Of a DNA stretch of 59,556 nucleotides, positions 1 to 59,556 are shown one piece after another. The position numbers were made by a program, and so were the translations under genes. Numbering within the stretch: position 1 is the first letter of the stretch; every line of letters begins with the position of its first letter. The notes below the pieces were generated by a model that was given only the letters and a program-made list of their open reading frames with translations, was not told the origin of the DNA and searched no databases. This DNA is from Prevotella sp. (GTDB taxonomy: Bacteria > Bacteroidota > Bacteroidia > Bacteroidales > Bacteroidaceae): the NCBI GenBank assembly GCA_017615355.1, contig JAGAAJ010000050.1, forward strand, positions 1-59,556. Direction: 5' to 3'.

Positions 1-1050
<1,050 letters not shown>

Positions 1051-1054
1051 ATGA

Positions 1055-1327
1055 TTATTTCTCGATGATGGCCAAGACGTCGCTCTGGCGCATCATCAGA
1101 TACTTTGTGCCGTCGAGCTCGATCTCGGTGCCGCTGTACTTGCCGTAGAGCACCTCGTCGCCCTCCTTCAGGATCATCTCTTCGTCCTTTGTGCCCTTGC
1201 CAGCGGCCTTGATGGTGCCACGAAGGGGTTTCTCCTTGGCGGTGTCAGGAATGATGATGCCGCCGATTTTCTCTTCAGCCGGTGCGGGCAATACCAGCAC
1301 GCGGTCAGCTAATGGTTTGATGTTCAT
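1055..1327 (-). CDS. groS: GroES co-chaperonin (10 kDa)
   Basis: Heptameric lid of the GroEL chamber. It has 90 residues, the usual family length, with the start [14 protein letters not shown], the mobile-loop region [17 protein letters not shown], and a C-terminal half containing [14 protein letters not shown]. First gene of the groES-groEL pair. About 235 bp separate it from the 3' end of the kinase gene upstream on the same strand. That gap holds a triple palindrome, so groES probably has its own promoter, though no clear TAnnTTTG box is visible. Confidence 0.98.
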
Positions 1328-1460
1328 TGTCGTACTATTATTAAATGTTATACATTATTATATACGTGGGGTAGGGCAGCACATGGCTGCTTTCTGTCTT
1401 TCTTTCTGCCAAAAGTGTGCCAAAAATACAGGCTGACACATTGTCAGCCAACACTAAAAA

Positions 1461-1528
1461 AAAGTCCCAAGCCTTGGGACTTTTTTCCCAGGCCGTGGGA
1501 CTATTTTCCCAAGCCTTGGGATTTTTCT
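1461..1528. repeat. Three tandem 21-bp palindromic units (terminator-like)
   Basis: Three units in exact 21-bp register begin at 1466, 1487 and 1508. Each is built on the palindrome CCCAAG-C-CTTGGG (the middle one diverged to CCCAGGCCGTGGG) and separated by T-rich spacers. The outermost hairpin (1461-1483) has 11-bp perfect arms flanked by A and T runs. This could terminate transcription of the kinase gene (minus strand). The tandem arrangement of three hairpins is more than a terminator needs. Confidence 0.7.
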
Positions 1529-1562
1529 GGGAAACGTGTATAAAAAAGGTATTCTTCGCGAC

Positions 1563-3389
1563 CTAATACAGCGTGAACTTCTGGGTGAAGATCTTGTGGC
1601 CTTTGTAGTAGAGCTCGAAGGTGTATTCGCCTTTCTCGTAGTACGATTGAGTGGCATTGCCCCATCCGCTGAGCCATACGCCCTGATTGTGTTCACCTAC
1701 TTCTACCTCAAAGGTGGTGTCATTGGTGTAGCCGTCAGGAGATGTTGAAGACTGGTCGAGGCTGCCATCCGGGTCGAAAATCTTGTAGGTAAAATCCTGT
1801 TCGATGGTGCTTCTTCCTGATGGCAGCAGGGAGTTGTAGGTGACGAGGGGCGTGAGGTAACGCATCTTGTCGGCCTTCAGCCTCAGCGATGCCTCTTCGA
1901 TGTTCTCTCCGTTCAGACGGTTGGCAAACTTTGCGTCTGTCACGTAGATATAGCCCATCTGTATGGCCAGCTCTTCACATTTGTCGTTGATCTCGTCATC
2001 ATCGGGCAATGACTCGGCAGCTTCCTTGCAAAGGTCATAAGCCGTGCGGTAGTCATCGTTGTCAACAAGTTTGTTGGCCAAGTCAATGTACTCCTGCTTC
2101 TGCTTCTTCACCTTTTTGTCATAAAGTTTCTTCAGGTCGTCGAGCTTGTCGTAGACGTCGGGCAATGCGCTGGCATATTCGTCCTCCATCTTCTGGATGG
2201 GACGGAACAGTGTCTTGGCATCCTCGAGCTTCAGGAAGTCGTCGGCATCATTGATGGCAGTACGGCATTTTTCCACCTTCTCCTCGTACTCCTCTTGAGC
2301 GGCCTCGGCTGCTTTCTCCTCAGGACTCTTGTTGAAGAACATGAAGTAGGCGCCTGCACCCAGTCCTGCCAGCAGCAGAAGGGTGATGAGGGCATAGAGG
2401 AGGCCATGCCCTTGCTTCTCTGGCTGGTGCATAGCCAGCGATGTCTCATCGACGGGCTGCGGTTTCAGCGGTGACTGCGGCTGTTGGGGTTTCTCGGGCT
2501 CCTTGGGCTCCTGTGGCTTTGCTCCAATCATGGGTGCTATGAGCTTGAGAATCTCGTCCACCGATTGGGGACGCTCCTTGCGCGAGGGCTTCATCATCCA
2601 GATGATGGTGTCTTTCATCTGGCGGCTCATCGTGGAGGGGAAGTCGAAGGCGTCACCTTCGGTGAGTGCCGTCGACGAGGGCGGCTGCTTGAGGCTCTGC
2701 ATATAGTAGAGCGTAGCACCGAGGGCGTAGAAGTCGGTCCATGGGCCGAACTTGTCCATATCCTGCTCCACCTGCTCCACAGGTGCATAACCTGGCGTGT
2801 AGCACAGGGCCGACGACGTCTGGCTGCCGCTGGAGTTGAGCTGCTTGCTGGCTCCGAAATCGATGAGGAAGGCGTCGCCCTTCTTGTCGAGCATGATGTT
2901 GCCCGGCTTGATGTCGAGATGCCAGATATTTTGCGAATGCACCTTCTTCAGGGCGTCGAGCACCTGCGGCAGAATGTGCCAGGTCTGCTCTTCCGTAATG
3001 GCTTTTCCACTATGCTTGATTTGCTCTGCCAGCGATTCGCCGTCGATGAAGTCCATGACATAGTAGACGGTGCCGTTCTCCTCGAAGAGGTCGTGCACCT
3101 GTACGATGTGCTTGTTGCGCAGGTTGCGCAGGCGAATGGCTTCTTTCTTGAACTTCTCCTTCTGGCTCTCGTAGGAGGCATGGTTATCGGGCACGCTGAC
3201 AGTGACGTTGTTGCCGTTTCGCATGTTGACACCACGCATGAAGAACTCCTTCATGGCATAGAGTTCGTTGAAGGCCACGTTGCGCACCAGATAGGTGTTG
3301 CCGAAGCCTCCGGAAGCCAGTTGCCGCTCGATGCGATAGGCGCCGCCTCTGAGCAGAGTGCCCTGAGCCAGCATAGTGCTTGTATCCAT
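1563..3389 (-). CDS. Membrane Ser/Thr protein kinase with extracytoplasmic helical domain
   Basis: Hanks-type kinase of 608 residues. The glycine loop (SGGFGNTY, 26-33), ATP-binding Lys47, catalytic loop HLDIKPGN (157-164) and DFG (177-179) are all visible. The catalytic loop has Leu where RD kinases have Arg, so activation-loop control may be atypical. A Pro/Gln-rich linker (about 291-312) leads to one membrane helix (about 330-352). A charged, TPR-like helical region and a C-terminal beta-rich region of unknown role follow outside the membrane. A membrane PP2C phosphatase at 6850-8085 is the obvious candidate antagonist. Substrates cannot be read from the sequence. The 9-bp gap upstream suggests co-transcription with yebC. 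Confidence 0.92.
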   Translation of the reverse strand: MDTSTMLAQGTLLRGGAYRIERQLASGGFGNTYLVRNVAFNELYAMKEFFMRGVNMRNGNNVTVSVPDNHASYESQKEKFKKEAIRLRNLRNKHIVQVHDLFEENGTVYYVMDFIDGESLAEQIKHSGKAITEEQTWHILPQVLDALKKVHSQNIWHLDIKPGNIMLDKKGDAFLIDFGASKQLNSSGSQTSSALCYTPGYAPVEQVEQDMDKFGPWTDFYALGATLYYMQSLKQPPSSTALTEGDAFDFPSTMSRQMKDTIIWMMKPSRKERPQSVDEILKLIAPMIGAKPQEPKEPEKPQQPQSPLKPQPVDETSLAMHQPEKQGHGLLYALITLLLLAGLGAGAYFMFFNKSPEEKAAEAAQEEYEEKVEKCRTAINDADDFLKLEDAKTLFRPIQKMEDEYASALPDVYDKLDDLKKLYDKKVKKQKQEYIDLANKLVDNDDYRTAYDLCKEAAESLPDDDEINDKCEELAIQMGYIYVTDAKFANRLNGENIEEASLRLKADKMRYLTPLVTYNSLLPSGRSTIEQDFTYKIFDPDGSLDQSSTSPDGYTNDTTFEVEVGEHNQGVWLSGWGNATQSYYEKGEYTFELYYKGHKIFTQKFTLY

Positions 3390-3398
3390 AGTATGGAA

Positions 3399-4127
3399 TT
3401 ATTCTTCGGGTTTCATGTTGGTGTAGACGGTCTGCACGTCGTCGAAGTCCTCGAGACGCTCCACCATCTTGTCGATAGCCTCACGCTGCTCAGGCGTGAC
3501 CTCCTTCAGGTCGTTGGGTATGCGGGTGAACTCAGCACCAGTCACCTCGAAGCCGTCGGCCTCCAGGTGCTTCTGAATGGCGCTGAATGACGAAGGATCG
3601 CCGTAGATGGTCACCTCACCCGTCTCTTCGTCCTCGTCGAACTCGTCTTCCACGCCGTAGTCGATGAGGTCGAGAATCAGCTCGTCCATATCCAGGCCGT
3701 CCTTCTTCTTGAAGGTGAACACGGCCTTGTGGTCGAAGAGGAAGCTGAGCGAGCCCTGTGTGCCAAGGTTGCCGCTGAACTTGTTGAAGACCGAGCGGAC
3801 ATCGCCCACGGTGCGGGTGGTGTTGTCGGTCAGCGTCTCCACGAAGATGGCAACGCCGTGGGGACCGTAGCCCTCGTAGTTCACTTCCTTGTAGTCGGCG
3901 TGGTCCTTACCCATCGCATTCTTGATGGCACGCTCGATGTTGTCCTTCGGCATGTTCTCGCGCTTGGCGTTGGCGATGCAGGCGCGCAGGGCGGGGTTCA
4001 TGTCGGGCTCGGGACCTCCGGCTTTTACGGCGATGGCAATCTGCTTGCCAATCTTGGTGAATGTCTTGGCCATGTGGCCCCATCTCTTCAGCTTTGTAGC
4101 TTTACGGTATTCAAATGCTCTTCCCAT
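3399..4127 (-). CDS. yebC: YebC/PmpR family protein (TACO1 family)
   Basis: Cytosolic protein of 242 residues, typical family length. It starts MGRAFEYRKATKLKRWGHMAK and contains the family signatures ARRENMPKDNIERAI-like (here AKRENMPKDNIERAI) and YEGYGPHGVAIFVE. Family members have been described both as transcription regulators and as factors relieving ribosome stalling. The sequence does not decide between these roles. It lies between pheT upstream and the kinase downstream on the same strand. The pheT-yebC gap is filled by a CGTTATNN octamer array. Confidence 0.95.
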   Translation of the reverse strand: MGRAFEYRKATKLKRWGHMAKTFTKIGKQIAIAVKAGGPEPDMNPALRACIANAKRENMPKDNIERAIKNAMGKDHADYKEVNYEGYGPHGVAIFVETLTDNTTRTVGDVRSVFNKFSGNLGTQGSLSFLFDHKAVFTFKKKDGLDMDELILDLIDYGVEDEFDEDEETGEVTIYGDPSSFSAIQKHLEADGFEVTGAEFTRIPNDLKEVTPEQREAIDKMVERLEDFDDVQTVYTNMKPEE

Positions 4128-4144
4128 TGTTATTTTAATTTTTT

Positions 4145-4217
4145 CGTTATTACGTTATTTCGTTATTTCGACATTTTTCTTTCTTGTTATAACGTTATTC
4201 CGTTATGACGTTATAAC
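4145..4217 (-). repeat. CGTTATNN octamer array, pheT-yebC gap
   Basis: Nine consecutive 8-bp units keep exact register from 4145 to 4216. Seven are clear variants of CGTTATNN or TGTTATAA and two are decayed (CGACATTT, TTCTTTCT). The array ends 11 bp before the pheT stop codon. In the mRNA sense it supplies TAA in all frames. Confidence 0.85.
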
Positions 4218-4227
4218 GCCGAATCTT

Positions 4228-6675
4228 TTATCTCAATTCTGCGTTGAGCTGTTTCTTCAGGCTGGCGATGAGCTTCTGCATGATGGCGTCAATCTGCTTG
4301 TCGTTCATCGTCTTCTCCTCGTCCTGGAGGATGAAGTTCACGGCATAGCTCTTCTTGCCAGCAGGCAGGTTCTTTCCTTCGTAGACATCGAAGAGCTCGA
4401 CACGTTTCAGCAGTTTCTTCTCAGCCTGACGGGCCGTCTGCTCAATCTGGACAAACTCCACGCTGTCGTCGACGAGCAGGGCGAGGTCGCGGCTCACGGC
4501 AGGATGCTTGGGGATGTCGGTGAACAGCACCTCGTTCTTGCGAGTAGCCTTCATCAGCTGCGTCCAGTTCAGCTCAGCGAAGTAGACGGGCTGCTGCAGG
4601 TCGAACTGCTTCAGCAGCTTCTTCGACAGAATGCCCATCTCGATGAGCTTCTTGCCACCGCGTGTCTCTATCTGCAGGCCGGCAGAGAAGATGGGATTCT
4701 CGCTCTTCTTCGTCACCATAGCGCCAGACTTCAGGCCGATGCGCTGCAGGATATTCTGCACGTAGGCCGATAGCTCGTAGTAGGTGGAGTCCTCGTTGGG
4801 GTGTGCCCATGAGCCTTCCACACGCTTGCCTGTCACCCACAGTCCCATATAGTTTTCTTCCTTGTAGGCCTGCATGGGATCGTCGGCATTCTGTTTCTCG
4901 GGGTCGAAGAAGTAGCAGTTGCCAAACTCGAAGAAACGCAGGTTGGGATTCTTGCGCTTCACATTATATTCCACGCTCTCCAGTCCGCCGTAGAGCAGCG
5001 TCTGGCGCATCACGCCGAGGTCGCTGCTGAGCGGGTTCATGATCTTTACCACACCCTCATTGCCCTCGTAATATGCAGTCTTTGTCAGCGAGTTATTCAG
5101 GATTTCGTTGAAACCAGCACCTACCAACTGCTCAGAGACCAGGTTCTGCAGCTTGTGCTTGCGGTCTTCATCGGCCTTGATGACAAGCGAGGACTTCAGC
5201 TGCGTGGGAATCTCCACATTATTATATCCGTAGATGCGCAGGATGTCTTCCACCACGTCGCAGGGACGCTGCACGTCTACGCGGTAGGCGGGAACCTCCA
5301 GCTGCAGGCCCTCAGCACTCTCGCTGAGCACCTTCATCTCCAGCGACTCGCAGATACTCTTGATGGTCTCCACGGGGATGTCCTTGCCCACCAGCGAGTG
5401 CACGTAGTCGTATTTCAGATCTACACGGGCATTATCGATTGGGGTGGGGTAGACGTCGCGTATCTCCATTGAGATCTTACCGCCGGCCAGCTCCTTGCAG
5501 AGCAGGGCTGCCTGCTGCAGGGCATAGATGACACCGTTGGGATCGATGCCGCGCTCAAAGCGGAAGGAGGCATCGGTAGAGAGACCGTGACGGCGTGCCG
5601 ACTTGCGAATCCACGTGGGATGGAAGTAGGCACTCTCGAGAACGACGTTCTTGGTCGTCTCATAGGTGCCGCTGCCCTTGCCACCAAAGACACCGGCGAT
5701 ACACATCGGCTCCTCAGCATTGCAGATGGCGAGGTCGCGGTCGGAGAGCTTGTGCTCCACACCGTCGAGGGTGACGAAGGGCGTACCCTCGGGCATCGTC
5801 TTCACCACAATCTTGTGGCCCTTCACCATATCGGCATCGAAGGTGTGCAGCGGCTGGCCGTAGGCCATCATCACATAGTTGGTGATATCTACAATATTAT
5901 TAATGGGACGCAGGCCGACGGTGGTCAGCTTGTTCTTCAGCCATTCAGGCGATTCCTTCACCTCGCAGTCAGTCACGCTGACGCAGGCATAGCGGAGGCA
6001 GGCCTCAGTATTCTCAATGATGACATCGATGGGGAGTTCGTTATTATCGACGGAAAACGCCGATGCATTCGGACGGTGAAGCGAGGTCTCATAGCCGTTC
6101 TGCTTCAGCCATGCGTAGAGGTCGCGAGCCACGCCCCAGTGAGAGAGGGCGTCGGCACGGTTGGCGGTGATGTCAATCTCGATGAGCCAGTCGCTCTCTA
6201 AGTGGTAATACTCAGCGGCAGGTGTGCCAACGACAGCATCTTCAGGCAGGACGATGATGCCCTCGTGTGATGTGCCGATGCCAATCTCATCCTCGGCACA
6301 GATCATACCGCAGGAGTCAACGCCGCGCAGCTTCGATTTCTTGATTACGAATTCCTTGTCGCCGTCATAGAGCACACAGCCCAAGTCGGCTACGATAACC
6401 TTCTGTCCTGCAGCCACGTTGGGGGCGCCGCACACAATCTGTGAAGGCTCCTCACGGCCCAGGTCGACGGTAGTTACATGCAGGTGGTCGCTGTTGGGAT
6501 GGGCCTCGCATGTGAGCACTTTTCCCACGTAGAGCCCTTTCAGTCCACCACGTATGGACTGTACTTCCTCCAAGGCGTCAACTTCCAGTCCCGTAGAGGT
6601 GAGTGCATCGCATACCTGCTGGGGTGTCAGGGAGAAGTCGACGTATTCCTTCAGCCATTTATAAGAAATGTTCAT
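4228..6675 (-). CDS. pheT: Phenylalanyl-tRNA synthetase beta subunit
   Basis: Charges tRNA-Phe as an alpha2-beta2 enzyme with PheS (not in the window). The 815 residues match the usual length of about 800. The start MNISYKWLKEYVDFS is the typical N-terminus. An EMAP-like tRNA-binding domain (about 40-150, with YVGKVLTCEAHPNSDHLHV) comes first. The B3/B4 editing region, B5 domain, catalytic-like core and C-terminal ferredoxin-like anticodon-binding domain (FTDIPKHPAVSRDLALLVD) follow. A minus-strand promoter box lies at 6717-6724. Confidence 0.98.
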   Translation of the reverse strand: MNISYKWLKEYVDFSLTPQQVCDALTSTGLEVDALEEVQSIRGGLKGLYVGKVLTCEAHPNSDHLHVTTVDLGREEPSQIVCGAPNVAAGQKVIVADLGCVLYDGDKEFVIKKSKLRGVDSCGMICAEDEIGIGTSHEGIIVLPEDAVVGTPAAEYYHLESDWLIEIDITANRADALSHWGVARDLYAWLKQNGYETSLHRPNASAFSVDNNELPIDVIIENTEACLRYACVSVTDCEVKESPEWLKNKLTTVGLRPINNIVDITNYVMMAYGQPLHTFDADMVKGHKIVVKTMPEGTPFVTLDGVEHKLSDRDLAICNAEEPMCIAGVFGGKGSGTYETTKNVVLESAYFHPTWIRKSARRHGLSTDASFRFERGIDPNGVIYALQQAALLCKELAGGKISMEIRDVYPTPIDNARVDLKYDYVHSLVGKDIPVETIKSICESLEMKVLSESAEGLQLEVPAYRVDVQRPCDVVEDILRIYGYNNVEIPTQLKSSLVIKADEDRKHKLQNLVSEQLVGAGFNEILNNSLTKTAYYEGNEGVVKIMNPLSSDLGVMRQTLLYGGLESVEYNVKRKNPNLRFFEFGNCYFFDPEKQNADDPMQAYKEENYMGLWVTGKRVEGSWAHPNEDSTYYELSAYVQNILQRIGLKSGAMVTKKSENPIFSAGLQIETRGGKKLIEMGILSKKLLKQFDLQQPVYFAELNWTQLMKATRKNEVLFTDIPKHPAVSRDLALLVDDSVEFVQIEQTARQAEKKLLKRVELFDVYEGKNLPAGKKSYAVNFILQDEEKTMNDKQIDAIMQKLIASLKKQLNAELR

Positions 6676-6716
6676 CTTTGGTATTTTTCAATTTACTGTT
6701 TTGTTGATTTTGGGTG

Positions 6717-6724
6717 CAAAGGTA
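6717..6724 (-). promoter_or_regulatory. -7 box of pheT promoter
   Basis: On the minus strand this reads TACCTTTG, the Bacteroidetes -7 element TAnnTTTG, 42 bp upstream of the pheT start. No clean -33 TTTG is seen. Confidence 0.6.
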
Positions 6725-6765
6725 CGAAAAAAGAATGAAAGGGCATAACATTCGGGCTATTTTCT

Positions 6766-6796
6766 TTTGTCATTTCAAATATTATGCCTATCTTTG
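6766..6796 (+). promoter_or_regulatory. Promoter of PP2C gene
   Basis: TTTG (6766-6769), 19 bp, TATCTTTG (6789-6796): a full Bacteroidetes-type promoter that ends 53 bp upstream of the phosphatase start. It is back-to-back with the pheT promoter. Confidence 0.8.
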
Positions 6797-6849
6797 CGGC
6801 GAATTACAATACTGAGTCGTTTCTCAGTCGGACTTAAACAAATAGACGC

Positions 6850-8085
6850 ATGAAGTTCCAGTTATATACTCCTCAAGCCATCAATGAGCTTGGAAAGCGG
6901 AAGAATCAAGAGGATACCATCTTTCCAGAAGCAGGTGAAGCCACAGCTGATGACCGTCTCTTCTTGGTATGTGACGGTATGGGCGGACATGACAAAGGCG
7001 AAGTGGCCAGTGCCGCCGTCTGTCAGGGAATGGCACAGGCTATTGAGGATATGCTGCCTGTTGGCGAGGCCCTGAGTGATCAGCAGTTCGGATCTGCTTT
7101 GGCGCAGGGCTTCGATACGCTCGATGCTGCTGATGTGGCCCGTGAAGGCAAGATGGGTACCACCATGACCTTCCTCTGTCTGCACAAGGGCGGATGCCTC
7201 GCGGCGCATATTGGCGACAGCCGTATCTACCACCTGCGGCCGCAGTCAGGTCAGGTGCTCTATCGCTCACGTGACCACTCGCTGGTGCAGCAACTCTATG
7301 AACTGGGCGAGATCAGCTATAACGAGATGGGCACCTCGCAGCGTAAGAACATCATTCTTAAGGCTATGCAGCCCTTCCAGGAGGAACGTTCTAAAGCTAC
7401 GCTGGTTCATATCACAGACATCCGTCCTGGTGACTATTTCTACCTCTGTAGCGACGGAATGCTGGAGAATATGGAGGACGACGAGCTGCTTTCCATTTTG
7501 AACATGGATATCTCTGACGAGGAGAAGGCTGCCGAACTGGTCAAGCGTACTGAAGAAAATGCCGACAACCACTCTGCCTATCTTATCCATGTGAAAGATG
7601 TGGAGCACGAGCCTGGCGACGAGCAGTTTGTTAGCGACGAGGAGGAGGCACGCCGAAAGAACAAGGCCTTGAACGACACTCGCAAGGATGAGGTGTGGGA
7701 CGCGGCTGTGAAAGACAGTCCCGTCATAACGACACCTCCTCAGGGAGCTAAGTTGCGGAACAATTCAAAGAATAAATACATCTATTTGCTCATTCTTTTA
7801 TTGTTGGCCATTGCTGCTGCAGCTTTCCTGCTGTTCAATGGCAAGAGCGATAAGGGTGATAAGAACGAAGACTCCGGTCTGGACAATGAGCCTTCAAAGG
7901 AATTGGTTATTCCTGGGGACAAAGAAGACGAAGCCGAAGACGAAGACGAGGCTACAAGTGTCAAGGAGGAAATCCTGAGGCAGAAAGACCCGACAAACCC
8001 TGACCAAGAGCCTCAGTCGCTAAAGCCGCATGCGTCAGAGAAAAATATGCCTGGCGTTAATTATAATGATGTGATAGAATTTTAG
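6850..8085 (+). CDS. PP2C-type Ser/Thr protein phosphatase with membrane anchor
   Basis: Mn/Mg-dependent phosphoprotein phosphatase of 411 residues. The metal-binding motif CDGMGGHDKGEVAS lies near residue 40. GTTMTFLCL, AHIGDSRIY and YFYLCSDGM follow in the usual order to about residue 240. A single membrane helix (about 310-329) precedes a short acidic, Asp/Glu-rich tail. This bitopic layout mirrors the kinase at 1563-3389, so the two probably form a reversible phosphorylation pair (inference). The gene has its own promoter and converges on dapA with only 6 bp between the stops. Confidence 0.93.
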   Translation: MKFQLYTPQAINELGKRKNQEDTIFPEAGEATADDRLFLVCDGMGGHDKGEVASAAVCQGMAQAIEDMLPVGEALSDQQFGSALAQGFDTLDAADVAREGKMGTTMTFLCLHKGGCLAAHIGDSRIYHLRPQSGQVLYRSRDHSLVQQLYELGEISYNEMGTSQRKNIILKAMQPFQEERSKATLVHITDIRPGDYFYLCSDGMLENMEDDELLSILNMDISDEEKAAELVKRTEENADNHSAYLIHVKDVEHEPGDEQFVSDEEEARRKNKALNDTRKDEVWDAAVKDSPVITTPPQGAKLRNNSKNKYIYLLILLLLAIAAAAFLLFNGKSDKGDKNEDSGLDNEPSKELVIPGDKEDEAEDEDEATSVKEEILRQKDPTNPDQEPQSLKPHASEKNMPGVNYNDVIEF

Positions 8086-8091
8086 GATTCC

Positions 8092-8979
8092 CTAAATTTT
8101 CAGCTCTTTCATAATCTCGCTCATCCTCTGCAGCGTGCTGATACGTGTGGGCACAAGTGGCAGGCGTAGCACGTTCTCGATGAAACCCATCTCATGCAGC
8201 ATGGCCTTCACGCCGGCGGGGTTGCCGTCGACGAAAAGCAACGAGAATAAATCTGTGAAACGGTGGTGAATCTTGCGGGCGGGCTCATACTCGCCACGCA
8301 TCTGCAAGCGTATCATCTTCGAGAACTCCTTAGGCAATGCGTTGCCGATAACTGAGATGACGCCGACGGCGCCACAGCTCACCATCGGGAATGTCAGCGA
8401 GTCGTCACCAGAGATGACGTCGAAGTCGCGTGGCTTGTTCTTAATGATCTCGTCAACCTGCTCCAGATTGCCGCTGGCCTCCTTGATGGCTACAATATTC
8501 TGACAGTCGCGGGCCAGACGTACGGTGGTCTCTGCCTTCATGTTGACGCCCGTTCGGCCGGGCACGTTGTAGAGTACCACAGGCAGTTCGGTGGCGGCAG
8601 CGATAGCCTTGAAATGCTGATAAAGACCTTCCTGCGACGGCTTATTGTAATAGGGACAGACACTCAGCACACCATCGATGCCCTTAAAGTCGCCCGTCTT
8701 CAGCTCCTCTATCACAGCAGCGGTGTTGTAGCCGCCGCAACCCATCAGAATGGGTACACGCGCTTGAACCTTATCTACAACCAAGTCTTTGATGCGCTGC
8801 TTTTCCTCACGGGTAAGCGTAGGCGTCTCACCTGTCGTAGCCAGGATACAGAAGAAGTCGGCACCGTTCTCTAACTGGTATTCTACCAGCCGCAGCAGGG
8901 ACTCGTAGTCCACCTCGCCGTTCTGCTTGAAAGGCGTTACCAAGGCGATGCCCAGCCCCTTGAAAATATTGTAAACCAT
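8092..8979 (-). CDS. dapA: 4-hydroxy-tetrahydrodipicolinate synthase
   Basis: Condenses pyruvate with aspartate semialdehyde, the first committed step to diaminopimelate and lysine. It has 295 residues, standard length. The TIM-barrel aldolase signatures include TTGETPTL, VVLYNVPGRTGVN (catalytic Tyr) and IVAIKEASGN (Schiff-base Lys). It is a single gene with its own promoter (-7 box at 9003-9010) and is convergent with the PP2C gene. Confidence 0.98.
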   Translation of the reverse strand: MVYNIFKGLGIALVTPFKQNGEVDYESLLRLVEYQLENGADFFCILATTGETPTLTREEKQRIKDLVVDKVQARVPILMGCGGYNTAAVIEELKTGDFKGIDGVLSVCPYYNKPSQEGLYQHFKAIAAATELPVVLYNVPGRTGVNMKAETTVRLARDCQNIVAIKEASGNLEQVDEIIKNKPRDFDVISGDDSLTFPMVSCGAVGVISVIGNALPKEFSKMIRLQMRGEYEPARKIHHRFTDLFSLLFVDGNPAGVKAMLHEMGFIENVLRLPLVPTRISTLQRMSEIMKELKI

Positions 8980-9002
8980 AAAAGCCTTGTCTAATTTGGG
9001 TG

Positions 9003-9010
9003 CAAAGGTA
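9003..9010 (-). promoter_or_regulatory. -7 box of dapA promoter
   Basis: TACCTTTG on the minus strand, 24 bp upstream of the dapA start. The region just upstream, where a -33 box would lie, is occupied by a GTTGAGA heptamer array. Confidence 0.6.
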
Positions 9011-9017
9011 CAAAAAA

Positions 9018-9127
9018 GTTAAGAGTTGAGAGTTGAGAGTTGAGAGTTTTTGTCTATGGGCGAAATATAAATTATGTTAAATCAAGGAAACAAACTTCCC
9101 TTTCCTCACTTCTAACTCCTAACTTTT
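9018..9127. repeat. Inverted heptamer arrays between dapA and EEP gene
   Basis: The left arm is GTTAAGA followed by three GTTGAGA units in exact 7-bp register (9018-9045). The right arm (9093-9127) is five 7-bp units of an AACTNNT pattern, roughly the reverse complement. The element fills most of the divergent promoter region between dapA and the gene at 9159. The same heptamer recurs inside metH (twice) and the GH95 gene. Confidence 0.65.
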
Positions 9128-9130
9128 CAC

Positions 9131-9138
9131 TATCTTTG
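9131..9138 (+). promoter_or_regulatory. -7 box for EEP-domain gene
   Basis: TATCTTTG 20 bp upstream of the gene start at 9159. A -33 TTTG is not obvious, because this position lies in the heptamer repeat. Confidence 0.6.
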
Positions 9139-9158
9139 CCACATAAAAATACTGACCT

Positions 9159-10238
9159 ATGATGAAAAAGACCTTTCTTTTCCTTGCTTTGTTGCTCCTC
9201 GTGGGAGTGACAGGCGCTAATGCACAGCAGAAGCAGTACCAACTCTATGGCATCGGCTTCTACAATCTAGAGAATTTGTTTGATACCTGCCATGATGTGG
9301 GACACAACGATTACGAGTATTTGCCTGACGGCGCCAACCGCTGGACGGGATTGAAATACACGCATAAGCTGCGTAACATGGCGCAAGTGCTGTCTGAGAT
9401 GGGTACTGACCGAATCCCTATCGGTTGTGCAGCTATCGGTGTGAGTGAGGTTGAGAATGCAAAATGCCTTACTGACCTGTGTGATCAGGAGCCGTTGAAG
9501 GCCCGTAATATGCAGTTCGTGCATATTGAAGGACCCGATCAGCGTGGTGTGGATTGCGCGTTGCTCTACAACCCACGTCTCTTTAAGGTAAACGACGTGA
9601 AACTTGTTCCCTACGTCTACGTCAAACCGGAGGACTCGCTCCGTGCTACTCGTGGTTTCCTTACCGTGAAGGGCACACTTGCTGGTGAGGATGTGGCCAT
9701 CATCGTCAACCACCTGCCATCACGATTTGCAGTTTCCTATTATCGTGAGGAGGGCGGTCGCCAGATACGTGAGGTGAAGGAAGAGCTGCAGCGCGAGAAT
9801 CCCGACATAAAGATCTTCATCATGGGCGATATGAACGACGATCCCCAGGACAAGTCGATGTCTGAAGCCTTAGGTGCCGTGCGTAAAATAAAAGATGTGA
9901 AAGAAGGCGGACTGTGGAATCCCTGGTGGGATGTGCTGGCTTCAGGTACAGGAACCCTACAATATGATGGAGGCTGGAATCTTTTCGACCAGATTATCCT
10001 CTCACAGACGCTGCTCGACACCAAGCACATGAAGAGCGGCAAGCCTGTAGACCTGAAGAAAATAGACACCTCGACGCTGAAATACTACGGTCATCAGATC
10101 TTCCGCCGTGACTATCTCTTCCAGCGTGAAGGCCGCTATAAGGGCAACACCAAGCGCACACATGCCGGTGGCGTTTGGCTCGACGGCTACAGCGACCACC
10201 TTCCCACCGTTGTCTATGTGGTGAAAGAGGCTCAATAA
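9159..10238 (+). CDS. Secreted endonuclease/exonuclease/phosphatase-fold protein
   Basis: 359 residues with a clear signal peptide (1 to about 22, ending ANAQ), so exported. EEP superfamily signatures are present: FYNLENLFDT near the start (catalytic Asn/Glu region), MGDMNDDP in the middle and GYSDHLPTVV at the end (the SDH catalytic His). Family members hydrolyse phosphodiester bonds in nucleic acids or phospholipids/inositol phosphates. The substrate here cannot be chosen from sequence. Bacteroidetes commonly carry such exported EEP proteins. It is a single gene ending in a bidirectional terminator. Confidence 0.88.
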   Translation: MMKKTFLFLALLLLVGVTGANAQQKQYQLYGIGFYNLENLFDTCHDVGHNDYEYLPDGANRWTGLKYTHKLRNMAQVLSEMGTDRIPIGCAAIGVSEVENAKCLTDLCDQEPLKARNMQFVHIEGPDQRGVDCALLYNPRLFKVNDVKLVPYVYVKPEDSLRATRGFLTVKGTLAGEDVAIIVNHLPSRFAVSYYREEGGRQIREVKEELQRENPDIKIFIMGDMNDDPQDKSMSEALGAVRKIKDVKEGGLWNPWWDVLASGTGTLQYDGGWNLFDQIILSQTLLDTKHMKSGKPVDLKKIDTSTLKYYGHQIFRRDYLFQREGRYKGNTKRTHAGGVWLDGYSDHLPTVVYVVKEAQ

Positions 10239-10253
10239 GAGACTCAATAATAT

Positions 10254-10283
10254 AAAGGCTGGTTCTGATGGGAGCCAGCCTTT
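10254..10283. terminator. Bidirectional terminator
   Basis: Arms AAAGGCTGG (10254-10262) and CCAGCCTTT (10275-10283) are perfectly complementary, between the convergent EEP and udk genes. Confidence 0.85.
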
Positions 10284-10304
10284 ACTTTATCATACAACTT
10301 GAAG

Positions 10305-10919
10305 TCAGACGCCTGTAACGATGCCTTCGATGTAAGTCTTCAGGATATGTATGCCGGTCTTGTTGTCGCCACCCCAGGGGATAATAAGGTCGGCAAACTT
10401 TTTGGTGGGCTCGATAAACTGGTCATGCATGGGTTTCAGCACCTTCTCATAGCGGTCGAGCACCATATCGACGGTACGGCCACGTTCCACTACATCGCGG
10501 CGGATGTTGCGGATGAGGCGAACGTCGCTGTCAGTATCGACGAAAATCTTCAAGTCCATCATGTCGCGTAGCTTCTTGTAGTGTAGTGTCATAATGCCTT
10601 CGATGATGATGACGGGCTTTGGCTCTACATGAATGGTCTCTTTTTGGCGATTGCTCTCAATGTAGGAGTAGGTGGGTTGCTCAATGGCCTTGCCACTCTT
10701 CAGCGTATGGATCTGCTCTGTCAGCAACTTCCAGTCGAAAGCGTCAGGATGGTCGAAGTTGATGGCTTTGCGCTCCTCAGGTGTCATGTTCGTAGTGTCG
10801 TTATAATACGAGTCGAGGGGCACCACGGCCACACAATGCGGTGGCAGCGCCTGGGCGATGTGCTTTACGACGGTGGTCTTGCCCGAGCCCGTTCCGCCGG
10901 CTATTCCGATGATAGTCAT
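10305..10919 (-). CDS. udk: Uridine kinase
   Basis: Pyrimidine salvage enzyme phosphorylating uridine and cytidine. It has 204 residues, normal length. The P-loop GGTGSGKTT lies at residues 8-16, followed by VVPLDSYYND, the NFDHPDAFDW substrate-binding motif and the ERGRTVDMVLDRYE lid region. It lies 27 bp downstream of the DUF308-like gene on the same strand, probably in one operon. It ends at a bidirectional terminator. Confidence 0.97.
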   Translation of the reverse strand: MTIIGIAGGTGSGKTTVVKHIAQALPPHCVAVVPLDSYYNDTTNMTPEERKAINFDHPDAFDWKLLTEQIHTLKSGKAIEQPTYSYIESNRQKETIHVEPKPVIIIEGIMTLHYKKLRDMMDLKIFVDTDSDVRLIRNIRRDVVERGRTVDMVLDRYEKVLKPMHDQFIEPTKKFADLIIPWGGDNKTGIHILKTYIEGIVTGV

Positions 10920-10946
10920 GGTTATGGGGATGAGTAGTTGTGGAGT

Positions 10947-11615
10947 TTATGCTTCTTCTGCTACGACGATTTCGCCATCTTCTGCATTGGCTCTCTTGTA
11001 ATCCGAAGCGCGTTTCACCTGAGCCTGTGTCTGCTCGTAGCGTTTGCGGATACGATAGAAAATGAATGAGTAGACCATTTCGGCAATGGCATAGACCAGC
11101 GAGGTCACGCCTAGGATGGTGGTAGTGGTCTTGGCAGGCACCAGGCCTTTGATCATGGCGAACAGCGCAGTCAGTACGATGAGGGCAGGGGCTATCCACA
11201 GCACTCCGTCCACAGGTTCCATCTTACGAGCTGACTGCAGGTTCATCATCAGGTTCAAACCACCCAATATCAGGACGCCGCCCAGCAGGTACATCGCCCA
11301 AGTCAGGAAATCGGCGGTCTGTGTCAGCGACAGAATCAGACCCAGCAGCACGCTACCTAAGCCTACGATGGGGAACATCGGCTGGCTGTTGTCATTCTTG
11401 GCCTTACTGCCCTCTCCGTCGTCCATCACGCGGAAGTCGGCCTTTTTACGCCGCTGATTGATCCAGCCCACCAGCGACACCACGCCGGCGATGAGGAACA
11501 TGATGCCCATAGCAATGGTCAGTCCTTTCAATACTGCCTCGTCATACTTCAGCAGCAGTACGCCCACGACGATAGCCGCAATGGCGCGGATAATGGAAAT
11601 CTGTAATAGTTTCAT
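10947..11615 (-). CDS. DUF308-like multi-pass membrane protein
   Basis: 222 residues with the start chosen at MKLLQISIIRAIAAIVVG. An upstream Met at 11660 would extend the protein into the promoter (box at 11638). About six hydrophobic segments run in three pairs, a pattern of HdeD/DUF308 proteins. A polar loop (about 63-85) and a charged tail separate them. Function unknown. It precedes udk, with no obvious functional link. Confidence 0.75.
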   Translation of the reverse strand: MKLLQISIIRAIAAIVVGVLLLKYDEAVLKGLTIAMGIMFLIAGVVSLVGWINQRRKKADFRVMDDGEGSKAKNDNSQPMFPIVGLGSVLLGLILSLTQTADFLTWAMYLLGGVLILGGLNLMMNLQSARKMEPVDGVLWIAPALIVLTALFAMIKGLVPAKTTTTILGVTSLVYAIAEMVYSFIFYRIRKRYEQTQAQVKRASDYKRANAEDGEIVVAEEA

Positions 11616-11637
11616 AAGGTTCTCGTTTATTGTTTTG

Positions 11638-11645
11638 CAAAGATA
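11638..11645 (-). promoter_or_regulatory. -7 box of DUF308-udk operon
   Basis: TATCTTTG on the minus strand, 22 bp upstream of the chosen start of the DUF308-like gene. It supports the shorter start. Confidence 0.6.
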
Positions 11646-11740
11646 CGAAGAATAGCTCAAACCTCCAACTTTTTAATGAAGATTTTTCCCCTCGCGTACA
11701 TTTTATATAACTATCGTTAGTTTTTTTCAGAGGGAAATAG

Positions 11741-11748
11741 TATCTTTG
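11741..11748 (+). promoter_or_regulatory. -7 box of nuclease gene
   Basis: TATCTTTG 24 bp upstream of the ATG at 11773, which argues against the upstream in-frame ATG at 11746 as the start. Confidence 0.65.
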
Positions 11749-11772
11749 CAGCGCAAAAATGAGAATATCACC

Positions 11773-12633
11773 ATGAAAAGACTCTTTTTTCTGACGGCAC
11801 TTGTCTCCTGCATATTGTTGACTTCCTGCCGTCGAACGAATACACAGTCCGAGGGACAGATCAACACCTTCTCGCAGTCTCAGCAGACCCAGAATGTACA
11901 GCAGACTCAGAAACCCCAGCAGTCGCAGAATACTCAGCAACTACAAGAACCCATTGACCTGACGAAACAGCGTGTAGGGCGTGGTGTCAGCGAAAAGATG
12001 CTGACGAGGAAGGCATATGTTACCAGCTATAACAAGCAGACAAAATGTCCCAACTGGGTGGCTTGGACGCTGACGAAGGAACATACCTATGGCAGTATCC
12101 AGCGCGAGAACGAACGCTTCGAGGAGGATACCGACGTGGCTGCCCCACGTGCCACCTTCCAAGACTTCTACAACTCCCGCTACGATCGTGGTCACATGTG
12201 TCCTGCTGGCGACAATAAATGGGATGAGGAGGCGATGACGCAGTCGTTTCTGCTGACGAATATCTGTCCGCAGAATCACGGTCTGAATAAAGAGGACTGG
12301 AATGATTTGGAGATACAATGTCGTACATGGGCGCGTCGCTATGGTGAGCTGACAATCGTCTGCGGTCCGCTCTTCGAGGACGAGAACCCTCGGCAGATAG
12401 GTCGAAATCATGTCACCGTGCCCTCTGGTTTCTTCAAGGTGGTATGTCGTATGCAGCCTAAACCCGCTGCCGTTGGTTTCATTTTCACTAACGATGGTCA
12501 TCGCCAGCCTTGGCGTCAGCAGGCTGTGAGCGTAGACGATGTGGAGCAGCGCACAGGCTTTAATTTCTTCCACATGCTGCCTGATGATGTGGAGGATGCT
12601 GTTGAGGCAGTCTCAACCCTTGATGAGTGGTAA
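11773..12633 (+). CDS. Exported DNA/RNA non-specific endonuclease (lipoprotein)
   Basis: 286 residues. The start MKRLFFLTALVSCILLTSC gives a lipoprotein signal with the lipobox LLTSC. A Gln-rich linker (about 25-65) puts the catalytic domain away from the membrane. The beta-beta-alpha-metal nuclease core has the NUC motif DRGH (138-141) in YDRGHMCPAGDN. The downstream Asn of the family lies in ICPQNHGLNKEDWNDLE. Probably degrades nucleic acid in the periplasm or at the cell surface for nutrition or defence. It is a single gene with its own promoter. Confidence 0.9.
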   Translation: MKRLFFLTALVSCILLTSCRRTNTQSEGQINTFSQSQQTQNVQQTQKPQQSQNTQQLQEPIDLTKQRVGRGVSEKMLTRKAYVTSYNKQTKCPNWVAWTLTKEHTYGSIQRENERFEEDTDVAAPRATFQDFYNSRYDRGHMCPAGDNKWDEEAMTQSFLLTNICPQNHGLNKEDWNDLEIQCRTWARRYGELTIVCGPLFEDENPRQIGRNHVTVPSGFFKVVCRMQPKPAAVGFIFTNDGHRQPWRQQAVSVDDVEQRTGFNFFHMLPDDVEDAVEAVSTLDEW

Positions 12634-12695
12634 TCTGATTTGTTAATTATTCTTTAAAAGTGAAACCTTTCTTGTGCTATTACGCAGAAAAGCAG

Positions 12696-12703
12696 TAACT
12701 TTG
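12696..12703 (+). promoter_or_regulatory. -7 box of Nif3 / zinc-ribbon operon
   Basis: TAACTTTG, with TTGTG about 20 bp upstream as -33, 35 bp before the GTG start at 12739. Confidence 0.65.
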
Positions 12704-12738
12704 CAGTCCTTAAACAAATTATTTAGCGACATTAGAGC

Positions 12739-13530
12739 GTGAAAATAAAACAAGTGCTGGAAGCCCTTGAAAGATTCGCGCCCCTGCCGCTGCAGGAAAG
12801 CTGGGACAATGCTGGCCTGCAGATTGGGTTGACAGAGGCGGAGGTTTCAGGGGCCTTATTGTGTCTGGACGTGACTGAGTCCATCATTGACGAGGCCGTG
12901 GCCAAGGGCTGCAATCTCGTGGTGAGCCATCACCCCCTGCTCTTCCGCGGGTTGAAGCAGGTGAGCGACGCGACTGACGTGCAACGTACTGTGCGTAAGG
13001 CCATTCTGAATGATGTGGCCGTAGTGTCGCTGCATACCAATCTTGATAATGCCCGTGGTGGTGTGAACTTCAAGATTGCTGAGCGTCTCGGTTTGCAGCA
13101 TGTGCACTTCGGCCTTGAGCCTGTACTCTGCGCTTCTCCTGCTGAAAAAGGACAATGGGTGATGGGCGAACTGAAGGAACCGATGGAAGCCCGTGCCTTT
13201 ATCGCCTATGTGAAAGACCGCATGGAGGCCTCTAGTGCCATGTGTAATGAATTGCTGCAACGCCCCATCAGCAAGGTGGCTATCTGTGGTGGAGCCGGAG
13301 ACTTCCTCCTCGACGAGGTCATCGCCAACGGTGCCGATGCCTTCATTACGGGCGAGATGCACTACCACCAGTATTTTGGCCGTGAGCAGCAGATACAGCT
13401 TTGCGTCATCGGCCATTACGAGAGCGAGCATTTTACGGCCGAGTTGTTGCGCGACATCATCAACCGTGACTGTCCTGAGGTGCGTTGCGAGATAGCAGAG
13501 ACGAATACGAATCCAATATTGTACCTGTGA
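12739..13530 (+). CDS. Nif3-like dinuclear metal centre protein
   Basis: NIF3/YbgI family, 263 residues, with a GTG start. The metal ligands sit in VVSHHPLLF (HH pair), SLHTNLDNARGG and the C-terminal GHYESEH. Family members form toroidal hexamers. A GTP cyclohydrolase I type 2 annotation is common but not established. It is followed 41 bp later by the coiled-coil zinc-ribbon gene, a pairing widely conserved in bacteria, so the two likely act together. Confidence 0.93.
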   Translation: MKIKQVLEALERFAPLPLQESWDNAGLQIGLTEAEVSGALLCLDVTESIIDEAVAKGCNLVVSHHPLLFRGLKQVSDATDVQRTVRKAILNDVAVVSLHTNLDNARGGVNFKIAERLGLQHVHFGLEPVLCASPAEKGQWVMGELKEPMEARAFIAYVKDRMEASSAMCNELLQRPISKVAICGGAGDFLLDEVIANGADAFITGEMHYHQYFGREQQIQLCVIGHYESEHFTAELLRDIINRDCPEVRCEIAETNTNPILYL

Positions 13531-13571
13531 TAAAAAAGTAATTGTAAATAGTCAAATTGTAAATTAGATTT

Positions 13572-14438
13572 ATGGCAAAGAAAGATCCAACCGACCTCTC
13601 CGTAGAGGAGAAGCTGAAGACATTGTTCCAGTTGCAGACCGCCTTGTCGGCCATTGACGAGAAGAAAGCCCTTCGTGGCGAGCTGCCCCTTGAGGTGGAA
13701 GACCTGGAGGCAGAGATTGAAGGTCTCACCACCCGTATCGACCGCATCAAGGCCGAGATTGATGAGTTTGAGCGTGCCATCTCGCAGAAGCGTGGCGAGA
13801 TTATCGAGAGTCAGGCCAATGTTGACCGCTACAAGCAGCAGCTCAACGAGGTGAGAAACAACCGCGAGTTTGATACGCTCTCGAAAGAGATTGAGTTCCA
13901 GTCACTTGAGATTGAACTCTGCAACAAGAAGATCAACGAGGCCACTCGTCGCATCGAGGAGAAGAATGTGGAGCTGGACAGCAGCGCCGCTGTGCTCGAA
14001 GAGAAGCAGGGCGACCTGGATGTGAAGAAGAGCGAGCTGGACGAGATTATGGACGAGACTCGCAACGAGGAAGAGAACCTGCGCGAAAAAGCCCATGAAC
14101 TGGAGGCCAAGATTGAGCCGCGTCTGCTCACTTCGTTCAAGCGCATCCGCAAGAACGCCCGCAACGGTCTGGGCATTGTCTATGTGCAGCGTGATGCCTG
14201 TGGCGGCTGCTTCAACAAGATTCCGCCCCAGCGTCAGCTCGACATCAAGATGCACAAGAAGATCATCGTTTGCGAATACTGCGGACGTATCCTCATCGAT
14301 CCCGAACTGGCTGGCGTGAAGACTGAGAAGGCTGCAGGTCAGGACGAGAAGAAGACGACACGTCGTCGCTCTTCTGGCACCGGCGTGAAGAAGACCTCTT
14401 CTTCAAAGAAGAGCACCGACGCCAACGATATGGCCTAA
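13572..14438 (+). CDS. Coiled-coil / C4 zinc-ribbon protein
   Basis: 288 residues. A long alpha-helical coiled coil rich in Glu, Lys and Arg covers residues 10 to about 190. A C4-type zinc ribbon follows at about 200-240, with Cys pairs in DACGGCFNK and VCEYCGRIL. The tail is Lys/Ser/Thr-rich and basic. It resembles the YbgI-associated zinc-ribbon family (Pfam zf-RING_7), thought to bind nucleic acid. It shares the Nif3 transcript and ends at a strong terminator. Confidence 0.9.
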   Translation: MAKKDPTDLSVEEKLKTLFQLQTALSAIDEKKALRGELPLEVEDLEAEIEGLTTRIDRIKAEIDEFERAISQKRGEIIESQANVDRYKQQLNEVRNNREFDTLSKEIEFQSLEIELCNKKINEATRRIEEKNVELDSSAAVLEEKQGDLDVKKSELDEIMDETRNEEENLREKAHELEAKIEPRLLTSFKRIRKNARNGLGIVYVQRDACGGCFNKIPPQRQLDIKMHKKIIVCEYCGRILIDPELAGVKTEKAAGQDEKKTTRRRSSGTGVKKTSSSKKSTDANDMA

Positions 14439-14454
14439 TGTCCAAATAACTGTT

Positions 14455-14498
14455 AACCAATAACCGTTAGGTCAATGTGTTGCCAACGGTTATTGGTT
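14455..14498. terminator. Bidirectional terminator overlapping a stop codon
   Basis: Perfect 14-bp arms (14455-14468 and 14485-14498) with a 16-nt loop. The right arm contains the last codons and stop of the HsdR_N gene on the other strand (stop at 14490-14492). Confidence 0.85.
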
Positions 14499-14948
14499 AT
14501 TGTTTATTGTGCTATAGTCGGGTATGTCGCTCAGGAATTCGTAGCTGTGACGGGCATAGTCCATGTGGCAGCAGAAATGCTGGCGACCGTTTGACACGAT
14601 GAGATAGTCTACATGCAGCAGCATGTTATAGGCCGTAATCTGGTCGAACACATGCTGCGTGATGGCCACATCGGGGGCTTTGTACTCGATAATCATTTGC
14701 GGCTGCAATGTGACGCTGTAGAGCACGGTGTCACATCGCAGCCTTTTCTCGCCTACGCGCAGTTCCATTTCATTGGCTAATAATCCTTTCGGATAGCCCT
14801 TGTGCTCTACCAGAAAGTGAACGAAATGCTGACGCACCCACTCCTCTGGCGTCAACGCGACATAGCGACGGCGTAAGAAATCGAAAATCTCACGCTTGCC
14901 GTTGCGTTCACGCCATTTAACATCGTAGGGAGGCAGGTTGATGTCCAT
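14490..14948 (-). CDS. Orphan HsdR_N-type nuclease-fold protein
   Basis: 152 residues resembling only the N-terminal domain of type I restriction R subunits (HSDR_N). The PD-(D/E)XK pattern is visible: Glu in NEMELRV, Asp in RCDTVLYS and MIIEYKAP (ExK). No helicase, HsdM or HsdS is nearby, so this is not a restriction system. Stand-alone versions are common in Bacteroidetes and their function is unknown. It is divergent from the GH31 gene with a back-to-back promoter (box 14969-14976). Confidence 0.8.
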   Translation of the reverse strand: MDINLPPYDVKWRERNGKREIFDFLRRRYVALTPEEWVRQHFVHFLVEHKGYPKGLLANEMELRVGEKRLRCDTVLYSVTLQPQMIIEYKAPDVAITQHVFDQITAYNMLLHVDYLIVSNGRQHFCCHMDYARHSYEFLSDIPDYSTINNNQ

Positions 14949-14968
14949 ATTATTATATGTTGTGGATG

Positions 14969-15028
14969 CAAAGTTACAAACTTTTTGTGACAGATTGTTG
15001 CTGATATGCAGATTATTTCATAACTTTG
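14969..15028. promoter_or_regulatory. Divergent promoters HsdR_N / GH31
   Basis: Minus-strand -7 box TAACTTTG at 14969-14976 serves the HsdR_N gene. Plus-strand -7 box TAACTTTG at 15021-15028, with TTG at about 14998, serves the GH31 gene. The latter lies 20 bp before the ATG at 15049 and rules out longer in-frame starts. Confidence 0.65.
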
Positions 15029-15048
15029 TGGCAAAAATCCAACACGTT

Positions 15049-17376
15049 ATGAAGAAATGCCTTTTTTTGTTGGTCTTGATGGCCATGAGCCTGCAGCTTT
15101 CAAGGGCGCAGGAAGTGAAGATTGAGTTCATTACTCCCTCTATTGTCCACGTTGTGAAAGGACAGCCCACGAAGTCATTGGTAGTGACTGCGAAGCCTGG
15201 GGATGTTCCATGTTTGACAACCAATAGTCAATGGAAAAGTAGTGAGCTGACGATACGCAAGGATGCTCAGGGCAACCTGACGTTCCTCTCTTCTAAGGGG
15301 AAATTGCTGCTCAAGGAGAAGAGCTGCGACGTGAGCGGCGCCCGTCAGACCTTTACGCTTGACAGAGACGAGGCCATCTACGGCCTGGGCACTATCCAGG
15401 ACGGCAAGATGAACCGCCGAGGTGAGAAGAAACGCATGGAGCAGTCGAACCTCGAGGACTTCCAGAATGTCTTACAGAGCATCAAGGGCTGGGGCATCTA
15501 TTGGGAGAACTATTCGCCTACGCTCTTTGAGGACAATGCCGAGGGCATGACCTTCGATGCTGAGGTAGGCGAGGGCATCGACTATTACTTTATGTATGGC
15601 GGCTCAGCCGACGGTGTCATCGCTCAGATGCGCTATCTGACAGGCGATGTGCCCATGTTCCCACTTTGGACCTACGGCTACTGGCAGTCGAAGGAACGCT
15701 ATAAGACAGCTCGCGAGACGGAGGGCATTGTCGACCAGTACCGTGCGCTGAACGTTCCCTTGGACGGTATCATCCAGGACTGGCAATACTGGGGCTCTAA
15801 CTATCTGTGGAATGCGATGGACTTCCTCGCCGAGGACTTCTCCAACGGCAAGCAGATGATTGACAATGTGCACAAGAAGCACGCCCACTTCATGATTTCC
15901 ATCTGGGCCAGCTTCGGCCCGCAGACGCAGCAGTTCCGCGAGCTGAACGAGAAGGGCCTGCTGATGCCCTTCGAGACGTGGCCACAGAGCGGCATCTCTC
16001 ATATCTGGCCTCCTGTGATGAAATATCCCTCTGGCGTGAAGGTCTACGATGCCTTCCATCCTGAGGCCCGTGCCATCTACTGGAAATACCTGAAGACACT
16101 CTATGACTATGGCTGTGACGCCTGGTGGATGGACTCTACCGATCCCGACTTCTTCAATCCGAAGGAGAGCGACTACGCCCATCCCGTCTATGGAGGCACT
16201 TGGCGCTCGCAGCGCAACGCCTTCCCCTTGGAGACTGTCCGCGGCATTTATCAGGCCCAGCGCAAGGACGATCGTGGCAAGCGCATCTTCATCATGACAC
16301 GTTCAAGCTACGCCGGTCAGCAGCACTACGGATCGAATATGTGGAGCGGCGACGTCAACTCCTCATGGGACATGCTTCGCAAGCAGGTGCCTGCAGGCCT
16401 GAGCTTCTCCTTGACGGGCAACCCCAATTTCAATACCGACATCGGCGGTTTCTTCTGCGGCTCGTATAATACCCGTGGCGGTGGCTCGGCTCCGAAGAAT
16501 CCGCAATTCCAGGAGCTCTATGTCCGTTGGATGCAGTACGGCTTGTTCTGCCCCGTTTTCCGCAGTCATGGTGCCGATGCACCTCGCGAGATTTGGCAGT
16601 TCGGCCAGAAGGGTGAGCCTGTCTACGATGCCATCGAGAAGCAGATTCGTCTGCGTTATCGCTTCCTACCTTATTTATATAGCACCGCCTGGCAGGTGAC
16701 TACTAACAACGACAGCTATATGCGTCCGTTGTTTGCTGACTTCGCTCAGGACAAGAAGGTGTGGAACATGACCGACGAGTTCCTCTTCGGCCGTAGCATT
16801 CTCGCCTGTCCCATCGTTGATCCTCAGTATACGGAAGAGAAGATTATCCGCACCAATGCGATGACAGGCTGGGATCGCCAGAATGCGTCCGAGGGTTCCC
16901 CCGTGGGAGCCATCGACTTCACCGCTGCAAAGACCGCCACGAAATACCTGCCGAAGGGTGCCGCATGGTATGACTTTTGGACGGGCCAGCGCTATCAGGG
17001 AGGCAAGAACGTGACACTTGAGACCACCCTCGACCGTGTGCCGATGTTTGTGCGTGCCGGCAGCATCCTGCCTCTCGGCCCCGAGATGCAGTATGTGGGC
17101 GAAAAGGCATGGGACAACCTTGAGCTGCGCGTCTATCCTGGCGCCGACGGTTCGTTCATGCTCTATGAGGATGAAGGCGACAGCTACAACTATGAGAAGG
17201 GCGTCTATAGCACCATCCTCTTCACTTGGGATGACCGCTCGCGTACCTTGGCCATTTGCGACCGTCAAGGCTCCTACCCAGGGATGTTGCAGACGCGGCA
17301 GTTCACCATCGTCCTGCCCGATGGCACTCGGCAGGCCGTCAGCTACGACGGAAAGAAAATGCAGGTGCGCTTGTAA
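15049..17376 (+). CDS. Secreted GH31 alpha-glucosidase / alpha-xylosidase
   Basis: 775 residues with a signal peptide (1 to about 21, ending SRAQ). The GH31 order is an N-terminal beta-sandwich, a catalytic TIM barrel, then a proximal beta domain and DUF5110 (YEDEGDSYNYEKG). The catalytic nucleophile is probably Asp362 in WWMDSTDP. The acid/base lies in the SGDVNSSWD region. The barrel motif PLDGIIQDWQYWG is retained. Substrate (glucosidic versus xylosidic) is not certain. It stands alone between hairpin terminators and probably acts in the periplasm on imported oligosaccharides. Confidence 0.93.
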   Translation: MKKCLFLLVLMAMSLQLSRAQEVKIEFITPSIVHVVKGQPTKSLVVTAKPGDVPCLTTNSQWKSSELTIRKDAQGNLTFLSSKGKLLLKEKSCDVSGARQTFTLDRDEAIYGLGTIQDGKMNRRGEKKRMEQSNLEDFQNVLQSIKGWGIYWENYSPTLFEDNAEGMTFDAEVGEGIDYYFMYGGSADGVIAQMRYLTGDVPMFPLWTYGYWQSKERYKTARETEGIVDQYRALNVPLDGIIQDWQYWGSNYLWNAMDFLAEDFSNGKQMIDNVHKKHAHFMISIWASFGPQTQQFRELNEKGLLMPFETWPQSGISHIWPPVMKYPSGVKVYDAFHPEARAIYWKYLKTLYDYGCDAWWMDSTDPDFFNPKESDYAHPVYGGTWRSQRNAFPLETVRGIYQAQRKDDRGKRIFIMTRSSYAGQQHYGSNMWSGDVNSSWDMLRKQVPAGLSFSLTGNPNFNTDIGGFFCGSYNTRGGGSAPKNPQFQELYVRWMQYGLFCPVFRSHGADAPREIWQFGQKGEPVYDAIEKQIRLRYRFLPYLYSTAWQVTTNNDSYMRPLFADFAQDKKVWNMTDEFLFGRSILACPIVDPQYTEEKIIRTNAMTGWDRQNASEGSPVGAIDFTAAKTATKYLPKGAAWYDFWTGQRYQGGKNVTLETTLDRVPMFVRAGSILPLGPEMQYVGEKAWDNLELRVYPGADGSFMLYEDEGDSYNYEKGVYSTILFTWDDRSRTLAICDRQGSYPGMLQTRQFTIVLPDGTRQAVSYDGKKMQVRL

Positions 17377-17400
17377 TAGAATGAAGACGTGACAAAATAT

Positions 17401-17440
17401 AGTGAACCCCAGAAGTTGGAAAAAACTTTTGGGGTTCACT
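17401..17440. terminator. Bidirectional terminator GH31 / metF
   Basis: Arms 17401-17417 and 17424-17440 (17 bp, one mismatch), with A and T tracts at both ends, between convergent genes. Confidence 0.9.
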
Positions 17441-17448
17441 TTGTCTAT

Positions 17449-18408
17449 TTAAAATACTGCTTTGACAATCTGGCAGACGTTGTCGGTCTTGGCCATCGTG
17501 TAGTAATGGATGGCGGGAGCCCCGTGAGCCAGCAAATCGCGGCTTTGCTCGATGGCCCACTCGATGCCTATCTGGTAGGCATCATCGGCGGTCTTTGCCT
17601 GGCTGAGGCGACTGACCAGCGGCTGCGGAATGTCGATGTGGAACGAGCGAGGCAGCAGGTCAATCTGTCGCTGACTTGAGATAGGCTTCAGGCCTGGGAC
17701 GACAGGCACGTTGATGCCCACTTGGCGCAGCTGGTCGACGAAACGGAAATACTGCTCGTTGTCGAAGAACATCTGCGTGACAATATAGTCGGCGCCAGCC
17801 TCCACCTTCTGCTTCAGGTGCATGATGTCGGTATCGAGGTTGGCGGCCTCATAGTGTTTCTCAGGATAGGCGGCCACACCCACGCAGAAATCCGTCGCCA
17901 GTCCTTTCTTCACCGTGGGGTCGAGATACTGGCCTTTGTTCAAGTGGCTGATCATCGACACGAGCTCCGAGCTGTGGCTGAAGCCGTCGGCTTCGGGGAT
18001 GAAGAATCGCTGTCCGGGGATAGCATCGCCGCGCAGGGCCACGATGTTCTGTATGCCGAGGAAGTGCAGGTCGAGCAGCTCGCTCTCCACCTTCGAGCGC
18101 GAGGCGCCGCCGCAAATCACGTGAGGCACAATCTCCAGTTGCGGATAGCGGCGCATGATAGCTGCCACGATAGCGATGGTGCTGGGACGCTTGGCCAGCG
18201 TCATCTTCGTGTAGGTGCCGTCGCTGTTGGGCACATATTCCACCTCATCACGGTGGCAGGTCACATTGATGAACGGGGGCTGAAACTGCATCAGCGGGTC
18301 GATGCTGTCGTAGAGGCGGCTCACGTCGCTGCCCTTCAAGGGGGGCACCAGCTCGAAGCTGGCAAAGGGTTTTTGTGCTGTCTTGAGGATGTCGATTACT
18401 TTGCTCAT
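17449..18408 (-). CDS. metF: Methylenetetrahydrofolate reductase
   Basis: Makes 5-methyl-THF, the methyl donor for MetH (encoded at 25336-28989). It has 319 residues, close to the usual 290-320. The FAD-binding TIM barrel shows FELVPPLKG near the N-terminus, INVTCHRDE, NIVALRGD (flavin contact) and the DYIVTQMFFDNEQYFRFVD segment typical of MetF. It is monocistronic, with two near-identical promoters in tandem upstream. Confidence 0.97.
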   Translation of the reverse strand: MSKVIDILKTAQKPFASFELVPPLKGSDVSRLYDSIDPLMQFQPPFINVTCHRDEVEYVPNSDGTYTKMTLAKRPSTIAIVAAIMRRYPQLEIVPHVICGGASRSKVESELLDLHFLGIQNIVALRGDAIPGQRFFIPEADGFSHSSELVSMISHLNKGQYLDPTVKKGLATDFCVGVAAYPEKHYEAANLDTDIMHLKQKVEAGADYIVTQMFFDNEQYFRFVDQLRQVGINVPVVPGLKPISSQRQIDLLPRSFHIDIPQPLVSRLSQAKTADDAYQIGIEWAIEQSRDLLAHGAPAIHYYTMAKTDNVCQIVKAVF

Positions 18409-18434
18409 GCTATGTACACTTACATTTCAGGGTG

Positions 18435-18539
18435 CAAAGATACGAAGAAGCGAGAGAAAATGCAAATTTATTTGCAATTTTCCGAGCGAAAGTATCTTCG
18501 GCGAAGCCAAAGGTACGAAGAATCGAGAGAAAATACAAA
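18435..18539 (-). promoter_or_regulatory. Duplicated tandem promoters of metF
   Basis: Two copies of a promoter module lie 73 bp apart: 18435-18466 and 18508-18539. On the minus strand each reads TTTG, exactly 20 bp, TAnCTTTG, and the 20-bp spacers are nearly identical. The proximal one would start transcription about 20 bp before the ATG, the distal one about 90 bp. Confidence 0.75.
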
Positions 18540-18560
18540 ACATATTTTTGCTGAGAAAAG

Positions 18561-18586
18561 GGGGAACCCCATTCCTGGGATTCCCC
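18561..18586 (-). terminator. Terminator of Asn/Gly-rich secreted protein gene
   Basis: Hairpin with GGGGAA/TTCCCC outer arms and a further GGG/CCC inner stem. On the minus strand it is followed by a short T run. Confidence 0.7.
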
Positions 18587-18626
18587 GTCGTGTCCTTTCG
18601 TCAAGGCATATAGTGAATTTATGGAA

Positions 18627-19271
18627 CTATCGTTTTCCTGCGAAGGAGCCGTGAGCGTTGGCTGTCTGGCGACTGCCTCCGAAATGGCCGTTGTTCTGAG
18701 AGTTGTTATTGTTGTTGTTTCCGTTGTTCCGCCAGGTGGAGCCGCCGCCGTTGTTGTTGCCGGTATTCCGCCAGGTAGAGCCACCTCCATTGATGTTGCC
18801 AGTATTGCGCCAGGTCGAACCGCCGCCGTTTCTGCCAGCATAGTGGTTAGCCTTCTTGTTGTTTCCACCCCTGTAGTTTGCAAACACCGTAGGACGTCCC
18901 TTGTAGAAGTGATTCCTGTTGGTGTATTGGCTATAGATGTTGAGAGTCACATGACCGGCATTCCAAGAGAGTGGACGGTAGAAGTAAGACAGCCCGAGGT
19001 ACTTGTTGTACTGATAGGCAGTCAGGACGAACTGAAGGTCGATGTTTCTCCTGTCCCACCATGAGCCGTAGAGGTCGTTGCGGCCGTTCACGCTCATCAG
19101 ATAGTCCAGATTGATTTCATAGACTGCGTCATACTGGTCATTCGTCAGGTTCAGCTCGTAGGCCATCTTGTCGCTCAGGAACAGGGCCTCGTTCTTAGCC
19201 TCGCTGTATGACATTGCGTTGGCAGAAATGGCTATCGTCATCATCATTGCCAGAGTAAAAATCTTCTTCAT
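18627..19271 (-). CDS. Small secreted protein with GGGSTWRN repeats
   Basis: 214 residues, not recognised as a named family. A signal peptide (MKKIFTLAMMMTIAISANA) is followed by a helical acidic domain with several Tyr and Trp (about 20-110), then a low-complexity tail. The tail repeats GGGSTWRNTGN-like units three times (about 150-185) and ends in an Asn run. The repeats are near identical in DNA as well, suggesting recent slippage. Asn/Gly-rich tails of this kind are seen in exported proteins of Bacteroidetes, but no role can be assigned. A -33/-7 promoter is not clear. Confidence 0.8.
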   Translation of the reverse strand: MKKIFTLAMMMTIAISANAMSYSEAKNEALFLSDKMAYELNLTNDQYDAVYEINLDYLMSVNGRNDLYGSWWDRRNIDLQFVLTAYQYNKYLGLSYFYRPLSWNAGHVTLNIYSQYTNRNHFYKGRPTVFANYRGGNNKKANHYAGRNGGGSTWRNTGNINGGGSTWRNTGNNNGGGSTWRNNGNNNNNNSQNNGHFGGSRQTANAHGSFAGKR

Positions 19272-19411
19272 AGTTGTATCTCCTATTCGTTAATTGTTAA
19301 TAATGTTGCTTTTTAGCCGCCCTTGTCAAAGGGCTCTAATTGTTTCCTTTTTTCATTAACATTGACGTATAGAAGAGGCCGAAGAATCCTGGATTATTCC
19401 TAAATCGGTGT

Positions 19412-19446
19412 AGAGGATTCCCTAAACCTGAGTAGGGAAATCCTCT
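19412..19446. repeat. 35-bp hairpin
   Basis: Arms 19412-19424 and 19433-19446 pair over 13 bp with one bulge (AGAGGAT.TCCCTA / TAGGGA.AATCCTCT). It lies between the small secreted protein gene and the 30-bp repeat array. It could be part of a REP-like site of the neighbouring transposase. Confidence 0.65.
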
Positions 19447-19465
19447 GAATAACCTGTCCCTCTGT

Positions 19466-19643
19466 TGTCCCGTATGTTTCTTGCGGATTCTTCTCTGTCC
19501 CGTATGTTTCTTGCGGATTCTTCTCTGTCCCGTATGTTTTTGCGGATTCTTCTCTGTCCCGTTTGTTTCTTGCGGATTTTTCCTGTCCCGTTTCCCTGTC
19601 CTGTTTCCCTGTCCCGTTTGTTTCTTGCGGATTCCATCCGCAA
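19466..19643. repeat. 30-bp tandem repeat ending in a perfect hairpin, next to transposase
   Basis: Units beginning TGTCCCGTATGTTTCTTGCG start at 19466 and 19496 (30 bp, identical), 19526 (29 bp) and 19555 (about 29 bp). Two truncated 13-bp units (19584, 19597) and a last unit at 19610 follow. The last unit ends in the hairpin TTGCGGAT-TCC-ATCCGCAA (19625-19643), 11 bp from the transposase stop codon. The units are contiguous without spacers, so it is not a CRISPR array. Confidence 0.85.
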
Positions 19644-19653
19644 TAACACCCGC

Positions 19654-20679
19654 TTATCGCCGTTCCACCAACATTCGCCCCATCTCATTCAGGGCTACAA
19701 ATCTGTACCGTTGCGATTCCACAGGAATATATGTATAGGCATAATGCTTAGCCTCGGCTTTCTGCCGCAACGTCTCTTCGGTAGCCGTCTTTACTACAGG
19801 ATTGACGAAGGCACTCTCATCAGGTTCCATTAGCAACAACATTCCTTTTGAGCAAGCCTCGAAATATGTCCCGCCAGGCTTATAGAATCGTTCTTGAGGA
19901 GACCCCTCTGCAGGAAAGCCATCGTTCAACAGCACCACCAGCGGGAACCCTTGCTCACGCACCGTTCTGGCAATCTTCCGTTCACCATCGCTTATTGCCG
20001 CCGTATAGGTCACCGCGCCATTGTGAGCTGCTGCCATCACCTCTTTTTTTCGCTCCGCTATCTGTTCTTCGCTGGCACTACGGCTCATCTCCACCAGTTG
20101 CCTGTCAGGCCAATCCAATAAGAAGTGGTTACCCATTGAAGTGAACAGCAACCCACACACTTCCGTCTTGCGGTGCATACGGAAAAGCTCCGGATTCTGT
20201 CTGCGCTGCCATGCACGCTCCGTGTTGGCTTTCACATATTCTATCATTGCGTGTAGCTGTCCCTTATGCGTCAGTACACGATAGAATGGTGGTCCATCGT
20301 AAAGGTTTTCTGTAAATCCCAGTTTACGTGCCTCGCTCTTGCAACCTTGCATAAATCCGCGTACCACCTCCCTGATACTGCGGGGCATCGTTCGTTGAAC
20401 CTGAAGCACAATGTGGTGATGATCAGGCATCACCTTGTCGGCAAGGATCTTAATCTCAGGACACATCTCCAGCAATTTACGCTGCTGATTGATGAGAGCC
20501 CAACCAATCGGAGTCTTTTCTACAACCGCCTCAGAGCCATTATGTGTGAGTTTGCCAAACAACGCCTGTCGTGAGTTGGCCACCATCGTGACATGCACGA
20601 TGCAGGGTTTGCGCCATGCACCAGGCTGAAGCCATGTGAATGTCTCGTTATGAGGTATGTTTAAACTCTCATTTGTCAT
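19654..20679 (-). CDS. HUH (Y1, RAYT-like) transposase with DprA-like C-terminal domain
   Basis: 341 residues. The N-terminal half (about 20-165) has the IS200/REP-associated tyrosine transposase layout: the metal-binding His cluster in MPDHHHIVLQV (HHH 87-89), the helix FMQGCKSEARK, and catalytic Tyr148 in MIEYVKANTERAW. The C-terminal half (about 180-341) carries GAVTYTAAISDGERKI, FPLVVLLNDGF and PGGTYFEACSKGMLLL, a Rossmann-like pattern reminiscent of DprA/SMF or LOG proteins. That assignment is inference from pattern. No terminal inverted repeats of an IS are seen, which fits a domesticated single-copy RAYT. CCCGT-rich repeats flank both sides. Confidence 0.75.
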   Translation of the reverse strand: MTNESLNIPHNETFTWLQPGAWRKPCIVHVTMVANSRQALFGKLTHNGSEAVVEKTPIGWALINQQRKLLEMCPEIKILADKVMPDHHHIVLQVQRTMPRSIREVVRGFMQGCKSEARKLGFTENLYDGPPFYRVLTHKGQLHAMIEYVKANTERAWQRRQNPELFRMHRKTEVCGLLFTSMGNHFLLDWPDRQLVEMSRSASEEQIAERKKEVMAAAHNGAVTYTAAISDGERKIARTVREQGFPLVVLLNDGFPAEGSPQERFYKPGGTYFEACSKGMLLLMEPDESAFVNPVVKTATEETLRQKAEAKHYAYTYIPVESQRYRFVALNEMGRMLVERR

Positions 20680-21053
20680 TGGAAAATCAAATTTTCAGTC
20701 AAGTGACGGGACAATACCCCATTACTCTTTTCATCTGCAAAGATAATCATTTTTTGGGGGTATACCATACTCCATGATTGTTTTTTTCGATATATATCCC
20801 GTTTGCCTCGTTTTTTTATCAATATGTGTCCCGTCTTTTTCATTATTTATCCCGTCTTTTATCAGTCCCACCCCTCATCATCGTAGTTATCCATATAGCG
20901 GCTCCTGCCGTTATCATCCATATCATTCTTATAACGTAGACCTCGCGTCATGCCAAAATGATGTCACTCACCCGTCCCTGAGGCATTTGCAGAAAAAGAT
21001 ACGTTTTTTCATAAAATTGTTCCTAATATGCTTTGCGGTTCAGGGTTTTTTCG
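20680..21053. other. Gene-free AT-rich stretch with CCCGT motifs
   Basis: No supported gene. Contains the likely transposase -7 box (TATCTTTG on the minus strand, 20738-20745). It also has several short CCCGT(T/C)T motifs in T-rich context (about 20790-20860) that echo the CCCGT of the 30-bp repeats on the other side of the transposase. Nothing else recognised. Confidence 0.5.
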
Positions 21054-21061
21054 TATCTTTG
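21032..21061 (+). promoter_or_regulatory. Strong promoter upstream of structured leader
   Basis: TTTG (21032-21035), 18 bp, TATCTTTG (21054-21061). The start of transcription would be near 21068, about 360 nt before the lipoprotein gene and 200 nt before the nested stem-loop. Confidence 0.75.
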
Positions 21062-21247
21062 CACCATGAATATGCGTTTTTGAACGATTAATAATCTAAA
21101 AACTTCAAACAAGAACCAGAGAAAAAATAGAAAAGTACAACGGGATGAGGCCACACAAGGTGTTGCCCCCCACAGGGATTTTAATCAAAACAAATTTATT
21201 AACTTACAGGTTAGCGTTCCTGTTCGTACTTATTGAAATATGGATTT

Positions 21248-21390
21248 GAGCTTTTGCTCTTGTTCTTAGAACTTGAATACCGCCAAACATTCACTGAGAA
21301 AGGACAAGCAGACAAAAGGCTCACGTCGTTAAGGCGTGGGCTGTTTGTGCTTGTTTCTCTAACGGTCTACTTGGCGGTAACCGAAGTTCT
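21248..21390 (+). ncRNA. Nested stem-loop RNA, 6S-like layout
   Basis: Three paired segments nest inside each other: AGAACTT (21268-21274) with AAGTTCT (21384-21390); ACCGCCAA (21279-21286) with TTGGCGGT (21371-21378); and a long imperfect apical hairpin from GAGAAA (21296) to TTTCTC (21359). A 9 by 11 nt internal bubble separates the second stem from the apical hairpin. A long rod with a central bubble is the layout of 6S RNA, but identity is inference. A separate small hairpin (GAGC-TTTT-GCTC, from 21248) and a palindrome GTTCTTAGAAC (21262-21272) lie just upstream and could compete with the outer stem. It could instead be a leader of the gene at 21429. Confidence 0.55.
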
Positions 21391-21428
21391 GATAAGCATC
21401 GAACGGTTCCGCCTTTTATGATTAAAGT

Positions 21429-22415
21429 ATGAGAAATATAATAACTAAAAGCCCATTTTCCTGTTATCGTGTGGGTAATAATGCATCCAATCATCATATT
21501 GGCATGCTAGGTTTATTCTTGATTGCTCTCATTTCGACACTATTCAGCTGTTGTGGTAACGGTGATGAGTCTGTGACATTAGAAACTCCTTTTACTATTG
21601 AAGCAATAGAAGATGGTGATGTCGTTTTAAGCGGTGATGTCTCTTTTGAGTATCGTATTAATCACGGTGATATGCAGGAGGCTACTATTGAGGATGTTTT
21701 TGTCATCAATCTTTCTAAAGGTGATATAGTTGAATTGTTTGGAGATAACGATAGAGCACCCTATATACCTGAGACTCCTAAATGTTATATATATGGAAAT
21801 GTAATGAGTTTACTTTCTTCCACTTCATATAGCGAATTAACTTCCATAGAATCACCTCATGCTTTTAGACATATGTTTTGGGGCAACGCAAATGTTATGC
21901 TTCACGATTCTAAGGAATTGCTTCTTCCAGCTATACGTTTGTCTGAGGATTGTTATAAATCTATGTTTGAAGGATGTACAAGTATAACTTCAGCTCCCGA
22001 ACTCCCTGCTAAGATACTTGCAGAAGATTGTTATGAACGTATGTTCGCACGATGCACTAGTTTGACATCAGCTCCTGAACTTCCTGCCACGATACTCGCA
22101 GAAGGATGCTATGCAGGTATGTTTCAAGGATGTGTTAGTTTAACTTCTGCTCCTGAACTCCCAGCAATGAGGATGGAGAAAGCTTGTTATCGTGGCATGT
22201 TTGCTGATTGTAGCCAATTATCTAAAGCGCCTGATTTGCCTGCAATGCAACTGGCAAAAAAATGTTATGCAGAAATGTTCTATAATTGTTTGAATTTGGC
22301 GGAGCCACCCTCCTTGCCTGCAACACAATTAGAATGGCATTGCTATGAAGATATGTTTGGAATTGATAATGAAAAGGGACAATCTGTTGAACTAATGGTT
22401 GAGGAAGGATACTAG
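21429..22415 (+). CDS. Cys-rich leucine-rich-like repeat lipoprotein (BspA/DUF285-like)
   Basis: 328 residues. A lipobox-like LFSCC (about 37-41) follows a hydrophobic stretch. The start at Met26 (21504) would give a more normal signal peptide. From about residue 170 there are six 26-residue repeats of the form LPAxxLAExCYxxMFxxCxSLTSAPE with Cys at fixed positions 10 and 18. This resembles the surface leucine-rich-like repeats of BspA/DUF285 proteins. Codon use is markedly AT-rich compared with neighbours, a sign of transfer. It sits downstream of a strong promoter and a structured RNA region and ends at a hairpin terminator. Function (adhesion or binding) is inference. Confidence 0.82.
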   Translation: MRNIITKSPFSCYRVGNNASNHHIGMLGLFLIALISTLFSCCGNGDESVTLETPFTIEAIEDGDVVLSGDVSFEYRINHGDMQEATIEDVFVINLSKGDIVELFGDNDRAPYIPETPKCYIYGNVMSLLSSTSYSELTSIESPHAFRHMFWGNANVMLHDSKELLLPAIRLSEDCYKSMFEGCTSITSAPELPAKILAEDCYERMFARCTSLTSAPELPATILAEGCYAGMFQGCVSLTSAPELPAMRMEKACYRGMFADCSQLSKAPDLPAMQLAKKCYAEMFYNCLNLAEPPSLPATQLEWHCYEDMFGIDNEKGQSVELMVEEGY

Positions 22416-22477
22416 CTTTAGTTACATGCCTACGACTTCTATTGTCTCAACCAAAGAGCTTCTTTTGTTCTTTATAT

Positions 22478-22500
22478 GGGTGTCACGAAACGCGACACCC
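22478..22500 (+). terminator. Terminator of leucine-rich-like lipoprotein gene
   Basis: GGGTGTC (22478-22484) and GACACCC (22494-22500) pair perfectly, followed by TTT. Confidence 0.8.
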
Positions 22501-22560
22501 TTTGCCATTACCCTATTATAGATGTTGAGGCCTGATACAACAATTCGTCCTAGGCGTTCC

Positions 22561-22705
22561 GCGTTCCAATTGTTCCAGTTTCGAATTTGAGGAACAAACA
22601 CCCCTTCTAAAAACTTTATAAATACTTAATATTTAAGTAGTTATATAGAAAAACGAAGATGCTGGGACGTCAAATAATTAATTGGAACAACTGGAACTGG
22701 AACGC
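22561..22705. repeat. Inverted arrays of 9-bp GTTCCAATT units
   Basis: Left arm: GC then GTTCCAATT and GTTCCAGTT in exact 9-bp register (22563-22580). Right arm: AATTGGAAC, AACTGGAAC, TGGAACGC (22680-22705), the reverse complement. The AT-rich loop is about 100 nt. This is the same architecture as the heptamer and octamer stem elements elsewhere in the window. Confidence 0.7.
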
Positions 22706-23143
22706 TTTAACCATTTATGACTTCCCTAAAAGACTGTATTGCAACAAGATACGGCAACGCCAAGGTATCTGCACCTAAGAGACTAACCTCGAAAAAGGCT
22801 CAAAAAAATCCAAAATACTGCTCTGAAAGGTGCCAAAAGACATGTGAGAAACCTTTTTTCTGATGCATTCCCTATCCTTGGAGCACACGTCAGTTGTTCG
22901 GAATTTCAGTATTCCGGCCTTATTTTTAAAGCATCCCATGTAGATGATATGGGCACCATCGCGATTCGCGAGTCTGCCCCCAAGCGAACGTGGGCGCAAA
23001 ATTGCGCTTACGTCGGAAAAGAGGAGATGGCAGCATAGAGTATATGGAGATGACTGTATAAAACGTACACTCATGCTGACCCGGCAAATCGCCGACTCAG
23101 GTCAGAGAAGACAATGTAAAAGGGGAGACCATTTATGCCAAAA
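22706..23143. other. Gene-free stretch with small hairpins
   Basis: No supported gene: possible reading frames are short and without recognisable features. A few GC-rich palindromes occur (CGCGATTCGCG near 22965, GCGCAAAATTGCGC near 22994). It may be decayed mobile-element sequence, but nothing can be identified. Confidence 0.4.
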
Positions 23144-23312
23144 GTGACAAAAGTGACGTGACTTTTGACACGATAAGATAGGGATAGGAGTGCAATATTA
23201 TAGAAGTATATAATATTACAATATTATATACTTCTATAATATTGAATATACTTATTGATTTTTTGCTGCTAATTTGAGGGCTTATCGTGTCAAAGTCACG
23301 TCACTTTGTCAC
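23144..23312. mobile_element. 169-bp palindromic MITE-like element
   Basis: Outer inverted repeats 23144-23177 (34 nt) and 23281-23312 (32 nt) are identical but for two single-base gaps. Each contains the sub-palindrome GTGACGTGAC or its complement. Inside lies a second perfect inverted repeat, 23194-23217 with 23220-23243 (24 bp arms, 2-nt loop), which is AT-only apart from one G/C per arm. No coding capacity. The arms would form a very stable cruciform. Confidence 0.75.
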
Positions 23313-23323
23313 GCATCTAAAGA

Positions 23324-23407
23324 GGCTCTTCAGCAGAATAAACAGCTTCTTTAGCAGAATAAACAGCTTCTTCAGCAAAATAAAGAGCCTCCTCAGCAGA
23401 ATAAGGA
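23324..23407. repeat. Four 21-bp tandem repeats
   Basis: Units at 23324, 23345, 23366 and 23387, each 21 bp, of the form GCTTCTTTAGCAGAATAAACA, plus a 6-bp fifth start. The last unit with its flank makes a GCCTCC/GGAGGC hairpin (23387-23409) that could terminate the minus-strand gene at 23438. Confidence 0.8.
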
Positions 23408-23437
23408 GGCTCCAGAATATGATGGATGTGTGGTCTA

Positions 23438-25210
23438 TCAATGCCATCCGCCAGGACCGACGGGACCACCTCCGCCACCGAAGCTGCTGCCGCTGGTGTA
23501 GGACGAGAGGCTGACACTGGAGCCGCCGCTGACGGTGCCGTCGGCGATGCTGAGGCCACCGAAGTAGGAGGTGCCGCCGCTGACGCTGACACCCGACTGG
23601 AGCGTGGGCTGCGAGGCTGCAGAAACGACGAGGCCTGAGCCGCCACCTGACGGGGTGAGGAAGGAGAAAGAGCTTGCACCGACGGAGAGCGAATACCAGG
23701 TGGAGGGTGACCATGACGAGGCCTGATAGCATGCCTGTGTGAGGCTGGAGCCGCTTTCGAGTCCGCCCACGGCAACGATGGTGCCACCGGTTACGTAAAG
23801 CTTCTTGCCACCCTCGGTATTGGCATCGATGGCCACCTCGGGTGAGCCGGAGCAGATGGCATAGACGGTGCCGCCCTTGATGTAGCAGTTGCCGTTGGCG
23901 TCGAGGCCGTCGTTGTGCTGTCCCTGGGCATAGACGTAGCCGCCGCTGATGGTCATATCGCTCTTCGAGTTGATGGCGTCGTCGTAGGCATAGCTGGCCA
24001 CCTCGCCGCCTGTGATGCTGAGGGTGGCCTTCGTCTCGATGCCCTCGCCGTTGTAGCCGCTGGTGCGAACCCAGATACGACCGCCGTTGATGGTGATGTT
24101 GCCGTCGGCCTTGATGCCCTTGGGCGACGAGGTGTCGTTGTTGCTCTTGAATTGTCCGCCTGTGGTGACGACATAGACGCTGCCGCCGTTGAAGCTGGCC
24201 TCCATATCGACGTTGATGCCCTTGCCGCCCGAGCCTGTGCTCTTCAGACGCAGCTCACCGCCATTGATGGTGAAGGTGGAGTCGGCCTTGATGCCTGCTG
24301 CGCCCTTGGCCTCTTTGTCGTCGCTGTCGTAGATGCCGTCGCCGGTGGTCAGCACGGTGGTACGTCCGCCGTTGACGATGATATGGCTCTCGCAGTTGAT
24401 GCCCTTGGCGGCTGCTGCCGACACCTCGACGTTCAATATGCCGCCGTTGATAAAGATGCCGTCGTTGGCCTTGATACCGTGATTGGCCGTAGACTTCACG
24501 TAGATGTTGTTGCCCTTGCGGAATACGATGTAGTCGGCTGAGTGGATGCCGTTGTTCGTATTGCCGGTGACGCTGAGCGATCCGTTGCCGTTGAAGAGCA
24601 GCTTGCCCTTGCAGTAGAGAGCGCCCTTCTGGCTACCGCCCTTGCCGTCGGTCAGGGTGTTGGTGGTGCCCTCGGCCAGAAGGATGTAGGCCCGCTTACC
24701 GCTGAGCAGGTTCAGCGCAGCCGAGTCGGGATTGGTGATGCTGACACCGTTGAGCTTCACGGCATATTTCTTGTCGCCCAGCACGGTGAAGGAGCCGTTG
24801 GCGGTGGTGCCGCTCAGCACGTAGCACACCTTTTTCACCGAGCCGTGATTGGCTAAGACATGACCGCCAGAGACCGTCACCTCCACGCCATCTTGTGTCT
24901 TCGCAACGGGATTCGACAGGTCGATGCTCACCTCCGTCGTGAACTCGTTGTTTTCCAGAGCGTCCTCCTCGTCGGGGAAATACTCGTCTGCGTTTGCCGT
25001 TCCTTCTGCGCTTTTCGTGTCTATCGCGATGTCGAACGTGGCTATCTCGCCTGTAGTGGCTGAATTGCCGTTGCCGCCAAACATGTTGCCATCGTTGTTC
25101 CATTCGTTGTTGCCGTTGTTGTTGTATTCCTCAAACGGATCTTCTGCCGTGCAGCATGTCATGACGGTAATGGATGCGGCAAGCATTGCATAAACTAGTG
25201 TCTTCTTCAT
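23438..25210 (-). CDS. Beta-helix carbohydrate-binding lipoprotein (Cthe_2159-like)
   Basis: 590 residues from MKKTLVYAMLAASITVMTCC (lipobox TCC); an upstream in-frame start would lie in front of the promoter. After an Asn/Gly-rich linker, about 350 residues consist of repeated short strands such as GIKADSTFTINGGE, GIKADGNITINGGR and GIETKATLSITGGE. This is the right-handed beta-helix pattern of the Cthe_2159 family (DUF4353), which binds acidic plant polysaccharide and calcium. The C-terminus is Gly/Ser-rich. It is probably surface-exposed and assists polysaccharide capture (inference). It is a single gene. Confidence 0.85.
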   Translation of the reverse strand: MKKTLVYAMLAASITVMTCCTAEDPFEEYNNNGNNEWNNDGNMFGGNGNSATTGEIATFDIAIDTKSAEGTANADEYFPDEEDALENNEFTTEVSIDLSNPVAKTQDGVEVTVSGGHVLANHGSVKKVCYVLSGTTANGSFTVLGDKKYAVKLNGVSITNPDSAALNLLSGKRAYILLAEGTTNTLTDGKGGSQKGALYCKGKLLFNGNGSLSVTGNTNNGIHSADYIVFRKGNNIYVKSTANHGIKANDGIFINGGILNVEVSAAAAKGINCESHIIVNGGRTTVLTTGDGIYDSDDKEAKGAAGIKADSTFTINGGELRLKSTGSGGKGINVDMEASFNGGSVYVVTTGGQFKSNNDTSSPKGIKADGNITINGGRIWVRTSGYNGEGIETKATLSITGGEVASYAYDDAINSKSDMTISGGYVYAQGQHNDGLDANGNCYIKGGTVYAICSGSPEVAIDANTEGGKKLYVTGGTIVAVGGLESGSSLTQACYQASSWSPSTWYSLSVGASSFSFLTPSGGGSGLVVSAASQPTLQSGVSVSGGTSYFGGLSIADGTVSGGSSVSLSSYTSGSSFGGGGGPVGPGGWH

Positions 25211-25261
25211 ATCGCTGATGTTTTTGGGATGAATAGATTTTTCGTTCGTTTTGTTTTGATG

Positions 25262-25292
25262 CAAAAGTACACAATCCGGCCAAACGCTCAAA
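25262..25292 (-). promoter_or_regulatory. Promoter of beta-helix lipoprotein gene
   Basis: On the minus strand TTTG (25289-25292), 19 bp, TACTTTTG (25262-25269), 51 bp before the start at 25210. Confidence 0.6.
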
Positions 25293-25335
25293 AAAGATTC
25301 AGCGAAATGCCGGAATTATTCAGCGAAAGGACACG

Positions 25336-28300
25336 CTAATGGGCGATGTATTTCGAAAGCAGCTGCTCACCCTCGGCAACGGTAATGCCGCGACGACGGC
25401 AGTAGTCAGCCAGCTGGTCGCGGTCGATGCGGCCAACGGGGAAATAGCGGGCCTCAGGATGACAGATGAAGAGGCCGCAGATGGATGTCGAAGGCTGTAT
25501 CGAGTAATGGTCGGTGAGGGTGATGCCCAGCTGTCGCTCCGCGTCCAGACGGTCGATGACAATACGCTTCAGCGAATGGTCAGGACAGGTGGCATAGCCG
25601 AAGGCGACTCTGAGAATGTTGAGAGTTGAGCGTTCAGAGTTGAGAGACGTTTGTTCTGCTATGGAAGAGTCTCTAAACTCTAAACTCTTAACACTCAACC
25701 ATTCAGCAGCAGCTTCGGCCAGACGGGCGCAGAGGGCGTGATTCATCAGACGCTCGGCATCATCGGCAGGCTCGATGGTGGGACGGGCCACGACGGTGAA
25801 GAGGCCGATGGGCGACGGCTGCTGCTCGTCGTAATAGTCGGAGAGGCAGAGGTAGTGGCCTGCGGCACTCTGGCTGCGCAGCATGGGCAGGGTGGTGCCG
25901 TCGGCTAAAACGATGTCGTTGCCGCGACGTGTGGCCTCTTCGAATTGGAGCAGCGTCTGCACCTGAATACGGTCGTTGGCGATGGCATCCTGCAAGTATT
26001 GCTTGCCCTCGGCAAGGGTGCGCTCGGCCTCAGGATTGACCAGCAATTGCGGCAGCGTCTCGCCCTTGAAGCCCCAGAAGAGGAGGAACATGCGCCAGTC
26101 GATGAGGGGAAGGAGACACCCACCCAACAGACTCTCCCCCAGCCCCTCCCTATCAGGGAGGGGAGAAGATACTCCTTTTGCGGAAATGTCGCCTTGAAGG
26201 TAATTGCTCCCCTCCCTGATAGGGAGGGGCTGGGGGAGAGTCTGCTGTCCTTTTTTGTTGGCCTCGGCATAGGGTGTGAGTGGAGCGTGATGCTCCTCGT
26301 AGGCGTTGCGCATCTCCTCCTGCTCAGCCTTGATCTGGGCAATGGTGGTTGCGGCATCCATCTGAAGGTGCTTTGCGATGAGCGAGGTCTGCGAGGCATC
26401 GCCGCCGAAGATGACACAGCCATCATAGAGCGGAGCCAGCTTGACGGCAGTATGCAGGGCCGAGGTGGTGGCGCCTCCCACGACGATGGGCGTCTGCAAT
26501 CCTTCGCGCTGGAAGAGCTGACAGAGCTTCTCCATCTCTTTCAATGAGGGCGTGATGAGGCCGCTGATGCCCACAAGGCAGGGCTTACGCTTGATTGTCT
26601 CTTCGAGGATGGTCTCGCCGGGTACCATCACGCCGAGGTCGACAACGTCGAAGCCGTTGCAGCCCAGCACGATGCCGACGATATTCTTGCCGATGTCGTG
26701 CACGTCGCCGTTGGCGGTGGCCAGTACCACGCAGGGATGTGTGCTTTCCTCTTTCCTCTCTCCACTTTCCTCTTCTTTGATAAGCAATGCCACAGCGTCT
26801 TTCATCACCTGCGCCGACTTCACCACTTGCGGCAGGAACATCTTACCCTCGCCGAAGAGCTGGCCAATGTGCTCCATCGCCTGCATCAACGGCTTTTCTA
26901 TCACGTCGATAGGACGGCCGTATTTTTGCAGCGCCTCAGGTATGTCGTCGGCCAGATGCGAGCTGTCGCCCTTGGTCAGGGCGTAGGCGAGGCGGTCTTC
27001 GATAGGCTTGTCGCGCCAGGAGGATGCTTTCTCGTCGGATGAACTAACAGGCGTGCCAGGCGCAGATGAGGCGAGAAGGGAGGAGGCAAGGGCGATGAGT
27101 CGTTCGGTGGCGCCGTCATCGGTATTGAGGATGACGTCTTCGACAGCCTTGAGCAAGGCAGGGTCGATGTCGTCGTAGACCTGCAGCATCGAGGGGTTGA
27201 CGATGGCCATGTCGAGGCCGGCGCGAACGGCGTGATAGAGGAAGACGGAGTGCATGGCCTCGCGTACCTTATTATTACCGCGGAAGGCGAAAGACAGGTT
27301 GCTGACGCCGCCGCTGGTCTTCGCCAGGGGCAGATTCTCCTTGATCCACTTGACGGCACGGATGAAATCGACGGCGTAGGCCTGATGCTCCTTGAGGCCC
27401 GTGCCGACGGAGAGGATGTTTACGTCGAAGATGATGTCCTGTGGCGGGAAACCGATGGTAGTCAACAATTTATAGGCACGCTGGGCGATGGCTGTCTTAC
27501 GCTCGAAGGTGGTGGCCTGTCCTTCCTCATCGAAGGCCATCACCACGACGGCGGCACCCAGTCGGCGCAGCTCGCGGGCCTTGTTGAGGAAGTCCTCCTC
27601 GCCGTTCTTCAGGCTGATGGAATTGACGATGCACTTGCCCTGCGCGTTCTTCAGGCCTGCCAAGACCGTAGGCCAGTCGCTGGAGTCGATCATCAGCACG
27701 GAACGGCCCACGGCAGGGTCGTTGCTGATGTGGCGGCAGAAGGTCTGCATCTCCTGATGGCTGTCGAGCATCGCGTCATCCATATTGATGTCGATGATGC
27801 TGGCGCCGCCCTCTATCTGTTGGCGGGCCACGCTGAGGGCCTCGTCGTATTTCTTCTCAGCGATGAGACGGGCAAACTTGCGTGAACCGGCCACGTTGGT
27901 ACGCTCGCCAATGTTCGTCAGCATGGGCTGAGGGAGAGTGAGCGGCTCCAAACCCGATAGGTTAAGGGTGGAGGGTGGAAGGTTTTCCACCTTCCACCCC
28001 TTCCTTGGAGGAATGCCTTTCAGGGCTTGGCTGATGGCACGGATGTGCTGCTCGTTGGTGCCGCAGCAACCGCCGGCTATGTTCAGCAGGCCTGCCTCTG
28101 CCATCTGCCGCAGGTGGGCGGCAGTAAACTCGGGCAACTCATCGTATTCGCCCATCTCATTAGGCAGGCCGGCATTGGGATGTAATGACAAATAGACGGG
28201 AATCCGCGTGGCCAACTGCTCGACGAAGGGACGCAGCTCGCTGACGCCGAAGGAGCAGTTGAGACCGAAGCTGAGCAGGTGAGGATAGTGGCTGATGCTG

Positions 28301-28989
28301 ACGAAGAATGCCTCGAGCGTCTGACCCGTCAAAGTGCGTCCGCTGCGGTCGTTGATAGTAGCTGACACCATCACCTGTATGGGCTTTTCTCGGTGCTCGT
28401 TTAACTGTTGGATGGCATAGAGGGCAGCCTTTGTGTTCAGCGCATCGTAGCAGGTCTCCAGCAGCAGCAGGTCGGCACCTCCTTCCATCAGGGCATCGGC
28501 CTGCTCATAGTAGGCCGCTGCCATCTCGTCGAAATCCACCGTGCGCAGGGCAGGATTGTTCATGTCGGAAGCCAACGACAAGGACTTCGACGTAGGTCCC
28601 ATCGAGCCGGCAACCCAGATTCTGTTGAGAGTTGAGTGTTTAGAGTTGAGTGACTTTTGTTCTGCTGTGGAAATGTCACTCAACTCTAAACTCTCAACTC
28701 TAAACTCGTCCGCTACGCGACGGGCGATGCGTGCTCCCTCGAGAGCCATCAGCCGGGCCTTGTCAGCACAGCCGTATTCCTGCTGGCTGATGCGGTTGGA
28801 AGAAAAAGTGTTGGTGGAGATGATGTCGGCACCAGCCTCGATATACTGGCGATGGATATTGGCGATGACGTCAGGCTGTGTCAGACACAGTGCATCGTTG
28901 TTGCCTGTCAGGCCCAAGGACTGTATCTTGGTACCCATCGCACCGTCAAGAATCAGAATCCGCTGGCTTAATTGCTCCTCAATGCTCAT
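25336..28989 (-). CDS. metH: Cobalamin-dependent methionine synthase carrying in-frame palindromic inserts
   Basis: Transfers methyl from methyl-THF to homocysteine through B12. It has 1217 residues. The homocysteine barrel (1 to about 345) has zinc cysteines in GLNCSFG and GGCCGTNEQ. The pterin-binding barrel starts at [12 protein letters not shown] (about 360). The B12 module carries [12 protein letters not shown] (about 757), with the cobalt-ligand His. The activation domain ends with YATCPDHS and the C-terminal [11 protein letters not shown]. Four in-frame segments look inserted: residues about 95-122, 327-342, 916-954 and 1097-1124. All fall in variable loops or linkers, all are palindromic in DNA, and the frame and domains are intact. 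Transcribed from its own promoter at 29011-29041. Confidence 0.97.
25618..25699 (-). repeat. 82-bp palindromic element, copy 2, in metH
   Basis: Arms of about 30 bp built from GTTGAGA-type heptamers flank a loop containing TTTGTTCTGCT. Same length and similar sequence as the element at 28624-28705. Encodes [17 protein letters not shown] within metH, read in the same frame and orientation as the other copy. Confidence 0.85.
26128..26244. repeat. 117-bp perfect inverted repeat in metH
   Basis: Arms 26128-26165 and 26207-26244 are perfect 38-bp reverse complements. Each arm has its own internal palindrome CCCCTCCCT-ATC-AGGGAGGGG. Length is exactly 39 codons. Within metH it encodes [12 protein letters not shown] on one arm and [13 protein letters not shown] on the other, in the linker between the B12 and activation domains. 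Confidence 0.9.
27965..28010. repeat. Short GC-rich palindrome in metH
   Basis: GGTGGAAGG and CCTTCCACC arms (9 bp) with extra purine/pyrimidine symmetry around them. Encodes [14 protein letters not shown] between the homocysteine and pterin domains, a segment that looks inserted compared with typical MetH linkers. Confidence 0.55.
28624..28705 (-). repeat. 82-bp palindromic element, copy 1, in metH
   Basis: Arms 28624-28654 and 28675-28705 (31 bp, two mismatches) consist of GTTGAGA/GTTTAGA heptamers, with a 20-nt loop. Encodes [17 protein letters not shown] just before the barrel strand [11 protein letters not shown] of metH. Confidence 0.88.
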
Positions 28990-29010
28990 GATTGTTTAGC
29001 TTTTGGGGTG

Positions 29011-29041
29011 CAAAGGTACGAATTACTAAGAAAAAAGCAAA
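29011..29041 (-). promoter_or_regulatory. Promoter of metH
   Basis: On the minus strand TTTG (29038-29041), 19 bp, TACCTTTG (29011-29018), 22 bp before the start. No cobalamin riboswitch is seen; the leader is too short for one. Confidence 0.7.
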
Positions 29042-29115
29042 AGAAAATGTTGTTTTTCTATCACTTCGGCACGGAAATTGCTGCTCATTATGTAAAAAAG
29101 AAAGGAGACATAGAT

Positions 29116-29784
29116 ATGGCATTTATTGACTATTACAAGATTCTTGGTGTTCCCAAGGACATAGCGCAGAAGGACGTGAAGAAGGCGTACCTGAAGCGTG
29201 CCAAGCAGTTTCACCCCGACCTGCACCCTGATGACCCGAAGGCAAAGGCAAAGTTTCAGGCGTTGAACGAGGCCTACGACGTCATTGGCGATCCTGAGAA
29301 GCGTCGCAAGTACGACCAGTATGGTGAGCAATGGCGCGAGGCAGAGCAGTTCGGACAGGGTGGGGGAGGATTCCACAGCTCTGGCGGCGGCTCGCCCTTC
29401 GATGGCTTCGACTTCAGCAATTTCCAGGGTGGCAGCGGCTTCAGCTCGTTCTTCGAGAATTTGTTTGGCGGACGTGGCGGCTCAGCTCACTTCAGCAGCA
29501 ACTTCGGCGGCTTCGGACGTCAGCAGGCACAGCCTCGCGAGACGCAGGCCAGCATCAACATCGACATGTACACGGCCTTGCTGGGTGGCGAGGTGATGGT
29601 GGGACTGAGCGGCGGACAGAAGCTGAAGCTGAAAGTGAAACCCGGTACACAGCCTGGCACGAAGGCACGTCTGCGTGGCAAAGGTCAGAATGGCACAGAC
29701 CTCATCCTGACCTACAATGTCACCCTGCCCTCACAGCTTAGTGAGCGTCAGAAACAATTGTTAGAGGAAATGCGCCGCGCGTAA
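29116..29784 (+). CDS. DnaJ-class co-chaperone, CbpA-type
   Basis: 222 residues from [12 protein letters not shown], with a purine-rich AAAGGAGA just upstream, one of the few Shine-Dalgarno-like sites here. The J domain (3-70) carries the HPD motif in FHPDLHPDD, so it can stimulate an Hsp70 ATPase. A Gly/Phe-rich segment follows (about 85-140), then one beta-sandwich substrate-binding domain. The cysteine zinc finger of DnaJ and the second C-terminal domain are lacking, so it is a short CbpA-like protein. The last 24 bp overlap the 3' end of kdsB on the other strand. Confidence 0.9.
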
Positions 29785-30525
29785 GAGATCTTCAGGTGTG
29801 TCGATGCCGACGGTCTCTACATCGGTGAGGCCCACCTTGATGCGATAGCCATTCTGCAACCATCGCAACTGCTCCAGACTCTCTGCTTTCTCCAGGGAGC
29901 TTTGGGGCAGTTTCGTTATTTGTGCCAATACCTCGCGGCGATAGGCATAGAGCCCCAAGTGCTTGAGGAACGGAAAATGCGTGAGCCACTCGCTTGGCTC
30001 CTTGCCCCGTATGAAGGGGATGACCGAGCGGCTAAAGTAGAGGGCATAGCCTCGCACGTCGCATACAATCTTCGGCGAGTTGGGATTCTGCACAGCCTCT
30101 ATCGTGTCGAACGGCTTTCCGATGGTGCCTATCTGCGTCTCGGCATCGTCGAAAAGATGCATCAGCGTCTCAATTTGCGAAGGCTGGATGAACGGCTCGT
30201 CACCCTGCACATTAATAATAACGTCGGCATCGGTGCCAATCTTCTCTGCCGCTTCCTGGATGCGGTCGGTGCCGCTCTGATGGTCGGAGCGAGTCATCAC
30301 GGCCTTGCCGCCAAAGCTCTCCACAGCATTGAAGATACGCTCGTCGTCGGTGGCAACGTAGACAGGGGAAAGGTGAGAGGGGAGAGGGGAGGAGTGTGAG
30401 TTGAGCGTCTTGTCAACTTGTTCATAAACTCTCTGTATGACGGTCTTGCCACCCAACATAGCGAGGGGCTTGCCGGGGAAGCGCGTCGATGCATAGCGCG
30501 CAGGGATGATGCCAATGAATTTCAT
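29761..30525 (-). CDS. kdsB: 3-deoxy-manno-octulosonate cytidylyltransferase
   Basis: Makes CMP-Kdo for lipopolysaccharide core. It has 254 residues from [21 protein letters not shown], the canonical nucleotide-binding start. VQGDEPFI and the C-terminal GIDTPEDL are present. A segment of about 15 residues (about 38-53, [10 protein letters not shown]) between VYEQV and VYVATDDE is extra compared with the family. It comes from a purine-rich low-complexity insertion at 30362-30412. The 3' end overlaps the dnaJ-like gene by 24 bp. kdsC lies at 52609. Confidence 0.96.
30362..30412. repeat. In-frame low-complexity insert in kdsB
   Basis: A run of GGGGAAAGGTGAGAGG-type purine repeats ending in GTGTGAGTTGAGCG, related to the GTTGAGA heptamer family. 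It translates to [15 protein letters not shown], close to the peptides encoded by the metH elements (STLN). Confidence 0.6.
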
Positions 30526-30593
30526 AATTGTGTTGAGATTTGACGGCAAAGTTACAAATATTTCTTAATTCTTTTGCCGAAAATCTTAAATTC

Positions 30594-30625
30594 TTTGTCT
30601 GCATACGTTTTTTTTTCTATCTTTG
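30594..30625 (+). promoter_or_regulatory. Promoter of MORN gene / glgB operon
   Basis: TTTG (30594-30597), 20 bp, TATCTTTG (30618-30625), 22 bp before the ATG at 30648. Confidence 0.8.
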
Positions 30626-30647
30626 TGGTTTGAAAACGTGAATACAC

Positions 30648-31769
30648 ATGAAACTGACAAAGATATTTCTCATTTTTAGTATAGCTCTCTTGCCTGTCGC
30701 AGCTTCTGCACAGAGCATCACTCAAGGTTCGTGTACCACTAAAGACGGCGGTGAATACATTGGTGAAATGTCACAGGGCAAGCCCAACGGCAAGGGAAAG
30801 ACCGTATGGAAAAACGGTAACTGGTATGATGGCCAATACGTAAAAGGAAAGCGCCAGGGCGAAGGCACCTATGTCTTCAGCGATGGCGAACGCTATGAAG
30901 GCCAGTGGCTCGACGATCATCAGCATGGTTTGGGCACTTATTGGTTCCTGAACAACAACCGTTACGAGGGCCTCTGGTTTAAAGACTATCAGCAAGGTCA
31001 GGGTGTGATGTACTATTATAATGGTGATGTCTATGATGGCATGTGGCATCAGGACATGCGTCAGGGAAAGGGGCGCTACACCTTTGCCAGCGGATCTTTC
31101 TATCAAGGCGAGTGGAAGGACGATATGAAAAACGGTAAGGGCCTTTTCAGCTGGAGTGACGGCTCATCCTACGACGGTGATTGGCTGAACAACAAGAAAC
31201 ACGGCAAAGGCACCTACAAATATGCCAGCGGCGACGTCTATCTGGGCGACTGGGCCGACGACCTGCAGGATGGTCGTGGCGTCTATCGCTTCCAGAATGG
31301 CGACACCTACGAGGGCGACTATCGGAAAGGTGAGCGCACAGGCAGCGGCATCATCACCTATGCCAACGGCGACAAGTACACGGGCCAGTTCCTCAATGGC
31401 GAGAAGAGTGGCGAGGGTACTGTGGTATGGTCCAACGGCAATACCTATGTAGGCCAATGGAAGGCCGATGCTCCCAACGGTAAAGGCAAGCTGACCAACA
31501 AGCAGGGCGACATACTGGAGGGTTTCTTCAAGGATGGTCTGCCCAATGGCGAGTGCATCGGTCACAAGACTGACGGCTCAAAGTTCAAGGCAGAGTTCAA
31601 GGACGGCAAACGCAACGGCAAGTCCATCGAGGAGAATAAAGACGGCGTGCGCTTTGAGGGCAACTATGTCAATGGTCGTCGTGACGGAGCCTTCCTTGAG
31701 AAAGACCGCAACGGCAACGTCACCGCCCAAGGTACCTACGTCAATGGCCGCCGACAGTTATCCCAGTAA
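30648..31769 (+). CDS. Exported MORN-repeat protein
   Basis: 373 residues. Signal peptide (about 1-22, ending ASAQ), then about 13 consecutive MORN repeats of 23 residues (YEGQWLDDHQHGLGTY, YDGDWLNNKKHGKGTY and so on) to the end. MORN repeats form elongated beta sheets that bind proteins or lipid headgroups. An exported all-MORN protein is probably a periplasmic or outer-membrane scaffold, but nothing specific can be said. First gene of a co-directional run with yhcH and glgB. The gaps carry related 9-bp repeats. Confidence 0.92.
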   Translation: MKLTKIFLIFSIALLPVAASAQSITQGSCTTKDGGEYIGEMSQGKPNGKGKTVWKNGNWYDGQYVKGKRQGEGTYVFSDGERYEGQWLDDHQHGLGTYWFLNNNRYEGLWFKDYQQGQGVMYYYNGDVYDGMWHQDMRQGKGRYTFASGSFYQGEWKDDMKNGKGLFSWSDGSSYDGDWLNNKKHGKGTYKYASGDVYLGDWADDLQDGRGVYRFQNGDTYEGDYRKGERTGSGIITYANGDKYTGQFLNGEKSGEGTVVWSNGNTYVGQWKADAPNGKGKLTNKQGDILEGFFKDGLPNGECIGHKTDGSKFKAEFKDGKRNGKSIEENKDGVRFEGNYVNGRRDGAFLEKDRNGNVTAQGTYVNGRRQLSQ

Positions 31770-31770
31770 T

Positions 31771-31806
31771 CCCAATGGCCTCATAGGCCCATTAGCCTCA
31801 TAAAAC
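31771..31806 (+). repeat. 9-bp CCCAATGGC-type array after MORN gene
   Basis: CCCAATGGC, CTCATAGGC, CCATTAGC, CTCATAAAA: 9-bp units (one of 8) directly behind the stop codon, matching the array after yhcH. Confidence 0.7.
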
Positions 31807-31822
31807 CTAAAAACACATAGCT

Positions 31823-32269
31823 ATGATTATCGACACATTAGACAACCTCGCCAGGTACGAGGCCGTGAACCCGCTCTTCAAGGATGTGGTGGAGTTCATC
31901 AAGAAGAACAATCTCAGCAAGTTCGAAGTGGGCAAGTATCCCATCAAGGACAAAGACCTCTTTGTCAATATCGCCGTCGCCAAGGGTAAGGCTCCTGACG
32001 AGGCCGTTATCGAGACTCACCGCAAGATGATTGACATCCAGATTCCCCTCGATGTGCCTGAGACCTACGGCTATACGCCGCTGTGCGACCTGCCCGAGGC
32101 TGAGTACAACGCCGAGAAAGACATCACCAAGTATCCCGACCTGATGGCAGAGAGCTTCGTCGACTGTCAGCCTGGCATGTTCGCCATCTTCTTCCCAGAG
32201 GACGGCCACGCTCCATGCATCTCTATGGCACCCGAAATCAAGAAAGCAATTTTTAAGGTAAAAGTATAA
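31823..32269 (+). CDS. YhcH/YjgK/YiaL family protein (DUF386)
   Basis: 148-residue cupin-fold protein. Starts MIIDTLDNLARYEAVNPLF and holds the family signatures THRKMIDIQIPL, YNAEKDI and FAIFFPEDGHAPCI (metal-binding His and acidic residues). YhcH members are linked to sialic acid or sugar anomer metabolism. The neighbour glgB does not point to sialic acid, so the substrate is open. Confidence 0.92.
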   Translation: MIIDTLDNLARYEAVNPLFKDVVEFIKKNNLSKFEVGKYPIKDKDLFVNIAVAKGKAPDEAVIETHRKMIDIQIPLDVPETYGYTPLCDLPEAEYNAEKDITKYPDLMAESFVDCQPGMFAIFFPEDGHAPCISMAPEIKKAIFKVKV

Positions 32270-32305
32270 CCCATAGGCCCCATTGGACCTATTGGCCCCA
32301 TAATC
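32270..32305 (+). repeat. 9-bp CCCATTGGC-type array after yhcH
   Basis: Four exact 9-bp units (CCCATAGGC, CCCATTGGA, CCTATTGGC, CCCATAATC) begin at the base after the yhcH stop codon and end 9 bp before the glgB start. Confidence 0.8.
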
Positions 32306-32314
32306 AACAAAACT

Positions 32315-34360
32315 ATGGCAAAAGCAAAGAAACAGACAATAGAAGAGGCCCCCAAGCATATTGGCCTCGTACAGAACGACGGTTGGCTGGAACCCTACGA
32401 GGATGCCATCCGCGGACGCCACGACCACGCCGTGTGGAAGATCAACCAGTTGACGCAAAACGGAAAGAAGACGCTGAGCGACTTTGCCACCGGCCACCTC
32501 TATTTCGGCCTGCACAAGTTGACACGCGGCTGGGTATTCCGTGAGTGGGCTCCCAACGCCACCGACATCTATCTCATCGGCGACTTCAACGACTGGAAAG
32601 AGGATGAGAAATATCGTATGAAGCGAGTTGCCGGCACAGGCAACTGGGAGCTGAAGCTGAAGGAGAAAGACCTGCAGCACGGCCAGCTCTACAAGATGAA
32701 GGTGAAGTGGAACGGCGGCGAGGGTGAGCGCATCCCTGCCTGGACGCGCCGAGTAGTGCAGGACGACCAGACGAAGATTTTCTCCGCTCAGGTGTGGAAT
32801 CCTGCTGTGCCTTACGTCTGGAAGAAGGCCGGCTTCAAGCCCAAGAAGAACCCGCTGCTCATCTACGAGTGTCATGTGGGCATGGGCCAGGATGCCGAGA
32901 AGGTGGGCACTTACACGGAATTCAAGGACAACGTGCTGCCTCGTGTGGCCAAGGACGGCTACAACTGCATTCAGGTGATGGCCATTCAGGAGCATCCCTA
33001 CTATGGCAGCTTCGGCTATCACGTCTCTTCGTTCTTCGCACCCAGCAGTCGCTTCGGCACACCAGAGGAGCTGAAGGCTCTTATCGATGAGGCCCACAAG
33101 CTGGGCATCGCAGTCATCATGGACATCGTGCACTCACATGCCGTGAAGAACGAGGTGGAAGGACTGGGCAACCTTTGCGGCGACCCCAACCAGTTCTTCT
33201 ATCCCGGCGACCGCCACGAGCATCCGGCTTGGGACTCGCTCTGCTTTGACTATGGCAAGGACGACGTCATCCATTTCCTGCTCTCCAACTGCAAATACTG
33301 GTTGGAGGAGTTCCGCTTCGACGGCTTCCGCTTCGACGGCGTCACCTCGATGCTCTATTATAGTCACGGTCTTGGCGAGGCCTTCGGCGGCTATGGTGAC
33401 TACTTCAACGGACATGAGGATGACAATGCCATCTGCTATCTCACGCTGGCCAACAGCCTTATCCACGAGGTGAATCCCGATGCCATCACCATCGCCGAGG
33501 AGGTGAGCGGTATGCCTGGTTTGGCAGCAAAGTTCGAGGATGGCGGCTTCGGTTTCGACTACCGTATGGCCATGAACATCCCCGACTACTGGATCAAGAC
33601 CATCAAGGAGCAGGCTGACGAGAACTGGAAGCCCAGCTCGATATTCTGGGAGGTGAAGAATCGCCGCCCCGATGAGAAGACCATCTCCTATTGTGAGAGC
33701 CACGACCAGGCACTCGTCGGCGACAAGACCATCATATTCCGACTCATTGATGCTGATATGTACTGGCACTTCGCCAAGAAGGACATCAACGGCGTGGCTG
33801 AGCGAGGCATCGCCCTGCACAAGATGATACGTCTCGTCACCGCTGCTGCCATCAATGGCGGCTACCTCAACTTTATGGGCAACGAGTTCGGCCATCCTGA
33901 GTGGATTGACTTCCCCCGCGAGGGCAATGGCTGGAGTTACAAGTATGCCCGCCGCCAATGGAATCTCGTAGACAACAAAGACCTGTGCTACCATTGGCTG
34001 GGCGACTTCGACCGTGAGATGCTGAAGGTGATCAAGAGCGTGCGCAACTTCCAGCAGAAACCCGTGGTGGAAATCTGGCACAACGACGGCGACCAGGTGC
34101 TGGCCTTTATGCGTGGCGACCTGCTCTTCGTGTTCAACTTCTCGCCTACGCAGTCGTTTACCGACTATGGTTTCCTGGTGCCGACAGGCTCGTATGACGT
34201 GGTGCTCAACACCGACTCGAAGGACTTCGGCGGCTTTGGATTCGCAGACGATAGCGTCACCCACTTCACCAACTACGATCCGCTCTATGTGAAGGATCAT
34301 AAGGAGTGGCTGAAGCTCTATATCCCTGCCCGTAGTGCGGTGGTGCTGAAGAAAAACTAA
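32315..34360 (+). CDS. glgB: 1,4-alpha-glucan branching enzyme (GH13)
   Basis: Adds alpha-1,6 branches to glycogen in the cytosol. It has 681 residues. An N-terminal CBM48-type sandwich (FREWAPNATDIYLIGDFNDW, about 70-90) comes first. The GH13 barrel has DIVHSHAVKNE, nucleophile Asp in FDGFRFDGVTSM, acid/base Glu in TIAEEVSGMPG and SHDQALVGDK, and a C-terminal beta domain follows. The length fits the short Bacteroidetes GlgB without an extra N1 module. It is third in the MORN-yhcH-glgB run. Confidence 0.96.
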   Translation: MAKAKKQTIEEAPKHIGLVQNDGWLEPYEDAIRGRHDHAVWKINQLTQNGKKTLSDFATGHLYFGLHKLTRGWVFREWAPNATDIYLIGDFNDWKEDEKYRMKRVAGTGNWELKLKEKDLQHGQLYKMKVKWNGGEGERIPAWTRRVVQDDQTKIFSAQVWNPAVPYVWKKAGFKPKKNPLLIYECHVGMGQDAEKVGTYTEFKDNVLPRVAKDGYNCIQVMAIQEHPYYGSFGYHVSSFFAPSSRFGTPEELKALIDEAHKLGIAVIMDIVHSHAVKNEVEGLGNLCGDPNQFFYPGDRHEHPAWDSLCFDYGKDDVIHFLLSNCKYWLEEFRFDGFRFDGVTSMLYYSHGLGEAFGGYGDYFNGHEDDNAICYLTLANSLIHEVNPDAITIAEEVSGMPGLAAKFEDGGFGFDYRMAMNIPDYWIKTIKEQADENWKPSSIFWEVKNRRPDEKTISYCESHDQALVGDKTIIFRLIDADMYWHFAKKDINGVAERGIALHKMIRLVTAAAINGGYLNFMGNEFGHPEWIDFPREGNGWSYKYARRQWNLVDNKDLCYHWLGDFDREMLKVIKSVRNFQQKPVVEIWHNDGDQVLAFMRGDLLFVFNFSPTQSFTDYGFLVPTGSYDVVLNTDSKDFGGFGFADDSVTHFTNYDPLYVKDHKEWLKLYIPARSAVVLKKN

Positions 34361-34388
34361 TTGGCGATTGGTTCTTGGCTTTTGGCTA
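34361..34388 (+). repeat. Four 7-bp TTGGNNN units after glgB
   Basis: TTGGCGA, TTGGTTC, TTGGCTT, TTGGCTA in exact heptamer register directly after the glgB stop. A single CCTAAACGACC motif (34435-34445), shared with the GH43 insert at 36.4 kb, lies between this and the next gene. Confidence 0.75.
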
Positions 34389-34448
34389 ACTGCCAATAGA
34401 TAAAGGCTATCATAAACAACCAGCCGACAGATTTCCTAAACGACCGGA

Positions 34449-35675
34449 ATGAGATATCGCGATAGACATAGGAACGAGGGTGCCGTCATCTTGAGAGTGG
34501 TGTGCGCCCTCGCCTTCTTGTCGTTTACGTTCTGCTGGCTCTATTTCTTTCAGGGCGATATGCTGGCCGTTGCTCAGCATGGGCTGAGCGGTGGAAAGAC
34601 GCACTATAACTGTGCCGTCGGGGCCGTCATCTGCACATCGGTGCTCTTCGGCCTGCATTTGCTTGTGTTTGCTATGACACGGCTGACACGGCGTACCCAT
34701 GCCTTGACCTATTTCCCGTCGATGCTGTTGCTGGCCTTCCTGTCGTGTGTCAGCTCGCCCTTCCGCTGGGGAGCATGGCTCTGGGCAGGACCGTTGGCGC
34801 TGGTGCTATGGGGTGGGGCAGTTTGGCTGTCTAAGCAGATGATGCCTGTCGGTGACGAGGGCCGCAAACCCGTGGCACTCTTTTCGCGTGTGACATGGAT
34901 CAACCTCTTGCAATTGGCTTCGATGATGATTGGCGTGGCGTTGGTGAGCAATACCAATGCTGTGCAGCATTTCAGGGCTCATGCTGAGACGGCGCTGATG
35001 GAAGGCGATATGGACGAGGCCCTGCGTGTGGGAGAGCGCTCGCTGGAGACTGACGAGAGTCTGACCATGCTGCGCATCTTCGCCCTTTCGCAGAAAGGAC
35101 AGTTGGCCGACCGCCTCTTTGAATATGCTGTCAGCGGCACCAGCGCCGATATGCTCCCCATGCAGGGCAGCAAGAGTACGTTGCTGCTGATGCCCGACAC
35201 GCTGCTGTGGAAACACTTCGGCGTCAGTCATGACAGCATCATGGCCCGTTGCGACTCTACATGGCAGCCCGATAGCGTGGCCGGACGCGTTTATACAGGC
35301 CGTAGCGCCTTGGCCGACCGCTTTGACGTGAAGCAGTATCTGGATGTGTTGGAGCGTGACACCATGTCCTCACCTGCCTGGCGCGACTACAGGCTGATGG
35401 GACAGCTCATCGACCGCCGCATCGACACCTTCGTCGTCTGTCTGCCCCGTTATTATACGATGGAGGCCGACTCGCTGCCTCGCCACTATCGTGAGGCACT
35501 CGTGCTCTATCAGCAGATAGTCGACACATTATTTATATATAGGGACTCGTTGATGCTGAATCGTTGGGAGGAATTCCATGCCAACGACTCTATCTATCCC
35601 AAGCCGTCGGAAAGAAAAATACGTACCGAGGAACAGTTCCGCGGCACGTATTGGTATTACTATTTCTTCCAGTAA
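34449..35675 (+). CDS. Membrane protein with soluble C-terminal domain (DUF6057-like)
   Basis: 408 residues, no enzyme family recognised. Four or five hydrophobic helices in the first 165 residues (ALAFLSFTFCWLYFF, AVICTSVLFGLHLLVF, SMLLLAFLSCV, LQLASMMIGVALV) precede a TPR-like helical domain (ALMEGDMDEALRVGERSL). The C-terminal region is rich in Asp, Arg and Tyr. The layout agrees with DUF6057 proteins of Bacteroidetes; function unknown. It is convergent with the GH43 gene, with stops 7 bp apart. Confidence 0.75.
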   Translation: MRYRDRHRNEGAVILRVVCALAFLSFTFCWLYFFQGDMLAVAQHGLSGGKTHYNCAVGAVICTSVLFGLHLLVFAMTRLTRRTHALTYFPSMLLLAFLSCVSSPFRWGAWLWAGPLALVLWGGAVWLSKQMMPVGDEGRKPVALFSRVTWINLLQLASMMIGVALVSNTNAVQHFRAHAETALMEGDMDEALRVGERSLETDESLTMLRIFALSQKGQLADRLFEYAVSGTSADMLPMQGSKSTLLLMPDTLLWKHFGVSHDSIMARCDSTWQPDSVAGRVYTGRSALADRFDVKQYLDVLERDTMSSPAWRDYRLMGQLIDRRIDTFVVCLPRYYTMEADSLPRHYREALVLYQQIVDTLFIYRDSLMLNRWEEFHANDSIYPKPSERKIRTEEQFRGTYWYYYFFQ

Positions 35676-35682
35676 GCCAGTC

Positions 35683-37746
35683 TTATTTCTTCTCTGCCAA
35701 TGGGGCAGGGCCGTCTTGCGTAGGCGTGACGGGAATGATGCGGCCTTTCTTGTCGAAGGTCAGACGGTCGATGCATACCTCGCGGTGGATGCCGGGTGCA
35801 AAGTGGCGGTCGATGTAGTTCTTGTTGATGCGGTGGTAGACGATGTACCACTCGTCCTTGCCGGGAATCTGCAGGATGCTGTTGTGTGCCGTGCCGTAGA
35901 TGCCGTCTTCGGGCTTCTGCTTGATGACCAGGTAGTTGTCCTCGTCGATAGTGATGGGGCCGAGGGGCGACTTCGCCGTTCCGTAGCACACGTGGTAGTT
36001 GGGCGAACCCGTGTCGTCGACACTCCAGAGGAAATAGTATGTGCCCTTGCGGTAGAAGACATAGGCACCCTCGCGGAAGGCCCATGTCTGCAGCGAGCCG
36101 CCCTGTGGAGTCATGTGGGTGATCGTCTCCTTCTTCACCGAGAGCATGTCATCGTTCAGCTCGGCGCCGGCCATGAAGCCGTTGCCCCAGTACAGATAAT
36201 ATTTGCCGCTCTTCGGGTCTTTGAACACATCGACATCAATGGCCTGTCCGCCGCGAGCCTCCTGAGGACGGTCGGCATCGGTGATGATGGGCGCACCGCT
36301 GTCAACGAAGGGGCCTGTGGGACTGTCGCTGACGGCCACGCCGATCTCCTTGCGGTTCGACTGTGGGTTGTGTGCCGAGAAGTAGAAGTAGTATTTGTAG
36401 TCGTTTGGTCGTTTGGTCGTTTGGTCGTTTGGGGAAGTAACCATGTTATCATTTATTCCTAAACGACTAAACGACGAATTCCCTAAACGACCAAATTTCT
36501 CTATGATGCACGGAGCCCAGGCATTGCCCGTGGCCCATTTCACCTGATCGTCCTTCACGTCGAGCATTTTTCCTTCATCCGTCCAGTCCTTGAGGTTGGT
36601 GCTGGAAAAGACGCTGAAGTCGTGGCCGCCCCATCCGGGTGTGCCGTCGGTGGTGCTGTAGATGTAGTATTTCTTCGTCTGGTTGGAGTAGAGCACCTCG
36701 GGGTCGGCATGGAAGCCGGGCAGGATGGGCTGTGCGAAGTTGCCGAACTCGTGCAGCAGACGCTCCTTCTCAGCCCTTGTAATCGGGATGATCGTGCCGT
36801 GACGGGGTGTAAACTTGCCCTTCGTCTCAGTATTCTGCACAAACTGGAAAGTCTTCAGGTCTTCCGACTTGCAGAATTGGTAGTGGCCGTTGCCGTAGCA
36901 GTCGTACATGATGATCCACGACTTTCCGTCGATGGCCTTGCACACGCCGACACCCTCCACAGCCTCGCGTGTCTGCTCCACGTTGCCGTCGAGCATCTGC
37001 CAGCGGTCGGTCAGGTTCTTCGCTACGGCCTGGTAGATGCCGCGGCCCGACTCCTGCTTGTAGAAGAGATGGTAGAGCTGGTCGGCCTCGTTGTAGACAA
37101 TGTCACCGTCGATGGTGGCATTGCCCGCGTCGAAGAGCCAGCGCGGCTCGCCCTCCAGGTCGGTGAAGTCCTCGTTGGCATACTGATAGTAGATCTTGTC
37201 GAATGAGCCCGGGTCATTGGTGCGCAGCGAGTAGAACACCATGTATTTCTTGGCCTTGTGGTCGTAGATGGTCTCAGGTGCCCACACGCGAATCACATTC
37301 TTCCACGCCTTGGTGTATCGGGTGGGGAAGTTCACCGTCGAGTGCTGCCAATGGATGAGGTCAGTCGATTTCAGCAGCACCATACCGCGGTTGCTGGCCC
37401 ATCCCAACGACGAGCGCATATCCGTAGCCACCATATAGAATGTCTTGCCGTCTTCGCAGCGCAGGATGTGCGGGTCGCGCACACATTGTGTCAGGGCGAT
37501 GGTATCGCTGGTGATGACGGGTGCGCCGTGGTTCAGCGGCGTGAAGTTGTAGCCGTCGTCGCTCAGGGCGTAGCATATCTGCTCGTCCTCAGGGGCGTTG
37601 CTGTTGAAATAGGTGAAGAGGTAGGCCACCATCTCATTGGGATCTTGTGGCTCCTGCACTACGGTTTGCTTCTTTCCTGCCGTGGCTGTCAGGCATACGG
37701 CGCAGACAGCGACCAGCGTGGCCAGTAGTTTAGTGTTTGTTTTCAT
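35683..37746 (-). CDS. Secreted tandem GH43-type glycosidase with in-frame repeat insert
   Basis: 687 residues with a signal peptide (1-23). Two five-bladed beta-propeller modules are seen. The first (about 35-330) has CVRDPHILRCEDG (catalytic-type Asp) and VWAPETIYDHK. The second (about 335-685) has PGFHADPEVLYS, NAWAPCIIEK and AIDVDVFKDPKSGKYYLYWG. GH43 enzymes cut arabinan or xylan side chains, so an arabinosidase role is likely. Residues about 412-446 are foreign low-complexity sequence between two propeller strands, encoded by an inverted octamer element. The fold around it is intact on both sides. Confidence 0.88.
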   Translation of the reverse strand: MKTNTKLLATLVAVCAVCLTATAGKKQTVVQEPQDPNEMVAYLFTYFNSNAPEDEQICYALSDDGYNFTPLNHGAPVITSDTIALTQCVRDPHILRCEDGKTFYMVATDMRSSLGWASNRGMVLLKSTDLIHWQHSTVNFPTRYTKAWKNVIRVWAPETIYDHKAKKYMVFYSLRTNDPGSFDKIYYQYANEDFTDLEGEPRWLFDAGNATIDGDIVYNEADQLYHLFYKQESGRGIYQAVAKNLTDRWQMLDGNVEQTREAVEGVGVCKAIDGKSWIIMYDCYGNGHYQFCKSEDLKTFQFVQNTETKGKFTPRHGTIIPITRAEKERLLHEFGNFAQPILPGFHADPEVLYSNQTKKYYIYSTTDGTPGWGGHDFSVFSSTNLKDWTDEGKMLDVKDDQVKWATGNAWAPCIIEKFGRLGNSSFSRLGINDNMVTSPNDQTTKRPNDYKYYFYFSAHNPQSNRKEIGVAVSDSPTGPFVDSGAPIITDADRPQEARGGQAIDVDVFKDPKSGKYYLYWGNGFMAGAELNDDMLSVKKETITHMTPQGGSLQTWAFREGAYVFYRKGTYYFLWSVDDTGSPNYHVCYGTAKSPLGPITIDEDNYLVIKQKPEDGIYGTAHNSILQIPGKDEWYIVYHRINKNYIDRHFAPGIHREVCIDRLTFDKKGRIIPVTPTQDGPAPLAEKK
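36400..36497. repeat. Inverted GTCGTTTG octamer element inside GH43 gene
   Basis: Four perfect GTCGTTTG units (36400-36431) form one arm. The complementary arm has AAACGAC motifs (36461-36467, 36469-36475 and 36485-36491). The element lies in frame and encodes FGRLGN / SFSRLG on one arm and PNDQTTKRPND on the other. Confidence 0.8.
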
Positions 37747-37772
37747 AGTCGTCTTTACAATAAATTATTTCT

Positions 37773-37805
37773 GCAAAAATACGAAAAAATCTTAGAACAG
37801 CCAAA
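37773..37805 (-). promoter_or_regulatory. Promoter of tandem GH43 gene
   Basis: On the minus strand TTTG (37802-37805), 21 bp, TATTTTTG (37773-37780), 26 bp before the start. Confidence 0.55.
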
Positions 37806-37828
37806 AAACGATGGAAAAAAACGAAAAA

Positions 37829-37846
37829 GCCCCCAATTTCGGGGGC
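37829..37846. terminator. Hairpin GCCCCC/GGGGGC
   Basis: Perfect 6-bp GC arms with a 6-nt loop, followed on the minus strand by T-rich sequence. Second terminator behind the mmd operon. Confidence 0.7.
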
Positions 37847-37880
37847 GTGTTCACTTTTTCTTCACCGACGGCCAATGAAA

Positions 37881-37919
37881 AAGGCCGCCCAGCTCCTTGA
37901 AGGAACTGTCAGCGGCCTT
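37881..37919 (-). terminator. Terminator of mce-mmdA operon
   Basis: AAGGCCGC (37881-37888) and GCGGCCTT (37912-37919) pair perfectly. On the minus strand the stem is followed by TTTTT, 18 bp after the biotin carrier stop. Confidence 0.85.
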
Positions 37920-37937
37920 GGTTTGAGGAGGCAGGAG

Positions 37938-38375
37938 CTACTCGATGACCACGAGGGCGTCGTCTTCCATGACACTCTCGCCAATCTTCACGCAGACGGC
38001 AGTGACCTTACCGGCCTTCTCGGCCTGCAGGGCATTGGCCATCTTCATGGCCTCGAGCACGATGACGGTGTCGCCAGCCTGCACCTCGTCGCCCACGGCA
38101 ACCTTGATGTCGGTGATGACACCTGGCAGCGGGGCCTTGATGGCGTTGTTCTTGTTGACGGCGGCCTTGTCAGCGACGGCAGAACCGTCACCCGTACTTT
38201 CAGCGGCAGCTGCGGGCTTACCCAGCACGGGCTTCTTTTTCTCGGGCTCGGCGGGCTTCTCCATTTCCACCTTGTATTCTTCACCGTTGACGGTGACGGT
38301 CACGTTGCAGTCTTCGATGTCGCCGATGGCTACCTCGTACTTCGTGCCGTTGATGGTATACTTGTATTCTTTCAT
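37938..38375 (-). CDS. mmdC: Biotin carboxyl carrier subunit (decarboxylase gamma type)
   Basis: 145 residues from MKEYKYTINGTKYEV. An N-terminal sandwich-like region and a Pro/Ala/Lys-rich flexible linker (about 42-75) precede the biotinyl domain. The biotinylated Lys111 lies in EAMKM. It carries CO2 between the carboxyltransferase and its partner. Gene order with mce, mmdA and a small subunit points to methylmalonyl-CoA decarboxylase or propionyl-CoA carboxylase. The symbol follows that reading and is inference. Confidence 0.9.
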   Translation of the reverse strand: MKEYKYTINGTKYEVAIGDIEDCNVTVTVNGEEYKVEMEKPAEPEKKKPVLGKPAAAAESTGDGSAVADKAAVNKNNAIKAPLPGVITDIKVAVGDEVQAGDTVIVLEAMKMANALQAEKAGKVTAVCVKIGESVMEDDALVVIE

Positions 38376-38386
38376 GTTCTCGTGAT

Positions 38387-38539
38387 TTAAGGGTGTGCTG
38401 TCATGGTCTGGGCATAGCCGTTCCATTGTGTGGGATGCTCCTTGATGGTGATGAAACCGGGCTCCACATCATGGACGTTGTTGCCGAAGTGCTCGTGCAG
38501 GGCAAGGGCAATGGCAGCGTAGACTTCGTTATTCTTCAT
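38387..38539 (-). CDS. 50-residue decarboxylase accessory subunit (MmdE/OadG C-terminus-like)
   Basis: Small gene between mmdA (7 bp upstream) and the biotin carrier (11 bp downstream). Starts MKNNEVYAAIALALHEHFG and ends WNGYAQTMTAHP. The pattern of an AAIAxAL helix, a short strand and a W-x-x-x-x-Q near the end is that of the C-terminal part of MmdD/OadG and of the separate epsilon subunit MmdE of Veillonella. It has no membrane helix. It probably helps assemble the carboxyltransferase with the biotin carrier (inference). Confidence 0.75.
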   Translation of the reverse strand: MKNNEVYAAIALALHEHFGNNVHDVEPGFITIKEHPTQWNGYAQTMTAHP

Positions 38540-38545
38540 AGTCTT

Positions 38546-40111
38546 TTACATTGGGATGTTACCATGCTTCTTGGCGGGCAGAGCATCGCGCTTGGTGGCG
38601 AGCTGAGCCAGACCGCGGCAGATGCGGAAGCGGGTGTTGCGCGGCTCGATGACGTCGTCGATATAGCCGTACTTGGCAGCCTGATAAGGATTGGCGAAGA
38701 GCTCGTTGTACTCGTCCTCCTTCTCGGCGATGAAGGCCTTCACGTCCTCGCCGGCCTCCTTCTTGGCCTTGGCTTCCTTGGCATAGAGCACAGCAGCAGC
38801 ACCGCTGGCACCCATCACGGCAATCTCTGCTGAGGGCCATGCGTAGTTGAGGTCGGTGTGCAGCTGCTTGGAACCCATCACGATGTGCGAGCCACCATAG
38901 GACTTGCGCAGGGTGACGGTGATCTTGGGCACAGTAGCCTCGCCATAGGCGTAGAGCAGCTGGGCGCCGTGCAGGATGACGGCGTTGTACTCCTGGCCTG
39001 TGCCGGGCAGGAATCCGGGCACGTCGACGAGCGACACAATGGGGATGTTGAAGGCGTCGCAGAAACGTACGAAGCGGGCACCCTTGCGGCTGGCGTTCAC
39101 GTCGAGCACACCGGCGTAGCATGAGGGCTGGTTGGCCACGATGCCTACGCTCTGACCGTTGAAGCGGGCGAAGCCCACGATGATATTCTTGGCAAACTTA
39201 GGCTGCACCTCGAAGAACTCGCCGTTATCGGTAACGGCTGCGATGACCTTGTACATGTCGTAGGCCTCGTTGGGGTTCTCGGGGATGATCTCGTTCAGGC
39301 TGTCCTCCATACGGTTGATGGGGTCGTCGCACTTGATGCGCGGAGCAATCTCCATATTGTTGGAAGGAATATATGAGAGCAGCGTCTTCAGCATCTGAAT
39401 ACCCTCTTCCTCGGTCTTAGCCGTGAAATGGGTCACACCACTCTTCGTAGCGTGCACGCTGGCACCGCCCAGATGCTCCTGGTCGATGTCCTCGCCCGTG
39501 ACGGTCTTCACCACCTTCGGGCCGGTAAGGAACATATAGCTCGTGCCTTCCATCATCAGCGTGAAGTCGGTCAAGGCAGGGCTGTAGACTGCACCGCCGG
39601 CGCAGGGGCCGAAGATGCCGCTGATCTGCGGGATGACACCCGATGCGAGGATATTGCGCTCGAAAATCTCGGCATAGCCGGCCAGGGCGTTGATGCCCTC
39701 CTGAATACGTGCGCCACCCGAGTCGTTGATGCCGATGACGGGAGCACCCATCTTCATGGCCATATCCATCACCTTGCAGATCTTCTGGCTCATGGTCTCA
39801 GAGAGCGAGCCTGCATGCACGGTGAAGTCCTGTGCGAAGACAAATACCAAGCGGCCTTCGATGGTGCCTGAACCAGCCACCACGCCGTCGCCAGGGAACT
39901 GCTTCTTCTCCATGCCAAAGTTGTGGCAGCGGTGTTCCTTGAACATGTCGTACTCTTCGAAAGAACCTTCGTCGAGCAACATGTCGATGCGCTCGCGGGC
40001 CGTATACTTGCCGCGCTCGTGCTGCTTCTGAATGGCTTTCTCACCGCCGCCCAGACGGGCCTTCTCGCGGTTCTCAATCAGTTTCTTGATTTTCTCTAAC
40101 TGTGTTGACAT
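38546..40111 (-). CDS. mmdA: Methylmalonyl-CoA decarboxylase / propionyl-CoA carboxylase carboxyltransferase subunit
   Basis: Moves the carboxyl group between methylmalonyl-CoA and biotin. It has 521 residues, typical of the acyl-CoA carboxylase beta family. Two crotonase-like halves are seen: the first with ERIDMLLDEGSFEE, GINDSGGARIQEG and FGPCAGGAVYSPA; the second with DVPGFLPGTGQE and YGGSHIVMGSKQL. Downstream of mce in a four-gene operon, it fits the succinate-to-propionate pathway. Confidence 0.94.
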   Translation of the reverse strand: MSTQLEKIKKLIENREKARLGGGEKAIQKQHERGKYTARERIDMLLDEGSFEEYDMFKEHRCHNFGMEKKQFPGDGVVAGSGTIEGRLVFVFAQDFTVHAGSLSETMSQKICKVMDMAMKMGAPVIGINDSGGARIQEGINALAGYAEIFERNILASGVIPQISGIFGPCAGGAVYSPALTDFTLMMEGTSYMFLTGPKVVKTVTGEDIDQEHLGGASVHATKSGVTHFTAKTEEEGIQMLKTLLSYIPSNNMEIAPRIKCDDPINRMEDSLNEIIPENPNEAYDMYKVIAAVTDNGEFFEVQPKFAKNIIVGFARFNGQSVGIVANQPSCYAGVLDVNASRKGARFVRFCDAFNIPIVSLVDVPGFLPGTGQEYNAVILHGAQLLYAYGEATVPKITVTLRKSYGGSHIVMGSKQLHTDLNYAWPSAEIAVMGASGAAAVLYAKEAKAKKEAGEDVKAFIAEKEDEYNELFANPYQAAKYGYIDDVIEPRNTRFRICRGLAQLATKRDALPAKKHGNIPM

Positions 40112-40129
40112 TGCAATATTTTAATGTTT

Positions 40130-40193
40130 CGTTATTACGTTATTTCGTTATTACGATATTACGACCTTTCGTTTTTTCGTTATTACGATATTT
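40130..40193 (-). repeat. CGTTATNN octamer array, mce-mmdA gap
   Basis: Eight units in exact 8-bp register (CGTTATTA, CGTTATTT, CGTTATTA, CGATATTA, CGACCTTT, CGTTTTTT, CGTTATTA, CGATATTT) fill the 95-bp gap between the mce stop and the mmdA start. Confidence 0.88.
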
Positions 40194-40206
40194 CCTTTTA
40201 CGATGC

Positions 40207-40617
40207 TTACTCCGGGTGCTCGCAAAGCTCGGTGAGGATGCCGCAGGTGTTCTTCGGATGCAGGAAGGCGATATTCAGACCCTCGGCACCCTTGCGGGGA
40301 GCCTGATCGATGAGGCGGACACCCTTCTCGCTGACCTCAGCCAATGCGTTGGCTACGCCGTCCTCAATGCAGAAAGCTACGTGGTGAACACCCTTGTTGC
40401 CCTTGTCGAGCCACTTCTGAATGGTGCTCTCGGGGCTTGTGGGCTCCAGCAGCTCCAACTTCACCTCGCCGCAGCGCAGGAAAGCGGTCTTCACCTTCTG
40501 GTCTTCAACTACTTCTGTTGCATAACACTCCAAGCCCAGCACGTCAGTAAAGTAAGGCAGGCTCTCTTCAATGCTCTGGACGGCAATGCCCAGATGCTCA
40601 ATGTGCGAAATTTTCAT
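40207..40617 (-). CDS. mce: Methylmalonyl-CoA epimerase
   Basis: Interconverts (R)- and (S)-methylmalonyl-CoA. It has 136 residues from MKISHIEHLGIAVQS; an upstream in-frame start lies beyond the promoter box. The glyoxalase/VOC fold has metal ligands in HIEHLGIAV, GNKGVHHVAF and the Glu of the NTCGILTELCEHPE C-terminus. First gene of the mce-mmdA-small subunit-biotin carrier operon, with its -7 box at 40650-40657. Confidence 0.96.
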   Translation of the reverse strand: MKISHIEHLGIAVQSIEESLPYFTDVLGLECYATEVVEDQKVKTAFLRCGEVKLELLEPTSPESTIQKWLDKGNKGVHHVAFCIEDGVANALAEVSEKGVRLIDQAPRKGAEGLNIAFLHPKNTCGILTELCEHPE

Positions 40618-40649
40618 AATGTATTTAAAGTTTAAGCTTAAAACTGGTG

Positions 40650-40657
40650 CAAAGGTA
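40650..40657 (-). promoter_or_regulatory. -7 box of mce operon
   Basis: TACCTTTG on the minus strand, 33 bp before the mce start. Confidence 0.6.
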
Positions 40658-40709
40658 CAAAAGATAAATGAATTAACATTCATTTTTGACTTAATTATTT
40701 ATAAAAAAA

Positions 40710-40739
40710 GGATTGCAGCACCATTCAGCGCTGCAATCC
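40710..40739 (-). terminator. Terminator of LruC lipoprotein gene
   Basis: GGATTGCAGC (40710-40719) and GCTGCAATCC (40730-40739), perfect arms, with a run of T on the minus strand. Confidence 0.88.
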
Positions 40740-40768
40740 CCTTTATGGTCTTATGGTAGGATGGTTTC

Positions 40769-42772
40769 CTACTTATTATTCAGAAGTTGATCGATGGGAT
40801 ACAGATTGTCGGCATTGCCAGTGAGATACCAGTCGCCTGACTGGTTCATGTTCTGAACCCAGTTAAGGAAAGTCGAATAGGCACTTGAGATGCGGTGTCC
40901 CTCCAACGGCCATTGGAAATTGTCGGGAATAATAATGGTGAAAGGCGCTTCTCCCTGTTTCGGCATGCCTAACGTCTTCTTGGTTGTGGCATTATAAGCC
41001 GTGATGCCTTTAAGGAAATCCTCCATGCTCAGTGACTTGTCAATAGTAATGACTTCTGAATAGGGATGAACCCATTGCTTGCCTTTCTGTGTGTTGATGA
41101 AGGCCTCGCCGGCATCATAGCCAAAGTGCTGGTGAATCTCTTTGGCTGCCATGCTGGAGCCGCTGCCGAGTCCGTGTATCCATAGCTCGTCGTTACCTCC
41201 GCAGGCCACGATAGACAGTTGAATCTTCGTGTCTTTGATGCGGATAGCTTGCAAAACGAGGTCATTCATGTCGTAGTCGGCTGTGTTCGGCTCGTCCTCG
41301 AAGCACATCGTATATACCTTTGCCTCTGGCTCCGGCGTCTCTTCGACGATGTCCGTACCGCTACCCACCTCAATGATCATATCGCAGAAGTTGCAGTCGG
41401 CGCCGTCTTCGAAGCACATGTACGTCTTACCGTTGGCGCTGAAGATGGCGATACGCGGGTCTTCAAACTGCATACCCTCGAGCGTAGAGCCGCCGATGCT
41501 CTTGTCCATAGCTGTGAGGTAGTGGCCCTTGATGTGGTTGACGTTATAGTTCAGACGTCCGTCACCATAGGTACAGCCATATTTGCAGTTTTCAATATTC
41601 CATTTGTTCTCTTCGTGCTTCATGTTCATGAAGCCCACCTTGTATCCCTTGGGGAAGATGGCGCTGGCGGTGTTTTCACCCTCGATGGGAGTGCCGTCGC
41701 CGTAGAAGGGCAGCAGGAACTCCTTGTTGCGGAAGAATGTGCCTGCATTGCTGGCTGCAGTAGTGGAGGCGCGCTCTACCTGGATGGCCTTGTACTTCGG
41801 CAGCTGCTTGATGTAGTCCACCTCGCTCATGCCAGCTGGAATGTTCTCCGGCTTAAAATAATAGTAGTAGACGTGGTTCCACTTGAACTCCGTGGAATAA
41901 GTCTGAATGGGAATGAGCGTCACGGGATTTGCACCGTCGGTAATCAGGTAGTTGTTGTTGAGGGTGAAGTACGCACTCTCACGAATCAACTTGATGTTGT
42001 TCTTCTTGGCGTTGCCCGAATACTTGACAAGGAATGCCTCGGTAATGGCCTGGATGTTTGCCAGCTCACCGTCTTCAAATCCCTCGATGTCACGGTAGAT
42101 GATGCCTTTGTTCTTCTCGGTATCCATCTTCCAGCCATTGTCGAAGGTGTTTCCGTCAGCAGGCTCCCACACCTGGTCGTTGGCCCAAGAGCCATCTCCC
42201 CATAAATTGTAGGTGGTGCCATTGATGACGCAAGTTGCTCCAGCCTCTGCACGCATAGCATTGAACGTCTTGTGGGGAGCAGACAACTTGATAGAAGTGA
42301 TGTTGGGAGCCTCACTGCCCGAAGCCCTGGTTACACGTGACTTGGCTTGGACGAAGCTCACTTCAGCATCACCAGGCTTGAATACCTGGATGTAGTAGGC
42401 TCCCTTGCTGCTCACGCATGCTGCCACCAGCTGCGTGCTGGTCTTCGGGGCATCGTATTTGATGGTCACCTTGTCGCCCTTTTTTGCATCAGCCTCGTTA
42501 AGCACTTTGGCATCTGAATTGAAGAACGGCGGCTCGGTCAGGATCTGCACCTTCACAATGTCGTCAAGCCCGGCATTGGCATTGACGGTAATGGTGCCCT
42601 GATAGATGGTGCTCCAATCATGACGTGAGTCGATGGGGCCCAAAAGCTTCACAGCGTTAATCTTCGCCTGGGCTTCCTCATCAAACAAATCAGTAGGTTT
42701 GCTGCAGCCAGTCAACATGAGTATGGCTGCAGTCAACAAGAGAAAAATGTTATTGTCCTTAAACTTTTTCAT
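40769..42772 (-). CDS. LruC-domain surface lipoprotein
   Basis: 667 residues. Lipoprotein signal with lipobox LMLTGC (about residue 23). The N-terminal third is beta-rich. The C-terminal part has CFEDEPNTADYDMNDLVLQ, the Asp-rich calcium-type motif of the DUF4114 region, followed by a DUF4842-like domain: the arrangement called LruC in Bacteroidetes and Leptospira. A shorter partial copy of the CFEDGADCNFCDM motif precedes it. Probably outer-membrane exposed; ligand unknown. It is a single gene with promoter box 42808-42815. Confidence 0.85.
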   Translation of the reverse strand: MKKFKDNNIFLLLTAAILMLTGCSKPTDLFDEEAQAKINAVKLLGPIDSRHDWSTIYQGTITVNANAGLDDIVKVQILTEPPFFNSDAKVLNEADAKKGDKVTIKYDAPKTSTQLVAACVSSKGAYYIQVFKPGDAEVSFVQAKSRVTRASGSEAPNITSIKLSAPHKTFNAMRAEAGATCVINGTTYNLWGDGSWANDQVWEPADGNTFDNGWKMDTEKNKGIIYRDIEGFEDGELANIQAITEAFLVKYSGNAKKNNIKLIRESAYFTLNNNYLITDGANPVTLIPIQTYSTEFKWNHVYYYYFKPENIPAGMSEVDYIKQLPKYKAIQVERASTTAASNAGTFFRNKEFLLPFYGDGTPIEGENTASAIFPKGYKVGFMNMKHEENKWNIENCKYGCTYGDGRLNYNVNHIKGHYLTAMDKSIGGSTLEGMQFEDPRIAIFSANGKTYMCFEDGADCNFCDMIIEVGSGTDIVEETPEPEAKVYTMCFEDEPNTADYDMNDLVLQAIRIKDTKIQLSIVACGGNDELWIHGLGSGSSMAAKEIHQHFGYDAGEAFINTQKGKQWVHPYSEVITIDKSLSMEDFLKGITAYNATTKKTLGMPKQGEAPFTIIIPDNFQWPLEGHRISSAYSTFLNWVQNMNQSGDWYLTGNADNLYPIDQLLNNK

Positions 42773-42807
42773 AGGTGTAGTTTGAATCTTACAGATAGTT
42801 AATTATG

Positions 42808-42815
42808 CAAAGATA
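42808..42815 (-). promoter_or_regulatory. -7 box of LruC lipoprotein gene
   Basis: TATCTTTG on the minus strand, 36 bp before the start at 42772. Confidence 0.6.
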
Positions 42816-42948
42816 TGCATAAAATTGGTATTACAATACATTATGTGAAACTTTTTCATTGGTGTTAACATTTTTTTTCTAAAATTGTCATTATTGTCTA
42901 CTTTTTGACTCTTACAGGGTAGGGGAAGAAAAAAAGTAACGAAAAAGC

Positions 42949-42979
42949 TTGGCGGAATGGGAAAGAATGTGTAAATTTG
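42949..42979 (+). promoter_or_regulatory. Promoter of TPR-SpoIIE phosphatase gene
   Basis: TTGG (42949-42952), 19 bp, TAAATTTG (42972-42979). The nearest ATG (42990) would leave almost no leader, so the second in-frame ATG at 43005 is preferred. Confidence 0.65.
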
Positions 42980-43004
42980 CCACGCAAAAGTGTATGGTTT
43001 GCAG

Positions 43005-45089
43005 ATGGACAAGACGAGAAGTTTTCTGCTTTGTGTATTATGTGTCATCGTTGGCGCATCGTTGTGGTCATGCGGTCACGACGAGGCAGCCCATGAGTTG
43101 CGTGCGGGCCATGCCGATAGTATCATCTTTGCAGCCGGTGCTAATAAGGACTATGAACGCATGAAGCTGCTGGCCGACAGCTTTGAGCAAGCAGGAGACA
43201 TCTCCGCTCTGGAAGCCAACCGCTGGCGCGGCTCTGCCTCTTATCGTCAGGGCCAGTACCGTTCGGCAGAGTATTATTTCAAGAAGGCTTTGGCCTGTGA
43301 GGTAAAGACTGAGCAGGACCAGCTCAGCTATAACAAGTCGGCCCGACGTCTCTCCGAGTTGCTGCTAATCAAGGGCGACTTTGAGGGGTCCTTGGAGGTG
43401 GCTATGCCCGCTGTGGCAAAAATGAAAGAGACGAACACCGGCTCCGACATCGACTATGCTATCCTGCTTAATAATATAGGATGTTGTGAGCTTAACCTCG
43501 GCCGTGAACACGAGGCCAGCGTCAGTTTCTATCAGGCACGTGAGCACTATCGCAACCGCTGGCAGAACGATACTGTGGGTCGCGGAATACAGGAGGCTGT
43601 CCTGGGTACTGTCTACACCAGCCAGGCCTACATCAACACGCGACGTTTCTATGATGCCCTCTACTGGATAGACCGTACGGAAATGCTGTTGGATCTCTAC
43701 AGAGGACAGAAAAAAGCCATGACAGAGCTCTTTGATGAATACCAGGGAGAGATTGATATTATGCGCGCCGTGGCTTTGCTGGGCACCGATAGCGTGGAGG
43801 CAGCAGCTGAGGCATACAAGGCTTTTTTGAGTACCGACTACTCGAAGACGAGTCTTGGACGCATCAATGCCAACGATTATTTGGTGCGAGCCGGTCGATA
43901 TAATGAGGCAGCAGATAATTACCGGTATCTGAACCAGATGCTCGTAGAACGCGACATTGAGTTGACACTCGATAATATTCAGCTATATCTTTTGCCCAAG
44001 GTACGTGCCAACGTGGGTGCCCAGCGACGTGACACGGTGATGGAAACCGCCATGCAGCTTTGTGATGCCCTCGACAGCGCTATAGTTAAGAGTAAGAGTG
44101 ACGATGCAGCCGAGCTGGCCACCATTTACAACACCTCGCAGAAGGAAGCCAAGATTAACCAGCAGCAGGCTGATATGGACCGCCAGCGGTGGGTCAGTCT
44201 TACCGTAGCGCTCTCGCTGCTTATCCTTTTCTTCCTGATCTTTATCTACTTCCGCATCCGCTCTGCTAAGCGTCTTTCCCTTGCACACAAGCGATTGGAG
44301 GAGGCACACTCACAGCTGAAGACCGCCTACGACCAGCTGGAGGAGACTACTGCCGTGAAGGAGCGCATTGAGAGTGAGTTGCGTATCGCACGCGACATAC
44401 AGATGTCGATGGTGCCAGGTGTCTTCCCAGAGCGTGACGATCTTGACATCTATGCCTCGATGACACCAGCCAAGGAGGTGGGTGGCGACCTCTATGGCTA
44501 TCTGCTGATTTCCGATAAGCTGTATTTCTGCGTTGGCGATGTCTCAGGAAAGGGTGTCCCGGCTTCGCTCTTCATGGCACAGGCCACCAGGCTCTTCCGT
44601 ACATTGGCTACGCAGGAGATGATGCCGGATGAAATCGCAACGCGCATGAATGCCGAGCTCTCTGGCGACAACGAGGCAGGCATGTTTGTCACGATGTTTA
44701 TCGGATTGGTAGACCTTACTACTGGCCGTCTCGACTTCTGTAACTGCGGACATAATCCGCCTATCTTGCGTAAGGGCGAACAGGGCGGTGAGTTCCTTGA
44801 GATGGAACCCAATGCACCTATCGGTCTCTGGCCAGGATTGGAGTTTGTCGGCGAGCATATCGACAGTATCAAGAGCTGTCCGCTCTTCGTCTACACCGAT
44901 GGCCTAAATGAAGCTGAGAACCGTCAGCAGGAGCAGTTCGGCGACGATCGTCTACTTGATATCCTCCGTACGGCACATTTCGAGAATGCCCGTCAGGTGG
45001 TGGAGTATCTGAAGGCCGAGGTGGAGAAACATCGCGACGGTGCCGAGCCCAACGACGACCTCACGCTGCTCTGCCTGAAGGTAAGGTAG
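43005..45089 (+). CDS. TPR-sensor SpoIIE/RsbU-type protein phosphatase
   Basis: 694 residues. Lipobox-like LWSCG at about 20-24, so the N-terminus may be lipid-anchored or simply exported. A periplasmic TPR region (about 45-370) follows, then one membrane helix (SLTVALSLLILFFLIFIYF, near 400), a cytosolic coiled coil (HKRLEEAHSQLKTAYDQLEE) and a C-terminal PP2C/SpoIIE domain. That domain carries GGDLYGY, GDVSGKGVPASLFM and CNCGHNPP. Such proteins dephosphorylate anti-sigma-factor antagonists in a partner switch. No STAS or HATPase partner is in the window. Confidence 0.88.
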   Translation: MDKTRSFLLCVLCVIVGASLWSCGHDEAAHELRAGHADSIIFAAGANKDYERMKLLADSFEQAGDISALEANRWRGSASYRQGQYRSAEYYFKKALACEVKTEQDQLSYNKSARRLSELLLIKGDFEGSLEVAMPAVAKMKETNTGSDIDYAILLNNIGCCELNLGREHEASVSFYQAREHYRNRWQNDTVGRGIQEAVLGTVYTSQAYINTRRFYDALYWIDRTEMLLDLYRGQKKAMTELFDEYQGEIDIMRAVALLGTDSVEAAAEAYKAFLSTDYSKTSLGRINANDYLVRAGRYNEAADNYRYLNQMLVERDIELTLDNIQLYLLPKVRANVGAQRRDTVMETAMQLCDALDSAIVKSKSDDAAELATIYNTSQKEAKINQQQADMDRQRWVSLTVALSLLILFFLIFIYFRIRSAKRLSLAHKRLEEAHSQLKTAYDQLEETTAVKERIESELRIARDIQMSMVPGVFPERDDLDIYASMTPAKEVGGDLYGYLLISDKLYFCVGDVSGKGVPASLFMAQATRLFRTLATQEMMPDEIATRMNAELSGDNEAGMFVTMFIGLVDLTTGRLDFCNCGHNPPILRKGEQGGEFLEMEPNAPIGLWPGLEFVGEHIDSIKSCPLFVYTDGLNEAENRQQEQFGDDRLLDILRTAHFENARQVVEYLKAEVEKHRDGAEPNDDLTLLCLKVR

Positions 45090-45117
45090 TTTTTTCTGAG
45101 TTACGTTACAATAATCA

Positions 45118-47556
45118 TCAGAACTCAACGATGACTTTGCCGTTGATTTGGCGGCCTGTCAGGTAGTTGGGCACGGCCCATTGGCGGTTGGTGACGTCGG
45201 TTACCCAGTAATAGCTGTTGACATTGCTGATACCGAAGAGATTCAGACAGTCCAATCCTAACCAAATGCGTTTTACACCCCATTTCTCATTTCTTGCTTC
45301 ACTCTTGGCACTTCCTAATGCGAGGTAGCTCATGCCGATGTCGGCACGCTTGTAGGCAGGAGCTCGGAAGCTCTGTGCCTCGATGCCTCTGTGCGGTGCT
45401 CCGAAGGGCAGACCGTCGGCATATGCCAGGCGCAATGTCATCTTCCATCGGTCGGTACCTGGGAAATAGTCGGTGAAGTGCAGGTTCAGGGCGTAGCGCT
45501 GGTCGGTGGGCAGAGGAACCCACTGGCCTTGATATTTCTGCTGGGTGCGCATCAGCGAGAAGCTGACCCACGAGTCGGTGCCGGGAACGAACTCGCCATA
45601 TAGCTTCATGTCGATACCCAAGGCATAGCCAGAGGTAAGGTTCTCGCCGTAATAGGTCACCTTCACGTTCTGCACATTGTAGGGGATGAGGTTTGACAGA
45701 GCTTTGTAGTAGGCCTCGGCGGTGAACTTATACTTGCGGTCGTTCATCTTGAAACGGTAGTCGAAAGCCGTGAGCACCTGCCACGACTGCTGGCTCTTGA
45801 TGTTGCGGTTGAGGGTGACAGCGGTGACGCCACTACTGGTCAGTGTGGTGTCGCGAAGCTCTTTGTAGAACGGAGCCTGATAGTAGAGACCTGTGGCAAA
45901 GCGGTAGGTGATATCGGGATTGCTGGCAGGTACGATAGCTAAAGAGGCGCGTGGCGAAAGCAATGTCTCGCGGTTGAATGTCCAATGGGCGAAACGAAGG
46001 CCGTAAGTGAGGGTGAAGAAGGTGTGGCGGGACTCATCTGCCTCCTCCGACTGGGAATTGGTGCTCCAGCGGAAGATATCCTGCACATAGCCCTCAACGC
46101 GGCGCGACTTCATGTCTTGATTTGAGGCGAGGGTGTAGATGAGGTCAAGGCGCTGGCCAGTATGTGGCACGCTGTAACCGCTCGAGTCACGCATCTCATA
46201 TTCACGGCTTTGCTCCTTGATGTGCTCCCATTTATAGGTAAGGCCTGCCTCTATGTCGTGTTTCCTGAGCTTTTTGTTTAGCATCAACTTCACACTCTGC
46301 ACACGGCCTGTGAGGTAGTTGCGGGCGTGCTCGGCATAGGTTCCCACACCCAACTGCTCGGCACTGCCTGTATCATCGAGCCAGTATTGACCTTGGATGT
46401 CGTAGCGCTCCTGCTCCTTGGTGTAGAAGGCACTCCACAGCAGCTTGACGCTTGTGCTGTCACCGATATGACGTGTCAGCGAGGCGGTGCCGAAGAGGGT
46501 ACGGAAGATGTCTTTTTCCTGACCGTCGAAGTAAACCTTGAATGATTTGGCGTCCTCCATCGTGCCGAACTTTGTCTCACGATCCTTAGGACGGAAGTTG
46601 TAGTGGTTCTCCGAGATGTTGCCAAGGAAATCGAGCGTCCAGCGGCGGTTGGGCTTCCAGGTCATATAGGTCTGGTAGTCAAGCTGGTTGGGACGGTATT
46701 CGCCTGTGGTCTCCAGAGAGCCTAAGAGGTAGCGGTTAGTCTTGTAGCGCAGACCGTGGCTCATGGAAAAGTGCTTGGAGTTGCCATAGCCAATGTATGC
46801 CGAACCGCCCAGCAGGCTGGCTGACGCCGTGGCCTCGAGTTTCTCTGGACGGCGGTAGGTGATGTCAAGAGCGCTGGACATTTTGTCACCGTACTTCGCA
46901 GAGAAACCGCCTGATGAGAAGCCCACTCGCTCCACCATATCGGCATTGATGATAGAGAGCCCTTCCTGCTGTCCGGAGCGGATAAGCAGGGGACGGTAGA
47001 CCTCCACATTATTAATATAGACGGAGTTCTCGTCAAAGGAACCGCCGCGCACGTTGTACTGGCTGCTTAATTCGTTATGGGTGGAGACCCCAGCCTGCTG
47101 CTGGATGAGCTCTTCTATGGCGTTTCCTGTTACGCTGACGGCACCTGTGCGCAAATCTTTGATGTCAAGCTGCTCCATCTGGTCGGTCTGACGCCGCCTT
47201 TCAGTCACCACCACTTCGCCGAGTTCCCCATCTGCACGCAGAAGGATGCGCAGGGTTTGTGTTCCTTGCGGTTTGTAGAGGGTTTTTGTGCGTGGCTTAT
47301 AGCCCACCGATGAGAAGCTCACCTTCACCGAATCGGCTGTCTGCAGAGTCAGGTGGTATTCGCCCTTGATATTTGTGAAGGTCACTTTGCTCTGCTCACC
47401 ACAAGCCACAGTGGCAAACTCAACGGGCTTGCCTTCATCATCGGTCACTAGTCCTTTCAGCGTAAATGTCTGACCGACAGCCTGTAGTGCTGTCAGTAGC
47501 AGTAACATCATTATGGCAATGTGACGGAACACATTGCCTTTGTATGAGTGTATCAT
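45118..47556 (-). CDS. TonB-dependent outer-membrane receptor
   Basis: 812 residues. Signal peptide (to about 28), a CarboxypepD_reg-like sandwich (about 30-110, KGLVTDDEGKPVEFATV), a plug domain (about 125-240, with YNVRGGSFDENSVYINNVEVY) and a 22-strand barrel. No SusD partner lies beside it, so it is not a classical SusC. The last strand ends in Phe (VIVEF), as usual for barrels. It is last of three genes after GH95 and GNAT on the same strand, so fucosylated glycan fragments are possible ligands (inference). Confidence 0.92.
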   Translation of the reverse strand: MIHSYKGNVFRHIAIMMLLLLTALQAVGQTFTLKGLVTDDEGKPVEFATVACGEQSKVTFTNIKGEYHLTLQTADSVKVSFSSVGYKPRTKTLYKPQGTQTLRILLRADGELGEVVVTERRRQTDQMEQLDIKDLRTGAVSVTGNAIEELIQQQAGVSTHNELSSQYNVRGGSFDENSVYINNVEVYRPLLIRSGQQEGLSIINADMVERVGFSSGGFSAKYGDKMSSALDITYRRPEKLEATASASLLGGSAYIGYGNSKHFSMSHGLRYKTNRYLLGSLETTGEYRPNQLDYQTYMTWKPNRRWTLDFLGNISENHYNFRPKDRETKFGTMEDAKSFKVYFDGQEKDIFRTLFGTASLTRHIGDSTSVKLLWSAFYTKEQERYDIQGQYWLDDTGSAEQLGVGTYAEHARNYLTGRVQSVKLMLNKKLRKHDIEAGLTYKWEHIKEQSREYEMRDSSGYSVPHTGQRLDLIYTLASNQDMKSRRVEGYVQDIFRWSTNSQSEEADESRHTFFTLTYGLRFAHWTFNRETLLSPRASLAIVPASNPDITYRFATGLYYQAPFYKELRDTTLTSSGVTAVTLNRNIKSQQSWQVLTAFDYRFKMNDRKYKFTAEAYYKALSNLIPYNVQNVKVTYYGENLTSGYALGIDMKLYGEFVPGTDSWVSFSLMRTQQKYQGQWVPLPTDQRYALNLHFTDYFPGTDRWKMTLRLAYADGLPFGAPHRGIEAQSFRAPAYKRADIGMSYLALGSAKSEARNEKWGVKRIWLGLDCLNLFGISNVNSYYWVTDVTNRQWAVPNYLTGRQINGKVIVEF

Positions 47557-47604
47557 CTCTTCAATAACGCTGATGCACTCCGTTTTATTGTGTGAGATGG
47601 GCTG

Positions 47605-48603
47605 TTAGTCGCGGTAAATCCACGAAAGGAGTGAGTTGATCCATTTGATGGAGCAGCGGAACCAACGGTAGGTGGTGACGGGCTTGCCGCCGAAGCGAAG
47701 GATGAACTCGCGGAATTTGTTCTTGCGGAAGGGTAGGCCCACGTCCATAAAGAGGATATGCTCGTAGCCACGGCTATGGGCATCCTTGATGGCGTGCCAA
47801 ATGGTGAGCTCGCGCGGATGCACCCAGGCGAAGGACTTGCGGCGGTAAGCGGCATACCAGAGGTAGGCCTGATGATTGGAGTAGACAACGGCAGAGCAGC
47901 CCACCACGCGATTATGATAGCGGGTGAGGTAGAGACGGCCGTCATCGTGTAGCTCTATCCCTTCCTTTCCTTCCTCCATCGGCAGTCCGCTGAATGAGTG
48001 GAAGAACTCATCGGCGGGGATGTAGCGCTTGGGCTTTAACCAGTTGTGATGGCGCAGCAACTTCATAAACTCTTTGAAGTCGTCCTCACTCTTCACCTCG
48101 TCGGTAATGACACCGCGCTCGTAGGCATTGTCGATGCGCTGCTGAAGGGCAGGCGTGATGCGTTCTTCCGGCGTGCGTGAATGCAGCGAGTTGTGGATGC
48201 TCATCCACCGCACAGGGAAGTAGCGGGCAGCACGTAGCTGGCGGTAGCCGAACATCTTATGGCTCAAGTGGCTTACCTCCACATACAGCATTCGCGGCCC
48301 CAGCTTTGAGGTCAGGGCCTTCAACATCTGGTCGAAGGCATCTCCGCTACTCTCCTTGTACACCCCTTCGCCCATGATGCGGCAATGCATGTAATAATAG
48401 GGTGGAAACCACGACGAGCGATAACGCACTACAGCCAGCATCTGCGCCAACAGCGAGCCGTTGTCGTCGACCAGCGTCACCATATAGGGACGGTGGCGAG
48501 GCGTCTGCTGGCACAGGGCGAAGAACTGCGCGCTGTGGAAGAAATTGTCTTCCATCAGTCCTTCAGGCAGGGTATCGCCACTGGTGTAAATGCGGGTATT
48601 CAT
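47605..48603 (-). CDS. GNAT/FemAB-like acyltransferase
   Basis: 332 residues from MNTRIYTSGDTLPEG. Two GNAT-like halves of the FemAB arrangement are seen: an N-terminal half with PYMVTLVDDNGSLLAQML and PYYYMHCRIMG, and a C-terminal half with LTRYHNRVVGCSAVV and ELTIWHAIKDAHSRGYEHILFMDVG. The target is unknown; relatives act on cell-wall peptides or surface sugars. It starts 4 bp after the GH95 stop, clearly co-transcribed, and the TonB receptor gene follows 48 bp later. Confidence 0.82.
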   Translation of the reverse strand: MNTRIYTSGDTLPEGLMEDNFFHSAQFFALCQQTPRHRPYMVTLVDDNGSLLAQMLAVVRYRSSWFPPYYYMHCRIMGEGVYKESSGDAFDQMLKALTSKLGPRMLYVEVSHLSHKMFGYRQLRAARYFPVRWMSIHNSLHSRTPEERITPALQQRIDNAYERGVITDEVKSEDDFKEFMKLLRHHNWLKPKRYIPADEFFHSFSGLPMEEGKEGIELHDDGRLYLTRYHNRVVGCSAVVYSNHQAYLWYAAYRRKSFAWVHPRELTIWHAIKDAHSRGYEHILFMDVGLPFRKNKFREFILRFGGKPVTTYRWFRCSIKWINSLLSWIYRD

Positions 48604-48607
48604 GGGA

Positions 48608-51112
48608 TTATTGGGCGGTGAAGGTATAGACTTTTCCTGCTTGGGTGTCAAGGTCGTACTCGTAGATAGGCTTCAGCGATAGCTGCTGAAAATCTTTCAG
48701 TTCAGGAGAGCGTAGAGGCTCACGTATGCTGGCGGGCTGCAACAGTTCATTGGGGCAGGAACCAGTAGCCTCGCGCAAGCCTTTGCCCTTCATCGGTATA
48801 TAAGAACGAAGGCGCAGGGTGCCGCCGATGGTGGAGCGGATGGTAGCCTTGCTGATGCAGCCGTCAGTCCACTGCTCGTCTACAATGAAGCCGCCGCGGG
48901 CACGCAGACCTTTGACCTCACCCTTACTCCACGTCTTGGGCAGGGCAGGCAACAGATGCACAGCGCCGTCGTGGCTCTGAAGAAGCATCTCACAGATACC
49001 TGCGGAGACACCGAAGTTACCATCAATCTGGAAGGGTGGATGAGCGTCGAAGAGGTTGGGATAGGTGCGGCCATTGGGGAATTGGCGCATCTTGGAGTCA
49101 TCGGGCAGCAGATGCAGCATATTCTTGATAATGGTGAAGGCATGGTCGCCGTCGAGCATCCTTGCCCAGAAGTTTGTCTTCCAACCGAGACTCCAGCCCG
49201 TAGCCATATCGCCGCGCTGGTTTAGCGTGTTGGCGGCGGCAGTGAACAAGTCGGGATGGCTATATGGTGAGATTTGGTTCGAGGGATACAAACCATAGAG
49301 GTGTGAGATATGGCGGTGTTCATCCTTCGGATCGTCGGCATCGATAATCCACTCCTGCAACTGCCCGTAGCGGCCAATCTGCATTGGAGGAAGTTTTGAG
49401 AGTTGAGAGTTGAGAGTTGAAATATAAGAGTCGTCTTTTCCCAAAGCTTTGGCAGCCATGAGTGTCTGCGACAACACATCGAAGGCAATCTGGTTGTCCA
49501 TTGTCGAGCCGGCGGTGACATTGGTGCCCTTGCCACGTGGACCGTGTTCAGGTGAAACGGTGGGCACGGTCATCAGCCAGCCTGCCGCCTGCTTCACTTC
49601 GCCTGTATCAGGATATTCCTTCATATAGTCGAGAAGGAAATCAGCGGCGCCCTTCATCACAGGATAATATTCGGCGAGGAATTGCTTGTCGCCCGTGTAG
49701 AGATAATGCTGCCAGAGGTGTGTGGTCAGCCAGGCACCGCCAGTGGGGAACATACCCCAGGGCGTGCCGTCGACTGGGCCTGCTATGCGCCATAAATCGG
49801 TGTTGTGGTGAGCCACCCAGCCCTTGCAGCCGTACATCGTCTTGGCTGTTTCGGCACCTGTTTCGCTTAAATCCTTAATCATCGAGAAGAGGGGCTGCTG
49901 CGTCTCGGCGAGATTGCCGACGAGTGCAGGCCAGTAGTTCATCTCGGCGTTGATGTTGATGGTGTACTTCGAGTCCCACGGCGCGTTCATCTTGTCATTC
50001 CATACACCCTGCAGATTGGCGGGCTGTCCGCCGGGCTGGCTCGATGAGATGAGCAGGTAGCGTCCGTATTGCATCATCAGCGCCACCATGTCAAGATCGG
50101 TGGGATTCTCGGCAAAGGCCTCCACGCGTTTGTCGGTCTCCAAAGTTGATGCATCCGTCTTGGGCAACGTCAGCGAAACGCGGTCGTACTGCTCCTGATA
50201 TTTCTTTATGTGTGCCTTCAGCAGTTCTTTGTACGACTTTCCGTGCGCCGTGAACAATCTCTCATTGACCTTCTTCATGGCATTGCCGCTGACATCGTGG
50301 TAGTTCACGAAGTTGGTAGCTGCCGCAATGTGTAGGGTAGCCGTCGTAGCGTTTTCTACGGTTATCGTTTTTTTGTCATTGCTATCCACGTGGCCGTCTG
50401 TCTCCACATACACCGAGCAAGCCGCCTTCAGCCCTGGCTGAATGCCCTCATGCTCCACGCCATCGACAGTCATAAACATCTGCGCATCATGCAAGCCGTT
50501 CTGCGAGCCGGAGATACTGCCAATCATCGGTTCATGATTCGTTTTCTGCAACGGAGAGGTGAACTCCAAATTGAATGATAGGGCGCCTTTCTTGTCGGCC
50601 TTCATCTGAACGACAATCACACTATCAGCCTGCGAGGCAAAGACGGTGCGCTCGTATTTCACGCCGTCATATATATAAGATGTGGTGGCGGTGGCATCGC
50701 CGAGATTCAGCTCGCGGCGATAATCGGTCACGTCCTTATGGCCCAGCGTCAGTTTCAGACTTCCCAATGGCAGGAACCTCATACCGTGAGGACCTTTGAT
50801 AAAATGCTGGTCGATGAGCTTCGAGGCCTCGAACTCCTTCCCTTGGAAGATGAGACGGCGCACCTCGTCAAGTGCTACGAGCGATTCGGTAGAATTGTTG
50901 TTATGGGGTGAGCCGCTCCAGAAAGTCTCTTCGTTCAGCTGTATCTCCTCGGTGTCGGTGCCGCCGTAGACCATTGCACCTAAATGGCTGTTGCCGATGG
51001 GCAGTGCCTCAAGCCAGTGCTGTGCTGGATGGCTGTACCACAACTTGTGCTGCTGTGCCATCGCGGTGATGGCAAGAAGTAGAAAAAGCGGGAAAAGATA
51101 GAATCGTTTCAT
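48608..51112 (-). CDS. Secreted GH95 alpha-L-fucosidase (or L-galactosidase)
   Basis: 834 residues from [20 protein letters not shown] (signal peptide). The GH95 layout is an N-terminal beta-supersandwich ([19 protein letters not shown]), an alpha/alpha barrel with [18 protein letters not shown] and [10 protein letters not shown] (catalytic Asn/Asp region), and a C-terminal beta domain. Family members release alpha-1,2-fucose or alpha-L-galactose from host or plant glycans. A short segment (about 562-573, YISTLNSQL) is encoded by GTTGAGA heptamers and looks inserted. First gene of the GH95-GNAT-TonB receptor operon. Confidence 0.93.
49393..49420 (-). repeat. GTTGAGA heptamers inside GH95 gene
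   Basis: GTTTTGAGA, GTTGAGA, GTTGAGA, GTTGA in 7-bp register, read in the stop-free direction to give STLNSQL, matching the peptide encoded by the metH elements. Confidence 0.7.
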
Positions 51113-51144
51113 GACGTTTTGCTTAGTTATTGTTGTTTTGTGTG

Positions 51145-51152
51145 CAAAGATA
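51145..51152 (-). promoter_or_regulatory. -7 box of GH95 operon
   Basis: TATCTTTG on the minus strand, 33 bp before the GH95 start. Confidence 0.6.
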
Positions 51153-51226
51153 ATCATTTTTAGTAGAAACTTCGGCCCTTTAACTCCCTTTAACGCCGAT
51201 AAATCCTCCTTTTGCTTGCTTATTCG

Positions 51227-51234
51227 TACCTTTG
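51227..51234 (+). promoter_or_regulatory. -7 box of nitroreductase operon
   Basis: TACCTTTG 26 bp before the ATG at 51261. It rules out the much longer upstream reading frame start at 51111. Confidence 0.6.
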
Positions 51235-51260
51235 CAGAAAATTCTAACAAAAAGACGCTT

Positions 51261-51788
51261 ATGACAAACTTTAAAGATTTGGTGCAGTTGCGCCGCTCGC
51301 ATCGGAAATTCACCGATGAAGAGATTGATGCCGAAGATGTGCGACTGATTATGCGTGCTGGCTTGATGGCTCCGACGAGCAAGGGTCAACGGGCATGGCA
51401 GTTCGTCGTAGTAGACGACAAAATGGATTTGGAAAAGCTTAGCGACGCCAAGGACATGGGTGGGCAGCTCATCAAGGGTGCAGCGCTGGCCATCGTTATG
51501 TTGGGCGATCCCATGCAGAACGATTGCTGGGTGGAGGATGGCTCTATTGCCGCCATTTCCATGCAGTATCAGGCTGAGGAATTGGGTTTGGGTTCCTGCT
51601 GGGTACAGATGCGTGGTCGTGGTCTGAGCGACGGCACGTCGGCTGACACCGTTATCCGCGGCATCCTCGACATCCCCGAGAACTTCAGCGTGCTCTGTGT
51701 CATCGCCGTAGGTCATAAGGCCGACGAGCGCAAGCCGCAGAACGAGGATAAGCTGAAGTGGGAGAATGTGCACGTCGGAAAGTTCTGA
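51261..51788 (+). CDS. Nitroreductase-family FMN oxidoreductase
   Basis: 175 residues from [17 protein letters not shown], where RRSHRKF is the FMN-phosphate binding start of the family. [16 protein letters not shown] and [23 protein letters not shown] follow, with FCVIA-type C-terminal strands ([13 protein letters not shown]). Reduces nitro compounds, quinones or similar with NAD(P)H; the natural substrate is unknown. First gene of a four-gene run with DUF2520, kdsC and maf. Confidence 0.93.
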
Positions 51789-51818
51789 GCAATAAGATAA
51801 CCAATAATCGATTATCTC

Positions 51819-52616
51819 GTGAATATCGTCTTTATAGGTGCAGGACGTTTGGCCACGCAGTTTGCCAAGGCCTTGTATGCCAAAGGACATACCATTTCGG
51901 CGGTGTTCAGCCGCACGATGGAGAGCGCCTCTGCTTTGACCAGCATGGTTGGTGGTTTCCCCACCGACACCATCGCCGCCCTCCCTCTTGATGCCGATGC
52001 CTACATCCTCGCCGTGAAGGACTCGGTGTTGCCCGCACTCATCACTCAGCTGAAGGAGGGTAGGGAAGAGCGCCCCATGTACCACACGGCAGGCAGTGTG
52101 CCGATGACGGTCTTCGAAGGTGTACACCATCACGGTGTCATCTATCCTATGCAGACCTTCTCGAAGGAGCGCGATGTCGATTTCGCCCATCTTCCTATTT
52201 TCATCGAGGCCAACGACGATGAGTCGCTGAAAGTGGCCACTGAGTTGGCTATATCCGTCAGCGACAATGTACGTCAGCTGAGCAGCGAGGAACGCCGCCA
52301 TTTGCACCTTGCTGCCGTCTTTGCCTGCAATTTCTCTAACCATTGCTACACGTTGGCTGCCGATATCCTCGAGCGATACGGCGTGCCTTTCGATGTACTG
52401 TTGCCTCTTATTGATGAGACGACGCAGAAGGCGCATACCCTGCATCCCCGTGATGCCCAGACAGGCCCTGCCGTACGATACGATGAGAATGTCATTGCAG
52501 CGCAGCTCCAGCTGTTGGTCGACAAACCGCTCATGCAGCAGGTCTACGACGTGATGAGCCGCAGCATTCACGAATCTTCCATTATACCAACCCCTCATAT
52601 TTCTCTCAATGATTAA
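51819..52616 (+). CDS. DUF2520 / Rossmann-like oxidoreductase
   Basis: 265 residues with a GTG start. N-terminal NAD(P)-binding Rossmann fold (VFIGAGRLATQFAKAL, glycine motif at about 6-11; a second part DAYILAVKDSVLP). A helical C-terminal domain follows (HLAAVFACNFSNHCYTLAADIL), as in DUF2520 and pyrroline-5-carboxylate reductase-like proteins. Its reaction is unknown. The final 8 bp overlap the start of kdsC, implying translational coupling. Confidence 0.88.
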   Translation: MNIVFIGAGRLATQFAKALYAKGHTISAVFSRTMESASALTSMVGGFPTDTIAALPLDADAYILAVKDSVLPALITQLKEGREERPMYHTAGSVPMTVFEGVHHHGVIYPMQTFSKERDVDFAHLPIFIEANDDESLKVATELAISVSDNVRQLSSEERRHLHLAAVFACNFSNHCYTLAADILERYGVPFDVLLPLIDETTQKAHTLHPRDAQTGPAVRYDENVIAAQLQLLVDKPLMQQVYDVMSRSIHESSIIPTPHISLND

Positions 52617-53127
52617 CTACGACCTCAGAAAAATCCGCGCCATCATCTTCGATGTCGATGGCGTCCTCTCATGTGAGACCATCCCTATGGGCCTTGACGG
52701 CATCCCCATGCGCACCGCCAACATCAAGGACGGCTATGCCCTCCAGTTGGCTGTGAAGCTAGGCCTTCGCATGGCCATTATGACGGGAGCCAATGTCGAG
52801 GCTGTGCGTCATCGCTATGAGACGCTGGGTCTTACCGATATCTTTATCGGCTGCTCGGTGAAGATGCGCACCTATGAGGCGTTCCTTAAGCAATATAGTT
52901 TGAAGGACGAGGAGGTGATGTATATGGGCGATGACATCCCCGACCTTGAAGTGATGCGCCGTGTGGGTTGCCCCGTCTGCCCGAAGGATGCTTGCCCTGA
53001 GGTGAAGGAGGCCTGCATTTATGTCAGCCACTGTCGCGGCGGTCAGGGATGTGCCCGTGACGTTATTGAGCAGACGCTGCGTGCCCAGGGCCTCTGGCAG
53101 ATGAATGCCACAGCCTTCGGTTGGTAA
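52609..53127 (+). CDS. kdsC: KdsC-type HAD phosphatase (Kdo-8-phosphate phosphatase)
   Basis: 172 residues, the cap-less HAD C0 family that forms tetramers. Motif I DVDGVLS carries both catalytic Asp residues. Motif II is in AIMTGANVEAVRHR, a Lys in SVKMRTYEAF, and motif IV in MYMGDDIPDLEVM. It makes Kdo for lipid A core, the step before kdsB (at 29761). Other small sugar-phosphate substrates cannot be excluded. It ends TAATAA and is followed by a 9-bp array with extra in-frame TAGs. Confidence 0.92.
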   Translation: MINYDLRKIRAIIFDVDGVLSCETIPMGLDGIPMRTANIKDGYALQLAVKLGLRMAIMTGANVEAVRHRYETLGLTDIFIGCSVKMRTYEAFLKQYSLKDEEVMYMGDDIPDLEVMRRVGCPVCPKDACPEVKEACIYVSHCRGGQGCARDVIEQTLRAQGLWQMNATAFGW

Positions 53128-53132
53128 TAAAA

Positions 53133-53177
53133 GAACTAGTTGAACTAGCTATACTTGTCTAACTAGCTGAACTAGAT
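53133..53177 (+). repeat. 9-bp GAACTAGCT array, kdsC-maf gap
   Basis: GAACTAGTT, GAACTAGCT, ATACTTGTC, TAACTAGCT, GAACTAGAT: five units in exact 9-bp register. Each TAG falls in the kdsC reading frame, behind its TAATAA stop. Confidence 0.8.
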
Positions 53178-53199
53178 TATTTGGAAAGTCCAGAAAACT

Positions 53200-53781
53200 A
53201 TGCTTGACAACCTAAGAAAATACCACATTATCCTGGCCAGCAATTCACCGCGCCGCCGTGAGCTGCTTGCTGGTCTTGGCATCGATTATGAAGTGCGCAC
53301 TATTCAGGGCATTGACGAGAGCTATCCCGCTGACCTGCCCGTCAATCAGATAGCAGAGTATATCGCCGCTGAGAAAGCCGCTGCCTATCAAAAGCAGATG
53401 GCCGCCGACGAGCTGATTATTACTGCCGATACCATCGTTGTGGTTGATACTGAGGTGTTGGGCAAACCACAAGATGCCGATGACGCCCGTCGAATGTTGC
53501 ATCAGTTGAGCAACCGTACACATCAGGTCATTACCGGCGTATGTATCACCACGGCTGAAAAGCAGCGTCGCTTCTCAGTCATTACTGATGTCACGTTCAA
53601 GGCATTAACTGATGAGGAGATTGACTACTACATCACGAATTACCGGCCCTTCGACAAGGCTGGTGCCTATGGCATACAGGAGTGGATAGGGTATATCGGC
53701 GTGACGGGCCTGCACGGCAGTTACTTTAATGTGATGGGTTTGCCCGTGCAGCGCATATACAATGAGCTGAGAGATTTTTAG
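53200..53781 (+). CDS. maf: Maf family nucleotide pyrophosphatase
   Basis: 193 residues with the Maf signature ASNSPRRRELLAGLGI, then ADTIVVVDTEVLGKP, NRTHQVITGVCI and the C-terminal DKAGAYGIQEWIGYI. Hydrolyses non-canonical or specific NTPs (dTTP/UTP or m7GTP types) to house-clean nucleotide pools. Last gene of the run, ended by a long perfect hairpin. Confidence 0.96.
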   Translation: MLDNLRKYHIILASNSPRRRELLAGLGIDYEVRTIQGIDESYPADLPVNQIAEYIAAEKAAAYQKQMAADELIITADTIVVVDTEVLGKPQDADDARRMLHQLSNRTHQVITGVCITTAEKQRRFSVITDVTFKALTDEEIDYYITNYRPFDKAGAYGIQEWIGYIGVTGLHGSYFNVMGLPVQRIYNELRDF

Positions 53782-53800
53782 AGCCTCCTTACGAAAATAA

Positions 53801-53852
53801 CTAAGCGACTTTTGATTGAATTCTCTCGAGAATCTGACCAAAAGTCGCTTAG
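53801..53852 (+). terminator. Long hairpin terminator after maf
   Basis: Perfect 14-bp arms (53801-53814, 53839-53852) enclosing a second ATTCTC/GAGAAT stem, followed by a T-rich tail. Confidence 0.88.
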
Positions 53853-53867
53853 ATAATTTTATAACTC

Positions 53868-53891
53868 GCTTCCTCAGGAGAAAAAGGAAGC
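53868..53891 (-). terminator. Terminator after GH51 gene
   Basis: GCTTCC (53868-53873) and GGAAGC (53886-53891), 14 bp behind the GH51 stop on the minus strand. Confidence 0.6.
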
Positions 53892-53904
53892 TCCGTATTG
53901 TTTT

Positions 53905-55917
53905 TTACAGCTGATATTCAAGCATAACCATTGAGTAGGGCTGCAAATCGAGCGTGAACTTCTTCTTGGCCTTCAGTTGTTCGGTTTGCGGAACAATGGG
54001 CTGAGCTTCAAAGTTGTTTTCCTGGTCGGGGGAACCGGCAAGCACAGTCTTTGTAGCCATCTTCTTCAGACCAAAGCGCGAGAGGTTGATGTTGGCCTTC
54101 TTTGGCTGGTCGCCGGCGTTGACAAGCTTCACGAAGAGCTTGCGTGTCTTCACGTTGAGGATGACGCTTTGGCCGTAGTGCACATCGGCCTGAGGCTGCT
54201 CGATGCCAGGCTCGTCGCCCTCGAAGCTAACGCAGTCGCCGTAGTAATACTGGCCGCTCGACTGACCAAACAACTGCTGCACATAGTAGCTGCAGGTGAG
54301 GAACGGACGCTCATTGTCGTAGTAGATGAGGTCGGGGTTCCATTGTGTGCCGTTCTTGCGGGCGAAGAGGGGAGCGTAGCTGGTCATGCAGACCACGTCG
54401 GCGTTGCGCTCGACGTGGAGCAGATAGAGACCTTCGGCCAAGGCATCGATGAGCTTCTTGTCCTTAGCGGCATACTCGCCCAGATAGACCTTTGTCTTGC
54501 GGTCGCGGGGATAGTTGTCGTACTGGCGCTTGTTCAGGAAGTAGTTGTTCTGCTCATAGTAGTGCTCGTCGAGTATGGGCATGTCCAGCTCTTCAGCCAG
54601 CTTCCAGCCAGCTTCGAAGTCGGGATTGCCGGCGTGAGATCCAGGACCGGCGGTGCCTACGATGACGATTTCAGGATGAGCCTTCATCACGCGCTCATAG
54701 ATGTACTTGAAGCGCTCAATGAACTCGGGCGAGATCTTCTCTTCGTTGCCCAGACCCAGATACTTCAGGTTGAAGGGTGCAGGATGGCCGGCATCGGCAC
54801 GCATCTTTGCCCACTTGTTGGTAGCAGGGTCGCCGTTGGCCCATTCAATGAGGTCGATGGCCTCGGCCACCCACTCGTCCATCTCCGACATAGGCACTAC
54901 GTCCTGAGCCTGAGTGGGCCACATGCCCCAGCCGCCATTGGTTCCCTGGCAGCTGACACCGCAGGGAAGGATGGGTACAGGCTCCATACCGAGATCTTCG
55001 CAGAATTGGAAATACTCGAAGTAGCCGAGACCGCAGCTCTGGTGGTAGCCCCAGGTGTTCTTCAGCTGTCGGCGCTGCTCCTTCGGACCGATGGTGGTCT
55101 TCCAGCGATAGGTATTCCAGAATCCGTCGCCACCGCCGTGCACCACGCATCCGCCGGGGAAGCGCATGAACTTCGGATGCAGGTCGGCCAGTGCCTGGGC
55201 CAAATCCCTGCGCAGGCCGTGTCCCTTATAAGTGTCCTCGGGCATGAGCGACACCTGATCGATGTCGATGTCACCCACGGTGAGGACGAGAATCTGCAGG
55301 TTGGCATTCTGACAGTCTTCAGCAGACGTCAGCACGGCCTCATACTTCTGCCACGAGGTGCTGCTCACGTCGAAGGTCGTTTCAGCCAATACTATCGGAT
55401 TGGCTCCCCAGCCCTCTCCGGGCTTGGCCAGCACCACGCGCACCTGCTTGGCGCTGCCGATGTTGCGAAGGAAAACGGAGAAGTCATACTTTGCGCCGGC
55501 CTTCACCGAGATGCCGTCGAAGCCGTCATTCTGCAGACCGAAACCTTTCCATCCCTTGTAGTCATGGTACTCCTTCGTGCGCTCGGCATGCAGGCGCAAG
55601 TAGGTGGCGTTGTTGGGGTGGAGTGGATTGTCCATGCGCACCTGCAGAGTGCCAAGGGAGTGGCCTGGACGTATCTGCTTCCATGCTGTGCCGGCACCCC
55701 ATCCGTCATGGTCGGCAGGACTGTATTCGAAAGAACCGTTCTGCACTAACTCGGCATAGAGACCGCCATCGGCTGAGTTGTTGATATCCTCGAAGAAGAT
55801 GCCGATGAGTTCGTCGCTGATGGCCTTGCCGCCCTTCGGAGCGCTCATCGGTCGCTGGGCGTTGAGGCCTACGGTGACTGCCATGAAAGCGGCAGCCATT
55901 GCTATAGGTTTCTTCAT
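53905..55917 (-). CDS. Secreted GH51 alpha-L-arabinofuranosidase
   Basis: Releases terminal arabinose from arabinan or arabinoxylan. It has 670 residues with a signal peptide (1 to about 20, ending LNAQ). A CBM-like sandwich (about 120-225) precedes the barrel. The acid/base Glu is in YLGLGNEEKISPEF and the nucleophile Glu in VYLGEYAAKD. PGGCVVHGG and the C-terminal beta domain (QPYSMVMLEYQL) are as usual. It is downstream of the lipoprotein and two GH43 genes on the same strand, forming an arabinan-type cluster. Confidence 0.95.
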   Translation of the reverse strand: MKKPIAMAAAFMAVTVGLNAQRPMSAPKGGKAISDELIGIFFEDINNSADGGLYAELVQNGSFEYSPADHDGWGAGTAWKQIRPGHSLGTLQVRMDNPLHPNNATYLRLHAERTKEYHDYKGWKGFGLQNDGFDGISVKAGAKYDFSVFLRNIGSAKQVRVVLAKPGEGWGANPIVLAETTFDVSSTSWQKYEAVLTSAEDCQNANLQILVLTVGDIDIDQVSLMPEDTYKGHGLRRDLAQALADLHPKFMRFPGGCVVHGGGDGFWNTYRWKTTIGPKEQRRQLKNTWGYHQSCGLGYFEYFQFCEDLGMEPVPILPCGVSCQGTNGGWGMWPTQAQDVVPMSEMDEWVAEAIDLIEWANGDPATNKWAKMRADAGHPAPFNLKYLGLGNEEKISPEFIERFKYIYERVMKAHPEIVIVGTAGPGSHAGNPDFEAGWKLAEELDMPILDEHYYEQNNYFLNKRQYDNYPRDRKTKVYLGEYAAKDKKLIDALAEGLYLLHVERNADVVCMTSYAPLFARKNGTQWNPDLIYYDNERPFLTCSYYVQQLFGQSSGQYYYGDCVSFEGDEPGIEQPQADVHYGQSVILNVKTRKLFVKLVNAGDQPKKANINLSRFGLKKMATKTVLAGSPDQENNFEAQPIVPQTEQLKAKKKFTLDLQPYSMVMLEYQL

Positions 55918-55945
55918 AAAATAAATGTCTTAAGTATTAGGATGA

Positions 55946-56536
55946 TTATTTTTCGAATGTAACAAACAGACCGAAGTCGCCGAAGGACACGTCGCAATAG
56001 ATTTTGATGGGCTTACCATTATAGTCGTAGGCGTATTGTGCTTTGGCATACATGCCATTTGCCTTGATGAATTTCACGTACTCATCGTAATCAGAGAACG
56101 CATCGGTGCCGCGTGAGCCGTCCATGTTGAAGCCGTAGATCTTGTTGCCGTCGGCCACCTTGGCAAAGGCGTTGAAATACTCGCGCTGAACGGCTTCTCC
56201 GTCAATGTCAGCGGCCACGGGCGAGCTCATATTATATTGCTTGCCAGACATCTCACTCTCTGAGTACCATACCTTCACTTTGGTCATCTGGTCGGTGGTG
56301 AAGGGCTCCAAGCCGCACACTTCCTTCACCTTTGAGGCGAAGGTGGCCATGTCAAGCGTTCCGTCGTCTTCATTTGCTGTGGCGGTGGCCTCCTGCTCCT
56401 CAGTCACTTGCTCCTTTGCGGGCTCGTTTTCAGCGGGCGTAGCCTCTGCATTGCCCTTGTTGTCCTTACTGCCGCCGCAGGCTGTCATCATTGAGAAGCT
56501 AGCCATGCACATGATTGCAAAAAATACTTTTTTCAT
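55946..56536 (-). CDS. Putative lipoprotein, function unknown
   Basis: 196 residues from MKKVFFAIMCMASFSMMTACGG (lipobox MTAC). An acidic Glu/Ala/Thr-rich linker (about 25-65) precedes a compact domain of about 130 residues with VWYSESEMSGKQYNM and VSFGDFGLFVTFEK. No family recognised. Position between GH43 and GH51 genes suggests co-expression with the arabinan cluster. Confidence 0.78.
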   Translation of the reverse strand: MKKVFFAIMCMASFSMMTACGGSKDNKGNAEATPAENEPAKEQVTEEQEATATANEDDGTLDMATFASKVKEVCGLEPFTTDQMTKVKVWYSESEMSGKQYNMSSPVAADIDGEAVQREYFNAFAKVADGNKIYGFNMDGSRGTDAFSDYDEYVKFIKANGMYAKAQYAYDYNGKPIKIYCDVSFGDFGLFVTFEK

Positions 56537-56588
56537 GATTTCTGAATGTTTATTGGTTAATTTTTTTTTAGTTGTGGGGAAAAGCCTT

Positions 56589-58049
56589 TTAGTGCTGGCG
56601 GAAATTCCACTTAGAGTTGTCAGTAGAGAAGTCATACTCGGCAAGGGTAGGGGTGCTGTCGCCTGCTGAGTATAGACAATACTTCTGGTTCTTGCCTTCC
56701 TGGCCAGGGATGACGTAAGGCATGATACGATAAGTGCCGTCGGTCAGTTGCTCGATGCGCCAGAGCTGCTCGTCGAGGTCAGCCAGTTCCTTGGTGACAA
56801 CCTCCAGCTTGTCGGTGGCGGTCAGCGCTCGGTTGGTGCCCTCAATACGGATGACGTAGAGCGGTCCGCAGATGGTGCCGCCACGCTGGGGAACGGGCAC
56901 TACCTGCCATTTCTGCCAGGGACGGAACATGTAGTCGCTGCAGCGCACGGCAATCTCTCCCTCGGGCCATGAGCCCTGCACCTCGGCCAGCGTCTGGTTG
57001 GCCACGGGCTTGGGAGCCTCCTGCATCTGATCGCGGTTGAACCATCCCTGACGAGCTACCTGCATGCGCACGAAGTCAACGGCCAGCTCCAGAGAGTAGC
57101 CGCGGCGCTCGCTCTCAATCTCGTAGACGCCCTCCTTGATCTGCTCTCCGGCATAGGGCCAGTCGTTCTTCCAGAGCATGGGACGGATGGCCAATGTGGA
57201 GCGACCGCCCATATCGAAGTCGGCCTCCCAGTGGAACGACATCAGCTCGACGCCATCGTCGATGATGGTACGGCCGAAGTGTCCAGCACCAGTCTTGCGG
57301 TCGCCAGCAGCGATGACCATACGGCCACCACCGTGATACATGTCGCGTCCCACATTATCTATATAGGGACCCTCAACGCTGCGCGAGCGGCCTACCACGA
57401 TGTTATAGGTAGAGTTCACACCGTCGCAGCAGGTTCCGTGAGTGCCAAGCAGATAGTACCAACCGTTGCGGTAGATGAGGTCGGTGGCCTCGCAGTCGAT
57501 GGCGATGTCCTTCTCCTTGTTGCCGCTGACACGAAAACCGGTCTTCGGGTCGAGCTCAATGAGACGGATAGTGCCGAAGTAGGTGCCGTAGCTCACCCAG
57601 AGACGGCCTGTGGTGGGGTCGAGCAATATGCCCGGATCGATGGCGTCCTGATCCTCCATGCCGTCGCTGCTGCACACCTCTACGGCCTCTGTCCACTTGA
57701 AGTCAGGGCTCTTCGGGTCGAGCGTCTTGTTCCACATCGTGAGGATGCGGCCGCTGTGTCCGCCACCCAGACCACCGCCGGTAGCACCATAGATGCAGAG
57801 GTAGCGGTCGCCAATCTTGATGATGTCGGGGGCTGCACCACCGCCAGGACGCTCAGCTCCGCTGTTCCATGTCCAGCCGTTCTCGCTGATGAGACCGCCG
57901 CCGCCCGTGCCGAAGGTGTAGTATTTGCCCTCGCACTCGGCGATGGTCGACGGGTCATGGATGTAGGGTGCGCCTACTTGCGCCGCTACGCGGGTAAATG
58001 AGAAATGTGAAATGATAATGGATAAACCAATCAGATATTTCGTTTTCAT
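56589..58049 (-). CDS. Secreted GH43 arabinanase-type enzyme
   Basis: 486 residues, starting MKTKYLIGLS (a TTG two codons upstream is less likely). Signal peptide to about 24, then a five-bladed propeller. IHDPSTIAECEGKYYTF carries the catalytic base Asp, AIDPGILLDPTTG the pKa-modulating Asp, and DCEATDLIYRNGWYYL the acid Glu. This matches endo-1,5-arabinanases and related arabinosidases. A C-terminal beta-trefoil or sandwich-like region (about 340-486) may bind sugar. The gap to the upstream GH43 is an octamer array. Confidence 0.9.
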   Translation of the reverse strand: MKTKYLIGLSIIISHFSFTRVAAQVGAPYIHDPSTIAECEGKYYTFGTGGGGLISENGWTWNSGAERPGGGAAPDIIKIGDRYLCIYGATGGGLGGGHSGRILTMWNKTLDPKSPDFKWTEAVEVCSSDGMEDQDAIDPGILLDPTTGRLWVSYGTYFGTIRLIELDPKTGFRVSGNKEKDIAIDCEATDLIYRNGWYYLLGTHGTCCDGVNSTYNIVVGRSRSVEGPYIDNVGRDMYHGGGRMVIAAGDRKTGAGHFGRTIIDDGVELMSFHWEADFDMGGRSTLAIRPMLWKNDWPYAGEQIKEGVYEIESERRGYSLELAVDFVRMQVARQGWFNRDQMQEAPKPVANQTLAEVQGSWPEGEIAVRCSDYMFRPWQKWQVVPVPQRGGTICGPLYVIRIEGTNRALTATDKLEVVTKELADLDEQLWRIEQLTDGTYRIMPYVIPGQEGKNQKYCLYSAGDSTPTLAEYDFSTDNSKWNFRQH

Positions 58050-58058
58050 AATCAATGT

Positions 58059-58147
58059 CGTTATTTCGTGAAGTCGTTCTTTGTTTTGTCGTTATATCGT
58101 TATGACGTTATTACGTTATCACGTCTTTTCGTTATTACGTTATTTCG
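58059..58147 (-). repeat. CGTTATNN octamer array, GH43-GH43 gap
   Basis: About eleven 8-bp units, one shortened to 7 bp; the seven from 58090 to 58145 are in exact register. The TAA stop of the upstream GH43 gene (58140-58142) is itself inside the last CGTTATTT unit, so the array has set or replaced the end of that gene. Confidence 0.88.
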
Positions 58148-59556
58148 AAGAGAGCGTAACATTATAATTCTTTACGGGCTCGCCCTTCTCGTCAAGGAAA
58201 CGGACGCAGAAGTCGCTCATGCCTGGGCCGTTGATGATGGCTCCGCGAAGGATATTGCGGCCTTTCTTCAGAGTGAGACGCTGCGACATGGCGTCGTCCT
58301 TCACCATACGGCGGTCGCCGCTGAGCAGCAGGGCTTCCTCGCCGTTGAGCCACCACATCGAGGCAGAGTTGGAACCGACTGCCAGACGGACGTTCTCAAT
58401 ATCTTCCTCGCAGTCGATGATGGTGACGGCCCAGAAGAGCACACCATACACCTTCTCGCCGTACTTCTCGGCGAAGCGGAAGAGCTTCACGTTGAACATA
58501 TTGCTTTCCAGAGCGTGCCACGTCAGCGTCTGCTTCACGGTCTTCACCTGTGGGCCTTCGGGCATTTGCTGGGCACCACGGCCAAAGCCTGCAGGGGCCT
58601 GCTCCTGCTGGAACACGGCCGTCACCTTCTGGCCGTCCTTCGGCAGGATGGTCTGCTGTCCTTTGAAGTATTCGCGGTTGAAGTGCTCGCGCAGATAGCT
58701 GTCGGTAAAGACGGTGTTACCGCTATTGGGCTTATCGATGGGCTCTAAGAGCATCCAGCGGCGGATGAAGCCTTCGTCGTCGGGCTTGGCTGCAGGAGCC
58801 TTGGCTGCCACGGGCGTGAAGTAGTCGGGACGGTTCTTGAACTGTATCCAGTCGACGCTGAGTGCGCCGTCGCCCTCATTGGTGATGACGAGGTCGGTGA
58901 CTCCATTCGGTGTGTAGTCCATATTGACGGCCTGCGAGAGCCACTGGTTGGAGAGGTCGCGACGGAAGCGGGCCATCATGGGATCTGCGGATGGCTCAGG
59001 CTTTACCGTCAGTTTTACACGAGCGATGACCTTGCCTGTGGCACTTTTCTCGCGGATGCAGAACTCGGTGTTGTCGGAGGCTTTCACGTTGATGATCAGA
59101 TAGCCGTCCTTGATGCAGCTGAAGTCCACGTCGTTGTATTTCAGCCAGCTGCCTTTCACAGGCAGGGTGGCCTGATAGCTGCGAAAGGTGTTCACGGTAT
59201 CGATGAGCTCCTCGGTCACATCGCTGCTGGCAGCGCTGAAGCGGTCAATCTCAATCTTCTCCGTAGCGTTGTTGATGCCTACACCACGAAGGGTCTGCTT
59301 CACCTCCTGGATGGTACCGTCCGGATTGAAGTACAGTTTCTCGATACAGGCAGAGCGGCGCTTGTCATCGTTCGGCGAGAAGTAGTTGTGATGATAGAAC
59401 AGATACCACTGGCCTTTGTAGTTGATGATGCTGTGATGATTGGTCCAGCAGCCGTTGGGCTGTTCGGCCATGATGAGTCCCTTGTATTCGTAGGGGCCCA
59501 TCGGATTCTTGCTCATAGCATATCCGAGGACTTCGGTCTTTTCCCTCACATAGGGA
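58140..59556 (-). CDS. GH43 family enzyme with C-terminal accessory domains, 5' end beyond window
   Basis: About 470 residues visible; the frame continues past the window edge, so the catalytic N-terminus is cut off. The visible start has the last propeller blade (GPYEYKGLIM, NHHSIINYKGQWYLFYHH) of GH43. A CBM6-like domain (about 110-230, ending DWIQFKNRPDY) follows, then a beta-sandwich region (about 240-469) with WWLNGEEALLL and GRNILRGAIING resembling a sugar-binding module. Third glycosidase of the arabinan-type cluster and probably its upstream member in this window. Confidence 0.88.
   Translation of the reverse strand, partial: PYVREKTEVLGYAMSKNPMGPYEYKGLIMAEQPNGCWTNHHSIINYKGQWYLFYHHNYFSPNDDKRRSACIEKLYFNPDGTIQEVKQTLRGVGINNATEKIEIDRFSAASSDVTEELIDTVNTFRSYQATLPVKGSWLKYNDVDFSCIKDGYLIINVKASDNTEFCIREKSATGKVIARVKLTVKPEPSADPMMARFRRDLSNQWLSQAVNMDYTPNGVTDLVITNEGDGALSVDWIQFKNRPDYFTPVAAKAPAAKPDDEGFIRRWMLLEPIDKPNSGNTVFTDSYLREHFNREYFKGQQTILPKDGQKVTAVFQQEQAPAGFGRGAQQMPEGPQVKTVKQTLTWHALESNMFNVKLFRFAEKYGEKVYGVLFWAVTIIDCEEDIENVRLAVGSNSASMWWLNGEEALLLSGDRRMVKDDAMSQRLTLKKGRNILRGAIINGPGMSDFCVRFLDEKGEPVKNYNVTLSSK

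Follow-up and report, generated by a model that had tools for sequence, protein, structure and literature searches.

Palindromes with heptad arms dispersed in a common reading frame through protein genes of Prevotella

Two palindromic inserts in the gene for the cobalamin-dependent methionine synthase of a Prevotella-type genome are members of a dispersed, short, non-autonomous repeat family, here termed F1, whose copies in that genome and five others lie mostly within open reading frames and, when they do, are nearly all read in one and the same of the six possible frames. The likely explanation is that F1 is a protein-coding palindromic element which works like those of Rickettsia, and which arose independently in Bacteroidota from an intergenic palindrome of heptads. 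A likeness to the Rickettsia elements had been suggested in a first-pass annotation of the window (the whole stretch of 59,556 nucleotides that was analysed), and it has been borne out by the occurrence of F1 in many unrelated genes, in frame and in a common phase, and by its presence and absence between relatives.

The window comes from G000, a Prevotella-type MAG whose 147 contigs add up to 3.25 Mb, with a completeness of 89.7%; metH has one match in it at E<=1e-100. The closest named relatives of its MetH are in MAGs of rumen Prevotella or Prevotellaceae, with 87% identity for locus L091 and 84% for L092; these loci belong to genomes G060 and G061, respectively, and a further one, L110, to G062. 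The features of metH are given in Table 1. The coordinates of its two F1 copies, which had been recognised in the first-pass annotation, were verified, as were their location in a single open frame and their identical orientation and phase. The copies are about 85–86% identical to each other and both fold: as single-stranded DNA the two reach -27.1 kcal/mol (z -9.4) and -16.1 kcal/mol (z -3.8), with 0 of 200 shuffles as good in either case, and for six F1 copies folded z ranged from -2.2 to -9.4, i.e., the inverted repeat is able to fold. The + strand across copy 1 is likewise open, in the mirror frame (an ORF of 161 aa). Where in the protein would the inserts be? The proposal that they are in surface loops gains support for copy 2 from a model of the activation domain (mean pLDDT 90), in which the insert is predicted to occupy model residues 143–170, with the end of a long helix, then a low-confidence stretch (157–165 under 50), followed by a strand at 170–175. 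For copy 1 it is alignment to solved MetH chains that points to such a placement, in a gap just before the strand carrying VAG.(M/L)GPT.

Table 1. The host gene in the window and the palindromic features within it
Feature	Positions	Strand	Remarks
metH, cobalamin-dependent methionine synthase, host gene	25336..28989	-	ORF of 1217 aa; 5/5 Pfam domains present
Element copy 1 (family F1, 82 bp)	28624..28705	-	inside metH; encodes MetH residues about 95-122
Element copy 2 (family F1, 82 bp)	25618..25699	-	inside metH; encodes MetH residues about 1097-1124
Family F2 palindromic element, unrelated to F1, in frame	26125..26247	-	123 bp = 41 codons; inverted repeat
Short GGTGGAA-type palindrome	27966..28000	-	MetH linker between homocysteine and folate domains; read from sequence

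In its coding orientation F1 reads (GTTnAGn)x4, GAC, a loop of variable length, GTC and (nCTnAAC)x4. Each arm consists of four tandem 7-bp units with the GAC/GTC core, terminal inverted repeats are present, and variation is mostly at heptad positions 4 and 7. Because the listed copies span about 60 to 140 bp, the equal length of the two in metH is no rule of the family; its shorter relatives take the form of half elements or of simple arrays of heptads. The worry that there might be no further copies in the genome is set aside by the many more found both by BLAST, where a 121-base query around one copy gave 70 matches in the window's own genome, and by a covariance model, R1, which was built from 19 copies and gave 58 matches there over both strands. 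Among the matches listed there are 24 distinct R1 places in G000, 20 in G062 and 4 each in G060 and G061, and, among those listed at E<=1e-7, 38 in G102 and 14 in G146.

All the listed R1 places in these six carrier genomes, which were grouped by MetH/UvrA identity and peptide rather than by a tree, were retrieved and read. Eighty-five of the 104 are in ORFs of at least 150 aa (20/24 in G000, 15/20 in G062, 3/4 in G060, 2/4 in G061, 34/38 in G102 and 11/14 in G146), and a single one of the six frames accounts for 82 of these 85. Openness across the element defines the ORF class and is to that extent a circular finding, which does not apply to the common phase. For a further six genomes from the genus (G028, G035, G008, G010, G027 and G018) the corresponding value is 4 of 31 listed places (Fisher p 3e-12), a comparison in which these six were picked for having BLAST hits, and G102 and G146 because the coding peptide was found there. 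In-frame copies do occur, then, in several genomes beyond the group of six carriers. That peptide is in 4 of 150 genomes of the genus, including G000 itself and G127, which is evidently G062 again. Eight of 11 weaker listed places in G060–G062 are outside ORFs. The hosts of the full copies in G000 are an M28 peptidase, a RecB/AddA-like helicase, an arabinofuranosidase, a GH95 enzyme, glycerol kinase (glpK), an IGHMBP2-type helicase, PcrA/UvrD (pcrA), a TMEM260-like protein, an M3 peptidase, a C10 protease, RecQ, a DUF5683 protein, threonine synthase (thrC), UvrA, an ABC-F protein, MetH twice and an unassigned ORF, and domain matches pass through or flank both sides of most of the inserts. Judged from these reading frames, the inserts are probably translated.

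How do the coding arms remain open? The telling position is the fourth of heptad 3, which must be T or C in the frame used because G or A there would give a stop. In 35 copies (37 coding copies, with the off-phase L253 and the second tandem L258 copy left out) it is T in 25 and C in 10 in the coding arm and, in the other arm, G in 25, A in 3, C in 3 and T in 4; intergenic arms have G in 20 and T in 4 (n=24). Over 79 coding copies the counts are C 40, T 38 and G 1. The coding arms avoid stops. When the coding arms of all copies are compared, pN/pS is 0.99, so that there is evidence of arms kept open but none of a selected peptide, and selection on the peptide is not claimed.

In the six other genomes most of the non-ORF places are intergenic, often between convergent genes, and in several genomes of the genus the intergenic copies have stop codons in their arms. 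With ORFs of 90 aa or more taken from six-frame reading only, 11 of 19 non-ORF copies examined in G028, G035, G008 and G010 are between convergent ORFs and 0 between divergent ones, and those between convergent ORFs often lie no more than about 10 bases from the end of either gene. The intergenic form presumably came first. Copying to new places is best indicated by a pair of 85-bp copies, 3.8 kb apart in the window's genome, which are identical at 84 of 85 bases and whose 25-nt flanks agree at 12/25 on the left and 5/25 on the right; gene conversion could be an alternative. Both of them continue the reading of the upstream gene and supply its stop (...VES*). No target duplication is visible at these two copies or in the flank composition of 90 copies, with no clean recent empty site for comparison; clean empty sites were sought in metH, thrC and uvrA, where sister genomes mostly hold other inserts. 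Copies would seem to spread by being copied to new sites through some enzyme.

Exact insertion sites common to different species exist, and the same loops undergo turnover. In sister species, sites 1 and 2 of MetH hold other inserts with a period of seven residues (LTSHLSP, VNGQCSM, DNGQRTT and others), another palindromic family, or nothing; at site 2 the same element is in L110 and L261 and another heptad array is in L091. In ThrC the element is at two different places in G000 and G062, and at each place the other genome carries a different small palindromic or heptad insert. The UvrA loop with the element in G000 and G102 has three other inserts in G060, G061 and G062, whose UvrA identity to G000 is about 93% for the first two and 92% for the third, and it looks empty in G146 and G063. 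The net gain in the UvrA loop falls short of the element's length, so part of the host sequence there has probably been replaced; a pattern search for a second uvrA site was without result. The GGTGGAA-type palindrome of Table 1 may be a third kind of insert in metH, and relatives have other inserts or none at its position in the MetH alignment. As to F2, 11 of the 12 full-length copies at the loci examined are in ORFs of 224 aa or more, the twelfth being cut by a contig end, and the common peptide, TLPQPLPxGRGxDT...PPSQGGxGGES, is in 25 of 150 genomes of the genus, G000 included. The heptad arms, the intergenic form elsewhere, the second in-frame family in metH and the re-use of loops by unrelated inserts all go beyond the first-pass annotation. 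It may be speculated, though the idea is a doubtful one, that a process in rumen Prevotella refills fixed permissive protein loops with palindromic or heptad cassettes of several unrelated families and swaps them between close species, so that many core enzymes (MetH, UvrA, ThrC) carry fast-changing translated loops, with the 7-bp period set by the machinery and not by the sequence.

Could it all be heptanucleotide slippage, with arrays arising in place, palindromes being chance inverted arrays and nothing moving? Period 7 certainly dominates. In the window and 80 metH loci (573,764 bases) there are 97 tandem arrays of period 7, 19 of period 8 and 27 of period 22, with 36, 35 and 12 at the 7-bp multiples 14, 21 and 28; five Markov simulations gave 0 at each of eight periods, and the arrays involve 46 different heptads. 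With locus families taken from record labels and sequence kinship, 49 of 67 Prevotella-type loci have tandem arrays and 0 of 13 loci of other families. Within the arms of F1 (79 copies, 75 and 73 arms), neighbouring heptads are alike at 0.632 vs 0.536 by chance in the non-coding arm (0 of 2000 shuffles), while for the coding arm the resemblance is weak (20 of 2000 shuffles); this likeness fits 7-bp slippage. At MetH site 2 an arm of the same element is expanded in L110 and there is a contracted remnant in L092. Growth and homogenisation of the arms by 7-bp slippage are supported indirectly by these features. However, as the sole explanation slippage is unlikely, for it does not account for the fixed GAC...GTC core and the loop common to unrelated loci, the common phase of the copies in ORFs, or the 84/85 pair with its different flanks.

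A further possibility is a hairpin, such as a terminator, attenuator or protein-binding site, which is selected and kept in genes for its function in DNA or RNA. At 11 insertion sites shared between species (from 15 candidate pairs, 4 with differing offsets having been dropped) pS is 0.545 for the hosts and 0.240 for the arms (Fisher 2e-6 with sites taken as independent, Wilcoxon 0.005), which means that the heptad skeleton is being preserved, or else renewed, as DNA. Its bases are invariant even at third codon positions. Any one of three processes would suffice for this upkeep: homogenisation by slippage, the binding of some protein, or conversion between copies. Pairing is another matter. 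In coding copies, of which 78 of 80 were included, pairing of the arms at variable positions is 0.372 vs 0.377 when shuffled (1357 of 2000 shuffles reach it), whereas in intergenic copies, of which 17 of 19 were included, it is 0.515 vs 0.391 (20 of 2000 shuffles reach it). The arms covary between genes, not within genes, and selection for pairing inside genes is unsupported. The constraint is possibly at the level of the heptad rather than of the hairpin, and a selected hairpin is an explanation in which little trust can be placed.

The inverted repeat pairs, with singletons elsewhere, bring to mind a REP/REPIN-like element moved by RAYT (Y1 transposase), and Y1_Tnp is over cut-off in five of ten carrier genomes (G010, G018, G028, G060 and G062). 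Nevertheless this is quite improbable, with 0 Y1_Tnp matches in the carriers G000, G008, G035 and G027 (for G000, at 89.7% completeness, a missed gene is possible), and a single repeat of F1 is a heptad array, not a hairpin. Might the insert be bypassed by ribosomes, or spliced out, and so cost the protein nothing? The mRNA would form a hairpin, and bypassing of palindromes in yeast mitochondria is reported in a section of PMC6649704, but nothing would require a bypassed insert to keep one frame open, as 82 of 85 do, and this explanation is improbable in the extreme. That the insert is conserved MetH family sequence, which the first-pass annotation had named among the findings that would overturn its proposal, is refuted by presence and absence among relatives, as it is missing from the MetH of distant Bacteroidota and at those sites from most relatives, and the same peptide is in unrelated proteins. 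Searches of a phage and a plasmid collection in distant mode gave no match, and no known RNA family reached gathering score within 25000–29200.

With a protein-coding element arisen from an intergenic palindrome as the preferred explanation, events may have been as follows. F1 would be a non-autonomous palindrome in which two inverted heptad arrays flank a small loop. Slippage in steps of 7 bp would lengthen and homogenise its arms, and some enzyme would spread it to new sites. In the window's lineage there would be a variant that has, on one strand, one frame free of the stop (heptad 3 being GTT[TC]AG). When this variant lands in a gene the right way round and in the right phase, and its net length is a multiple of 3, about 25–30 polar residues would be added to a tolerant loop and the protein would survive; other insertions would be purged by host selection.

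How does F1 compare with known systems? Heptanucleotide repeats, i.e., the cyanobacterial heptads, TAACTGA of Beggiatoaceae and GGGAATC of Xanthomonas, share its 7-bp tandem units, and for them slippage matched to polymerase contact length has been proposed (passages in PMC4679880 and PMC4692102). As those passages describe them they are mainly intergenic direct arrays, whereas F1 has inverted pairs with a fixed core, is in frame in genes and, in the six carrier genomes, is not mainly intergenic. MITEs such as BrickBuilt of Porphyromonas gingivalis and the enterobacterial RU/ERIC are also short and non-autonomous with inverted repeats; excerpts of the relevant papers have it that RU elements can be intragenic (PMC2759123) and that BrickBuilt contains a minisatellite (PMC4596501). 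In the relevant part of PMC10969869, however, BrickBuilt is described as strictly intergenic, in contrast to the predominance of F1 in ORFs in the six carriers, and for F1 neither a target duplication nor a parent IS was found (the transposase search being for Y1_Tnp only). With REP/REPIN and RAYT, F1 has inverted pairs and singletons in common, but not a detectable Y1_Tnp in four carriers, the window's genome among them. The coding inverted repeats of Nematomorpha mitochondria are palindromes in genes too, and translated ones, as partly set out in PMC6649704; they are described there as long and perfect, with arms that encode conserved host residues, in contrast to the insert of F1, which is extra sequence.

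Closest are the palindromic elements of Rickettsia and Wolbachia, which excerpts from PMC10969869 and PMC4224334 depict as short palindromes in many unrelated genes, in frame and with a family peptide. F1 is likened to them by behaviour, from a comparison with their published descriptions. It differs in being in another phylum, in its tandem 7-bp arms, in a length of about 60–140 bp vs ~150, in having an intergenic form in sister genomes and in the several unrelated families that occupy the same loops. Protein-coding palindromes have so far been seen as a peculiarity of Rickettsia and Wolbachia, and the 2024 review (PMC10969869), at least in the portion dealing with this, has a similar process elsewhere as only ‘conceivable’. 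No report of coding palindromes or heptads in genes of Prevotella or other Bacteroidota was found in searches of open-access papers, in keeping with the first-pass annotation, which knew of none. If the explanation preferred here is right, gut Bacteroidota provide an independent case with up to about 34 copies in ORFs per genome (G102), essential genes included, and the step from DNA that spreads to protein becomes testable in organisms nearer to culture. The swapping of unrelated inserts in the same loops would then be a natural experiment on the tolerance of loops to new sequence, and the intergenic form in sister genomes would offer the before and after of a palindrome at gene ends becoming a coding insert.

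Besides F1, the main family of heptad palindromes, metH carries a second in-frame palindromic element whose peptide recurs in 25 of 150 genomes of the genus and whose full-length copies, among those examined, lie within ORFs of at least 224 aa in 11 of 12 cases. A short palindrome around GTTGCGACTCAGTCGCAAC was also seen in thrC (threonine synthase) of the Prevotella sp. genome itself (L024) and at MetH site 2, the loop that holds an F1 copy, of L093, L100, L145 and L158. Its peptides resemble SVGCDSVATNGT / SVCRDGIATNTT, and this likeness between loci, judged by eye, makes a third in-frame family possible.

As to F1 itself, in thrC of another genome (G062, locus L258) the element together with 14 host bases is duplicated in exact tandem and in frame, the duplicated unit being 99 bp or 33 codons. 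From its sequence, judged by eye, the 14-residue stretch of the kdsB-like ORF looks like a TCTCACC-type heptad insert. Two Y1 transposase genes of G010, another genome that carries F1, have equal scores and lie 3.5 kb apart.

The MetH match ends near residue 900–916 in many of the genus's genomes (loci L075, L077–L080, L082 and L085–L090), where the ORF is about 917–944 aa long, so that their activation domain seems to be missing or separate.

Heptad arrays, palindromic element and transposase genes, with positions in the window unless a genome is named
Feature	Position	Length	Remark
Plain GTTGAGA heptad array	9017-9047		elsewhere in window
Plain GTTGAGA heptad array	49396-49419		within 925-aa ORF
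kdsB-like ORF	29761-30549		carries 14-residue stretch
Second in-frame palindromic element	26125-26247	41 codons	inside same metH; unrelated to F1
Y1 transposase genes	G010:C2:42744-43100 and 46554-46910		opposite orientation
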